NCBI GenBank assembly: GCA_021783995.1
Contig: JAJXTH010000014.1
Span: 1-52,528, forward strand
Source: Pseudomonadota bacterium
GTDB taxonomy: Bacteria; Pseudomonadota; Gammaproteobacteria; Burkholderiales; Gallionellaceae
Length of the DNA stretch: 52,528 bases
Reading direction: 5' to 3'
A program made the translations under genes and the position numbers. The notes under the pieces are model-generated. The model was given only the letters and a program-made list of their open reading frames with translations, was not told where the DNA came from and ran no database searches. Of this stretch, positions 1 to 52,528 are shown in pieces (within the stretch, counting starts at the first letter, position 1; each line of letters starts with the position of its first letter).

Positions 1-170
1 CTGGCCTTCGCTTGATCTTGGACAGCACAAGGAGGCACGATCTTGGAAAACCACAACAACCCGTCCAGAACCCGCATCAGATCAAGGGGGAATTCATTCG
101 GATTCGGCTATTTTGGACAGCAGTGTTTTGAAGTGCAACACCTGATTTGAAGAATACAGTATATGCGTGT
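1..170. other. Left-edge non-coding stretch with short repeats
   Basis: I see no convincing gene here. The 10-mer TTGGACAGCA occurs twice in direct orientation (18-27 and 113-122). GATCTTGGA occurs at 14-22 and 39-47. CTTGATC (11-17) is inverted as GATCAAG near 80-86. Clustered short direct and inverted repeats of this kind occur at the ends of some insertion sequences, so a cut-off element end is possible. No transposase coding can be seen, so this stays a guess. Confidence 0.3.
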
Positions 171-1109
171 TCACGAGCCACCATCCGCAGAATGGCGCAT
201 CGCATCGTTCACGACCTGTCTTGTCAGATGAGGCGCAAACAGTTCGATGAAATCGTATGCATATGCGCGCAGGTATTCGTTCTTGTGTATCGCAATCCGC
301 GTGGTGCTGGGCTTGAACAGATGCGCCGCCTCTATCATCCGCAAGTGCCTGTCCCGCTTCTCAATAAATGACATCTGCGCAAGGATGCCAACCCCCATAC
401 CAAGCTCCACATAAGTCTTGATTACGTCGGCATCGATCGCGGTCAGCGCAATTTTCGGCGTTATGTCGGCCTTCTGAAAGGCTTCGTTGATCCTGCCTCG
501 TCCCGTGAAGGCAAAGTCATAGGTGATAATGGGATATCGGGCAAGCGCTTCCAGCGTGAGCTGCTTTTCCTTGAGCAGGGGATGGCGTGGAGGCACGACC
601 ACGCAATGATTCCATTCATAGCACGGCAATGTGACCAGATCATCGTAGAGCGACAAGCTTTCAGTGGCAATGCAGAGATCGGCATCTCCGCTCAACACCT
701 GATCGGCAATCTGCGTCGGGCTGCCCTGATGCAGGCTGAGCTGCACTTCAGGATATAGCTTCATGAACTTCTTGATGATCGGCGGCAAGGCATAGCGCGC
801 CTGGGTATGGGTGGTTGCAATCGTCAGAACCCCTGTATCCTGCGCCCTGAATTCCTGACCGACATGTTTGAGATTCTTCGCATCGTGCAGGATGCGCTGC
901 GCGATGGACAAAACTTCCTTTCCTGGCTCGGTGATGGCAACGATGCGCTTGCCATTCCGCACAAAAATCTCCACACCCAGCTCATCCTCGAGCTGCTTTA
1001 TCTGCTTGCTGATACCTGGCTGGGAAGTGAATAGCGCCTCCGCGGCATTTGAGATATTCAGTCCCTGACGAACAATTTCATTGAGATAGCGCAATTGGTG
1101 CAGATTCAT
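171..1109 (-). CDS. cysB: CysB-like LysR-family regulator of sulfur assimilation
   Basis: A 312-residue LysR-type transcriptional regulator. The N-terminal winged helix-turn-helix (about residues 1-60) includes NISNAAEALFTSQPGISKQI. It is followed by a linker helix and a two-lobed periplasmic-binding-like effector domain (about 90-300). The length and the N-terminal sequence fit the CysB/Cbl subgroup, which in characterised bacteria senses O-acetylserine or related ligands and activates cysteine genes. It is divergent from the sulfate-assimilation operon beginning at 1217, the usual arrangement for a local LysR activator. The ATG at 1109 gives a full-length N-terminus. The effector is inferred from family and context. 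A Cbl-like role is the main alternative. Confidence 0.9.
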   Translation of the reverse strand: MNLHQLRYLNEIVRQGLNISNAAEALFTSQPGISKQIKQLEDELGVEIFVRNGKRIVAITEPGKEVLSIAQRILHDAKNLKHVGQEFRAQDTGVLTIATTHTQARYALPPIIKKFMKLYPEVQLSLHQGSPTQIADQVLSGDADLCIATESLSLYDDLVTLPCYEWNHCVVVPPRHPLLKEKQLTLEALARYPIITYDFAFTGRGRINEAFQKADITPKIALTAIDADVIKTYVELGMGVGILAQMSFIEKRDRHLRMIEAAHLFKPSTTRIAIHKNEYLRAYAYDFIELFAPHLTRQVVNDAMRHSADGGS

Positions 1110-1157
1110 GCCGGCCCCTTAATCACTATTAATTATAAAATCTTAACATTAAAGTAT

Positions 1158-1186
1158 TTAATTGCATAAAAAAAGCTCTCTAGAAT
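1158..1186 (+). promoter_or_regulatory. Candidate promoter of the sulfate-assimilation operon
   Basis: In the AT-rich divergent gap between cysB and the TSUP gene, a good -10 (TAGAAT, 1181-1186) lies 17 bp from a poor -35 (TTAATT, 1158-1163). A weak -35 is typical of promoters that need a LysR activator. The run of TTAA/ATTAA motifs at about 1120-1165 is the natural place for CysB binding. No exact operator could be defined by eye. Confidence 0.45.
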
Positions 1187-1216
1187 CCACTCCACGAATA
1201 TTCCCGGAGAGTCATC

Positions 1217-1993
1217 ATGGACTGGATTTACGCATTATCAGGATTGTTGGTTGGCCTCACAGTCGGTTTTACCGGCGTTGGCGGCGGATCGCTCATGACA
1301 CCGCTGCTGGTGCTCGTTTTCAATGTCTCACCCGTGGTTGCCGTCGGGACCGATTTGCTTTATGCGTCGATAACCAAAGCAGCGGGTGCCTGGGTTCATC
1401 ACAGGTGCGGCACCGTGGACTGGCCCGTGGCCCGACTCTTGTTCATGGGCAGTCTGCCTTCCACGCTGATCATCATATTGCTGCTTAAACATCTGGCATT
1501 GGATGAAAAGACGCTGAGCAGCCTCGTGAGCAGCGTGCTGAGCGCAGCACTGCTGCTGACAGCCGCAGTTTTATTGTTCAAGGAAAGCATCAGAAAAGTC
1601 ATCCTGCGTCAGGGCAACGAAACACTTGCGGTGCGACATCTTCCCGCCGCGACCATCGCTGCCGGAGCTGTGACAGGCGCACTGGTGACGGTTTCTTCGA
1701 TCGGTGCCGGGGCTCTGGGCACTGTTGCTCTGCTGTTCCTGTATCCACGCATGTCATCCGCAAAAGTTGTAGGCACCGATATCGCTCACGCTGTCCCGCT
1801 CACGGCCGTCGCAGGACTTGGCCATCTTTCCCTGGACACGGTAGATCTGGGGCTGCTGGCCAACCTGCTGGCCGGTTCATTGCCCGGGATTTATATCGGC
1901 AGCCGCTTGAGCAGCAAATTTCCTGAAAAAGCCTTGAGGCCATTGCTGGCCGTGATGCTGGCCTTGATCGGCAGCAAGATGATTCTGTCTTAG
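1217..1993 (+). CDS. TSUP-family (TauE/SafE) sulfur-anion transporter
   Basis: A 258-residue polytopic membrane protein of the TSUP family. It has two similar halves, each opening with a glycine-rich segment: GFTGVGGGSLMTPLL near residue 16, and SSIGAGALGTVALLFLYP near 160. About eight hydrophobic helices are predicted. Family members move sulfite, sulfonates, sulfoacetate or related anions across the inner membrane. As first gene of the cys operon it probably imports a sulfur source or removes toxic sulfite made by the next gene product. The direction is not readable from sequence. Start chosen from GGAGAG six bases before the ATG. Its TAG stop overlaps the Shine-Dalgarno of the downstream gene. 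Confidence 0.85.
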   Translation: MDWIYALSGLLVGLTVGFTGVGGGSLMTPLLVLVFNVSPVVAVGTDLLYASITKAAGAWVHHRCGTVDWPVARLLFMGSLPSTLIIILLLKHLALDEKTLSSLVSSVLSAALLLTAAVLLFKESIRKVILRQGNETLAVRHLPAATIAAGAVTGALVTVSSIGAGALGTVALLFLYPRMSSAKVVGTDIAHAVPLTAVAGLGHLSLDTVDLGLLANLLAGSLPGIYIGSRLSSKFPEKALRPLLAVMLALIGSKMILS

Positions 1994-2002
1994 GAGAAAA
2001 AA

Positions 2003-4033
2003 GTGAATATTGAAAATTTGTCCGACCACGAAGAAATCACCCGATTTGAGCAGGCGCTTGCGGCCTTCAACGCGGGAAAAATCGATAGCGAGCGCTTTAC
2101 TTCTGTGCGGTTGCAGCAGGGCGTATACGGGCAGCGTCAGCAGGGCGTAAACATGCTGCGCATCAAGATCCCAGGCGGCAGGCTGAAGGCAGAGCAACTG
2201 GATGCGATCGCAGATGTGGTTGATGAATATGCGACGCGCGATGTAGCCCATGTGACGACACGTCAGTCCATGCAAGTGCACTTCATCCCTCTCGAGAAAA
2301 CACCGGCAGCAATGCGCCGCCTTGCAGATGCCGGCATGACCACGCGCGAGGCATGCGGCAACACCATACGCAACATGACTGCATGCGCGCTGGTTGGCGT
2401 CTGCCCGAGAGAGCATGTGAATGTGGCAACTCATGTGAGTGAAGCAACCGCGCACTTTCTGCGCAACCCGCTCAACCAGCAGTTGCCACGAAAATTCAAG
2501 ATCAGCTTCTCCGGTTGCGAAGCCGATTGCGCACAGGCGATGCTGCACGATTGCGGCCTGATCGCTGTAAAGCGGGACGGGCAATACGGCTTCAGCGTGC
2601 GCGCAGGCGGCGGTCTTGGACACAAGCCTCGCGAGTCCATCGTGGTGGAGGAATTCATTCCGGAAAGCGAACTGCTGTTTGCGCTCGAAGCGCTGGTGTC
2701 CTTGCACAACAGGTATTCGGACCGCACCAAGAGAGCCAAGTCGCGCATCAAATTCCTGGTTGAAAAATTTGGCAGCCATGGCTTTCTGGAAAAGTACCGC
2801 GAGGAATTCACTCGCACCAGGCAAGCATTGGCGCTCCATCCGCATCCGAAAGGTGAATGGCGCGAACAGACAGGCGATGAAATTCCAGGCCATGGCGCAC
2901 CAAGAACACTGTTCGCGCAGCGCCAGCCTGGCCTGTTTGCATTGCCAGTCGCACTCTCGACTGGAGAAATAACGTCTGCCCAGTTGCGCGGCATATCCCG
3001 CCTGTTGCGCAATCATGGACTGAACATGCTGCATACCACGCAGGACCAGAACCTGATCATTCTGAACGTAACAAAGGAGATTCTGCCTTTGCTGCGCATC
3101 GGACTGGCATCTCTGGATTTGTACGAGCCCGTTTCCGGAATGAACGTGGTGGCCTGCCCGGGCACATCGACCTGCCGCCTGGGCATCACCGCCAGCACAC
3201 TGGCGGCATCCAGGCTCTCCGGAGGAAGCGCAGATCTGCGCATCCGCGTGTCCGGTTGCCACAACGGCTGCGCGCAACCCGAAACCGGTGACATCGGCAT
3301 TTACGGCGAGGGGAAACGGGTGCACGGCAAGCTTGTGCCGCATTACCAGATGTACTTTGCCGGCAATGGCATGGGCGGAGGTAGTCTGGCGATAAAAGGG
3401 CCATCGCTGCCAGTCGCTCGCATAGAGGAAGCAATTTCGCGCGTGAAGATGGCACACCTCGCCAGCGGCTACTCCAGTTTTTTTGTCTGGGCACGGTCCC
3501 AGCCAAAGGACTACTTCAAGAGTTTGCTGGCCAATCTGGCAGAAGTGAAAGAGGAAGAACTGCTATCCGTGATGAAGGATCATGGCGATGAAGGCGATTT
3601 CCGCGTGCTGCAATTGGGTGGCGGCGAATGCGCTGGCGCCAGTCAGGTTCAAATCGGCGCGAACTTCTTTGATGCCGCACATGAACGCAAATATCGCAAT
3701 GCGCTGGCATTCCAGCGCAAATATCCCGATGCAGTGCAATGCAACGAGGCCATCCTGCGCCTGATTGGTTCAGGTTTGGCACAGCTTCTGGGCGGTGTCA
3801 GGCAGGATGGCCTCAAAGATCTGGCAGACCAGTTGCATCGCCTGCACCCCGGAGCAATCACTGACGATTTTGCTCGCGCCGTTGAAATGTTTTTGCATCG
3901 CAGTGAAAACTCCTCCGCGGAGGAGCTCGCGAATTTCAGCGAAGCGGTGGATAACTGGACCACGAAAGTGGCGGAATATGCCGCGGAAGCAGATGCAAAA
4001 CTGGATCTGACCGAAAGCAGTTTGTTGACATAG
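2003..4033 (+). CDS. cysI: Siroheme sulfite (nitrite/sulfite) reductase, ferredoxin type
   Basis: A 676-residue hemoprotein, expected to reduce sulfite to sulfide with six electrons. It has two nitrite/sulfite-reductase repeats. The C-terminal half has the siroheme-[4Fe-4S] pattern: C385-x5-C391 (CPGTSTC) and C419-x3-C423 (GCHNGC). The N-terminal half carries the same spacing, C128-x5-C134 (CALVGVC) and C172-x3-C176 (GCEADC), unusual for assimilatory enzymes. About 130 extra C-terminal residues contain a GGGECAG motif and a helical tail of unknown role. The start is GTG with TAGGAG upstream; an ATG start is not available nearby. It lies between the TSUP gene and cysH with 9-bp gaps. No CysJ flavoprotein is present, so the ferredoxin at 6978 probably supplies electrons. 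Nitrite reduction is the alternative, but the neighbours favour sulfite. Confidence 0.88.
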   Translation: MNIENLSDHEEITRFEQALAAFNAGKIDSERFTSVRLQQGVYGQRQQGVNMLRIKIPGGRLKAEQLDAIADVVDEYATRDVAHVTTRQSMQVHFIPLEKTPAAMRRLADAGMTTREACGNTIRNMTACALVGVCPREHVNVATHVSEATAHFLRNPLNQQLPRKFKISFSGCEADCAQAMLHDCGLIAVKRDGQYGFSVRAGGGLGHKPRESIVVEEFIPESELLFALEALVSLHNRYSDRTKRAKSRIKFLVEKFGSHGFLEKYREEFTRTRQALALHPHPKGEWREQTGDEIPGHGAPRTLFAQRQPGLFALPVALSTGEITSAQLRGISRLLRNHGLNMLHTTQDQNLIILNVTKEILPLLRIGLASLDLYEPVSGMNVVACPGTSTCRLGITASTLAASRLSGGSADLRIRVSGCHNGCAQPETGDIGIYGEGKRVHGKLVPHYQMYFAGNGMGGGSLAIKGPSLPVARIEEAISRVKMAHLASGYSSFFVWARSQPKDYFKSLLANLAEVKEEELLSVMKDHGDEGDFRVLQLGGGECAGASQVQIGANFFDAAHERKYRNALAFQRKYPDAVQCNEAILRLIGSGLAQLLGGVRQDGLKDLADQLHRLHPGAITDDFARAVEMFLHRSENSSAEELANFSEAVDNWTTKVAEYAAEADAKLDLTESSLLT

Positions 4034-4042
4034 GAGAATGAC

Positions 4043-4762
4043 GTGCAACAGAAAATTGATCTGGCAACAGATTTGTTGCGACAGGCAGTGCGCGAATTTT
4101 CAAGCGTGTCCTTCGCGACCAGCCTTGGAGCGGAAGATATGGTGCTGACCGACCTGATCGACAGGCATCGGATAGACATCGAGATTTTCACACTGGATAC
4201 AGGGCGCCTGCCCGAGGAAACATACAGCCTGATGCAGCAGATATCCGAACGCTACAGCACACCACTGAAGATATATTTCCCGGACAATCTGGCAGTGGAG
4301 AGCTACGTTGAAAGATACGGTATAAACGGTTTCTACGACAGCATAGAGTCCCGCAAAGCCTGCTGCCTGGTGCGCAAGGTTGAACCATTGCGGCGCGCAC
4401 TGAAAGGCAAAAGGGCATGGGTGACCGGCTTGCGTCGCGCCCAGGCGGTAACGCGCAGCAATATGGAGCTTTCGGCATTCGATGCCGAATTCGGCCTGCA
4501 GAAATACAACCCCCTGCTGGACTGGTCACACAAGGATGTATGGAGCTATATCAGAAATCACGATGTGCCCTACAACAGGCTGCATGATGAATTTTATCCC
4601 AGCCTGGGTTGCGCACCCTGCACGCGTTCTGTCACAGCGGGGGAAGACATACGTTCGGGGCGCTGGTGGTGGGAAGACGCGAGCAGCAAGGAATGCGGGC
4701 TTCACGCTGCGATGAGGCCGTCCAAAACACAAAACGCACACAGTCTCACGGAGAAATCATGA
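4043..4762 (+). CDS. cysH: Adenylylsulfate (APS) reductase, thioredoxin-dependent
   Basis: A 239-residue PAPS-reductase-family enzyme that reduces adenylylsulfate to sulfite and AMP using thioredoxin. It has the Cys pairs of the iron-sulfur APS-specific branch: C107-C108 (KACCLVRK) and C190-x2-C193 (GCAPC). These would bind a [4Fe-4S] cluster. The catalytic Cys is C218 in KECGLH near the C-terminus. PAPS reductases of the E. coli type lack the cluster Cys. This fits the absence of an APS kinase (cysC) in the operon. The start is GTG after TAGGAG, whose TAG is the cysI stop. The 3' end overlaps cysD by the ATGA tetranucleotide, suggesting coupled translation. Confidence 0.93.
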   Translation: MQQKIDLATDLLRQAVREFSSVSFATSLGAEDMVLTDLIDRHRIDIEIFTLDTGRLPEETYSLMQQISERYSTPLKIYFPDNLAVESYVERYGINGFYDSIESRKACCLVRKVEPLRRALKGKRAWVTGLRRAQAVTRSNMELSAFDAEFGLQKYNPLLDWSHKDVWSYIRNHDVPYNRLHDEFYPSLGCAPCTRSVTAGEDIRSGRWWWEDASSKECGLHAAMRPSKTQNAHSLTEKS

Positions 4763-5658
4763 ATTCATTCAGTCATCTGGATACGCTGGAATCCGAGTCC
4801 ATCCATATCATGCGCGAAGTCGCTTCCGCGTGCAGGAACCCCGCACTGCTGTTTTCGGGCGGAAAGGATTCCATTGTGATGCTTCGCCTGGCTGAAAAGG
4901 CCTTTCGTCCATGCAAATTTCCTTTTCCATTGGTGCATATCGACACCGAGCATAACTTTCCGGAAGTGATAGAGACCCGCGACAGGCTGGCAGCCAGCCT
5001 CGGCGAAAGGCTGATCGTGCGCTCGCTGGAAGACTCGATCAGGCGAGGCTCCATCGTGATCAGAAATCCGGATCTGCCGCGCAATCCGTTCCAGTCCGTG
5101 ACGCTGCTGGAGACCATTGCAGAATTCGGCTTCGATGCATGCATGGGGGGAGCCCGACGGGACGAGGAGAAGGCGCGCGCAAAGGAACGGATCTTTTCAT
5201 TCCGCGATGAATTCGGCCAGTGGGACCCCAAGAATCAGCGTCCCGAGCTGTGGGACATCTACAACACGCGCGTGCACCAGGGTGAGAATATCCGCGTATT
5301 TCCGATTTCGAACTGGACCGAGCTCGATATATGGCAATACATCGAACGCGAAAAACTGCACATACCCAGCATCTATTACGCGCACCGGCGGGAAGTGATC
5401 AGGCGCGGAAATTCCGTGATGCCCGTGTCCGATCTGGTCAGACCAAAGGCTGGCGAAAAGATTGAAGTCCTTTCGGTGCGCTTCCGGACAGTGGGCGACA
5501 TGACCTGTACCGCCCCCGTGGAATCCGAGGCGATCAGCATCAAGGAGATCATTGAAGAGACCGCTGCCTCGCGAATTACAGAACGGGGTGCAACGCGCAT
5601 GGACGACCAGACGTCCGAGGCATCGATGGAACTGCGAAAAAAGGAAGGATATTTCTGA
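4759..5658 (+). CDS. cysD: Sulfate adenylyltransferase subunit 2
   Basis: A 299-residue ATP-sulfurylase catalytic subunit that makes APS from sulfate and ATP, driven by the GTPase CysN. The N-terminal PP-loop is visible as LFSGGKDSIVMLRLAEKA. The family signature RRDEEKARAKERIFSFRDE follows, as does the conserved C-terminal region (RFRTVGDMTCT). The frame is open upstream to 4609. The ATG at 4759 is preferred because its product (MNSFSHLDTLESESIHIMRE) matches the normal family N-terminus and the ATG forms ATGA with the cysH stop. Two bases separate it from cysN. Confidence 0.95.
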   Translation: MNSFSHLDTLESESIHIMREVASACRNPALLFSGGKDSIVMLRLAEKAFRPCKFPFPLVHIDTEHNFPEVIETRDRLAASLGERLIVRSLEDSIRRGSIVIRNPDLPRNPFQSVTLLETIAEFGFDACMGGARRDEEKARAKERIFSFRDEFGQWDPKNQRPELWDIYNTRVHQGENIRVFPISNWTELDIWQYIEREKLHIPSIYYAHRREVIRRGNSVMPVSDLVRPKAGEKIEVLSVRFRTVGDMTCTAPVESEAISIKEIIEETAASRITERGATRMDDQTSEASMELRKKEGYF

Positions 5659-5660
5659 TC

Positions 5661-6914
5661 ATGAGCAATACAACACAACTGCTTCGGTTCATCACGGCTG
5701 GCAGCGTGGACGACGGCAAGAGCACGCTGATCGGCCGCCTGCTGTTTGACGCAAAATCCATCTTCGAGGATCAGCTATCTGCAATTTCGATAACCAGCAA
5801 GAGACGCGGCATGGCATCCATCGACCTGTCCCTGTTGACCGACGGACTGCATGCCGAACGGGAACAGGGCATCACCATCGATGTGGCGTACCGGTATTTT
5901 GCAACCCCCAGACGCAAATTCATCATCGGGGATACGCCAGGCCACGAGCAATACACGCGCAACATGGTGACGGCCGCATCCACAGCCAATCTCGTGATCA
6001 TACTCGTCGATGCACGGCGGGGCGTGCTGGTGCAGACACGCCGGCATACCTATCTCGCAAGTCTGGTCGGCATCCCTCACATCGTGCTGGCTGTGAACAA
6101 AATGGACTTGGTGGAATATTCGGAAGCGCGCTTCGAGGAGATCCGCGCCGAATATCTTGCGTTTGCAGCGCAACTCGGCCTGCACAATGTCACCTGCATA
6201 CCCCTGTCCGCACTGGAAGGCGACATGCTCGTGGAACGCGGCGAGAGTCTATACTGGTATCATGGCCCGACTTTGATGGAATTGCTGGAGAACATCGAAA
6301 TAGACCATGATGTGAACACCCAGGATTTCAGATATCCCGTGCAATGGATATGCCGCCCGCAAACCGATGAACACCACGATTTCCGCGGTTTCATGGGGCG
6401 CATCGAGTCCGGGAAGGTGTCAGTGGGCGACCCGATCACGGTATTGCCGTCCGGCAAAACCAGCCATGTCCTGGAAATTTCAACCTATGACGGGAAACTG
6501 GATACCGCCCATGCGCCGCAATCCATTGCGATCAGACTGACTGATGAAATCGACATTTCTCGAGGCGACATGCTCGTCAAATCCGACAACCTTCCAAGTG
6601 TTTCCATGGAATTTGAAGCCATGCTGTGCTGGCTGTCCGAGACACCGCTCGACAGGAATCGCAAGTATCTCGTCAAGCACACCACAAGAACCGTGAAATG
6701 CCTGTTCACCCGCATCGACTATCGCATCGACGTCAACACGCTGGAACGGCATGCCAACCCAGACGTGAACATGAACGACATCGTGCATGCAGGAATCCGG
6801 GTGCAGCAGCCACTTGCCTTTGACAGCTACCTGAAAAACCGTGCCAGCGGCAGCTTTATCGTGATCGACGAAGCGACAAACAATACCGTCGCAGCCGGGA
6901 TGATAGCGGGATGA
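5661..6914 (+). CDS. cysN: Sulfate adenylyltransferase subunit 1 (GTPase)
   Basis: A 417-residue elongation-factor-like GTPase that couples GTP hydrolysis to sulfate activation by CysD. GTP-binding motifs are present in order: GSVDDGKST (P-loop, residues 12-20), DTPGHEQY (G3), and NKMD (G4). EF-Tu-like beta-barrel domains follow. The protein ends near residue 417 with no APS-kinase (CysC) fusion, unlike bifunctional NodQ-type proteins. This agrees with the APS-specific CysH upstream. Last of the core cys genes; 63 bp separate it from the ferredoxin gene. Confidence 0.95.
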   Translation: MSNTTQLLRFITAGSVDDGKSTLIGRLLFDAKSIFEDQLSAISITSKRRGMASIDLSLLTDGLHAEREQGITIDVAYRYFATPRRKFIIGDTPGHEQYTRNMVTAASTANLVIILVDARRGVLVQTRRHTYLASLVGIPHIVLAVNKMDLVEYSEARFEEIRAEYLAFAAQLGLHNVTCIPLSALEGDMLVERGESLYWYHGPTLMELLENIEIDHDVNTQDFRYPVQWICRPQTDEHHDFRGFMGRIESGKVSVGDPITVLPSGKTSHVLEISTYDGKLDTAHAPQSIAIRLTDEIDISRGDMLVKSDNLPSVSMEFEAMLCWLSETPLDRNRKYLVKHTTRTVKCLFTRIDYRIDVNTLERHANPDVNMNDIVHAGIRVQQPLAFDSYLKNRASGSFIVIDEATNNTVAAGMIAG

Positions 6915-6935
6915 CAACCTGCCGGATCTGCATGA

Positions 6936-7232
<297 letters not shown>

Positions 7233-7297
7233 CGCCCGATTGATGCGAAAGCATCCGAGCCTTTGCCAGCTGAAGCCATTTTTTGTCGGAAAATTTT

Positions 7298-7332
7298 ACA
7301 AGCACAACCGCAACCACTTCCCAGTTGCTTGT
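7298..7332 (+). promoter_or_regulatory. Inverted repeat, candidate upstream activator site
   Basis: ACAAGCA (7298-7304) and TGCTTGT (7326-7332) form a perfect 7-bp inverted repeat across 21 bp. It lies 11 bp upstream of a sigma-54-type promoter. An enhancer-binding protein such as PrsR, known to control PEP-CTERM genes in other proteobacteria, might bind here. Sites for such activators are often further upstream, so this is tentative. Confidence 0.4.
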
Positions 7333-7343
7333 TTTTCCATGCA

Positions 7344-7359
7344 TGGCCTGAAAATTGCT
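7344..7359 (+). promoter_or_regulatory. Sigma-54 (RpoN) type promoter
   Basis: TGGCCTGAAAATTGCT matches the -24/-12 consensus TGGCACG-N4-TTGCW. GG and GC are in the invariant positions with correct spacing, and only two less conserved bases differ. It lies 46 bp before the start codon of the PEP-CTERM protein. PEP-CTERM genes are known to be often RpoN-dependent through the PrsK/PrsR pair, which supports the call. Confidence 0.7.
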
Positions 7360-7405
7360 TGATATCCGGATAGGAATTTTCGAGAAAATTATCAGGAGAA
7401 ACGAA

Positions 7406-8287
7406 ATGAATAAAAAATTGGCAAAAGGATTGACTGCAATTGCCATGGGAATCTATGCAGCATCTTCTCATGCGATGCTCGTCACCTACAATGGCTTTTC
7501 CAACACCTCAGGTCTCACCCTGATCGGTAGTGCAGGCACTACAGTGACTTCCGATGGAACGGTAATGCGTCTGACGCCGGCCTCAGCCGGTCAGACCGGT
7601 GCCGCCTACAGCACTTCTCCCATAACACTCGGTTCCAATGATACGTTCAGCACAACATTTCAGTTCCGCTTCACGCAACCGGGCGGCATAGATCCTGCAG
7701 ACGGGATCACCTTTCTCCTCGCAGCCAACACGACGGGGATCGGAGGGGCCGGGGTCGGTATGGGATATCAGGGAGTCACAAACAGCGTCGCCATCGAATT
7801 CGATACTTATAACAACGCGGGATACGGCATCGGCAATAATGATGGCAGCAGCAGCAACCACGTTTCGATCGACACGAATGGCTCACTCACGAACACAGCC
7901 CTCTCCAACGTCTATGGGCTGCAGACCTGTGATTTCACCAACGGATACCTGCAGACCGGCTGCATGTCCAACGGCGATCTCTGGAAAGCGACAATAGGCT
8001 ACAATGGAACGAATCTCACCGTCGTCCTGAACGACCCGACAGCTGGATCTTCATTTACCGCGATTAACAACTATCCGATCAACATCGCTAGCTACTTGGG
8101 CACGAATTTGGCCTACGTCGGATTCACCGCCGGTACAGGGGCTGGATATGAGAACCACGATATCGTCAACTGGCAGTTCGCCAACACGACCGAACTCGCC
8201 CCAAACAGTGTTCCGGAACCCGCTTCGCTCGCAATCGTCGGATTGGGACTCGCAGCCATAGGCAGGATACGTCGTCAGAAAGCCTGA
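7406..8287 (+). CDS. Secreted L-type-lectin-domain PEP-CTERM protein
   Basis: A 293-residue exported protein. Signal peptide at residues 1-23, ending SSHA. The body resembles a legume/L-type lectin beta-sandwich: FQFRFTQPGGIDPADGITF, then AIEFDTYNNAGYG, NHVSIDTNG and YVGFTAGTG. This is the usual order of such domains, with Asp/Asn positions suited to metal and sugar binding. The C-terminus is a classic exosortase sorting tail: VPEP at 269-272, a hydrophobic helix, then RIRRQKA. Such proteins are cut and transferred to the surface with exopolysaccharide production. The exosortase is not in this window. The ATG at 7406 has AGGAGA upstream and opens with MNKK; an upstream in-frame ATG at 7355 lies within or at the promoter and is rejected. 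Confidence 0.88.
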   Translation: MNKKLAKGLTAIAMGIYAASSHAMLVTYNGFSNTSGLTLIGSAGTTVTSDGTVMRLTPASAGQTGAAYSTSPITLGSNDTFSTTFQFRFTQPGGIDPADGITFLLAANTTGIGGAGVGMGYQGVTNSVAIEFDTYNNAGYGIGNNDGSSSNHVSIDTNGSLTNTALSNVYGLQTCDFTNGYLQTGCMSNGDLWKATIGYNGTNLTVVLNDPTAGSSFTAINNYPINIASYLGTNLAYVGFTAGTGAGYENHDIVNWQFANTTELAPNSVPEPASLAIVGLGLAAIGRIRRQKA

Positions 8288-8294
8288 TGAACAC

Positions 8295-8321
8295 GCATGA
8301 CCGCCACTTTGTCGGTCATGC
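8295..8321. terminator. Hairpin between convergent genes
   Basis: GCATGACCG (8295-8303) and CGGTCATGC (8313-8321) form a perfect 9-bp stem with a 9-base loop. It lies between the 3' ends of the PEP-CTERM and rhodanese genes. There is no strong T-run, so it is either a weak bidirectional terminator or an RNA-stabilising hairpin. Confidence 0.55.
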
Positions 8322-8334
8322 AGCTTGCAAACAC

Positions 8335-8808
8335 TCAGCGCTGCGCCTTGGGCTTGCGCTGATCCGCGCGCAGCTTAGGCGCGAGGAGTTCGTCCACATG
8401 ATCCGGATCGAGCAGATTGCCTTGCGCATCCTCGATCGGCTGTTCAAAATCGTTCCACCCGCGCACACCGGTCTTGAGCGAAACCACGTTTTGATATCCC
8501 ATGCGCAGCAGCATGTCTGCGGCCAGCACCGAACGCTTTCCGGAGCGGCAGATCACCACGATATCCTGATCTCTTCCTGATGCAAGCAAGGGGAGCGTCT
8601 CGTCGTAGTCCCATTCGCAGGATTGCTCAAGCACGCCTCTGGGCGCATTGAGAGAACCGGGTATGCGCAGCATTGCAAATTCCGAGGGCTCCCTCACGTC
8701 CAGCAGCAAGGGCCTGTTGCCATCCGCCAAAGACCTGCTCAAGTCCCACGGCATGATCTCCTTCACGCGCGTCAGCGCTTCAAGGATCAGATCGTCATAT
8801 CCGGCCAT
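8335..8808 (-). CDS. Single-domain rhodanese-like protein
   Basis: A 157-residue cytoplasmic protein with one rhodanese domain (about residues 17-125). The active-site loop is CRSGKRS with C87 as the likely persulfide carrier, preceded by LLLDVREPSEF, the usual CH2A-like motif. Such proteins carry sulfane sulfur between partners; the substrate cannot be told. The C-terminal 30 residues are charged and probably disordered. Downstream of chrA on the same strand with a 57-bp gap, so possibly co-transcribed. The start has a purine-rich AAGGGAAGG just upstream. Confidence 0.88.
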   Translation of the reverse strand: MAGYDDLILEALTRVKEIMPWDLSRSLADGNRPLLLDVREPSEFAMLRIPGSLNAPRGVLEQSCEWDYDETLPLLASGRDQDIVVICRSGKRSVLAADMLLRMGYQNVVSLKTGVRGWNDFEQPIEDAQGNLLDPDHVDELLAPKLRADQRKPKAQR

Positions 8809-8865
8809 CGCCTTCCCTTTTCAAAATATCTCATTGTATGCTGCAACCTCCTCCCGCTCATGGAA

Positions 8866-10071
8866 TCAGAGCCATAAGCCGGCCACGCCGCTTGCGACGA
8901 CCACGAGCCAGGGTGGCAGCTTCCAGAAAATCAGCGCAACCAGAAAGACCAGCGCGAGTACGAAATCCTGCGGCTGATGTATGGTGCTGGTCCATACCGG
9001 ACGATAGAGCGCTGCGAGCAGCAGGCCTACCACCGCTGCATTGATGCCTGCCAGCGCAGACTGGGTACGCGCATTGCGGCGCACGCTCTCCCAAACTGGC
9101 AACGCGCCCATCACCAGAAAAAACGAGGGCGCGAAAATCGCAAGCAGGCAAACCATGCCGCCAATCCAGCCCGAGGGCGCAATATTCATCGCGCCGCCAA
9201 GGAAGGCTGCAAACGTGAACAGCGGGCCAGGCAAAGCCTGCGCTGCACCGTATCCTGCAAGGAATGCCTCGTTGCTTACCCAGCCAGAAGGCACGACGGC
9301 AGCCTGCAGCAACGGCAGCACGACATGACCGCCGCCGAAAACGAGCGATCCTGCACGATAGAACGCATCCATCTCTGCGAAGAGATGGCCGGGCATGGTT
9401 TTGGCCAGTATGGGCAAACCTACCAGCAGCGCGAAGAACAGCGTCAGCCATGCAATACCTGCGCGATGGCTCGGGCTGAACGGCAAGGGCTCGTGCTCAT
9501 GTACCTTGGGTGACGAGAAGAGAAACAGGCCTGCGAGGCCTGCGAACGCCATCACGCCCATCTGAACAAGGACCGAAGGAATCAGCAGGACGATGCAGGC
9601 GGCAAGCGCCATGATGGTGACGCGCTGCGCATCGCCGCAGAAACTGCGCGCCATGCCCCACACGGCCTGCGCCACAACGGCCACGGCGACGATCTTCAGT
9701 CCGTGCAGCGCGCCGGATGAAAAAAGATCCGCATGACTTGAGAGTCCTTCCGCAAGCAGGATCATCGCGATGGCCGAAGGAAGCGTGAAACCCGCCCAGG
9801 CCGCAATCGCACCGCCATATCCTCCACGCCCAAGACCCAGCACCATGCCCGCCTGGCTGCTGGCAGGCCCAGGCAGAAACTGGCAGAACGCAACGAGGTC
9901 TGCATAGCTGCGCTCGCTCAACCATCGTCTTCTCGCAACGAACTCCGCACGGAAATAACCCAGATGCGCGACGGGGCCGCCAAACGAAGTCAATCCCAGG
10001 CGCAGGAAGATCAGGAAGATACGCCATGCGCTTTCCCTCTGCTCCAAAGCAGCATCAGCAGACAGGCTCAT
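8866..10071 (-). CDS. chrA: Chromate transporter, long-chain CHR family
   Basis: A 401-residue membrane protein with the duplicated CHR architecture. The first half has FGGPVAHLGYFRAEFV and FCQFLPGPASSQ. The second half has FGGGHVVLPLL and AAQALPGPLFTFAAFLGG. Ten or so hydrophobic helices are predicted. Characterised members export chromate, in some cases in antiport with sulfate uptake. Many environmental CHR proteins are untested. The gene starts inside the end of the cytochrome gene, with an ATGA overlap at 10068-10071, so the two are translationally coupled. Rhodanese follows. Function by homology only. Confidence 0.9.
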   Translation of the reverse strand: MSLSADAALEQRESAWRIFLIFLRLGLTSFGGPVAHLGYFRAEFVARRRWLSERSYADLVAFCQFLPGPASSQAGMVLGLGRGGYGGAIAAWAGFTLPSAIAMILLAEGLSSHADLFSSGALHGLKIVAVAVVAQAVWGMARSFCGDAQRVTIMALAACIVLLIPSVLVQMGVMAFAGLAGLFLFSSPKVHEHEPLPFSPSHRAGIAWLTLFFALLVGLPILAKTMPGHLFAEMDAFYRAGSLVFGGGHVVLPLLQAAVVPSGWVSNEAFLAGYGAAQALPGPLFTFAAFLGGAMNIAPSGWIGGMVCLLAIFAPSFFLVMGALPVWESVRRNARTQSALAGINAAVVGLLLAALYRPVWTSTIHQPQDFVLALVFLVALIFWKLPPWLVVVASGVAGLWL

Positions 10072-10535
10072 GAACGGTTTCTGGCATCGTAGCGCTGGTC
10101 TGACATGGGCGGAACAGCAGGGCGCCGGATCACGATGAAACCGTGCCCCGCCGATTGATGGCAGGAAGAACAGGCGCGAGTAAGCTGATCATAGGCCTTC
10201 ACGAAATGTGCACTGTCCTTTTCATCTATCGCCTTCTTCAACTGCGCCAACGGCTCTCCGGTGGCAGGCCCTATCATTTCGGCGATCGGTTTTCCCTTGA
10301 AAACGGGCTGATACTTCGCCGCATCCTCAAGCCCTTCCTCAAGCTCGTCAAGCTCATATCCCGCAAGTGGCCAGTTCCGGCCCTTTCCGGCAAACCACAG
10401 CTTTGCATGCCGCATCTGGATCGAACTCATGAATTCCCCCAGCCCGGGCGTGTATGGCGGCTGAGGTTCGGAAACAGCGCTTGCAATGCCCGGCAATCCG
10501 GCAAGCAGCAGTACTGCAAAAAGAGTGTATTTCAT
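10068..10535 (-). CDS. Small periplasmic c-type cytochrome-like protein
   Basis: A 155-residue protein with a Sec signal peptide (1-20, ending GIASA) and a single heme c motif CSSCH (C122, C125, H126) close to the C-terminus. The middle is helical and charged. The layout, a long N-terminal helical part with a late CxxCH, is unlike standard class I cytochrome c and resembles small monoheme proteins of uncertain role, possibly of cytochrome c prime type. Translationally coupled to chrA by a 4-bp overlap, which hints at a redox role next to oxyanion transport. GGGGAG lies before the ATG. Confidence 0.75.
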   Translation of the reverse strand: MKYTLFAVLLLAGLPGIASAVSEPQPPYTPGLGEFMSSIQMRHAKLWFAGKGRNWPLAGYELDELEEGLEDAAKYQPVFKGKPIAEMIGPATGEPLAQLKKAIDEKDSAHFVKAYDQLTRACSSCHQSAGHGFIVIRRPAVPPMSDQRYDARNRS

Positions 10536-10598
10536 GCATCTCCCCGCGCAAAGCGCCGATTATTGCAATGTTGAAAATCAATATCAAGGAATACCTGA

Positions 10599-11960
10599 TC
10601 AAAGCTGGAATGCCAGCCAAAGCAGCATGCCTTCGGCGATCTCCCGCCAGATCTTCGGCTTTCTCGCGCGATACGGGGCTGCCTTTTCCATCCGACGGGA
10701 TATCCATACAGAAAAACGATGTACATCGTTTCCTTCATAGAACGCAATCATCATCTCATAGTTCAGAAACAGGCTGCGCTGATCCAGATTGGCCGAACCC
10801 GCGAATGCGACTTCATCGTCTATCACGATCGCTTTCGCATGTATCATTTCCGGCAGGAACCAAACGCGCGCGCCGGCCATCGTCAGTTCCCGTAAGGCGC
10901 GGTGCCTTGCCATGTCCGCAAGCCGGTGGTTGGATTTTCTTGGAAAAAGCAGATCGACCTCCACTCCTCTTCTGGCTGCTAGCGTCAATGACATCAAAAG
11001 CGTCGGGTCTGGTACGAAATAAGGGGTGACGGCCAGTATCGATTTTCTTGCATTGAAGAAGCTTGACACCAGGAGCGTGTAAAGCGTGTCGTCGATCTGG
11101 TCGGGACCGCTGACAATCAGTTGCCCTTTAGCAAGCTCGGAAGGCATGCCTTCTGTACTCTGACGATGCGCGCTGCCATTTGCGAACTTCCAGTCTCTTT
11201 CGAACTGCAGACCTGCCTGCTGAGCCAGCCTGCCGTGCAGATCGAAGGATAGATCGACCCAAGGCGCGGTGTCATCGCCTTCGAAATAATCTGCCGCAAG
11301 GTTTCTTCCTCCGCACCAGAGCCACGCGCCATCTGCGATTACCATCTTGCGGTGGTTGCGCAGATTGGTACGCCCCTTGAGCGATGAACGCAAAGGCGGC
11401 ACGAAAAGCACGACCTGGATGCCTGACCGCATCAATTCCGAAAAATTGGTACGCACGCCAAGATAAGCACCCACTCCATCGACGAGCAGCCTGACCCTGA
11501 TGCCCGCCCGCGCCTTTCCCTTCAAAAGCGATGCAACTTCCTCGCCCAAAATGTCGTGCGAAAAAATGAACGTGCAGAAATCGATGCTATCCCTTGCGCT
11601 CCCTATCACGTTGCGCAAGGCCTGCAGCGCCTGCTTGCCATCCTCGTGAACGGCAAGATCACAATAGGACGAAGCTTCTGGCAGCGCCATCACGGCGGCG
11701 AGCTGTTGTGTGCGCGCAATCAGGGTGTCCGTGGAACGCAACGCCGCTTCTCGCTTTGCCGTCCTGTGGCTTACCACCTTGCGACTGCCGAACATCAGAT
11801 ATAGAGGCAGCGCAAGATAAGGCAGCAACAGGAGCGAAAAAACCCAGGCGATCGCGGCCGACGGATGGCGGCGCAGATGCAGCGTGTGCGAGGATGATAC
11901 ATAGACGATCAGCCCCGCAATCGCAATCAGACCATGAAACGTCATCCAGTGATTCAGCAT
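10599..11960 (-). CDS. cls: Cardiolipin synthase (phospholipase D type)
   Basis: A 453-residue membrane phosphatidyltransferase that joins two phosphatidylglycerols, or PG with another phospholipid, into cardiolipin. Two N-terminal transmembrane helices are followed by two PLD domains with complete HKD motifs: HRKMVIADG in the first and HAKAIVIDD in the second. A GTG 36 bp upstream (11996) is in frame. The ATG at 11960 is preferred because it gives the usual short N-terminus MLNHWMTFHGL. That start codon lies in a perfect inverted repeat (11958-11989), a possible translational control. The small periplasmic-protein gene upstream ends only 42 bp away, so co-transcription is possible. Confidence 0.9.
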   Translation of the reverse strand: MLNHWMTFHGLIAIAGLIVYVSSSHTLHLRRHPSAAIAWVFSLLLLPYLALPLYLMFGSRKVVSHRTAKREAALRSTDTLIARTQQLAAVMALPEASSYCDLAVHEDGKQALQALRNVIGSARDSIDFCTFIFSHDILGEEVASLLKGKARAGIRVRLLVDGVGAYLGVRTNFSELMRSGIQVVLFVPPLRSSLKGRTNLRNHRKMVIADGAWLWCGGRNLAADYFEGDDTAPWVDLSFDLHGRLAQQAGLQFERDWKFANGSAHRQSTEGMPSELAKGQLIVSGPDQIDDTLYTLLVSSFFNARKSILAVTPYFVPDPTLLMSLTLAARRGVEVDLLFPRKSNHRLADMARHRALRELTMAGARVWFLPEMIHAKAIVIDDEVAFAGSANLDQRSLFLNYEMMIAFYEGNDVHRFSVWISRRMEKAAPYRARKPKIWREIAEGMLLWLAFQL

Positions 11961-11989
11961 GTATCCATCCCGACTAGGCTGGATACATG
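11958..11989 (-). promoter_or_regulatory. Perfect hairpin covering the cls start codon
   Basis: CATGTATCCA (11958-11967) and TGGATACATG (11980-11989) form a perfect 10-bp inverted repeat with a 12-base loop. The distal arm contains the cls ATG. In mRNA this would bury the start codon, and the loop side carries the only purine-rich (GGGATGG) Shine-Dalgarno-like bases. This could act as a thermometer, protein-binding site or attenuator. It could also be a terminator for the upstream gene, but there is no T-run. Confidence 0.6.
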
Positions 11990-12002
11990 TTACCACGCAT
12001 GT

Positions 12003-12434
12003 TCACTGCTGCTTTGCACCCTTCCAGTGGAAATAGAGATCCTTGCCTTCCTTGCCGCTCAGCACGACTTCCTGAGACTCGGTGAACCCCTTGAAGCGCG
12101 CGCTGACCTTGTACCTACCATCGGGCAACATCACATAGAGCATGGGTCCGGCATTAGGCAGCTCGAACACGGGATTTCCCTTCGCATCGAAAATGACCAC
12201 GGGAACATTGGCGATGTATTCGCCATCCTTGCGCTCCGAAAAAGTCAGCCGAAGCGGAAACTCATGCGCGATTCGATGCATCAGCCTTTCCTCGTCATTT
12301 CCCACGCCACCGTTCATGTAGGTCGTCACGACAAAGGTTTCAACAACGACAGGATCTACGGCCATCGTCTCCGCGCCCGCGGAAAAGGAAACCAGCAGCA
12401 TTGCTCCCATCAGTGCACTCAATATTTTCATCAT
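12003..12434 (-). CDS. Small periplasmic protein with carboxypeptidase-regulatory-like fold
   Basis: About 143 residues. A signal peptide (MMKILSALMGAMLLVSFSAGA) precedes a beta-rich body. The stretch VPVVIFDAKGNPVFELPNAGP and LPDGRYKVSARFKGFTESQEV resembles carboxypeptidase-regulatory-like domains that bind or coat other proteins. No catalytic residues are seen. GGAGAA precedes two adjacent ATGs; translation could start at 12434 or 12431. Its neighbours are the HdeA-like gene upstream and cls downstream. Function is not assignable beyond envelope location. Confidence 0.7.
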   Translation of the reverse strand: MMKILSALMGAMLLVSFSAGAETMAVDPVVVETFVVTTYMNGGVGNDEERLMHRIAHEFPLRLTFSERKDGEYIANVPVVIFDAKGNPVFELPNAGPMLYVMLPDGRYKVSARFKGFTESQEVVLSGKEGKDLYFHWKGAKQQ

Positions 12435-12506
12435 GTTCTCCTTGTTGATTGTCTCTACATCAGAATCCCGGCATGCGATCCATGGCATGCCGGATTCTTG
12501 CCATGA

Positions 12507-13049
12507 TCAAAAGTGTTTCTTGATTCTTTGCCAGAAGGTAAGCTTGGGCGTCTCCTTGCATTCCGTGACAAGAACGGGAACAAGATTGTCCGTCTCGTCG
12601 ACATCGACTATCGAGTCGACAGGCTTGCCTTTCTTGCTGAATCCTTCCGCCCAGTAAACGACCTTGGGCTTCACCGCATCGTCCAGTGCGACGAATTCCT
12701 TGCAGCTCATCTTTATCGGTTTGGGCGCAACATTCCCTGCCGCAGCCGGCTTCTGGGCGGCATGTTCCTTGATCTTCTTCATCAACTTGTTTTCCGGCGT
12801 CTCCTTGCACTCCGAAACCAGCACGGGAACAAGCTTATCCGTCTCGTCGACATCAACGACGGAATCGACAGGTTTTCCTTTCTTGTTCAGCCCTTCCGCC
12901 CAGTAAACGACCTTGGGCTTCACCGCATCGTCCAGTGCGACGAATTCCTTGCAAGTCATCTTCTCGGGCGTTTGTGTTTCAGCCATCGCCTGCGTAAACC
13001 ACCCCGCTCCAAGCAAACCCAAAACAGCTACTGTCGCCTGCAATTTCAT
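12507..13049 (-). CDS. Periplasmic protein with two tandem HdeA-like domains
   Basis: A 180-residue exported protein. Signal peptide 1-23 (ending AMA). Two almost identical 83-residue repeats each start TCKEFVALDDAVKPKVVYWAEG or a close variant, and carry one Cys pair: C33/C81 and C116/C164. HdeA/HdeB-family chaperones are single-domain, have one conserved disulfide, and prevent aggregation of periplasmic proteins at low pH. The spacing and composition fit that family. A tandem two-domain form in one chain is unusual. GGAGG lies 5 bases before the ATG at 13049. It follows the phosphoketolase gene with a 56-bp gap. Confidence 0.75.
   Translation of the reverse strand: MKLQATVAVLGLLGAGWFTQAMAETQTPEKMTCKEFVALDDAVKPKVVYWAEGLNKKGKPVDSVVDVDETDKLVPVLVSECKETPENKLMKKIKEHAAQKPAAAGNVAPKPIKMSCKEFVALDDAVKPKVVYWAEGFSKKGKPVDSIVDVDETDNLVPVLVTECKETPKLTFWQRIKKHF
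12643..12704. repeat. Copy 1 of a 62-bp exact direct repeat
   Basis: Identical over 62 bp to 12892-12953, offset 249 bp (83 codons). Each copy encodes the start of one HdeA-like domain. Sequence outside the exact block is diverged, so the duplication is either recent or kept uniform by gene conversion. Confidence 0.9.
12892..12953. repeat. Copy 2 of a 62-bp exact direct repeat
   Basis: Second copy, in the N-terminal HdeA-like domain of the same gene. Recombination between the copies would remove exactly 83 codons and leave a one-domain protein in frame. Confidence 0.9.
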
Positions 13050-13105
13050 CTTAGCCTCCTCATTCACGGTTGAAAAATGTGTACCCCTTGTCACGCTTGG
13101 CAGAA

Positions 13106-15475
13106 TCATACCTGCCACTTCCAGTTTCGTATCTCCGGCATGTCCTCGCCATGTTTATTGATGTATTGCCTGTGCTCGATCAGCTTGTCCTTGAGCCTCT
13201 GCTTGAGATAGACACCCTTGTCGCCAGTCTGCGGCAACCGGTCTATTGCATCCATCACCAGATGGAAGCGGTCAAGCTCGTTCAAGACCGTCATGTCGAA
13301 GGGCGTGGTGATCGTTCCCTCCTCCTTGTAGCCGCGCACATGGATGTTGCCGTGATTAGTGCGCCTGTAGGTCAGCCTGTGGATCAGCCAGGGATAGGCG
13401 TGATAGGCGAAGATCACGGGCTTGTTCCTGGTAAAGAGCTCGTCGAATTCCATGTCGGAAAGGCCGTGAGGATGTTCGCTCTGGGGTTGCAGTTTCATCA
13501 GGTCGACGACATTGACCACGCGTATCCTGAGCTCGGGAAGATGCTCGCGCAGCATGGATACAGCCGCCAGCGTCTCCAATGTCGGCACATCGCCGCAGCA
13601 TGCCATCACGATATCTGGCGAGACCGCCTGGTCGTTGCTGGCCCAGCTCCAGATGCCTATGCCCTCGGTGCAATGCTTGACCGCGGCATCCATGGAGAGC
13701 CACTGCGGCGCAGGATGCTTACCTGCAACCACGACGTTCACATAGTGGCGGCTTCTCAGGCAATGGTCCATCACCGACAGAAGACAGTTCGCATCGGGCG
13801 GAAAATAGATGCGCACCACTTCTGACTTCTTGTTCACCACAAGGTCGATGAAACCCGGATCCTGATGCGTGAAGCCGTTGTGATCCTGACGCCACACATG
13901 CGACGCCAGAAGGTAGTTGAGCGACGCGATCTTGCGGCGCCATGGCAGATGCGCGGTCACCTTGAGCCATTTGGCGTGCTGGTTGAACATCGAATCCACG
14001 ATGTGAATGAAGGCCTCGTAGCAGTTGAAGACCCCGTGGCGTCCCGTGAGCAGATAACCCTCGAGCCAGCCCTCGCACTGATGCTCGGAAAGCATCTCCA
14101 TCACGCGCCCGGAAGGCGCGAGATATTCGTCGCTATCCAAAGTCTCGGCATCCCACTGGCGGCGCGTGACTTCGAACAACGCCTCCAGCCCATTGGAGAG
14201 CGTCTCGTCAGGTCCGAACATGCGAAATCGCGTGTCGTTATGCTTCACCACGTCGCGCAAGAAAGGGCCAAGAACATGCGTATCCCCCTTGCCCATGGCT
14301 CCGGGAGCAGGCACTGAAACCGCATAGTTGCGAAAATCCGGCATGCGCAGATCCCTCAAGAGCATGCCTCCGTTGGCATGCGGATTCGCCCCCATGCGGC
14401 GTTCCCCCTTGGGCGCGATTTCTGCAAGCTGTGGAATCAGACGACCCTGTTCGTCGAAGAGCTCCTCCGGGCGGTAGCTCCTGAGCCAGCCTTCCAGAAG
14501 CTGGAGATGATCAGGATGAGCGTTCGGGTTGAGCGGCACCTGATGCGCCCTGAAGGTATCCTCTATCTTGAGGCCGTCCACCACCCTGGGGCCTGTCCAG
14601 CCCTTGGGTGACTTGAGGACTATCATAGGCCAGCGCGGTCTCGAGCGATTTCCTTCATTTCTCGCTTCATGCTGGATTTCCCTGATCTGCCTGACCGCAG
14701 AATCAAGTGCAAAAGCCATCGCCTGATGCATGGGTTCGGGCTCACTACCCTCGACGAAGATGGGCGCCCAGCCATAACCTTTCAGGAGTTGCTCCAGTTC
14801 ATCGCGCGCAATCCGTGCAAGCAGCGTAGGATTGGCGATCTTGTAGCCGTTGAGATGCAGTATCGGCAGCACAGCGCCGTCGCTTGCCGGATTCAGGAAC
14901 TTGTTGGAATGCCATGAGGTCGCCAATGGCCCAGTCTCCGCCTCGCCATCACCTACCACGCAGGCGACGATGAGATCCGGATTGTCCAGGACGGCTCCGA
15001 AGGAATGACTCAGCGAATAGCCCAGCTCCCCTCCTTCGTGGATGGAACCCGGGCACTCCGGAGATGCATGACTGGGTATGCCCCCAGGAAATGAAAACTG
15101 TATAAACAGTTTTCGCATCCCTTCCTCATCCTGGCTGATGTCCGGATAAATTTCGCTATAGGTGCCTTCGAGGTAGGTATGGGATACGACTGACGGGCCG
15201 CCGTGTCCTGGCCCTGAGACATAGATCATGTTCAAGTCGTATTGATTGATGATGCGGTTCAGATGGGTGTAGATGAAGTTCTGGCCCGGCGTCGTTCCCC
15301 AGTGGCCGAGCAGCATGCGCTTGATGTCGGACGCTTCAAGCGGACGCTTCAACATCGGGTTGTCATACAGGAAGATCTGCCCGACAGAGAGGTAATTGGC
15401 GGCGCGCCAGTAGGCATCCATCCTGCGCAGAAGATCCTGCGACAATGCTTCATCCTGGAGTTCGGTTTTTTTCAT
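13106..15475 (-). CDS. xfp: Xylulose-5-P / fructose-6-P phosphoketolase
   Basis: A 789-residue thiamine-diphosphate enzyme that splits xylulose-5-phosphate or fructose-6-phosphate with phosphate into acetyl-phosphate and an aldose phosphate. It has the family N-terminus ([20 protein letters not shown]) and [13 protein letters not shown]. The ThDP motif is [11 protein letters not shown]. The C-terminus ([13 protein letters not shown]) is typical of the family. Length is normal. ATG 15475 is chosen over a TTG at 15493. Its 5' end overlaps ackA by 26 bp. That pairing is diagnostic, since AckA turns the acetyl-phosphate made here into ATP and acetate. Substrate preference cannot be read from sequence. 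Confidence 0.95.
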
Positions 15476-16646
15476 TCTCGTTATCCCTGCCAATTTGAGC
15501 TCCCAACAACGAAGAGACCGACTTTGCGATCATGAGTTCCTCGTCCGTGCGCATGACGCGCACGATCACCCTTCCGCATGAAATCAGCGGATCATTTTTT
15601 TCATTGTGCACTTCATCGATTTCTATCCCGAGAAAAGCCAGCCCGTCGCAGACACGAGAACGGATAGCCGGCGCGTTCTCGCCCATGCCTCCCGAGAACA
15701 CCAGCGTATCCAGCCCGCCCAATGCCGCCGCATAGGCGCCGATATACTTTTTCAACTGATGACAAAACAGCGCGATCGCTTCGAAAGCCCTGACATCCGA
15801 TTCTTCCCGCATCAGCAGATCGCGCATGTCAGAGCTCGTCCCGGACACACCCAGAAGCCCGGACTCATGGTTGACGAGCCGAGTGTATCCTTCAAGAGTC
15901 AGCCCCTCCCTTTGCATCAGATAGCTCGCAATCCCGGGGTCCATGTCCCCTGACCTTGTGCCCATCATGATGCCCGATGCGGGCGTGAAACTCATGCTGG
16001 TATCCACGGGCTTTCCGGAATGGACTGCGGCAAGGCTCGCGCCGTTGCCAAGATGGGCGAGTATCACGCGCCCGCTCTTGCAAGCAGGATCGCCAAGGCG
16101 AGCCAGCTCCTCCATCAGGAACTGGTAGGACAGGCCGTGAAACCCGTAGCGCCTTATGCCCCGCTCACTGAAGCGGCGCGGAATGGGCAGCATCGCCGAA
16201 ACGTGCGGCAGATCCCTATGGAATGCCGTATCGAAGCAGGCGACCTGAATCAGGTCTGGAAATCTGCGCTGAAAAACCTCGATCAGCATGATTTCCTCTG
16301 GCATATGCTCGGGATCAAAAGGGCTCAGATCCTTCAGATCGGCGATCATCTCCACAGTGATTTTCTGCGGCTTTGCATATCTCGGTCCGCCATGCACCAC
16401 TCGGTGCCCGACTGCCGAAAGTTCATCGCAATCGACGCTTTCCAGGAGCAAAGCCACAGCAGCGGCATGATCCCGGACGTCGATCTGTCTGAAAACATCG
16501 ATGCCATTTCCCTTTATCCTGATGCTCGCACCGGCAAGGCCGATCCTCTCGATGGCGCCTTTGAACAGGCGCCTGCAATCGCTCCCATCGAAAAGCGCGA
16601 ACTTGATGCTGGAAGAGCCCCCGTTGATGGTCAGTATGCGCTGCAT
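15450..16646 (-). CDS. ackA: Acetate kinase
   Basis: A 398-residue acetokinase that converts acetyl-phosphate and ADP to acetate and ATP, or the reverse. The phosphate-binding N-terminus is [15 protein letters not shown]. Other signatures: [38 protein letters not shown] and [10 protein letters not shown]. The start is unambiguous at the ATG 7 bp after the glgP stop. The 3' end runs into the phosphoketolase gene. No phosphotransacetylase is nearby. This suggests the kinase serves the phosphoketolase shunt rather than the Pta-AckA route. Confidence 0.96.
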
Positions 16647-16653
16647 GAATCAA

Positions 16654-19182
16654 TCACCGCTGCCAGAGAATGCGGTTGCATTCAAGCGGGATCACTACCC
16701 CTGCATGATAGGGCACGAGCCGCGCCGTATAATCCTTCGCGGGACGCGCAGCGCTCACCTCTACCCGATAGGCATAGCCTGCACCGACCAGCTCGCGCAC
16801 CCGGGTCATGTTGAGGCATACGCGCGGTTCACCGCCGATGCCGTCTGCATAAAGCTCGACGCACACCGCATCGGGTTCGAGATCATCGAGGTAGACCTGA
16901 ATCTCGAACACATGCAGGCTGTCTGTGGTGTCTATCTTCATCTCGCCAAAGCGCAATGCGCTCCATTTGAGATCGAGATCGCGCAGCCATTCAACAAGGC
17001 GCACGCCCTTTTCCCCCTGTTCTGCGGAACGCATAAGATAGGACTCTGCCGCAGGAAGATAGCGCTTCTCGGTGTATTCGCGCACCGCACGATTGCTCGA
17101 GAAGCGCGGCGTGAGCTGCGCCATGCTCTCGCGCATCCGGTTGACCCAGACCACAGGTATGCCGCGCTCATCACGCGCATAGAACTCAGGTATCACCTTC
17201 TGTTCCAAAAGATCGTAAAGCGCGTTTGCCTCATGCGCTTCCCAGACCGGATCGGTGTCGTGCTCCTGCCCGTCGCCCAAGGCCCACCCGACTTCCGGAG
17301 TATAGGCCTCCGCCCACCACCCATCCAGTTCGGAGAGATTGATGCCGCCATTGACCAGCACCTTCATGCCGCTGGTGCCGCACGCCTCCCACGGCCGCCT
17401 CGGCGTATTGAGCCAGACATCCACGCCCTGCACCAGCTGCTCGGTCAGCTGCATGTCGTAGTCTGCGAGGAAGATCACATGCGGCCTGACCTCAGGCCTG
17501 CGGATGAAATTAACCCATTGCTGTATCAGAGATTGCCCTTCCCTGTCTGCTGGATGCGCCTTGCCCGCCATGATGAGCTGCACAGGACGCTGGGGATTCG
17601 TCAACAGGCGCACCAGGCGTTCTGGGTCATGAAGCAACAGGTTGGGCCTCTTGTAGCTTGCAAAACGCCTTGCGAATCCCAGCGTCAGCGTGTTGTGATC
17701 GAACTGGTGCCTGACGGCATGAACCGCTTCAGCTGAGGAGCCCGACGCGGCGAGCTGCCTTTCCAGCCTCTCGCGCGCATATTTGACGAGCGACATGCTC
17801 GCATCAGTCCTGAACTGCCAGAGCCGGATATCGGACACCTGCCGTATTTCCTGCTCCATCGACTCCATCGTCCCCAGCCAGCGGGTTTTCCCGCAGGCCT
17901 CTGTCCACAGCGCATCGGCATTTTCCGAATCCCAGGTCGGCATGTGCACACCGTTGGTCACATGGCCCACAGGTATCTCTTCCATCGGCCAGTGCGGAAA
18001 GAGCGGCGCGAAAATATTCCGGCTCACCCGTCCATGCAAGGCGCTCACGCCGTTCACAGAACCGCTGCCGCGTATCGCAAGATAAGCCATGTTGAATGGC
18101 TCCGTCGGATCGTCCGGGTTGCGGCGGCCGAGCGCCAGGAGGTCGCGCACGCTGATGCCAAACTGCCTTCTGGCATAGCCTCCAAGATATTGTTCTATCA
18201 GTTCTGGCGAAAAGCAGTCGAAGCCCGCAGAAACCGCCGTATGCGTGGTGAAGAGATTGCCAGCCCGGGTGACCGCAAGCGCGATATCGAAAGTCCGCCC
18301 GGTTTTCTCCATGAAACTGCGCGCGCGCTCCAGCACTGCAAATGCGGCGTGCCCCTCGTTCAGATGGCAGACTTCTGGCCTGATGCCCAAGGACTCGAGC
18401 AGCCTCCAGCCACCTATGCCCAGCAGCATTTCCTGCTTCAAGCGCAGATCAGGCCCTCCTCCGTAGAGCTCGCTGGTGATGCCTCGGTGCACCGGATAAT
18501 TCGCCGCATCGTTGCTGTCCAGCAGATAAAGCCTCACTCTTCCCACCTGAACCTGCCAGGCACGCAGCCAGACCGAATACCCCGGAAGCACGACCTCGAG
18601 TCTCAGCCATTCGCCGTTTTCCTTTCTGAGCGGCGTGACCGGCAGCTGCCCTGGATCGTTATAGGGATAGAGCGCCTGCTGCGCGCCGTCAACGCCTATC
18701 GCCTGGCGAAAATATCCCTGCTGGTAGAGCAGGCCCACTGCCACCACCGGAACGCCCAAGTCGCTTGCCGCCTTGAGCTGATCGCCTGCCACATTGCCCA
18801 AGCCCCCGGAATAGATAGGCAATGCTTCGCTCAACATGTATTCCATGCTGAAATATGCGACACAGGTAAGACTGGACTGCGGGTAGGTCTGCTGGAACCA
18901 CGCAGTTGCCTCGAGCTCTTCCCTTCTCTCCTGCAAAAGATCGTCGACGCTCTTGCGGAAGGCGGGATCGCTCAGCACCTGCTGAAGCTTGTCGCGCGAA
19001 ACAGTCTGCAGGACGACCCACGGATTCTGCGTCAGCTCCCAGAGCGGCGCATCAAGCGTCCTCCATATGTCATCTGCGCCATGTCCCCAGGATGAACGTA
19101 TGTCGAGTGCAAGCTCGGACAACGCATCGAACCCTTCGACATCGGCACACAGCAGCGTATCCTTGGCATGAGGCTCATACAT
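16654..19182 (-). CDS. glgP: Alpha-glucan (glycogen) phosphorylase, DUF3417 type
   Basis: An 842-residue PLP enzyme that releases glucose-1-phosphate from glycogen or maltodextrin. The N-terminus (ELALDIRSSWGHGADDIWRT) is the DUF3417 module of the Thermotoga/actinobacterial type rather than the E. coli type. The catalytic part has YFSMEYMLSEALPIYSGGLG, HLNEGHAAFAVLE and the PLP-lysine region GTSGMKVLVNGGINLSELDG. The frame is open to 19380, but family similarity begins at MYEPHAKDTLL. ATG 19182 follows a GGGGGTGG Shine-Dalgarno; a GTG two codons earlier is possible. 17 bp from the P-type ATPase gene and 7 bp from ackA: one operon. Confidence 0.93.
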   Translation of the reverse strand: MYEPHAKDTLLCADVEGFDALSELALDIRSSWGHGADDIWRTLDAPLWELTQNPWVVLQTVSRDKLQQVLSDPAFRKSVDDLLQERREELEATAWFQQTYPQSSLTCVAYFSMEYMLSEALPIYSGGLGNVAGDQLKAASDLGVPVVAVGLLYQQGYFRQAIGVDGAQQALYPYNDPGQLPVTPLRKENGEWLRLEVVLPGYSVWLRAWQVQVGRVRLYLLDSNDAANYPVHRGITSELYGGGPDLRLKQEMLLGIGGWRLLESLGIRPEVCHLNEGHAAFAVLERARSFMEKTGRTFDIALAVTRAGNLFTTHTAVSAGFDCFSPELIEQYLGGYARRQFGISVRDLLALGRRNPDDPTEPFNMAYLAIRGSGSVNGVSALHGRVSRNIFAPLFPHWPMEEIPVGHVTNGVHMPTWDSENADALWTEACGKTRWLGTMESMEQEIRQVSDIRLWQFRTDASMSLVKYARERLERQLAASGSSAEAVHAVRHQFDHNTLTLGFARRFASYKRPNLLLHDPERLVRLLTNPQRPVQLIMAGKAHPADREGQSLIQQWVNFIRRPEVRPHVIFLADYDMQLTEQLVQGVDVWLNTPRRPWEACGTSGMKVLVNGGINLSELDGWWAEAYTPEVGWALGDGQEHDTDPVWEAHEANALYDLLEQKVIPEFYARDERGIPVVWVNRMRESMAQLTPRFSSNRAVREYTEKRYLPAAESYLMRSAEQGEKGVRLVEWLRDLDLKWSALRFGEMKIDTTDSLHVFEIQVYLDDLEPDAVCVELYADGIGGEPRVCLNMTRVRELVGAGYAYRVEVSAARPAKDYTARLVPYHAGVVIPLECNRILWQR

Positions 19183-19199
19183 GTCCACCCCCAGAACGT

Positions 19200-21542
19200 T
19201 CAGACGATAGAAAAATGCGGAAACACGAAGCGCTTTGCCTGATCCAGAAACAGAGAAAAAATCACAGACGCGATGAGCAGGCCCGCGACCAGATAATAAG
19301 GCAGCGCCGCCATCCACCAGCCCGAAATGGCCATGATGCTCACGACCGCGATGTCGCCCGCGCTCGCCAGCGCCATCCATTTTCCAGGCGCGAATGACCA
19401 GAGGCGACCATCAGTGCGCAACACATAGATGCAGGCCTGATTAGTGAACACAAGGAGCAGGAACACCACGCTCTGCATCTGGTCCTGGATCAGGTGTTGC
19501 GTGCTGCGGATCCACCAGAAAACGGAAAAAGAAAATGCGAGCGACAGCACCGAGAACACCAGCGCAGCCCCCATCAGGGGTTGCACGCTCCAGCGCTGTG
19601 GCCTTTCAGATACCGGAACACGGTCAGATGCAATCGCCATCGTCACGAAATCGTTGGCAAACAGCAGCAGCACGATCAGTGTGGCGGATATCACAAAACC
19701 GCCCGTGAGCCACAGCCCCAGCGTCAGGAACACCACGATCTCGAAAGTCTTGAGCGTCTTGTTGAGCGTGTAGGTGAGCATGCGCCTGTGCACCTCTCGC
19801 CCCGTGCGCACCACGGTGATCACGCCCTGCAGGCCAGGGTCCGTCAGCACCACGCCTGCTGCAGCCTTGGCCACATCGGTTGCACTCGCGACGGCAACCC
19901 CCAGTTCGGCCTGCCGCAGCGCAGGCGCATCATTGACGCCATCTCCCGTCATGCCTGTGACATGGCCCGCCTCTTGCAGCGCGTGCACGATATGGTGCTT
20001 GTCCTCAGGCAATACGCGGGCATAGAGATCGCATTCCTCCGGATTCTCCATTCCCTGCGCCTGGCAAACGCGATCACCCAGACCCAGTCTCTTTCCGATG
20101 GCGCGCGCCGTCTCGAGAGAGTCACCGGTTGCCATGCGCACCCCGACTCCAAGCCGTTTAAGTTCGGAGATGAGATTCGCAGCATCTACGCGTGGCGGAT
20201 CGGACAATCCCACCAGCCCCAGAAGCTCGAATTTGTCGCCTTCGCCTGCCGCCACCGCGAGCACGCGCGCACCGCTTTCGGCAAGCTTCGCCTTTGCCTG
20301 ATCCAGCGCATCCTGCCTTGCCTGATCAAGCATGCACAGCGGACCGATGACCTGGGCAGCCCCTTTCACCGCTTGCCACGCCTTGCCGTTCACCGCATAA
20401 GCGCCCATGCTGCGCCGATTGGCCGGATCGAATGGCTGGAAGGACAGCCTCTCGGGCGCATCCACAAGCAACCCCTGCGCGCGCGCAGGCTCCAGTATGG
20501 CCATGTCGAGCGGATCCTGCGTCGCATCGTCGCTTGCCAGCGCTGCCGCGCGCAGCACGCTTTTTTCGTCACCCGAGATGGCGACCACACCCGAGAGCGT
20601 GAGGGTGTTCTGCGTAAGCGTGCCGGTCTTGTCGGATACCAGCGTGTCCATCGCCGCGGCCTCTTCAACAGCAGGCAGGCGCGTGACCAGCACGCCCTGA
20701 TGCGCAAGCTGCAGGCTACTGATTGCCGTGGCAAGCGTATAGGTAGCGGGAAGTGCTACCGGGACAGACGCCACAAGCAGCATCAGCGAAAACACGGCCG
20801 TGTCGAGCAGCGGCATCTGGTGCAAGAAGGCATAGAGCACGACCACGACTACCAGCACTGCATCGAACAACACCAGCCTCTTCACGATCGCGAAGATGGT
20901 GATCTGCATGTGGCTGGGCGCGCTGGAGGTCCGTACCAGTTCAGCTGTACGCCCGAAATAAGTGTGGCTGCCCGTGGCTGTCACTTCGCCGCTAGCCTCT
21001 CCCTGGCGAACGATAGACCCGGTATATGCAGACTTGCCGGAACCGGCATCCACAGGCAGAGACTCCCCGGTGAGCGCAGATTGATCCAGCGCCACTTCCC
21101 CTTCGAACAGCATCAGGTCTGCAGGGACGATGTCGCCTGCGCGCACGTGCGCGACATCTCCAGGCACGATTTCTTCAGCCGGTATCCTGCGCCATTGACC
21201 GTCCCTCAGCACGCGTGCATTCACATGAAGCTGCTTTCGCAGAAGTGCCAGCGCGTCCTTCGCGCGCTGCTCCTGCGCAAAGGCCACTGCGGCATTGAAC
21301 GCAAGCAAAGCGGCGATGATCAGCGCTTCCATCCTGCGCCCCAGAAGCAACTGCAGAACGATCACCGCTTCCAGCATCCACGGCACGGGCGCCCAGAACT
21401 TTGCAAGCAATTGCCGCCATGCGGGTATGGCCTTTTCAGCGATGGCATTGGGTCCCGATTGCTCAAACTTGAGTCGCGCCTCATCCGAGCTCAGCCCTGA
21501 CCTCTGGCCATGCTGTGGCATTGATGGATCAGCAGCCTGCAT
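19200..21542 (-). CDS. Type IIIA P-type ATPase, probable H+ exporter
   Basis: A 780-residue P-type ATPase of the plasma-membrane H+-ATPase class. In order: cytoplasmic N-terminus with the cation-ATPase N motif, helices 1-2, actuator TGES (ALTGESLPV), PVALPATYTLA in helix 4, the phosphorylated D304 in DKTGTLTQN, and the hinge MTGDGVNDAPAL. A C-terminal membrane domain of about six helices completes it. There are no heavy-metal-binding domains or CPC motif. This argues against Cu/Zn/Cd transport; the absence of the Ca/Na/K type insertions fits the proton-pumping class. An AGGAGG site precedes the ATG. Proton specificity is inferred from class; Mg2+ or another cation is not excluded. Confidence 0.85.
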   Translation of the reverse strand: MQAADPSMPQHGQRSGLSSDEARLKFEQSGPNAIAEKAIPAWRQLLAKFWAPVPWMLEAVIVLQLLLGRRMEALIIAALLAFNAAVAFAQEQRAKDALALLRKQLHVNARVLRDGQWRRIPAEEIVPGDVAHVRAGDIVPADLMLFEGEVALDQSALTGESLPVDAGSGKSAYTGSIVRQGEASGEVTATGSHTYFGRTAELVRTSSAPSHMQITIFAIVKRLVLFDAVLVVVVVLYAFLHQMPLLDTAVFSLMLLVASVPVALPATYTLATAISSLQLAHQGVLVTRLPAVEEAAAMDTLVSDKTGTLTQNTLTLSGVVAISGDEKSVLRAAALASDDATQDPLDMAILEPARAQGLLVDAPERLSFQPFDPANRRSMGAYAVNGKAWQAVKGAAQVIGPLCMLDQARQDALDQAKAKLAESGARVLAVAAGEGDKFELLGLVGLSDPPRVDAANLISELKRLGVGVRMATGDSLETARAIGKRLGLGDRVCQAQGMENPEECDLYARVLPEDKHHIVHALQEAGHVTGMTGDGVNDAPALRQAELGVAVASATDVAKAAAGVVLTDPGLQGVITVVRTGREVHRRMLTYTLNKTLKTFEIVVFLTLGLWLTGGFVISATLIVLLLFANDFVTMAIASDRVPVSERPQRWSVQPLMGAALVFSVLSLAFSFSVFWWIRSTQHLIQDQMQSVVFLLLVFTNQACIYVLRTDGRLWSFAPGKWMALASAGDIAVVSIMAISGWWMAALPYYLVAGLLIASVIFSLFLDQAKRFVFPHFSIV

Positions 21543-21592
21543 CGGGTTAGCCTCCTGTTCTATGTTAAGGGCATGCGCCCAAGTCAGACAGC

Positions 21593-23041
21593 TCAGCGCG
21601 CAATCGGTTCGCCATCGGCTCCACCTAAAGCGAGAATAAATACCGTCGTGTCCTGAAGCCGCTGCGCTAAAGCCTGCAGATAGTTCATTCTCGCCTGATG
21701 GTATTGCATTTTTGCGTCAAGCACCTGCAGATAGTTGACCGTCCCTGCCCGATAATTCGCATCCACCAGATGAAGCTTTTCCTTTGCAGCCTGCATTCCC
21801 AGCGACAAGGCCTGCAATGACTTTGCATCATGCTCCAGCGCTTTAAGCGCATCCGCGACCTGGGTCAGGGCATTGATAACAGTCTGGCGATACAGTGCCT
21901 GGCTTTGCCGGTATGCGTCTATCGCGCCCTGTTTTCTTGCCGCCAGCGTTCCGCCATCGAACAACGGGGCGCTGATGTCCGGACCTATGCTCCAGAAGCT
22001 GCCGCTCTTGGTCAGCAGATTGTTCATCGAAGTGCTGTTCTGCCCGAAAGAAGCGCTCAGCATGAAGCTTGGAAATTGGGCGGCGCTCGCCACGCCGATG
22101 CTGGCACTTGACGCATGCAGCGCTGCTTCCGCAGCCAGTATGTCCGGACGTTGTCGCACGAGTTCGGATGGCAGGGTAAGCGGCAGCCTGTCTGGAAGCG
22201 TGAAGGCATCGATTGCAAACTCGGGTGGCTGCCATTCCGATGGCGCATGGCCCGCAAGATTGGCCAGCAGATGTCCGGATTGGCCTAGCTTCTGTTCAAG
22301 CAGCGGCAGTGACGACTCGAATGCGGAGAGCTGGTTCTGAAATCCTAGCACGGTCGAATAGGCAACCACGCCCGCCTTCGACTGCATTTCGGCAATCGCG
22401 ATCTCGTCCTTTTGCAGCGCGATCAGGCGTTCTGTCTCAGCGATCATGTCGCGATACGCCGCCATCGCGATGGCCGTGTTGACGATGTTTCCTGTCAGCG
22501 CCAGATAACTGCCCTGCATGATCGCACGCTGCTGGTCCGCCTGCGCCTGCAGGTTCTCGACCAGGCGGTGTTCTCCGCCAAAAACGTCCAGCGCATAGCT
22601 CACAGAGGCCGAAAGCGAGACCAGATTGAATATCGGACCCGGCGCATTGCTGCCGAAGCGCTCGGGGGAAAATTTCTGTCTGGAGGCTGCCACATCGAGA
22701 CTCGCCTGCGGATAGAAAATCCCGTAGCCCGCCCTGAGATTGTCATAGCTCAGGCGCAGACTGGCCTCTGCCGCCTGAAGCGTCGGATTGTTGGCCATCC
22801 CCTCGGCAACGACCGCATCCAGCTTCTCCGAACGATAAAGCCTCCACCAGTCCGCAGCCGGTATCATTCCAGGCTCGAAATGCTGGGATATGCCTGCTGC
22901 AACAACCGTATTTGCCGGATCGCGACCTCGGTTGTAATGCGTGTCTTTTGGCGGTACGGGATGAACGAAATCAGGCCCCAGCGTGCATGCGGCAAGCGCA
23001 AGCCCGCACAATGCAAACAGGACTTTCGTGGTCAGGCTCAC
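21593..23041 (-). CDS. Outer-membrane efflux factor (NodT-type lipoprotein)
   Basis: A 482-residue TolC-superfamily channel. The N-terminus has a lipobox (LALAAC) followed by TLGPDFVHP, the standard opening of NodT/OprM-type lipoproteins. Two outer-membrane-efflux repeats follow, with coiled coils around ASLRLSYDNLRAGYG and LQVLDAKMQYHQARMNYLQA. It overlaps the membrane-fusion gene by 4 bp (ATGA), so it is the dedicated outer-membrane exit of the ABC exporter upstream. ABC exporters of the DevBCA class usually recruit a TolC encoded elsewhere, so a built-in partner is notable. Confidence 0.93.
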   Translation of the reverse strand: MSLTTKVLFALCGLALAACTLGPDFVHPVPPKDTHYNRGRDPANTVVAAGISQHFEPGMIPAADWWRLYRSEKLDAVVAEGMANNPTLQAAEASLRLSYDNLRAGYGIFYPQASLDVAASRQKFSPERFGSNAPGPIFNLVSLSASVSYALDVFGGEHRLVENLQAQADQQRAIMQGSYLALTGNIVNTAIAMAAYRDMIAETERLIALQKDEIAIAEMQSKAGVVAYSTVLGFQNQLSAFESSLPLLEQKLGQSGHLLANLAGHAPSEWQPPEFAIDAFTLPDRLPLTLPSELVRQRPDILAAEAALHASSASIGVASAAQFPSFMLSASFGQNSTSMNNLLTKSGSFWSIGPDISAPLFDGGTLAARKQGAIDAYRQSQALYRQTVINALTQVADALKALEHDAKSLQALSLGMQAAKEKLHLVDANYRAGTVNYLQVLDAKMQYHQARMNYLQALAQRLQDTTVFILALGGADGEPIAR

Positions 23042-24012
23042 CTGTTCTCCCCGATATAGACATCCACCAGTTGCCCCGGATAAAGTGCAACATCCCGGGG
23101 CTTGGCAAATCGAAAGATGACGGGCAGGACACGCACGTCAACGCGCTCCGTTCTTTGATTAGAAAGCTCTATCTTCGGCGTGACATAGGGCTGCACTCTG
23201 ACATATTCCAGGGGAATGTTGATGTCGCTTCCCCTGATGAACATGCGCGCATGCATGCTGGATGGCGATGGCAGCCTGCTGACAAGTATCTCGTCGACGT
23301 AACAACGCACTTCAACAAGATTTCCCGCATTTCCCATCACAATCGGCGGGTCCATGCTTCCTGTATAGCTTTCATAAGCGCCCTGGGATGAGGCATAGCC
23401 TCCGACAGCCGCATTGACGGACAGCACCGACCCTTCCGATGGCGCCCTGATGACGTATTTGGATAACAGCACATTGGCTGCCTGATAACTCTTCAGTGCT
23501 GCCTGATACTGCTTCTCTGCAACCGCAAGGCTGGCCTTCGCTACCGCCACCGAATTTCTGGCGCTGTCCAGCACATCCAGGCTGACCGATCTTGCATCCA
23601 GTTCATGGGATTTTTCCTGTTTTTCGAGAGTATCCAATAGACCCTTCAGGCTGGCCTTGGCCAGCGCTATCTGCGCAAAGGCCGCATCGGCCAGGGCTTT
23701 CTGCTGCTCTGCGGTTGCGCGCTGCAGGGAATCATCCAGCATCAGCAAGGGTGCGTCCTTGCCCACATGCTGCCCTTCGGAAACCAGTATCCTGGTCACG
23801 ACACCGGAGACCTCGGGGAAGATGTTGATATTCTCTCCGCTAGCCTGACTGCTCTCGATGATGCCGTTGGCATATATGCCCTTTGCATAAGGATTGGAGG
23901 CGGGATTGAAGGCAGGCGGTTGCGGCTTGCTTTTCAGGCCGTAGACATACGCGCTGATGAAACCCGCCAATATGCCGATGAAGGCGATAGCGATCAGTAG
24001 CCTATTTTTCAT
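23038..24012 (-). CDS. HlyD/DevB-like periplasmic adaptor
   Basis: A 324-residue membrane-fusion protein. One N-terminal transmembrane helix (LLIAIAFIGILAGFISAYVYG) is followed by a lipoyl-like half-motif (VSGVVTRILVSEGQHVGKDAPL). A coiled-coil hairpin lies at about 100-180, the second lipoyl half (VIRAPSEGSVLSV) comes next, and then a beta-barrel. It joins the inner-membrane ABC transporter to the outer-membrane channel. It overlaps the ATPase gene by 11 bp and the channel gene by 4 bp. Confidence 0.92.
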   Translation of the reverse strand: MKNRLLIAIAFIGILAGFISAYVYGLKSKPQPPAFNPASNPYAKGIYANGIIESSQASGENINIFPEVSGVVTRILVSEGQHVGKDAPLLMLDDSLQRATAEQQKALADAAFAQIALAKASLKGLLDTLEKQEKSHELDARSVSLDVLDSARNSVAVAKASLAVAEKQYQAALKSYQAANVLLSKYVIRAPSEGSVLSVNAAVGGYASSQGAYESYTGSMDPPIVMGNAGNLVEVRCYVDEILVSRLPSPSSMHARMFIRGSDINIPLEYVRVQPYVTPKIELSNQRTERVDVRVLPVIFRFAKPRDVALYPGQLVDVYIGENR

Positions 24013-24694
24013 GTTCTTCCCCGACTATCCTGCCGTCTTCCATGTTGATGATGCGATGCGCATACTCGAATATCCGGCTGTCATGGGTGACGATGATGAT
24101 GCAACGCGTATCGTTGAGTATGTGATCCCTCACGAATTCGAGTATTTTTCTGCCTGTATCCCCGTCAAGCGAAGCCGTCGGCTCATCCAGTATCAGGATG
24201 TCCGGCCGGCTTGCGATCGCGCGCGCGATCGCCACCCTCTGCTGTTCTCCACCGCTGAGCTTTACCGGAGGAAGTTCGGCCCTTTGCGCAAGCCCCACGA
24301 TGTCGAGATATTCCCTGGCCACTTTCATGGACTCGCTCCAGTCGCGTTTTTTCAGTATCAGCGGTATCGCGACATTTTCTAGCGTCGTGAGCTTGGGAAA
24401 GAGATGATAGTCCTGAAAGACGAAGCCTATCTTGTTCAGCCTGAAATCGGCAAGCTCATCGCTTCCCATCTTCCATATGTCGCGCTCTTCGACGAGCACG
24501 CTTCCTGAATTCGGTTTCAATATCCCCGAGATCATGCTCAAAAGCGTCGTCTTCCCACTCCCTGAAGGACCCACGATATAGAGCATCTCGCCGAAACTGG
24601 CATCGAAGCTCACCGACTTCACGGCCATGGTTCTCGCATCTCCCTCACCAAACCATTTGGCCAGATCCCTTGCCCTGATCGCCGGACTCGCCAT
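24002..24694 (-). CDS. ABC exporter ATPase (MacB/LolD/DevA type)
   Basis: A 230-residue ATP-binding subunit. Walker A is GPSGSGKTTLL, the Q-loop is FVFQDYHLFP, the signature is LSGGEQQRVAIARA, Walker B is ILILDEPTASLD, and the switch His is in IIVTHD. The length and sequence are those of the MacB/LolD/DevA branch, which pairs with FtsX-like permeases. It starts one base after the permease stop. The cargo cannot be inferred; family members export glycolipids, lipoproteins, peptides or antibiotics. Confidence 0.95.
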   Translation of the reverse strand: MASPAIRARDLAKWFGEGDARTMAVKSVSFDASFGEMLYIVGPSGSGKTTLLSMISGILKPNSGSVLVEERDIWKMGSDELADFRLNKIGFVFQDYHLFPKLTTLENVAIPLILKKRDWSESMKVAREYLDIVGLAQRAELPPVKLSGGEQQRVAIARAIASRPDILILDEPTASLDGDTGRKILEFVRDHILNDTRCIIIVTHDSRIFEYAHRIINMEDGRIVGEEHEK

Positions 24695-24695
24695 G

Positions 24696-25832
24696 TCAGC
24701 CCCTGAAGATATCGAACGGCTCTATCCTGATCACCCTGCGGATGCCGATATAGCTCGAGATGCTCGCGATGATGAGCACCATCACAAAAGCAACGCCCAG
24801 ATTCCAATTGGTGATCTGCGCCGCATAATCGGGCATCCTGAGTTTCGCAGACATGATGATCAAAGATGCCAACCCTACCCCCAGACCATAACCCAGAAAT
24901 GCCGTGAATCCGGCCTGAAAAAGAATCATCGAGACCAGCTCATGACCCTTTGCACCTATCGCCTTCAACGCACCGAACTTCTCCAGATTCTCGAGTATGA
25001 ATGTGTAAAAGGTCTGTCCCGATATCGAGAGACCCACGATGAAGCTGATTGCCGTCATCAGCATCACATTGATGCCCAGACCCGTCTGGAATTTATAAAA
25101 ATCCGAGATCTTCTGTATGAATTCGTCGTCGGTCAGCGCCTGATACCCGAGCTTTCCCACTTCCTGCTTGATGTGCGGGATGTCTTTTGCGCTTTTGGGC
25201 TCGACGAGTATGTAAGAGGCGGTGAAACGGGTCGAGGGAAGATAGCTAATCGCCCTGCTAAAGGTCGTGTACAGGGTGGGAATGCCGAACAAACCTGAAA
25301 TGTTGGCCCTGGCGATACCGACGACTAAACCCTTGTGGTCGTTGATCTCGAAGTCCGAGCCTATTTCCGGATTGCCGAGCTTTTTGATCTCGGCATCCTG
25401 CACGACGATGAACCCGTTCTCTGCATAAATGTCCTCGATCTTGCCCTTGATCAGCTCAGGACGACCAAACAGACTTGCATCATCGAGCCCGATGACAGTC
25501 ACGGCCTGATAGACGCCATTCTTCAGCTTGATCTGCGCGCCCCCCGAATAAAGCGGGACCGCATATTTGACGCCGTCTATGCTTCTGACTACATCCTGCA
25601 CGTAATCGGGCATCGGTATGCTGCTCGAAACATTGTTGACCGCCGGATCCAGCACCCACATCTTCGCACCGATGTTGATCACGGTGGATGATGACCTGGT
25701 AAGGATGCCTGCGAACATCGAGGTCATCATCACCATCAGAAAGACCGCAAACGTGATACCGACCAGCAACGCAGTGAATTTCCCCCTGTCGTTGACCAGA
25801 AGCTTGAATGCAATTTTCAGGATGCCACCCAT
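24696..25832 (-). CDS. DevC-like FtsX-family ABC permease
   Basis: A 378-residue permease. One N-terminal helix (LLVGITFAVFLMVMMTSMFAG) precedes a periplasmic domain of about 200 residues, which has the pattern LYSGGAQIKLKNGVYQAVTVIGLDD. Three C-terminal helices form the FtsX domain. This MacB-like topology is typical of DevC, the glycolipid exporter permease of cyanobacterial heterocysts. GAGGA lies 5 bases before the ATG at 25832; an in-frame start at 25880 lacks a ribosome site. First gene of the exporter operon. It ends 75 bp from oxyR. Confidence 0.9.
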   Translation of the reverse strand: MGGILKIAFKLLVNDRGKFTALLVGITFAVFLMVMMTSMFAGILTRSSSTVINIGAKMWVLDPAVNNVSSSIPMPDYVQDVVRSIDGVKYAVPLYSGGAQIKLKNGVYQAVTVIGLDDASLFGRPELIKGKIEDIYAENGFIVVQDAEIKKLGNPEIGSDFEINDHKGLVVGIARANISGLFGIPTLYTTFSRAISYLPSTRFTASYILVEPKSAKDIPHIKQEVGKLGYQALTDDEFIQKISDFYKFQTGLGINVMLMTAISFIVGLSISGQTFYTFILENLEKFGALKAIGAKGHELVSMILFQAGFTAFLGYGLGVGLASLIIMSAKLRMPDYAAQITNWNLGVAFVMVLIIASISSYIGIRRVIRIEPFDIFRG

Positions 25833-25907
25833 GCAAGTCCTCGCGATGCAACTGATGGTTTGACTATACACCCAATTCATTGCGCGTTCATGCGCAGCAC
25901 AGTGATC

Positions 25908-26813
25908 TCAAGCCAGATGATCGATGCCGATGATTTTTACCTGACTGACAGCCTGAACGAGCGCATCGATCGCCTTGGTGCGCGCATAGCTCCTGCGCCA
26001 TGCGAGCGCGATCCTCCTGGAAGGCGCAGGCTTCACAAAGGGGATGACCTTCAAAAGCGGGCTGCGATAGCGTTCGCTATTGGCAGAGGCAGGAAGCACC
26101 GTGATGCCAAGCCCTGATGCGACCATGTTTCTTATGGTTTCAAGCGAGGTTCCCTGCTGCACTTCTGCCCCTTTTCGGGTCATCTCCGGGCAGGCCTCCG
26201 CCACCTGATTGCTGAAGCAATGGCCTGAGTCCAGGAGCAACACTTTCTCTTCTGCCAGCTCCCCGGGATGGATGTTTTTCCGTCTGGCCCAGCGGTGATC
26301 GCTGCTGACGACCACCTCGAACGACTCATCGTATAGTGGTTGTATAAGCATGCTCGCATCTCCGAACGGCAGCGCGATGATGATGGCGTCGAGCCTGCCG
26401 TTGCGAAGCAAAACATCGAGGTTCGCGGTGATGTTCTCCTCGATCTCCAGCGGCATGCTGGGGGCAACTGCCTTCAAGGCCGGGATCAGGTCGGGCAGCA
26501 GATAGGGACCGACGCTGTAGATGATGCCGATTCTGAGCGCAGATTCGAGCTGGTTTTTTCCCTGGGATGCGATCTCGCGTATTCTCTCTGTCTCCTCCAG
26601 CACGCGCTGCGCCTGTTCGACGATCGCGCTGCCGACGGGTGTGATGGCGATTTCGATCCTTCCGCGCTCGAATATCTTCACACCCAGCTCTTCTTCCAGC
26701 TTCTGGATCGCAAGGGACAACGCCGGCTGACTGATGTAGGACTTTTCGGCTGCGCGGCGGAAGCTCTTTTCCTGCGCAACTGCCACGATGAAACGAAGTT
26801 CGTTGAGCGTCAT
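25908..26813 (-). CDS. oxyR: OxyR peroxide-sensing LysR regulator
   Basis: A 301-residue LysR activator with the diagnostic redox pair. C199 lies in LLLDSGHCFSNQ and C208 in VAEACPEM, eight residues apart and at the same positions as the E. coli OxyR cysteines that form the peroxide-induced disulfide. The helix-turn-helix (SFRRAAEKSYISQPALSLAI) is intact. Start ATG 26813 gives MTLNELRF, the normal family beginning. Divergent from rubrerythrin with a palindrome-rich gap, and directly before the exporter operon, which it might also control. Confidence 0.93.
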   Translation of the reverse strand: MTLNELRFIVAVAQEKSFRRAAEKSYISQPALSLAIQKLEEELGVKIFERGRIEIAITPVGSAIVEQAQRVLEETERIREIASQGKNQLESALRIGIIYSVGPYLLPDLIPALKAVAPSMPLEIEENITANLDVLLRNGRLDAIIIALPFGDASMLIQPLYDESFEVVVSSDHRWARRKNIHPGELAEEKVLLLDSGHCFSNQVAEACPEMTRKGAEVQQGTSLETIRNMVASGLGITVLPASANSERYRSPLLKVIPFVKPAPSRRIALAWRRSYARTKAIDALVQAVSQVKIIGIDHLA

Positions 26814-26827
26814 GCCAGCCTCCTTTT

Positions 26828-26879
26828 GATTTACATAATAAATCAATACCGTTTAAACAATCAATTGGATTTATAAATC
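26828..26879. promoter_or_regulatory. Palindrome cluster, candidate OxyR operators
   Basis: Three palindromes lie in the oxyR-rubrerythrin gap: GATTTA-CATAA-TAAATC (26828-26844), GTTTAAAC (26851-26858) and GATTTATAAATC (26868-26879). The two GATTTA/TAAATC sites share the same arms with different gaps, as expected for a multimeric LysR regulator with sliding subsites. One overlaps the candidate -35 of rubrerythrin and the other abuts the oxyR start, which fits autoregulation plus activation. Confidence 0.6.
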
Positions 26880-26893
26880 GACAACCGTTACAT
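26865..26893 (+). promoter_or_regulatory. Candidate sigma-70 promoter of rubrerythrin operon
   Basis: TTGGAT (26865-26870) and TTACAT (26888-26893) are spaced by exactly 17 bp, about 50 bp before the rubrerythrin ATG. The -35 overlaps one palindrome of the OxyR-type cluster. Confidence 0.5.
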
Positions 26894-26944
26894 TGCAGCT
26901 GTGGACAACATGCCACCCAATCAACCAACCAACAGGAGCGCATC

Positions 26945-27418
26945 ATGCAACGACCAGAGATCAAAACCATGGCCAATCTCGAGGCGGCATTCGCCGGTGA
27001 ATCGATGGCGCACATCAAATACCGCTATTTCGCAAGGATAGCGCGCGCGGCAGGCGATGAAGAAACGGCTAAGGTATTCGAGGAAACCGCAAATCAGGAA
27101 GTGCAGCATGCGCTGGGCCACCTCGACCTGCTTTATCCCAAACAAGAGATGACCACGGAGCGCTGCCTGAAAATGGCGATAGAAGGCGAGACTTACGAAT
27201 ACACCGAGATGTATCCGGGATTTCTCAAGACAGCCCAGCAGGAAGGCAATGCGGCGGCCGTTTCAGAAATCAATGAGCAGATCGCGGAATCCAAAGAGCA
27301 TGCGGAAATGTTCAAGGCAACGCTGGAGAAGGCGGCGAAGCGTTTCGCAGCTTTGGCCAGGGTTGAAGAGCGCCATGCCAATCAGTACCGCGCCGTCCTG
27401 GCCAAGGTTGGCGCCTGA
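26945..27418 (+). CDS. rbr: Rubrerythrin without rubredoxin domain
   Basis: A 157-residue diiron peroxidase subunit. It reduces hydrogen peroxide to water with electrons from rubredoxin. The ferritin-like four-helix bundle supplies iron ligands from E19 (FAGESMAH), E52 and H55 (NQEVQHAL), and a second Glu/His pair in IAESKEHAEMF. The C-terminal rubredoxin domain of classical rubrerythrin is absent; a separate rubredoxin is the next gene. This split form resembles sulerythrin-type proteins. AGGAG lies 7 bases before the ATG. Confidence 0.93.
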   Translation: MQRPEIKTMANLEAAFAGESMAHIKYRYFARIARAAGDEETAKVFEETANQEVQHALGHLDLLYPKQEMTTERCLKMAIEGETYEYTEMYPGFLKTAQQEGNAAAVSEINEQIAESKEHAEMFKATLEKAAKRFAALARVEERHANQYRAVLAKVGA

Positions 27419-27451
27419 TACAATACAAACACTTTAATCGAGGAGCACGAA

Positions 27452-27616
27452 ATGAAAGTATGGCAATGTGTGGTATGCGGATTCATCTACAACGAAGCGG
27501 AAGGCCTGCCTTCCGAAGGCATCGCGCCCGGTACCGCCTGGGTGGACATCCCCGCTGACTGGGCCTGCCCGGATTGCGGCGTTGCAAAGTCCGACTTCGA
27601 GATGGTCGAAATCTAA
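27452..27616 (+). CDS. Rubredoxin
   Basis: A 54-residue iron electron carrier, easy to miss because it is short. It has the two CxxCG knuckles ([11 protein letters not shown] and [13 protein letters not shown]). A Trp and Tyr-rich core and the length are normal. AGGAG precedes the ATG. 33 bp after rubrerythrin and 47 bp before its reductase, it forms a complete chain: NAD(P)H to reductase to rubredoxin to rubrerythrin to peroxide. Confidence 0.95.
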
Positions 27617-27620
27617 GTAT

Positions 27621-27638
27621 AGCCCCCGCCCGGGGGCT
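27621..27638 (+). terminator. GC-rich hairpin after rubredoxin
   Basis: AGCCCCC-GCCC-GGGGGCT forms a 7-bp stem with a 4-base loop just after the rubredoxin stop. The following bases are CTTCATT, not a T-run. It looks like a partial terminator or mRNA-end stabiliser, giving more rubrerythrin/rubredoxin than reductase. Confidence 0.6.
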
Positions 27639-27663
27639 CTTCATTCCAAGCGAGGAGAATCTC

Positions 27664-28794
27664 ATGAATCCCATCGTCGTGCTGGGCAGCGGACTTGCAG
27701 GCTATACGCTGGTGCGCGAATTGCGCAAGCTGAACGGCGACATTCCGATTACCCTGGTGACTCGCGACAGCGGCGATTATTATTCCAAGCCCACGCTCTC
27801 CAACGCTTTTGCGCAGAAAAAGGAGGCCGCCAATCTCGTTCTGACATCGGCTCGCGCGATGGCCGAACAGCAGAAATTCACGCTGCTTTCAAACACGGAA
27901 GTGCGGGCGATCCGCCGCGATGATAAGCAGCTGGACACCACTTCCGGCGCTATCGAATACGAAAATCTGGTGCTTGCCATCGGTGCCGACCCGATACGCA
28001 TCCCGCTGCAGGGCGATGCCGAAGTGTTTTCGGTCAACGATCTTTCCGACTATGCAAGGTTTCGCGACAAGTTGAATGGCGCGAAATCCGTCGCCATCAT
28101 GGGAGGCGGCCTGATAGGCTGTGAATTCGCCAATGACCTGGCACTCGCAGGATACAAGGTTTCCGTGATCGACCCAGGACCCTACCCGATCGCCAGCCTT
28201 CTTCCCGAACAGGCCGGAAGACGTCTCATGGAGCCGCTGAAGGACCTGGGCGTCACCTGGCATTTCGGCAAGGCGGCTGAGCGCGCCGATGCCACGGGCC
28301 AGGGTTACACGCTGACGCTCACTGACCAGAGCACCGTATCTGCCGACATCGTACTCTCTGCAGTGGGCCTGCGTCCGCGCACCCAACTTGCCAAGGATGC
28401 CGGACTCTCCGTCAGCCGCGGCATCTCAGTCGATGAAAGGCTGCAAAGCTCGGACAAGTCGATATTTGCGCTGGGCGACTGCGCTGAAATCAATGGGCGG
28501 ACGATGCCCTATGTGCTTCCCATCATGCATGCGGCCCGCGCACTTGCCAAGGTGCTCTCCGGCGAAGTTGCCAAAGTAACTTTTCCCTACATGCCCGTGG
28601 TGGTCAAGACCCCAGCTCACCCCATTGCCGTCCTGCCGGTCGGGCGAGATGCGGCAGGATCCTGGAAAGTGCTGGAAGAAGGCCAGGGGATCAAGATGGG
28701 ATTCTTCAATCCGGAAGGCGGGATGACCGGATTTGCGCTGACCGGAGAATATGCCAAGGAGCGCAGCGAGATGACCGCGCGCTGCACCGCCTAG
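27664..28794 (+). CDS. Rubredoxin-NAD(P)+ reductase (FAD)
   Basis: A 376-residue flavoprotein of the pyridine-nucleotide-disulfide-oxidoreductase fold. The FAD-binding Rossmann motif is VVLGSGLAGYTLVREL. The NAD(P) motif is VAIMGGGLIGCEFANDLA. The third FAD motif is IFALGDCAE. There is no redox-active Cys pair of the CxxxxC kind, which fits rubredoxin/ferredoxin reductases rather than disulfide reductases. The frame is open from 27574, but GAGGAG precedes the ATG at 27664. Its TAG stop lies in the palindrome CTAG, which is also the stop of the convergent methyltransferase. Confidence 0.92.
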   Translation: MNPIVVLGSGLAGYTLVRELRKLNGDIPITLVTRDSGDYYSKPTLSNAFAQKKEAANLVLTSARAMAEQQKFTLLSNTEVRAIRRDDKQLDTTSGAIEYENLVLAIGADPIRIPLQGDAEVFSVNDLSDYARFRDKLNGAKSVAIMGGGLIGCEFANDLALAGYKVSVIDPGPYPIASLLPEQAGRRLMEPLKDLGVTWHFGKAAERADATGQGYTLTLTDQSTVSADIVLSAVGLRPRTQLAKDAGLSVSRGISVDERLQSSDKSIFALGDCAEINGRTMPYVLPIMHAARALAKVLSGEVAKVTFPYMPVVVKTPAHPIAVLPVGRDAAGSWKVLEEGQGIKMGFFNPEGGMTGFALTGEYAKERSEMTARCTA

Positions 28795-29501
28795 CCAGCC
28801 TTACGCAGCAGATCGACGCGTATCGGCATGTTGAACGCGGCGCCTTCCGGCGTCATGCAACCCATGAATTTCTGCCTGACTTCTTCATGAAGCGCATCGC
28901 TCAAGCGATGCTGCGTGTGCGTGACCTTGAGTATCTTCGCCTCGAACTCGGAAAAGTCCGCAAAACGCATGGGCGAGAGAAAAAATGTCTGGCTGGAAAG
29001 TTCAAAGCGGCCTGAATCAACCGCCCGTTCGACGGCAGCGAAAGCCGCTTCGCGCACCTCCTGCTCGTCGTGGAACAACCGCAATATCTCGTTGAAATCG
29101 CCATCAAACACAGGCTCTGAAATATAGGCCAAACCGCCCTTTTTGAGCACACGGCGTATTTCTTCCATCGCGTCGTCCATCTGCACGATGGGTACATGGT
29201 GCAGCGATTTGAACATCATGACGATGTCAAATGAGGCGTCTTCGGCCGGGATCGATTCGGCGCCGCCGCGTCCGAACCTCACGTTGTCAGGCTTTTCTCG
29301 GCGCAGGTTTTCCGCATGCTGGATTTCATCGACTTCAAGCGCAACGATGCTCACAGCCTTGCTATCTCGGGCTATAGCCAATGTCTTGTCGGCCTTGCCG
29401 CAACCCAGCTCGAGGATGTTGGCATTGTCAAGCGGCAGGAGTTTCTCGTAGATTTCGCGCTCGTCGCAGACCAGATTGGTTTCAGGGCTGGCAATCTTCA
29501 T
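28791..29501 (-). CDS. Class I SAM-dependent methyltransferase
   Basis: A 236-residue methyltransferase (UbiE/type 11 fold). Motif I is ILELGCGKADKTLAIA, the acidic loop is ALEVDEIQHAEN, motif II is FDIVMMFKSLHHVP and motif III is RRVLKKGGLAYISEP. The C-terminal third is less conserved. The substrate cannot be inferred. Two nearby ATGs are possible: 29507 is only 2 bases from AGGAGG, while 29501 has an 8-base spacing and is preferred. The gene lies beyond the tRNA terminator, so it needs its own promoter. It shares stop bases with the convergent reductase. Confidence 0.85.
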   Translation of the reverse strand: MKIASPETNLVCDEREIYEKLLPLDNANILELGCGKADKTLAIARDSKAVSIVALEVDEIQHAENLRREKPDNVRFGRGGAESIPAEDASFDIVMMFKSLHHVPIVQMDDAMEEIRRVLKKGGLAYISEPVFDGDFNEILRLFHDEQEVREAAFAAVERAVDSGRFELSSQTFFLSPMRFADFSEFEAKILKVTHTQHRLSDALHEEVRQKFMGCMTPEGAAFNMPIRVDLLRKAG

Positions 29502-29540
29502 CGTCATTTCCTCCTGGCGGCATTTTAGCGCATAAAAAAA

Positions 29541-29558
29541 CCGCTGATTCCTCAGCGG
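29541..29558 (-). terminator. Rho-independent terminator after tRNA-Asp (copy 2)
   Basis: On the minus strand CCGCTGA-GGAA-TCAGCGG is followed by a run of seven T. It ends the ppiD/tRNA-Val/tRNA-Asp transcript. A T-run exists on the plus strand too, so it may work in both directions. Confidence 0.9.
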
Positions 29559-29571
29559 CTCTTTTTTGTGT

Positions 29572-29648
29572 TGGCGGAGTGGACGGGACTCGAACCCGCG
29601 ACCCCCGGCGTGACAGGCCGGTATTCTAACCAACTGAACTACCACTCC
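29572..29648 (-). tRNA. tRNA-Asp(GTC), copy 2
   Basis: A 77-nt cloverleaf with encoded CCA. The anticodon loop is CTGTCAC (GTC). The T-arm is GGTTCGAGTCC. The sequence is identical to the copy at 31700-31776. It follows tRNA-Val by 25 bp. Confidence 0.97.
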
Positions 29649-29673
29649 AAGTTTTACCTGATTACTGCTGATC

Positions 29674-29749
29674 TGGTGGGTGCTGACGGGGTCGAACCGC
29701 CGACATTCGCCTTGTAAGGGCGACGCTCTACCAACTGAGCTAAGCACCC
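29674..29749 (-). tRNA. tRNA-Val(TAC), copy 2
   Basis: A 76-nt cloverleaf with encoded CCA. The anticodon loop is CTTACAA (TAC). It is identical to 31812-31887. It starts one base after the ppiD stop codon, so it is processed from, or transcribed through, the ppiD message. Confidence 0.97.
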
Positions 29750-29750
29750 T

Positions 29751-31637
29751 TTACTGTTTGGCTGCCTCAGGTGCAGGCATCTTCACCTTGATGCTGGCCC
29801 TGCTTTTCGCATCGGCAAGGTACGCCTGCAACATCGCTTCACCCGTCATCTGACGCAACTGCTGAGCATACCTCGCACGCTTCGCTTCGTCGGGCGGCGC
29901 ACCCTCATTCACCGCATCCAGACGCACGATCATGTATCCTCCCTGCGGGGACTCTGCACCGACATACTGGGGTAATTTAGCGTTATCTGCCTGAAACAGC
30001 TGGCGCACCATCTCTGCATCCAGCGCACCGTGTTTAGTACGAGTGATCGTCTGAGCCTGAGACCAATTCAGCGCAGGTTTCGCGCCCTGCTGCAATTGAG
30101 CGAGCAGCATTTTACCCTGTTTTACGGCCATGTCCAGCGATTTTTGACGCAATATCTTCTGTCTGATTGCATCGCTTACTTCCGCCAGGCTCTGCACAGC
30201 CGCCGGCTTGTGCTCAAGCATGCGCGCCGCGACCAGCGTATTCTCCGCGACTTCGACCGCTGATGTGTTGCGATGATTCTTCATCACATCGTCGCTGAAT
30301 ATCGCCTGCAGCATCTTGGGAGTCCAGATGTCATCTTCTGCCGCACCTTTTGTAAGCCAACCGCTTTGCTGGATTTTCACTCCTGCAAGCTGCGCTGCAG
30401 GCTGAAGGGTATCGCTCTGCTCGTACACCGTATTGCTGAACTTGTCTGCAAGTTCGGCAAACATGTCTGCCGCCTTCTGTTGGCGCAGCTTCGCAAGGAT
30501 ATTGTTGCTCACTTCCGCGAATGGGGCGACCCTGGCTGGCTTGATCGCCGTCAGCTTGATGATGTGATAGCCGAATTCTGATCTGACCAGATCGCTGATT
30601 TCGCCGACCTTGAGCGCAAACACGGCATCGTCAAATGGCTTGACCATCATGCCCTTGCCGAACATGCCAAGATCTCCGCCATTCGCTGCGGAACCCGGAT
30701 CCTGCGAGTTTTTCTTCGCAATCTCGGCAAACTGCGCGGGATTCTTCTTCACTTCCTTCAGCAACTCCAAAGCCTTGGCCTTGACCGCATCCTGCTCGGA
30801 TTGAGGGGCTGTAGGCGATACCGTCAGCAATATGTGGGATGCCTGCCTCTCCTCAGGCGCGGAGAATTCAGCCTGATGCTCATCGTAGTATTTCTTGACC
30901 TCCTCGGGTTTCACATCGACCTTGGGAATCAGATCGGCGACTGAAAATTTCACATACTCGACCCTGATCTTTTCCGGAACCTGGAATTCCTTCTGGTTCT
31001 GATCGTAATAGGTCTTGATTTCTCCCTCATCAACCTTCGCTTGCGCAGTCTCCAGAGGGATCTGCGCCACGCTGACAATGCGCTGCTGCTCATTGATCGC
31101 GATTATCCTGTCCACGACCGCATTCGCGGCGTAGCCGTTCTGGGCATAGGACGCGCTCATCTGCTCCCCGATCAACTCATCTTTCAGACGCTGTTCGAAA
31201 ATCAGAGGCGACATGCTCCTTTCTGCCAGCACGCTGACATAGCGCGCCTTATCGAATTTCCCATTGACCCTGAATGCATCTATGCCAGCGATGACCTGTG
31301 CGATCTGCTCATCGGTCACCGTCAATCCGGCGGCGCGCCCATTCTCGACCAGCAACTTTTGCCCGATAAGGCTATCCAGAACAGCGCCCCTCATCTCCGG
31401 CTTGTCAAACATCGCAGGGTCAAAATTTGCACCCAGCATCTGACGCATCCTGTCCTGTTGCTGATTCAGGGCGGTGTCAAATTCCTGTTTGGTGATTTTT
31501 TCGCCGTTCACGGTGGCCGGCGCGTCGGAGCTTACAGAGTGCCTATAAGAATCCACGCCAAAAAACACGAATGGCAGAATGATCAGGAGCAATACGATCT
31601 GCACCCATCTTCTCTTCTCATGAACGAAATCAAACAT
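29751..31637 (-). CDS. ppiD: Periplasmic peptidyl-prolyl isomerase PpiD
   Basis: A 628-residue membrane-anchored periplasmic chaperone/isomerase. Short cytosolic start [11 protein letters not shown], one transmembrane helix ([14 protein letters not shown]), a SurA-like N-domain, a parvulin domain (begins [12 protein letters not shown]) at about 265-360, and a second parvulin-like region. It acts on newly exported proteins at the Sec translocon. Length matches the family (about 620). ATG 31637 follows AGGGG. Its stop codon is one base from a tRNA gene. Confidence 0.95.
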
Positions 31638-31674
31638 AGCGACCCCTGCTGTTTTGTTCGACAGATACGAAAAA

Positions 31675-31694
31675 AGGCGAACTTTCGTTCGCCT
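31675..31694 (-). terminator. Rho-independent terminator after tRNA-Asp (copy 1)
   Basis: On the minus strand AGGCGAAC-GAAA-GTTCGCCT is an 8-bp stem capped by a GAAA tetraloop and followed by a T-run. It separates the hupB/tRNA transcript from ppiD. Confidence 0.92.
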
Positions 31695-31699
31695 CAATT

Positions 31700-31776
31700 T
31701 GGCGGAGTGGACGGGACTCGAACCCGCGACCCCCGGCGTGACAGGCCGGTATTCTAACCAACTGAACTACCACTCC
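31700..31776 (-). tRNA. tRNA-Asp(GTC), copy 1
   Basis: A 77-nt tRNA with encoded CCA and a GTC anticodon, identical to 29572-29648. Confidence 0.97.
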
Positions 31777-31811
31777 AAAAATGTAACCCAGTTGTCAGTG
31801 ATCTCGCAAAC

Positions 31812-31887
31812 TGGTGGGTGCTGACGGGGTCGAACCGCCGACATTCGCCTTGTAAGGGCGACGCTCTACCAACTGAGCTAAGCACCC
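31812..31887 (-). tRNA. tRNA-Val(TAC), copy 1
   Basis: A 76-nt tRNA with encoded CCA and a TAC anticodon, identical to 29674-29749. It lies 11 bp after the hupB stop, so probably transcribed together with hupB. Confidence 0.97.
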
Positions 31888-31898
31888 GACAAAGACGA

Positions 31899-32171
31899 TC
31901 AGTTTACAGCATCTTTCAAACCTTTGCCAGCCCGAAATTTCGGAACCTTCGCAGCCTTGATCGTGATCTCAGCTCCGGTCTGCGGATTGCGGCCTTTGCG
32001 GGCCGCCCTTTTTTCCACAGAAAACGCGCCAAAACCAACTAGGCTGACTTCATCACCTTTCTTCAGAGACTTTTTGATAGCCTCGAGCATGCCATCCAGC
32101 GCACGGGTTGCCGCCGCCTTCGAAATATCAGCCGATGTTGCAATTGCATCCACCAAATCAGACTTGTTCAT
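31899..32171 (-). CDS. hupB: Nucleoid protein HU (beta type)
   Basis: A 90-residue DNA-binding protein, [21 protein letters not shown] to the C-terminus. It has the conserved [18 protein letters not shown] arm region that inserts into the minor groove and bends DNA. HU beta is normally found after lon, as here, 86 bp downstream. A GGGGGAAG site precedes the ATG. Confidence 0.97.
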
Positions 32172-32257
32172 GCACTTCCCCCTAAAATTATTTATTTTTA
32201 ACGCAAGCTACAAACGGCTTTATATCAAGACTGCAAAGCATTGGTCAAGCACAATGC

Positions 32258-34663
<2,406 letters not shown>

Positions 34664-34693
34664 GGCAATTACCTTTTCGTTGTCAGGATTGCT

Positions 34694-34721
34694 AGATGGG
34701 GATAGCTTAAATCAATTCAAT
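34694..34721 (-). promoter_or_regulatory. Sigma-32 (heat-shock) promoter of lon
   Basis: Minus strand: a -35-like ATTGAA, 14 bp, then CCCCATCT, an exact match to the sigma-32 -10 consensus CCCCATNT. lon is a classical heat-shock gene. Confidence 0.75.
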
Positions 34722-34758
34722 CCCTGTTTGGAAAAGATCGATCAAAAATCTCGGAAAA

Positions 34759-34775
34759 GCCGGAGCAATACCGGC
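34759..34775 (-). terminator. Weak terminator between clpX and lon
   Basis: On the minus strand GCCGG-7 bases-CCGGC is followed by TTTT. It lies 23 bp past the clpX stop. With the heat-shock promoter downstream, it lets lon be controlled apart from tig-clpP-clpX. Confidence 0.5.
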
Positions 34776-34797
34776 CTTCTGGATTTTTCGCCTCGAA

Positions 34798-36048
34798 TCA
34801 GGCCGCTTTGGGCTTGTCCGTATAAACGATGATGGGCTGGATCTCGCCTGCAGATACCGTTTCGTCCAGAACCACCTTGCTGACGTTCTCCATGGACGGA
34901 AGATCGAACATCACGTCCAGCAAGGCGTGTTCCAGTATCGAACGCAATCCGCGTGCGCCCGTCTTGCGTGCAAGTGCCTTCTTGGCGACAGCGAGCAATG
35001 CATTTTCGCGGAACTCGAGCTCGACACCCTCCATCGAAAACAGCTTCTGATACTGCTTGGTCAACGCGTTCTTGGGTTCGGTGAGTATCCGCACCATCGC
35101 CGCCTCATCCAGCTCCTCAAGGGTTGCAACCACAGGCAGACGGCCTACAAATTCCGGTATCAACCCGAACTTCACGAGGTCTTCCGGCTCGACATCGCGC
35201 AGAGTCTCTCCGGTCTTGCGTTCATCGACGGAACGCACCGTCGCGCCAAACCCGATGCTGGACTTGGATGATCGATTGCGTATGATTTTTTCCAGCCCGT
35301 CGAATGCGCCACCACAGATGAAAAGGATGTTGGTCGTGTCCACCTGCAAAAACTCGGTGTTCGGATGCTTGCGCCCACCCTGGGGAGGAATCGATGCCTT
35401 GGTGCCTTCGATCAGTTTCAAGAGCGCCTGCTGCACGCCTTCGCCGGACACATCCCGAGTGATGGAGGGGTTGTCCGATTTCCTCGAAATCTTGTCGATC
35501 TCGTCAACATAAACGATGCCGCGCTGCGCCTTCTCAACATTGTAATCGCATGCCTGAAGGAGTTTCTGTATGATGTTCTCGACATCCTCGCCCACATAGC
35601 CCGCTTCGGTCAGAGTGGTCGCATCGGCCATCACGAATGGAACATCCAGCATGCGTGCGAGTGTCTGAGCAAGCAGAGTCTTGCCGGAACCGGTCGGCCC
35701 CACAAGCAGGATGTTGCTCTTGGAAAGCTCCACCCCGTCATTCGTGTTGCTTTTGAGCCTCTTGTAGTGGTTGTACACAGCGACGGAAAGAATGCGTTTG
35801 GCGCGTTCCTGGCCGATCACATATTCATCAAGAGTTGCGCAAATTTCCTTGGGAACGGGCAGTTCCGACTTGTCGCCCTGTCCGCCCTCGCTCTGTATTT
35901 CCTCGCGCATGATGTCGTTGCAAAGCGTGATGCACTCGTCGCAAACGAATACGGACGGCCCTGCAATCAGCTTGCGCACCTCATGCTGGCTCTTGCCGCA
36001 GAATGAACAGTAAAGCAGCTTGTCGCCAGATTTCTTGTCGTTAGCCAT
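34798..36048 (-). CDS. clpX: ClpX unfoldase
   Basis: A 416-residue AAA+ unfoldase that feeds tagged proteins to ClpP. N-terminal zinc domain (CSFCGKSQ and VCDECITLC), Walker [13 protein letters not shown], Walker B YVDEIDKI, the pore loop region, and arginine finger motifs are intact. Downstream of clpP by 24 bp on the same strand. Confidence 0.97.
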
Positions 36049-36072
36049 AGAAAACCTCTCTCAATTTATCGT

Positions 36073-36681
36073 CTAGGCCCGCTTTTCCAGCACCTGATCG
36101 ACCAGCCCATAGGCAACAGCGTCAGCAGCACTCAGGAAATTGTCGCGGTCCGTATCCCGCTCAATCACCTCGACCGTCTGCCCGGTATGCATCGCCAGCA
36201 TCTGATTGAGCCTCTGCTTCAAATACAGTATCTCTCGCGCATGAATCTCGATATCCGATGCCTGACCACGGAAACCACCCAGAGGCTGATGTATCATCAC
36301 GCGGGAATTGGGAAGGCAGAAGCGCTTGCCCTTTTCTCCCGCCGTCAGCAGAAACGCGCCCATGCTGGCCGCCTGGCCTATGCAGAGCGTGCTGACTGCA
36401 GGCTTGATGAATTGCATGGTATCGTAGATCGCCATGCCTGCCGTGACGGAACCACCCGGAGAGTTGATGTAAAAATGTATGTCCTTGTCCGGGTTCTCCG
36501 ACTCGAGAAACAGCATCTGCGCAACGATCAGGTTGGCCGTATGGTCGTTGACCTCGCCCACCAGAAACACCACTCGCTCCTTCAACAGGCGCGAATAGAT
36601 GTCGTAGGCACGTTCCCCACGGCCGCTGGACTCGACGACCATAGGAATCATGCCGATATTTTTCGTCTCTTCGTAATGCAT
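36073..36681 (-). CDS. clpP: ClpP protease subunit
   Basis: A 202-residue serine peptidase forming the ClpXP/ClpAP chamber. The catalytic Ser is S106 ([11 protein letters not shown]) and the His is H131 (MIHQPLGG). The C-terminal Asp region ERDTDRDNF is present. It starts one base after the tig stop, so translation is probably coupled. Confidence 0.97.
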
Positions 36682-36682
36682 G

Positions 36683-37981
36683 TCAGTTCCCCATCAGATC
36701 TGCAAATGACAAGACCTGATCGGTCACCTTGGCGCGCGCCATCACCCAATCCACCACGTTTTCTTCCAGCGCCAGATTCTCCAGTTCCTGGTATCTGGAA
36801 GGCTCTGCGTAGTGCCAGCGCACCACCTCTTCCGGATGTTCGAAATTCTGCGCATAGTCCTCGACCAGCGCACGAACCTTTTCCGGCGCAGCCTTGAGCT
36901 GGTGCTTCTCCACCAGATCGGCCAGGATCAGGCCCAGCTTGACGCGTTTTTCAGCGCGTTCGCGGAACAATTCTGGAGGCAGATGCGAACCCTTTTTCAT
37001 CATGCCCCGCTGCTCCATTTCCTCCGCCGTCTGACGCATCAAATTATGCATTTCCCATTCGACCAACGCACGAGGCAGATCAAACTGTGCAACATTGAGA
37101 AGCGCATCCATCGCCGCGTCCTTGTTGCGTCCTTTCAGGCGACGCGCGGCTTCGCGCGCCAGATTGCTGCGCACCTCATCTTTCAGACGGCTGACATCGC
37201 CATCTGCGATGCCGACGGACTTTGCAAATTCCGCATCCAGTTCGGGCAACACCTGGGCCTCGACGCTCTTCAATGTGATCTGGAATGTTACCTTTTTACC
37301 AGCCACATCCTTGCCGTGATAGTTCTCCGGGAAGGTCATGTCGAAAGACTTGGTTTCACCGATATTCATGCCTACGATAGCATCTTCGAATTCTTTCAGC
37401 ATGCGGCCGGAACCCAGGGTAACCGGATAATCCTTCGCCTCTCCGCCTTCGAATGGTTTGCCATCGAGCGTGCCCGCGAAATCGATCGTCACCTTGTCTT
37501 CGTTCTCCGCCTTGCGCGTCACAGCAGCATAGGTCGCGCGCTGTTTGCGCAGCGTTGCGATGGTGCTGTCCACATCCGCATCGCTCAGTTCATAATTGGA
37601 ACGCACGACAGAGATGCCGGAGACATCGCCCAGAACCACTTCCGGATACACCTCGAAAGTCGCGCTGTATTCGATCTCGTCTGCATTCCAGTCGTTCGTC
37701 TTTACGGTGAACTCCGGATCTCCAGCGACTTTCAGGGACTGCGCCTCTACGGCCTCGACGAACGACTTCTGCAGCGCATCGCCAAGCGCTTCACGCCGCG
37801 CTTCCGTGCCATAATACTGCTCGAGTATCTTGCCCGGTATCTTGCCCGGGCGAAATCCGGCAATCTTTGCTGTCTTTCCGATGCGTTTTAGGCGGTCGGC
37901 CACCTGGCTGCTGACGGCCTGCTGGGGTATCTTCGCGCTCAGTCGACGCTCTAACGCGCTCACGGTTTCTACGCTGGTCAT
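36683..37981 (-). CDS. tig: Trigger factor
   Basis: A 432-residue ribosome-associated chaperone with prolyl isomerase activity. The ribosome-binding motif is GFRPGKIP (residues 43-50). The FKBP domain (about 160-245) includes [16 protein letters not shown]. The C-terminal helical arms are complete. First gene of tig-clpP-clpX; the 200-bp gap upstream must hold its promoter, but no clean match was found by eye. Confidence 0.97.
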
Positions 37982-38165
37982 GCTCTAAGTATCCTTGAAT
38001 GTGAATTTGAATGGGTCAGCGCCGGGGGAGAAAATGCGATCACGACTTGCAAGTCATTGAATCAACTTTTCAAATCAGCGCCTACGCGGCTACTGTTTCG
38101 CCGCGTGTGCTTCTGCCCAGCGCCTGTTCCCGAACGATTGTAACAGAATCCTGATTTTCGAGCAT

Positions 38166-38191
38166 ATCGCAGGTATCAATCGCAGGTATCA
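38166..38191. repeat. 13-bp tandem duplication at a stop codon
   Basis: ATCGCAGGTATCA occurs twice head to tail (38166-38178, 38179-38191). The right copy includes the stop codon of the DUF2252 gene. Confidence 0.85.
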
Positions 38192-39397
38192 ATGCCATGA
38201 TCTCCCGGCCTTGTCGTACGCGCGCGCATATTTCTTCCAGTCGGAACGGATTTGTTTAGCCTGTTTGGCCGCCAGCTTCAGCAATCGCTCCTGCCAGTCC
38301 AGCCTGGCCCCGAACGCAATCCACTCGTCCGCGATCGCGGACCCGCTTCTGCCTCCGCTGCGCAAATGGCTCCAGGCGATGATATGCCCCATGCTGTTCA
38401 CCACCTGCTCCAGCCTTTTCAGTTTGCCATTCCATCCGGGAAGCGCCAGCCTGTCTGCCGTCGGCTGCAAGCCCTTGAGCAGAAATGGCTGTCCCTCAAA
38501 ACTGACAGCAGACAGAAATGCGGGGGAAATCGCCTGCGCCCACCGCTGCACACTTGCCACGCGGTGCGCTTCGCTTTCCCATGAAGGCTGCCTGTACGCA
38601 ACATAGGGTGAAAGCGCGCTGGGTATGGCCTGCTTCAGGTCTAGCAAAAAATTCTCGTCGGGGCTGCCGCGCCCTTCGATCAGTATCACATACCGCGCAA
38701 GACCCAGACTGCCCGTCCCAGCGATGCGCCTTGCGGCATCAATGGGGCGATAGAATTCGGGGCGCTCCTGTCCGCGCGCATATTCCTCGACAAAGGCCAT
38801 GACTCGCGCCTTTTCCTCTGGCGTCAATTCCAGCGCGTGCCTTCCATCCGCCCTGATGCTGCGCACCCCCTTGCGCACGCGAGTCCGGCTGTTAAGAAAG
38901 GCCTTCCTGCGCCGCAGTCTCAAAGGATTGAGCAGGCTCCTGATCATCCCACTGGCTGTATCGCGCTCGAGCCACCTAGCCTTGCCCGCGATCAGCGCTG
39001 CAGAATAGCTGGCAAGACCGGTCCGACAAAGTCTTTCGGCGTCTATCTCCGGCAAATCCAGAGTGTCTGCAGCAACCAGGATACTAGCCAACCAGCGCCC
39101 CAGTTCCCATGTTGCAGGCGCGAGCACCGCCTCATCGAAATCGTTCATGTCGAAATAAACCAGCCGGTTATCGCCCTTGTAACTGCCGAAGTTCTCAAGA
39201 TGCAGATCGCCGCATATCCAGGCTAATGGCGCATCGTTCAGCTTCACGTCATGAAGCGGCCAGTTAGCGTAATAAAGATGGCAACTGCCTCGCATGAAAG
39301 AAAAAGTGTTCTCGCGCATCGCGCGGTACTTCATCGCAACCCTTTCCGCTTCACGGCCCTCGTTGTATTTGAGGATGGAATCGACGATCTCGCTCAT
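38189..39397 (-). CDS. DUF2252 family protein
   Basis: A 402-residue cytoplasmic protein of the DUF2252 family, which has distant similarity to aminoglycoside-phosphotransferase/protein-kinase folds. The diagnostic run WICGDLHLENFGSYKG holds the HxEN element resembling a catalytic loop, followed by YFDMNDFDEA which resembles a metal-binding DFD. No activity is established for the family. An open frame extends to 39532, but AAGGTG precedes the ATG at 39397, and similarity starts there. Divergent from the NRPS gene across 140 bp, so the two may share control. Confidence 0.82.
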   Translation of the reverse strand: MSEIVDSILKYNEGREAERVAMKYRAMRENTFSFMRGSCHLYYANWPLHDVKLNDAPLAWICGDLHLENFGSYKGDNRLVYFDMNDFDEAVLAPATWELGRWLASILVAADTLDLPEIDAERLCRTGLASYSAALIAGKARWLERDTASGMIRSLLNPLRLRRRKAFLNSRTRVRKGVRSIRADGRHALELTPEEKARVMAFVEEYARGQERPEFYRPIDAARRIAGTGSLGLARYVILIEGRGSPDENFLLDLKQAIPSALSPYVAYRQPSWESEAHRVASVQRWAQAISPAFLSAVSFEGQPFLLKGLQPTADRLALPGWNGKLKRLEQVVNSMGHIIAWSHLRSGGRSGSAIADEWIAFGARLDWQERLLKLAAKQAKQIRSDWKKYARAYDKAGRSWH

Positions 39398-39537
39398 GTC
39401 TTCACCTTTGCATAATTCCGTTTTGACCTGCGCATATCGTACTCCAATCTGCAGATTATGAAATGGTTCTGGCTGCATGGTAAGATTCAAGGACAAAGAC
39501 AGCCCCCTGCCTTTATCCATCTCGAGATTCAAGACCT

Positions 39538-42500
39538 ATGATTTTGCGTGGACCGCACCGCCCTGATCTGCTGCAATCCGAAACGCTGCCCGACATCTTT
39601 GAAGCCACTGCACGCAGGGTACCGGACAAGACTGCGCTGATTTCTGGCACACAAACCCTGAGCTATGCAGAACTCGATGTAGCCGCAGACAGACTGGCAA
39701 GCCGCCTGATTGCCAAGGGCATAGGCGCAGGTCAGATCGTGGGCTTGTGGCTGCCGCGCGGCATCGACCTCCTGACGGCACAGCTGGCCATCTGCAAGGC
39801 AGGAGCCGCCTGGCTGCCCTTCGATGCCGACACGCCTGCTGCCAGAATAAATGATTGCCTTTCGGATGCGCAAAGCCCGGGACTGCTCACCTGCCGGTCA
39901 TTTTTGCCGCAACTCGAAGGCCATGCGCTTCTCTGCTGGGCCATCGAGGACCTGCTCGAATCGGATACCCCCGATGCGCGCAGAGGCTGCGACTTCGGCC
40001 CCGACAGCCCTGCCTATGCAATATACACTTCAGGCTCGACTGGAAAGCCCAAGGGAATTCTGATCAGCCAGCGCAGCATCTGTCACTTCCTGCGCAGCGA
40101 GAACGAAGTGCTGGGCGTATTTGGTGATGACAGGGTCTATCAGGGTTTTTCCGTTGCTTTCGACATGTCATTCGAAGAGATATGGATAGCCTATCTGGTC
40201 GGCGCGACCCTCTGGCTTGCGCCTCGCGAGATCACGGGAGATCCGGATGCGCTGATCCGGGCACTCGAGGAGAATCACATCAGCGTTCTGCATGCGGTAC
40301 CCACGCTGCTTGCACTCTTCCCGCGCGACATTCCATCGCTCAGGCTGATCAATCTGGGGGGAGAAATGTGCCCGCAGGCGCTGGCCGATCGATGGGCAGC
40401 GCATGCGCTTTACAACACCTATGGCCCGACCGAGGCCACGGTATCGGCAAGCCTTGCAAGATTGCAGAAGGGGATGCCCGTCACGATAGGAAAACCGCTG
40501 CCCAACTACGGCCTGCTCGTGGTGGACAACGATCTCGGGCTTACCCCGCAAGGGGAAACAGGCGAACTCTGCATCATGGGACCTGGCGTCTCTGACGGCT
40601 ATCTCGGCCGACCCGAGCTCACTGCGGAAAAATTCCTTGCCAATCCTTATGCAAAAGGAGATCACGAAGCACGCCTTTATCGCACAGGCGATCTGGCGCG
40701 CATCGATGAATCCGGCAATGTCCATTGCCTGGGCCGCGTCGACGACCAGGTCAAGATACGCGGCTTCCGCGTCGAACTCGGAGAGATCGAGGCTGTGCTC
40801 GCGAAGGAACCCGGCATTGCAACGGCCGCAGTGATCATGAAGGAAGTTGACGGCGTGGAGCAGCTCATCGCCTATTATGTCGTTGCTGCGCAAACACCTG
40901 CATCGACACTGCGCAAGAATCTCGCTGCAAAGCTTCCGCCCTACATGGTGCCTGCTCTCTTCGAGGAAGTGAAGACGATGCCCCGTTTGACTTCAGGAAA
41001 GATAGACAGGAAGGCGCTGCGCGCGCTGGAGCTTGAAACTGCGGGCCAGCCCGATGAGTCGGACACGCCAAAGACTGATGCCGAAGCCGCGTTGTTTTCC
41101 GCCCTGCATCGCCTCTTCCCAGGACAGCAACTCAAGCGCACTGCGGATTTCTTTGCCGACCTGGGGGGACATTCGCTGCTTGCTGCGCGGCTTGTGTCCC
41201 ATTTGCGCGAGGATGCGCGTTTTGCCAACGCTACGGTGCACGACATCTATACGCACCGCCAGCTAGGCGTCATCGCAGAGACTCTGGCAAAAAAACAGCT
41301 GCAAGCCATCGACATCGCCATCGACATCGCAGAAACGCCCAGACTGCGCCGCATCCTTTGCAGCCTTGCCCAGGCCACGGCCATCCCTCCGCTGGTGTGC
41401 CTCAAGATGGCGCAATGGCTCTCCCCCTTCTTCACCTATCACTATTTCACGGGCGATCCTGGCGACACGATGACGCGCGCGATATTCGCATCTCTGCTCG
41501 TCTACCTGATCGCCAATGTCGGCAGTTTCTTCTTCGCGATCTCGGCAAAATGGCTGATCGTGGGCAGGGTCAAGGCCGGGCGCTATCCGCTTTGGGGCTT
41601 CATGTATTTCCGCTGGTGGCTCGCGGACCGGATATGCGAGGTTCCTCCGCGCCATCTCCTGTCGGGCTCATCGCTCAACGGAATGTATCTGAGGGCGCTC
41701 GGCGCAAAAGTCGGCAAGGACACGCTGATAGGCGCGCTGTCGATACGCGCGCCCGACCTGCTCGAAATCGGCAACGGCGTCTCCATAGGCTCATCCGTGA
41801 ACCTGGAAAACGTCAGGGTCGAAGGCAATGAACTGATCATGGGCAGTATCAGCATAGGCGATGAAGCCGTGGTCGACTCCTATGCAGTGATGGAAGGAGA
41901 AAGCTCGATAGCCGAATATGCGCATCTTGGCGGCCTGTCCTCGCTTGCTGCCGGACAACATGTGCCCCCTGCGCAGCGCTGGGAAGGCGCGCCTGCGCGT
42001 TTCTCGGCCGCCACTGACATCCAGGGAAGAAGGCCACGCGTTGCGGTATCAAGACTGCGCACTGCGATGGAAGCGCTGTTCTATTTCCTGGGGGCGAACC
42101 TGGTTGCGATCGTGTTCTTCCTGCCGGTGTTCCCGAGCTTCATCCTGATAGACTGGCTGGATGGCCGCTGGCTCAATATCGCCGATGCGCATGTCGCGCC
42201 ATTCAGCGCATTCTTCACCTATCTCACACTGTCGATACCCGCGAGCGCCGTGCTCGTGATCGCAACCATACTTGCCTCGACAGGATTCCGCTATCTCGTC
42301 CTGCCCAGGCTCAAGGAGGGAAGCTGGTCCGTGCACAGCATGGTTTATTTCAGCAAGTGGCTGAGCAATCAGATACAGGAATCCAGCCTTTTTGCGCTGC
42401 ACGGCCTTTATGCCACGGTGTATGCACCCTGGTGGTATCGCCTGCTCGGCGCCCGCGTAGGCAAGGGGACCGAGATTTCGACAGCCCTGGGCGTTGTGCC

Positions 42501-43488
42501 TGACATGCTTACCATAGGCACAGACAGTTTCGTCGCCGACGGCGTGATGTTGGGCGATGAACGCATCGAAGGCGGATGGATGAGCTTGCGCCCCACCGTC
42601 ATCGGCAACCGCACCTTCCTCGGAAACGGCGCTTTCGTGCCAGACGGCAGCATATTGCCTGACGATGTGCTGATCGGCGTGCAATCCGGCGTACCCGAAA
42701 ACGGGCGCATGAAACCCGGCGACACCTGGGTCGGCAACCTTCCCATCATCTTGCCGGCACGCGAACAATTCGAAGGATATGACAAGCGCCTCACATTCGA
42801 GCCCGGCATCTTGCGACGCATCAGCCGCAGCATCGTGGAAGGGCTGCGCATCGTGATGCCCATGGCTGTGGTCATCGCGGTAGGATATCTCACGGTCGCA
42901 CTGGTGATGCCGCTTGCAAGCGCGGGGCTGTTCTGGGATACCGTGATCGCACTTTCCCTGGCAGGCTTCCTCTACGGCATTGGCTCTTTTCTCTTCGTCG
43001 TTCTTTTGAAGTGGCTGATCATCGGCCGCTACCGTCCACGCTCGGTACCCATGTGGACCTCGTTCGTCTGGGGAAGCGAGGCGATCACGAATCTCTACGA
43101 ATCCATAGCAGTACCGAATTTCGTGGGCTTCCTGCGTGGCACCCCCATGCTGCCTCCCTGCATGCGACTTTTGGGCTGCAGAATGGGCAAGGGCATCTAC
43201 ATGGACACGACCTTCCTCACCGAGTTCGACTGCGTGAGCATAGGCGACTACGCTGCGCTCAATGGATGGAGCGGCCCGCAGACCCATCTCTTCGAAGACC
43301 GCATCATGAAGATAGGCGATGTGAGCATAGGCCGCGGCGTCACGTTAGGCCCCCGCGCCATCATCCTTTATGGCGCGCACATAGGCGATGGCGCAACGCT
43401 GGGTCCGTTGACGCTGATCCTGAAGGGCGAGAACATTCCGGGCGGAACGCGCTGGACAGGGTCGCCCTCAGAGCCGTGGAGCAGGTGA
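39538..43488 (+). CDS. Pls/PosA-type single-module NRPS, predicted poly(amino acid) synthetase
   Basis: A 1316-residue membrane NRPS. Adenylation domain, residues 15-500: A3 YTSGSTGKPKG (163-173), NTYGPTEAT (293-301), A8 YRTGD near 381, catalytic K488. Carrier domain with Ser546 in LGGHS. Then three repeats of two membrane helices plus a left-handed beta-helix-like (hexapeptide) domain at about 620-830, 840-1080 and 1100-1316. There is no classical condensation or thioesterase domain. This is the architecture of epsilon-poly-lysine synthetase (Pls) and the Pls/PosA family, in which the three tandem C-terminal domains join activated monomers and set chain length. Aligning by hand to GrsA gives a code D-M-E-H-I-L-T-V-S-K; Glu at position 239 hints at a basic monomer, weakly. 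A weak ribosome site precedes the ATG. Confidence 0.88.
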   Translation: MILRGPHRPDLLQSETLPDIFEATARRVPDKTALISGTQTLSYAELDVAADRLASRLIAKGIGAGQIVGLWLPRGIDLLTAQLAICKAGAAWLPFDADTPAARINDCLSDAQSPGLLTCRSFLPQLEGHALLCWAIEDLLESDTPDARRGCDFGPDSPAYAIYTSGSTGKPKGILISQRSICHFLRSENEVLGVFGDDRVYQGFSVAFDMSFEEIWIAYLVGATLWLAPREITGDPDALIRALEENHISVLHAVPTLLALFPRDIPSLRLINLGGEMCPQALADRWAAHALYNTYGPTEATVSASLARLQKGMPVTIGKPLPNYGLLVVDNDLGLTPQGETGELCIMGPGVSDGYLGRPELTAEKFLANPYAKGDHEARLYRTGDLARIDESGNVHCLGRVDDQVKIRGFRVELGEIEAVLAKEPGIATAAVIMKEVDGVEQLIAYYVVAAQTPASTLRKNLAAKLPPYMVPALFEEVKTMPRLTSGKIDRKALRALELETAGQPDESDTPKTDAEAALFSALHRLFPGQQLKRTADFFADLGGHSLLAARLVSHLREDARFANATVHDIYTHRQLGVIAETLAKKQLQAIDIAIDIAETPRLRRILCSLAQATAIPPLVCLKMAQWLSPFFTYHYFTGDPGDTMTRAIFASLLVYLIANVGSFFFAISAKWLIVGRVKAGRYPLWGFMYFRWWLADRICEVPPRHLLSGSSLNGMYLRALGAKVGKDTLIGALSIRAPDLLEIGNGVSIGSSVNLENVRVEGNELIMGSISIGDEAVVDSYAVMEGESSIAEYAHLGGLSSLAAGQHVPPAQRWEGAPARFSAATDIQGRRPRVAVSRLRTAMEALFYFLGANLVAIVFFLPVFPSFILIDWLDGRWLNIADAHVAPFSAFFTYLTLSIPASAVLVIATILASTGFRYLVLPRLKEGSWSVHSMVYFSKWLSNQIQESSLFALHGLYATVYAPWWYRLLGARVGKGTEISTALGVVPDMLTIGTDSFVADGVMLGDERIEGGWMSLRPTVIGNRTFLGNGAFVPDGSILPDDVLIGVQSGVPENGRMKPGDTWVGNLPIILPAREQFEGYDKRLTFEPGILRRISRSIVEGLRIVMPMAVVIAVGYLTVALVMPLASAGLFWDTVIALSLAGFLYGIGSFLFVVLLKWLIIGRYRPRSVPMWTSFVWGSEAITNLYESIAVPNFVGFLRGTPMLPPCMRLLGCRMGKGIYMDTTFLTEFDCVSIGDYAALNGWSGPQTHLFEDRIMKIGDVSIGRGVTLGPRAIILYGAHIGDGATLGPLTLILKGENIPGGTRWTGSPSEPWSR

Positions 43489-44015
43489 TGCGCATCGAAG
43501 CCACAATCTGGCCTGCCAGCCCGACAAGCTTTGATCGCAACGGCATTGCGCTGATCCTGCTCGATATTGCCGCATGCAGAGCCGCTGCCCGCAAAGAGGC
43601 GAGAGAAGTCTTGAAAAATTCGGCAGCCCGACTGCTTGGCAAGGCCGGGATCGAACTCATCGAGACGCCACACGGGCCCAGGCTAGACGAAAGCGGCATC
43701 CATGTCAGCCTGAGCTATGTTGCGGACAAGGCGCTGATCGGCCTTTCGCACGCAGGACCGGTGGGTGTGGACATCGTCAGGATAGAACCCCTGCCCGGGA
43801 TCGATGCTCTGGCGAAGATCTATCTGCCATCATGCAGCGTGAGCAGTGATGCCGATTTTGCGCTGGCATGGGCAAGGATGGAAGCCTGCTGCAAGGCGCT
43901 GAATCTGCCGCTTGCCGAAATAGATGATGAAAGGAAAAACGCATATGCCGGATGCGACCTTCCGGAGTGCATGCAGATCGATGGCTACAGAATGGCTGTC
44001 GCGCTAGCGGCCTGA
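43488..44015 (+). CDS. 4'-phosphopantetheinyl transferase (Sfp-like)
   Basis: A 175-residue enzyme expected to put the phosphopantetheine arm on Ser546 of the upstream NRPS. The Mg2+-binding motif is VGVDIVRIEP, and WARMEACCKAL corresponds to the second Sfp motif (W-x-x-K-E-x-x-x-K), with Met in place of the first Lys. It is shorter than Sfp (about 220 residues). The ATG overlaps the NRPS stop by one base (TGATG), so the two are translationally coupled. The 3' end overlaps the convergent atpG by 12 bp. Confidence 0.8.
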   Translation: MRIEATIWPASPTSFDRNGIALILLDIAACRAAARKEAREVLKNSAARLLGKAGIELIETPHGPRLDESGIHVSLSYVADKALIGLSHAGPVGVDIVRIEPLPGIDALAKIYLPSCSVSSDADFALAWARMEACCKALNLPLAEIDDERKNAYAGCDLPECMQIDGYRMAVALAA

Positions 44016-44849
44016 TCCGGCCAGCAATTCATAACCCGCGATCACATCGAAGAGCTCCTCATCAATGCCTGTCTGACGCAGGTGATGAAAGTCCTGTTTC
44101 AGCGCATCGAGCAGCTCGTCTATGTTCTTTTCGGCGCGCCGCATCGCATTCAGGCGCGCCGCATTTTCGCTGGCCAGCGATTCTGTGGCTGCGCGAAACA
44201 GCGAGATGAAGATATATTCGCGAATCAGCGCCTCCAGCGTTCCCATTCCGATCACTTCAGGCAGATTTCTCGACGGCCATTGTTGCCTTAAGAGTTCACC
44301 CTGCCATGTCTCATCGAGAGGCAAGAGTCGCTGCATCACGGGTTCATAGGCCGAGTCAGCCTGAGGCTTGTTGTGGAATAGATACACCTGATCCGAATCG
44401 ATCGCGGAGAGTATGCGCCCTGTGATCCCGGTGATCGCCGCGATCGAATTCGGCGCAGCGAAAATCTTTTCTATCCCGAAGTCGGCAAGGTATCCCTGGA
44501 TGCGCTCGCCGACCACGAAAACATGCTTCTCCAGCGTGTTGCCCTTGAGATTTGCAACAACGAAATCGGCCAGCACCTCGTTGTACTGTCCCGCCAGCCC
44601 CTGGTCTGCGCCGAACACCACAACGCACAGCGACTTCGGGCTTGGCTGATATGCCTTGACCGCATTTTGACTCTGCAGGCAGGCGACCAGCCCGAGCTCC
44701 ACAGTGTGATAATAATCGTCAAGCGAGATCACCGCGCGCTCATACTGCGCGATGCTGGACGCAGCAAGCGCCTTCATGGTGCGCACCACAGAACCAAGCT
44801 CGGTTGCGCTGTCTATCTTGTGACGCAGGCTTTCGACGGTTTCGCTCAT
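44004..44849 (-). CDS. atpG: N-type ATPase gamma subunit
   Basis: A 281-residue central stalk subunit. The N-terminal helix has [29 protein letters not shown], and the C-terminal helix carries [17 protein letters not shown]. Both form the rotating coiled coil. Last gene of the atpDCQRBEFAG operon; the start overlaps the atpA stop by 4 bp. Sequence is divergent from housekeeping F-type gamma, as in other N-type operons. Confidence 0.88.
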
Positions 44850-46351
44850 TCTGTCTGGAACGGTGACAGTGCATTGCGCGCGATCTGCAATATCGATTCG
44901 CGATCGCGGTCATCCAGCCTCTCGACGGAGAAGAGTCGCTTGACGATTCCCTCTGGAATGTCAGCCTTGATAAGCGCGAATTCAGCATCGCGCATTTTTT
45001 CCAGCGGAATGCTGTCAAAGAGCCCTGCAGTCAGCGCAAGCAGAATGACGATCTGCGCCGGCACGGCAACAGGGGAAAACTCGGGCTGCATGAGGCAGCT
45101 GCGGATGCGCTTGCCGTGCTCTATGATCTTGCGGGTGCTCTCGTCGAGCTTGGTACCGAAGCGCGCAAAGGTTTCCAGCTCCTCGAACTGCGCATAGGCG
45201 AGCTTCAGGTCGCCTGCAACGGCAAGATATGCCGATCGCTGCGCCTTGCCTCCCACCCTTGAAACGGATTTTCCCACATCGACCGCAGGAAGGAGGCCCA
45301 GTTCGAAGAGTCTTGGGGAAAGATATATCTGCCCGTCGGTGATCGAGATCAGATTGGTCGGAATGTAGGCTGCCATGTTCTGGGCCTCCGTCTCTATGAT
45401 GGGCAATGCGGTGAGAGAGCCTCCGCCCAGTTCCTCTCTCAGATGGGTCGCGCGCTCGAGCAGCCTCGAATGTATGTAGAAGATGTCTCCGGGAAATGCC
45501 TCACGTCCGGGTGGGCGTCTCAGTAACAGCGAAAGCTCGCGGTAGGCGCGCGCATGATTGGTCAGGTCGTCATACACGATCAGCACGTCTCGCCCCGCTT
45601 CCATGAAATGCTCCGCGATGCTGGTCGCAGCATAGGGCGCAATATAGGCAAGCCCAGGAGGATCGTTACCCTCGGTCACCACGACCACGGTATATTCCAT
45701 CGCGCCGTTTTCGCGCAGGCTGGCTATCGTTTTTGCAACAGAGGATGCGCGCTGCCCGATCGCGCAATAAACGCACAGCACATCGCGCTGGTTCAAGATC
45801 GTGTCCACCGCGATTGCGGTCTTTCCGGTCTGCCTGTCGCCCAGTATCAGCTCGCGCTGCCCGCGCCCTATGGGCACCAGCGCATCCACGACCTTGATGC
45901 CTGTCTGCAGCGGCGCGGTGACCGGCGCGCGATCCATGATGTGGGGTGCAGGCCGTTCTATCGGCAATCGCTTGTCGAATATCACCTCGCCCTTTTCGTC
46001 CAGCGGACGCCCGAGCGGACTCACCACGCGACCTATGAGGCCGAACCCCACAGGCACATCCATCACATGCCCGCGCCGTTCGACTTCCGCACCCGCGTGC
46101 AACTGCGAGTAGTCGCCCAGCAGAACGGCGCCAATCTCGTCTTCATCGATGTTGAATGCGATGCCGTAAAGGTCCCCAGGGAATTTCAGCACTTCCTCGA
46201 AGCCCACGCCAGGCAAGCCTGAAACCCTGGCAATGCCTGTGGAAAGGCTCTCGACAGCCCCTGTTTCCTTCGCCCGCAAGTGCGGCGCGAAGTCCTGCTG
46301 CGCATGATCTATCGCGGCAAAGGCATCATCGAATGCATACTTGAGTTTCAT
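44846..46351 (-). CDS. atpA: N-type ATPase alpha subunit
   Basis: A 501-residue F1 alpha-type subunit. The P-loop is [11 protein letters not shown]. Other signatures are [21 protein letters not shown] and the alpha-specific [21 protein letters not shown]. It forms the regulatory nucleotide sites of the F1-like head. It overlaps atpF by 4 bp and atpG by 4 bp. Confidence 0.95.
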
Positions 46352-47091
46352 CGATCAGACCCGCTCTGCGCCTTGAACAGCGCATCGACTTCCTTTTCCA
46401 GCATGCCGAGATAGTCGTCCACGCTCCATGCGATCTTCTGCCCATGCGCAACAAGCTCGATGCCCGAAACAAGCTCCGGCACAACCTCATAGCTTATTCC
46501 TACCGATGAAAATTCCCCGATCGCTTCCACTATCCTGGCCCGCGCGGTCTCTGGCAATTCGAATGCGCTCTTGACCAGAATTCCGGTCAGGTGCTTCTTT
46601 TCATCTGAGTTCATGGACTTCAGGTGCACGATGAAAACGTCCACCATGCGTTCTTCAAGAGCGGCGTCTGCAAGATCCTCGAGCGTCTTTTTCGCAATTG
46701 CGAGCACGCTTGCCTGCGTGCGCCTCGAAATCTCCCGCGACAGCGACTGATACTCGTCATCGAGCGATTTCCGGTTCTTCTCGCGCATGCTTGTAGCGTC
46801 GCTTCTCGCTTCGGACATCAGCTTCTCGCGCAATGCCGCCGCATCATCGATCGTCTTACGCAACAACTCGTCGCGCATGCCTTCAAGCTCATCGTTCTTG
46901 CGCCTGTATTCCTCGCGCTCGGCCAAAGCCTCCGTCTGCTTCTCCGCCGCATCGGCAAGCTCGGCTGCGATGCGTTTCTCGCGCGCGTCGAGCGCCTTCA
47001 ATATCGGCGCATACAAAAAACGCTTCAACAGCCATACCAGGATGAGGAAGTTGAATATCTGAGCGATAACGGTGAACCAGTCTATCAGCAT
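46348..47091 (-). CDS. atpF: N-type ATPase subunit b with fused delta-like tail
   Basis: A 247-residue stator subunit. One N-terminal membrane helix ([19 protein letters not shown]) is followed by a long charged coiled coil (35-160). A folded tail (about 165-240: [24 protein letters not shown] and [22 protein letters not shown]) resembles the C-terminal part of subunit delta. A separate delta gene is missing from the operon. Ordinary b is about 156 residues, so the extra length fits the b-delta arrangement of N-type ATPases. Confidence 0.88.
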
Positions 47092-47092
47092 G

Positions 47093-47377
47093 TCATTTTG
47101 CAGCCTGTGCTATCACATGATTCCAGAACGGATTCGCAAAGATGAGTATCATCGCAACCACGAAGCAGTAGATCGCAATCGACTCTATCATTGCAAGCCC
47201 CACGAACAGGGTTCTGGTGATGGTGCTGGCCGCATCCGGCTGCTGCGCAAGAGAGCTCAATGCCGTAGAGACCGCTCGCCCCTCGCCCAAGGCTGGGCCT
47301 ATTCCGCCTATCGCTATCGTCAGTCCCGCGGTGATGATCGATGCCATCGCAATTAGTGTAGAACTGTCCATGTTCAT
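47093..47377 (-). CDS. atpE: N-type ATPase rotor subunit c
   Basis: A 94-residue hairpin of two membrane helices. It has carboxylates on both helices: E32 (GPALGEGRAV) and E65 with S66 and Y70 (MIESIAIY). The equivalent Na+ c-subunits have Gln at 32. N-type c-rings carry this paired-Glu pattern; the ring of Burkholderia pseudomallei was reported as 17-membered and proton-specific. Coupling ion here is therefore uncertain. Confidence 0.93.
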   Translation of the reverse strand: MNMDSSTLIAMASIITAGLTIAIGGIGPALGEGRAVSTALSSLAQQPDAASTITRTLFVGLAMIESIAIYCFVVAMILIFANPFWNHVIAQAAK

Positions 47378-48048
47378 GCCTCCTCCCTGGCTCTGGTTGC
47401 CGCCGCGATATATACGGTGGCGAGTATCGTGAAAATATAGGCTTGCACCAGCCCGGTCAGAAGGTCCAGCAAGTTCATCAGGACCGGGAAGATGAAAGGC
47501 GTGACGGTCAAGAGGATCGCGATGACCATCGAACCGCTCATGATGTTGCCGAAAAGTCGCACCGCCAGCGCGAGCGTGCGCGACAATTCGCCTATGATGT
47601 TGAACGGCAGCATCAGCAGCGTAGGCTTCAGATAGGAGGCTAAATAAGGCTTCAAGCCGCTCTCCATGATGCCGAAAGCCGGCACCGCGATGAACACGCA
47701 GATCGCAAGCCCCGCCGTCGTCGAAAGGGAGCCTGTCGGGGGCTCATAGCCCGGAAATATTTCGCACAGGTTTGAAAAAGAAACGAAAAGAAAAAGCGTG
47801 CCCAGAAACCCGAGATATTTTTCCGGATGCGCAAGCCCTACTTCCTCGATCTGCTTGCTGGTCATGGTCACGATGACTTCGAGCACGCTTTGCGCACGAG
47901 AGATGCGCATGCCATCCGTAAGCCGCTTCGTGACCAACCTTGATACGACGGTCAGTACAAGCATCAGTCCCCATGTCGTCAGGATCGTGAGATTGAGCTT
48001 GAAAAATCCGTGCTGCCAGAAGATGACCTCGTCTGAACTAAGGTGCAT
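47374..48048 (-). CDS. atpB: N-type ATPase subunit a
   Basis: A 224-residue membrane stator with five or six helices. The essential Arg of the ion half-channel is in the LSRTLALAVRLFGNIMSG helix. ATG 48048 after GAGGGGAGAG is preferred to an upstream open frame. It overlaps atpE by 4 bp. Confidence 0.93.
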   Translation of the reverse strand: MHLSSDEVIFWQHGFFKLNLTILTTWGLMLVLTVVSRLVTKRLTDGMRISRAQSVLEVIVTMTSKQIEEVGLAHPEKYLGFLGTLFLFVSFSNLCEIFPGYEPPTGSLSTTAGLAICVFIAVPAFGIMESGLKPYLASYLKPTLLMLPFNIIGELSRTLALAVRLFGNIMSGSMVIAILLTVTPFIFPVLMNLLDLLTGLVQAYIFTILATVYIAAATRAREEA

Positions 48049-48313
48049 GGCTCTCCCCTCTTGGCAGCCTGATCGCGATGAAACGCGCGATGACAAAGCC
48101 TGAAAGACAGGCAGCAATGCGCCTCCAGTCGCCATTCGCGACGAAATAGAATCCGCACAATGTCACTGCGCTGCGCAGCAGCAGGCTGCCAATGAACCAG
48201 AGCGCAGGCCTGGCGGACGTCAGACCCTTTTTCACTGTCCACCAGAGCCCCCCGAAGAAGAAAATGCCCAATGCAATGCCTGAAGACAGCGCAGCGATCA
48301 GATGTTCATTCAT
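48038..48313 (-). CDS. atpR: N-type ATPase accessory subunit AtpR
   Basis: A 91-residue protein with three hydrophobic helices (LIAALSSGIALGIFFFGGLWW; LWFIGSLLLRSAVTLCGFYFV; a shorter third). Found only in N-type operons. Conserved Arg residues in its second and third helices have been proposed to interact with the c-ring. It overlaps atpB by 11 bp and atpQ by 4 bp. Confidence 0.85.
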   Translation of the reverse strand: MNEHLIAALSSGIALGIFFFGGLWWTVKKGLTSARPALWFIGSLLLRSAVTLCGFYFVANGDWRRIAACLSGFVIARFIAIRLPRGESHAP

Positions 48314-48604
48314 TTCTTTTCCCCTGCATGGATTTCCCGGTTTTCCTTTGCCACCCAATGCCACGCATTCAGACAGCCTGTCGCAAGTCCCGCAATCAGA
48401 AGCGTAAGGGTCCACGAATGTTTCCCCGGATAGTTCTCATCCAGCCAGATTCCTAGCGCCGTTCCCAGCACGGTCGGCACCGCCACAGACCAGCCTACCA
48501 GGCCCATCATTCCAAGGCCAGACCAGATGGTCACGCTCTGCTCCGCCTTCAGCTTGCGCTTTTCCTGCTCGCCCACCCTGCGCGCGAAGTTTTCTTCCGG
48601 TTCT

Positions 48605-48612
<8 letters not shown>
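48310..48612 (-). CDS. atpQ: N-type ATPase accessory subunit AtpQ (AtpI-like)
   Basis: A 100-residue two-helix membrane protein related to AtpI, which helps c-ring assembly. Helices: WSGLGMMGLVGWSVAVPTVL and WTLTLLIAGLATGCLNAWHWV. No good ATG exists; GTG 48612 with GGAG 7 bases upstream, overlapping the atpC stop by 8 bp, gives VAEEPEENFARRVGEQEKRK as a normal N-terminus. Confidence 0.82.
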
Positions 48613-50906
<2,294 letters not shown>

Positions 50907-50917
<11 letters not shown>

Positions 50918-51290
50918 GCCTGAACTCTTCGATCAGTCGCCGGTCCCGTTTGGTGGGCCGCCCCCTGAATGCCGGGCGCTCCGCCCTTAGCTGCTCGGCG
51001 AGCAGCGCGCGCCGCTCGCGGCTCTCGTCGCTTTCATGGTAGAGTTTCTGCGCCTCGCTCGCCGGTCCGCGCTTTCCCGATATGCCGAGCACATCGACAT
51101 CGAACTGGTATCGTCCGATGCGTATCTCGAGCCGGTCCCCGCTACCCACCGCTTTCGCGACCTTGACGCGCATCCCATTGACCATCACCCTGCCTGCCTC
51201 GATCGCATCGACCGCCAAACTGCGCGTCTTGAAGAAGCGCGCAGCCCAGAGCCACTTGTCTATGCGGAGCTTCTGGATTTCCTCGCTCAT
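50907..51290 (-). CDS. hslR: Heat-shock RNA-binding protein Hsp15
   Basis: A 127-residue S4-domain protein that rescues stalled 50S subunits carrying nascent chains. The S4 fold opens LRIDKWLWAARFFKTRSLAVDAIEAGRVMVNG. A basic C-terminal tail (RPAFRGRPTKRDRRLIEEFRRGR) follows. ATG 51290 lies one base before the upstream CDF stop; a longer open frame to 51425 lies inside that gene and is not used. Confidence 0.93.
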
Positions 51291-51291
51291 G

Positions 51292-52212
51292 TCAGTGAGC
51301 CGCAACAAGCGCGCAGGAATGATTCGTCGTGCCCTGCTCCACCTGCAGCGTGCTGTGATGGACTGCATACTTGTCCTTAAGCATATGCATGATGCCGTCC
51401 ATGTATTCATCCCCTGGATAACCATCCGGCATCACGAGGTGCACGGTCAGCGCGCTCTCCGTGGTGCTCATGCCCCAAATATGCAGATCGTGGATGTCGG
51501 AAACGCCCTTGCAGGAGCGCAGATAGGCTTCGACCTGAGGCAGGTCGATGCTCGCAGGCACGGCGCTCAATGCAAGGTGCACCGATTCGCGTAGCAGACT
51601 CCATGTGCCGGCCACGATCACAGAAACGATCACGAGACTCACTAATGGGTCCAGCCAGTACCAGCCTGTGACAAGCATGACAAAGCCTGCAGCAACCACG
51701 CCCAGCGAGACAGCCGCATCGGCCGCCATGTGCAGATAGGCGCCGCGAACGTTGATGTCGTCGTGGCTTCCTCTCATGAACATCCAAGCAGAAAGCCCGT
51801 TGATCGCAATGCCCATGCCCGCGACCACGATGACCGTCATGCCTGCCACTGCAGGAGGCTGGTAAAACCTCAGGATTGCTTCCCATGCAATCGCGCCGCA
51901 GGTGACAAGCAAAAACATCGCGTTGGCCAAAGCCGCAAGGATGGAAGAGCTGCGCAGTCCATAGGTATAGCGCCCGCTCGGGACCCTGCGCGCAAGGATT
52001 GCAGCGCCTCCTGCCAGCAGCAGACCCAGCACATCTGCAAGGTTATGCCCTGCATCGGCCAGAAGCGCGGTCGAATTGGCGATGAGGCCGTAGACGAATT
52101 CCACAACGACATAAAGCACGTTCAAGGAGATGGCGATGCCGAAAGCGCGACTGTTCGGATCCCCGTGATGGTGGTGATGACCATGACTGCAATGATTGTG
52201 TTGATGATCCAT
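51292..52212 (-). CDS. Cation diffusion facilitator (Zn/Co/Ni efflux)
   Basis: A 306-residue CDF transporter. The N-terminus is His-rich (HGHHHHHGD). Six membrane helices hold the site-A motifs HNLAD in helix 2 and HMAAD in helix 5. The C-terminal cytosolic ferredoxin-like domain has HDLHIWGM. It exports divalent metals by proton antiport. The His-rich leader suggests Zn, Ni or Co. ATG 52212 has AAGG 7 bases before it; a TTG two codons upstream is possible. Confidence 0.92.
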   Translation of the reverse strand: MDHQHNHCSHGHHHHHGDPNSRAFGIAISLNVLYVVVEFVYGLIANSTALLADAGHNLADVLGLLLAGGAAILARRVPSGRYTYGLRSSSILAALANAMFLLVTCGAIAWEAILRFYQPPAVAGMTVIVVAGMGIAINGLSAWMFMRGSHDDINVRGAYLHMAADAAVSLGVVAAGFVMLVTGWYWLDPLVSLVIVSVIVAGTWSLLRESVHLALSAVPASIDLPQVEAYLRSCKGVSDIHDLHIWGMSTTESALTVHLVMPDGYPGDEYMDGIMHMLKDKYAVHHSTLQVEQGTTNHSCALVAAH

Positions 52213-52336
52213 CTTCAAACCTTGTCCTGAATTATGCGATGCCGCCCGCTCACTGTTTTGGCGTTGCCTGATGGGCGTATCGGTTTTTTTGAATATAGCA
52301 CAATCGGTTCGTCGGCCGGAATTTCAACAACAATAT

Positions 52337-52365
52337 TTGCAGGAACGGGCAATCTGGTATATTCT
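52337..52365 (+). promoter_or_regulatory. Promoter of tRNA-Ser
   Basis: TTGCAG (52337-52342), 17 bp, TATTCT (52360-52365), then a GC-rich GCGCGCCC discriminator typical of stable-RNA promoters, ending at the tRNA-Ser 5' end. Confidence 0.6.
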
Positions 52366-52376
52366 GCGCGCCCTTC

Positions 52377-52467
52377 GGAGAGGTGGATGAGTGGTTTAAG
52401 TCGCACGCCTGGAAAGCGTGTTTGGGATAATATCCCAACGGGGGTTCGAATCCCCCCCTCTCCGCCA
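52377..52467 (+). tRNA. tRNA-Ser(GGA)
   Basis: A 91-nt class II tRNA with long variable arm (TTTGGGATAATATCCCAA) and encoded CCA. The anticodon loop CTGGAAA gives GGA, reading UCC/UCU. The rest of the window, 52468-52528, holds no recognised feature. Confidence 0.96.
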
Positions 52468-52528
52468 AATCAATGAGTTAAGGTTACTTAACCTTACTTT
52501 GAATTACCTGAGCCTACCTAGAAAATTG

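Follow-up and report, generated by a model that had tools for sequence, protein, structure and literature searches.

A predicted two-gene operon for delta-poly-L-ornithine in a Gallionella-like bacterium: a PosA-type synthetase and its overlapping phosphopantetheinyl transferase gene

Which polymer is made by a synthetase that carries a single adenylation domain, a single carrier and no condensation domain, and is the phosphopantetheinyl transferase gene that overlaps its stop codon there to serve it? Both questions are raised by a locus in a 52,528-nucleotide stretch of DNA from a member of the Gallionellaceae (the window hereafter). We propose, with a probability of roughly 0.82, that the two genes form an operon for delta-poly-L-ornithine. 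The relevant features are the following:

39538..43488, + strand: Pls/PosA-type synthetase of 1316 aa, predicted delta-poly-L-ornithine synthetase (posA orthologue), from TIGR02353 and identity to PosA
39598..41001, + strand: adenylation domain, about residues 21-488, from Pfam AMP-binding and AMP-binding_C, aligned to 8g95
41119..41280, + strand: carrier domain, residues 528-581, with phosphopantetheine Ser546, from PF00550
41368..43467, + strand: terminal membrane domain, three times a helical hairpin and left-handed beta-helix, from TIGR02353, hhalign, AlphaFold2 and conservation
43488..44015, + strand: phosphopantetheinyl transferase of 175 aa with an Sfp-like fold, from sequence, model, PDB match and conserved residues
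38189-39532: DUF2252 gene, oriented divergently from posA, the two upstream regions overlapping
44004-50382, - strand: alternate F1F0 ATPase operon, named by NCBIfam

The synthetase frame runs from an ATG at 39538 to a TGA that ends at 43488, and Pfam reads it as AMP-binding (21-356), AMP-binding_C (416-488), PP-binding (528-581; 21.8 bits vs. a cut-off of 20.8) and Hexapep (1261-1294), with neither a condensation nor a thioesterase domain in the scan; the initial annotation had described exactly this, one adenylation domain and one carrier with Ser at position 546 and neither of the other two domains. The adenylation-carrier-terminal order is a trait of the Pls/PosA family, common to Acinetobacter baumannii PosA (PMC10522769; PDB 8g95-8g98) and to the Streptomyces epsilon-poly-L-lysine synthetase Pls (A-core PDB 7wew), both of which also share the terminal domain family, and Ser546 is kept in all aligned rows but the fragment L105. 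The TIGR02353 search suggested at the outset places residues 611-1310 well above the NCBI curated cut-off (745.7 vs. 423.1 bits) for what NCBI describes as 'Pls/PosA family non-ribosomal peptide synthetase', in agreement with the early expectation of a Pls/PosA-type enzyme that makes a poly(amino acid). An intact homologue at 57-89% identity (best segment) is present in every one of the 80 loci retained from 429, and chance is therefore ruled out for this frame: the synthetase is real and mostly ordinary, a PosA orthologue of an enzyme type already known.

Alignment to 8g95 gives an adenylation pocket of D209, M210, E213, H252, N272, G274, T294, V302, S303 and K488, and this string, DMEHNGTVSK, equals at ten of ten positions the code printed for A. 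baumannii PosA, which in vitro makes delta-poly-L-ornithine of 7-12 units (PMC10522769). PosA is also the nearest solved A-core, at 549 bits vs. 218 for the epsilon-poly-L-lysine synthase, and the full-length proteins share 54.5% identity across 100% of the query (62.0% in the A part, 44.4% in T and 52.7% in C). A quick LG+G4 tree of 71 of the 137 sequences, with near-identical rows and L105, L122 and L134 omitted and L106 lacking a usable match, places the window's enzyme and A. baumannii PosA in one 45-row clade (SH-aLRT 100), the long branches flagged by the tree tool lying outside it. The same pocket recurs in 97 of 137 aligned sequences (the window and 136 of 137 loci, again without L106, with five pairs being the same protein from two collections) and DMEHNGSVSK in three; among the 80 named-genome loci the counts are 78 and 2. 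The census discriminates, since Azospirillum and Rhizobium loci carry DLED types and Streptomyces and Kitasatospora loci DAESIGTVVK or DFECLSAVTK.

Taken together, pocket identity, homology to PosA and the common clade lead us to predict ornithine as the substrate, and by analogy with PosA's chain lengths the product would be a short delta-poly-L-ornithine, demonstrated for the A. baumannii enzyme and predicted for this one. The synthetase is thus probably a cationic homopoly(amino acid) synthetase whose polymer is not new: a new polymer had been held plausible initially, but with a pocket identical to that of PosA the known one is the better guess and novelty is disfavoured. That the same machine makes a different polymer, of lysine, diaminobutyrate or an unreported amino acid, is quite improbable; relatives with other pockets do occur, even in the window's genus (L096 and L097, DFDHFGTITK), a pocket code by itself is no substrate assay, and PosA weakly activates lysine, yet it gave no lysine polymer, and the Met218 position is occupied by Ala in lysine-type enzymes and by Phe in diaminopropionate types (PMC10522769).

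Those two further TIGR02353 synthetases, from genomes G059 and G126, have an Asp at the site of PosA's essential Glu221 and perhaps take a shorter diamino acid; L096 has a transferase-like frame directly downstream, and G126 additionally carries the PosA-type L087. Separately, downstream of the DFECLSAVTK synthetase of Streptomyces sp. NBC_01527 (L140) lie genes for diaminobutyrate transaminase and aspartate kinase, neighbors that fit a diaminobutyrate polymer.

The ATG of the transferase, at 43488, begins in the last base of the synthetase stop codon (TGATG), with GGAG six bases ahead of it, so that the one-base overlap first described is exact in its coordinates. Against Pfam ACPS (PF01648) the protein scores 19.7 bits, below the cut-off of 25; two of five relatives at the same position exceed it (L016 at 38.3 and L078 at 35.1), L007 falls short at 22.3, and L003 and L021 have no match, and the missed cut-off is a matter of score threshold rather than a functional feature. 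In Sfp the catalytic residues are Asp, Glu and Lys, and here Asp95, Trp128, Glu132 and Lys136 are kept in 63 of 64 rows, a contig end truncating the remaining one (L064). The structural model (pLDDT 95.2) has Sfp, 1qr0, as its best PDB match in Foldseek (E 2.8e-6, probability 1.00, TM 0.61 by query), and the first 33 matches, all at E ≤0.001, are without exception phosphopantetheinyl transferases. Although the window's protein differs from Sfp in its length of only 175 aa, its 17% identity and its ACPS score, the modeled fold and the shared Asp, Glu and Lys indicate that the transferase is real, as the initial annotation had it.

How general is the pairing? A transferase-like frame lies downstream of the synthetase in 63 of the 80 loci from named genomes, with no such frame adjacent in the other 17, and the commonest spacings, from mechanically chosen starts, are gaps of -4 (13/63) and -1 (9/63). 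For DMEHNGTVSK-pocket loci with at least 600 bp downstream the count is 70 of 94, and 72 of 99 overall, both including a few genes present in two collections. Across 150 genomes of the family, TIGR02353 is found in 11, the transferase in 12 and both in 10: the transferase accompanies 10 of the 11 synthetase-bearing genomes vs. 2 of the 139 without a synthetase (Fisher p 6e-13, with kinship ignored and all 11 genomes belonging to one genus). Within this set, the sole synthetase of G059 is L096, with the other pocket; G065 has its transferase about 4 kb downstream of the synthetase on the same contig and strand; in G077 the synthetase is close to the end of its contig and the transferase is on another one; in G126 (81% complete) the model from relatives finds no transferase; and G104 and G067 match the transferase model without a TIGR02353 match. 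That model also missed the RefSeq-annotated transferase that follows the synthetase in Sphingomonas L142, and it therefore undercounts in distant loci. RefSeq annotates the pair in both Rhizobium and Sphingomonas, so the pairing is already visible in databases. In the open-licence literature, including the available text of PMC10522769, PMC4361855, PMC8949500 and PMC9606270 and with subscription journals outside the scope, we found no report of a transferase gene tied to posA or of the polymer in Gallionella, and likewise none of the synthetase-transferase co-occurrence or of the single invariant histidine described below.

The overlapping frames, the adjacency and the co-occurrence uphold the initial claim of a synthetase coupled to its own transferase: the latter is probably in one operon with the synthetase and switches it on. 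Alternatively, the transferase may not be synthetase-specific, with the housekeeping AcpS or another enzyme priming PosA and the neighbor serving other carriers. In A. baumannii, posA, called a single-gene operon (PMC10522769), works with no adjacent transferase gene in the loci examined and stands alone, whereas in the window the synthetase stop is overlapped, and the two family genomes with a transferase match in place of a pair also favor such independence. Nevertheless, we consider it unlikely in view of the conserved adjacency, the frequent stop/start overlap, the co-occurrence and the same-strand copy 4 kb downstream in G065. The window's own genome (94.6% complete) argues in the same direction: PF00550 finds three carriers, PosA included, hence two others only, PF01648 finds one other transferase, a 127-aa frame, in a scan that is not exhaustive because it missed the window's own, and the model from relatives finds the window's copy only. 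An Sfp-type step is, moreover, chemically expected, since the PosA authors treated the purified enzyme with Sfp transferase and CoA before use (PMC10522769).

Other genes can follow the synthetase: in S. albulus, pls runs 4 bp into pldII, which encodes a protease that degrades the polymer (PMC4361855), and on Kitasatospora and Streptomyces plasmids (L141 and L143), whose Pls-related enzymes differ from the window's in their DAESIGTVVK pocket, an M1-family metallopeptidase gene occupies the transferase's place. A 23.8-kb contig from a viral collection (L136) carries a PosA-code synthetase and then a transferase-like frame, either a binning error or a mobile copy.

Could the pair be decayed or silent, with no product at all? 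Its patchy spread in the family and the faster divergence of the transferase (mean distance 0.64 vs. 0.32 for the synthetase over 64 rows, the two sets of distances correlating with a Spearman coefficient of 0.80, which shared ancestry alone could give) would be compatible with decay. Neither gene contains stops or frameshifts, however, and compared with L003 and L008 differences concentrate at the third codon position, at 0.38-0.40 vs. 0.06-0.11 in posA and 0.43-0.44 vs. 0.18-0.22 in the transferase gene; the pocket, Ser546, His1250 and the catalytic residues of the transferase are all retained, making a defunct pair very hard to credit.

The proposed operon of synthetase and transferase does not extend to the neighbors: the DUF2252 gene is divergent and the ATPase genes, whose gamma, alpha, F0 B, F0 A and beta subunits score above the NCBI cut-offs for the alternate type, are on the opposite strand, and a larger operon is rejected. 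By tblastn DUF2252 appears in two fetched loci only (L003 and L008) and an ATPase subunit in five (L003, L008, L089, L090 and L092, of which L089 repeats L008 and L090 repeats L003), though absence elsewhere means little because the genome-search loci have short flanks. Predicted promoter sites number 2 vs. 1.6 in shuffles and terminator sites 4 vs. 3.3. GC content (59.5% in posA, 58.5% in the transferase gene, 56.7% in the window) and a third-position GC resembling that of the neighbors give no sign of a recent foreign island, though the gene is patchy. Elsewhere in the window two copies of a tRNA-Asp/tRNA-Val pair on the - strand (29572-29749 and 31700-31887) flank a SurA_N/rotamase (PpiD-like) gene at 29751-31697.

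The way in which such a membrane domain joins amino acids in the absence of a condensation domain seems unsettled. Split in three, the terminal domain yields repeats related to one another by hhalign probability (R1-R2 99.5, R1-R3 99.1, R2-R3 97.3), its hydropathy shows seven peaks in three groups, and AlphaFold2 (48 sequences; five models with mean pLDDT from 88.6 to 71.8, the best with pTM 0.89) builds three units, each a helical hairpin followed by short beta-helix strands. Three tandem repeats with membrane helices are a trait of the Pls/PosA family; the initial annotation had proposed repeats of membrane helices and hexapeptide-like domains and had let its reading hang on tandem C-terminal domains in a structural model, and they are present at pLDDT 88.6. 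The same three-fold beta-helix model is already published for the PosA terminal domain, with the statement that experimental support is needed (PMC10522769), so the fold obtained here confirms rather than discovers. By sequence the domain matches PDB hexapeptide proteins weakly (best E 1e-7); by fold the model resembles hexapeptide acyltransferases in two comparisons, the second of which (VIA-align) covered mostly residues 88-236, the first repeat.

His1250 (codon 43285-43287), in the motif PQTHLFEDR ahead of the last coils of repeat 3, is the only histidine of the synthetase identical in all 135 aligned sequences (L105 and L134 left out, five pairs being the same protein from two collections), 35 of which lack the PosA code; Gln1248 is likewise invariant, and the stretches of repeats 1 and 2 that match the His1250 region contain no conserved histidine in the alignment. 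Hexapeptide acyltransferases are trimers of separate chains with a catalytic histidine near the interface, whereas in the window's domain three copies that have diverged sit in a single chain, separated by membrane hairpins. One invariant histidine and none conserved in repeats 1 and 2 suggest that the acyltransferase fold is pseudo-trimeric and has a single active site, in which His1250, by conservation, would be the likeliest catalytic residue. Its possible equivalence to the catalytic histidine of other hexapeptide acyltransferases gained no backing from the alignments: a frame from the window's own genome (L002), which we take from its motifs to be a serine acetyltransferase, aligns to the terminal domain only past the His1250 position, and a PDB profile search lists acetyltransferases with a match spanning His1250, while among the best five matches four have main matches that start after it.

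As a tentative joint reading, which we rate somewhat below even odds, the Pls/PosA terminal domain may be a pseudo-trimer built from one chain, with the hexapeptide acyltransferase fold, in which fusion allowed two of the three active sites to decay; His1250 and Gln1248 of repeat 3, perhaps with Asn1030 of repeat 2, would form the isopeptide bonds, the inactive repeats would hold the growing polycation, and in betaproteobacteria and some Pseudomonas the synthetase would be permanently paired with a transferase of its own that changes fast. A 2013 study by Kito et al. reportedly examined mutations in the three Pls domains and may support or exclude the one-active-site part of this reading.

The analysis shows the domain composition, the identity of the pocket, the modeled folds, and the pairing and co-occurrence of the genes, and on these we base the following scheme for the two-gene operon. 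The transferase would place phosphopantetheine on Ser546, and the adenylation domain, to judge by its identical pocket, would activate L-ornithine with ATP and load it as a thioester. In the donor-acceptor scheme known from work on Pls, the membrane domain would bond the carboxyl group of the loaded ornithine with a side-chain amine, supplied by free ornithine or by the growing chain, and repeat this step many times, with His1250 of the third repeat as the candidate catalyst. As each beta-helix follows a membrane hairpin, the soluble parts would share one side of the membrane, presumably the cytoplasmic one, and the outcome, as with PosA, would be short isopeptide polycations. As to the role in acid, metal or biofilm tolerance that the initial annotation put forward as a possibility, knockout of posA in A. 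baumannii slightly raised rather than lowered biofilm, and a synthetic 12-mer inhibited fungi but hardly the two bacteria tried (PMC10522769).

At an E-value of 1e-40, TIGR02353 is found in the 11 family genomes of 150, in 9 of 370 of the class and in 30 of 397 of the phylum, the latter two sets being limited to genomes at least 90% complete. The nearest named-genus loci are from Gallionella and Sulfuricella (order Nitrosomonadales), in line with the apparent betaproteobacterium of the initial annotation, and in genome G048 of the window's genus the terminal 700 residues of L093 are the same as those of Gallionella locus L006. The accompanying remark that no such polymer was known from betaproteobacteria loses weight, as the enzyme family is common there and a proteobacterial member, PosA, is published.

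A predicted polyornithine in Gallionella-like bacteria would widen the range of likely polycation makers. For the family as a whole, two features merit testing at the bench, the conserved transferase and the lone invariant histidine: the former is a natural partner for making active enzyme, and the latter, as the protein's only invariant histidine, offers a single-mutant test for all Pls/PosA synthetases.
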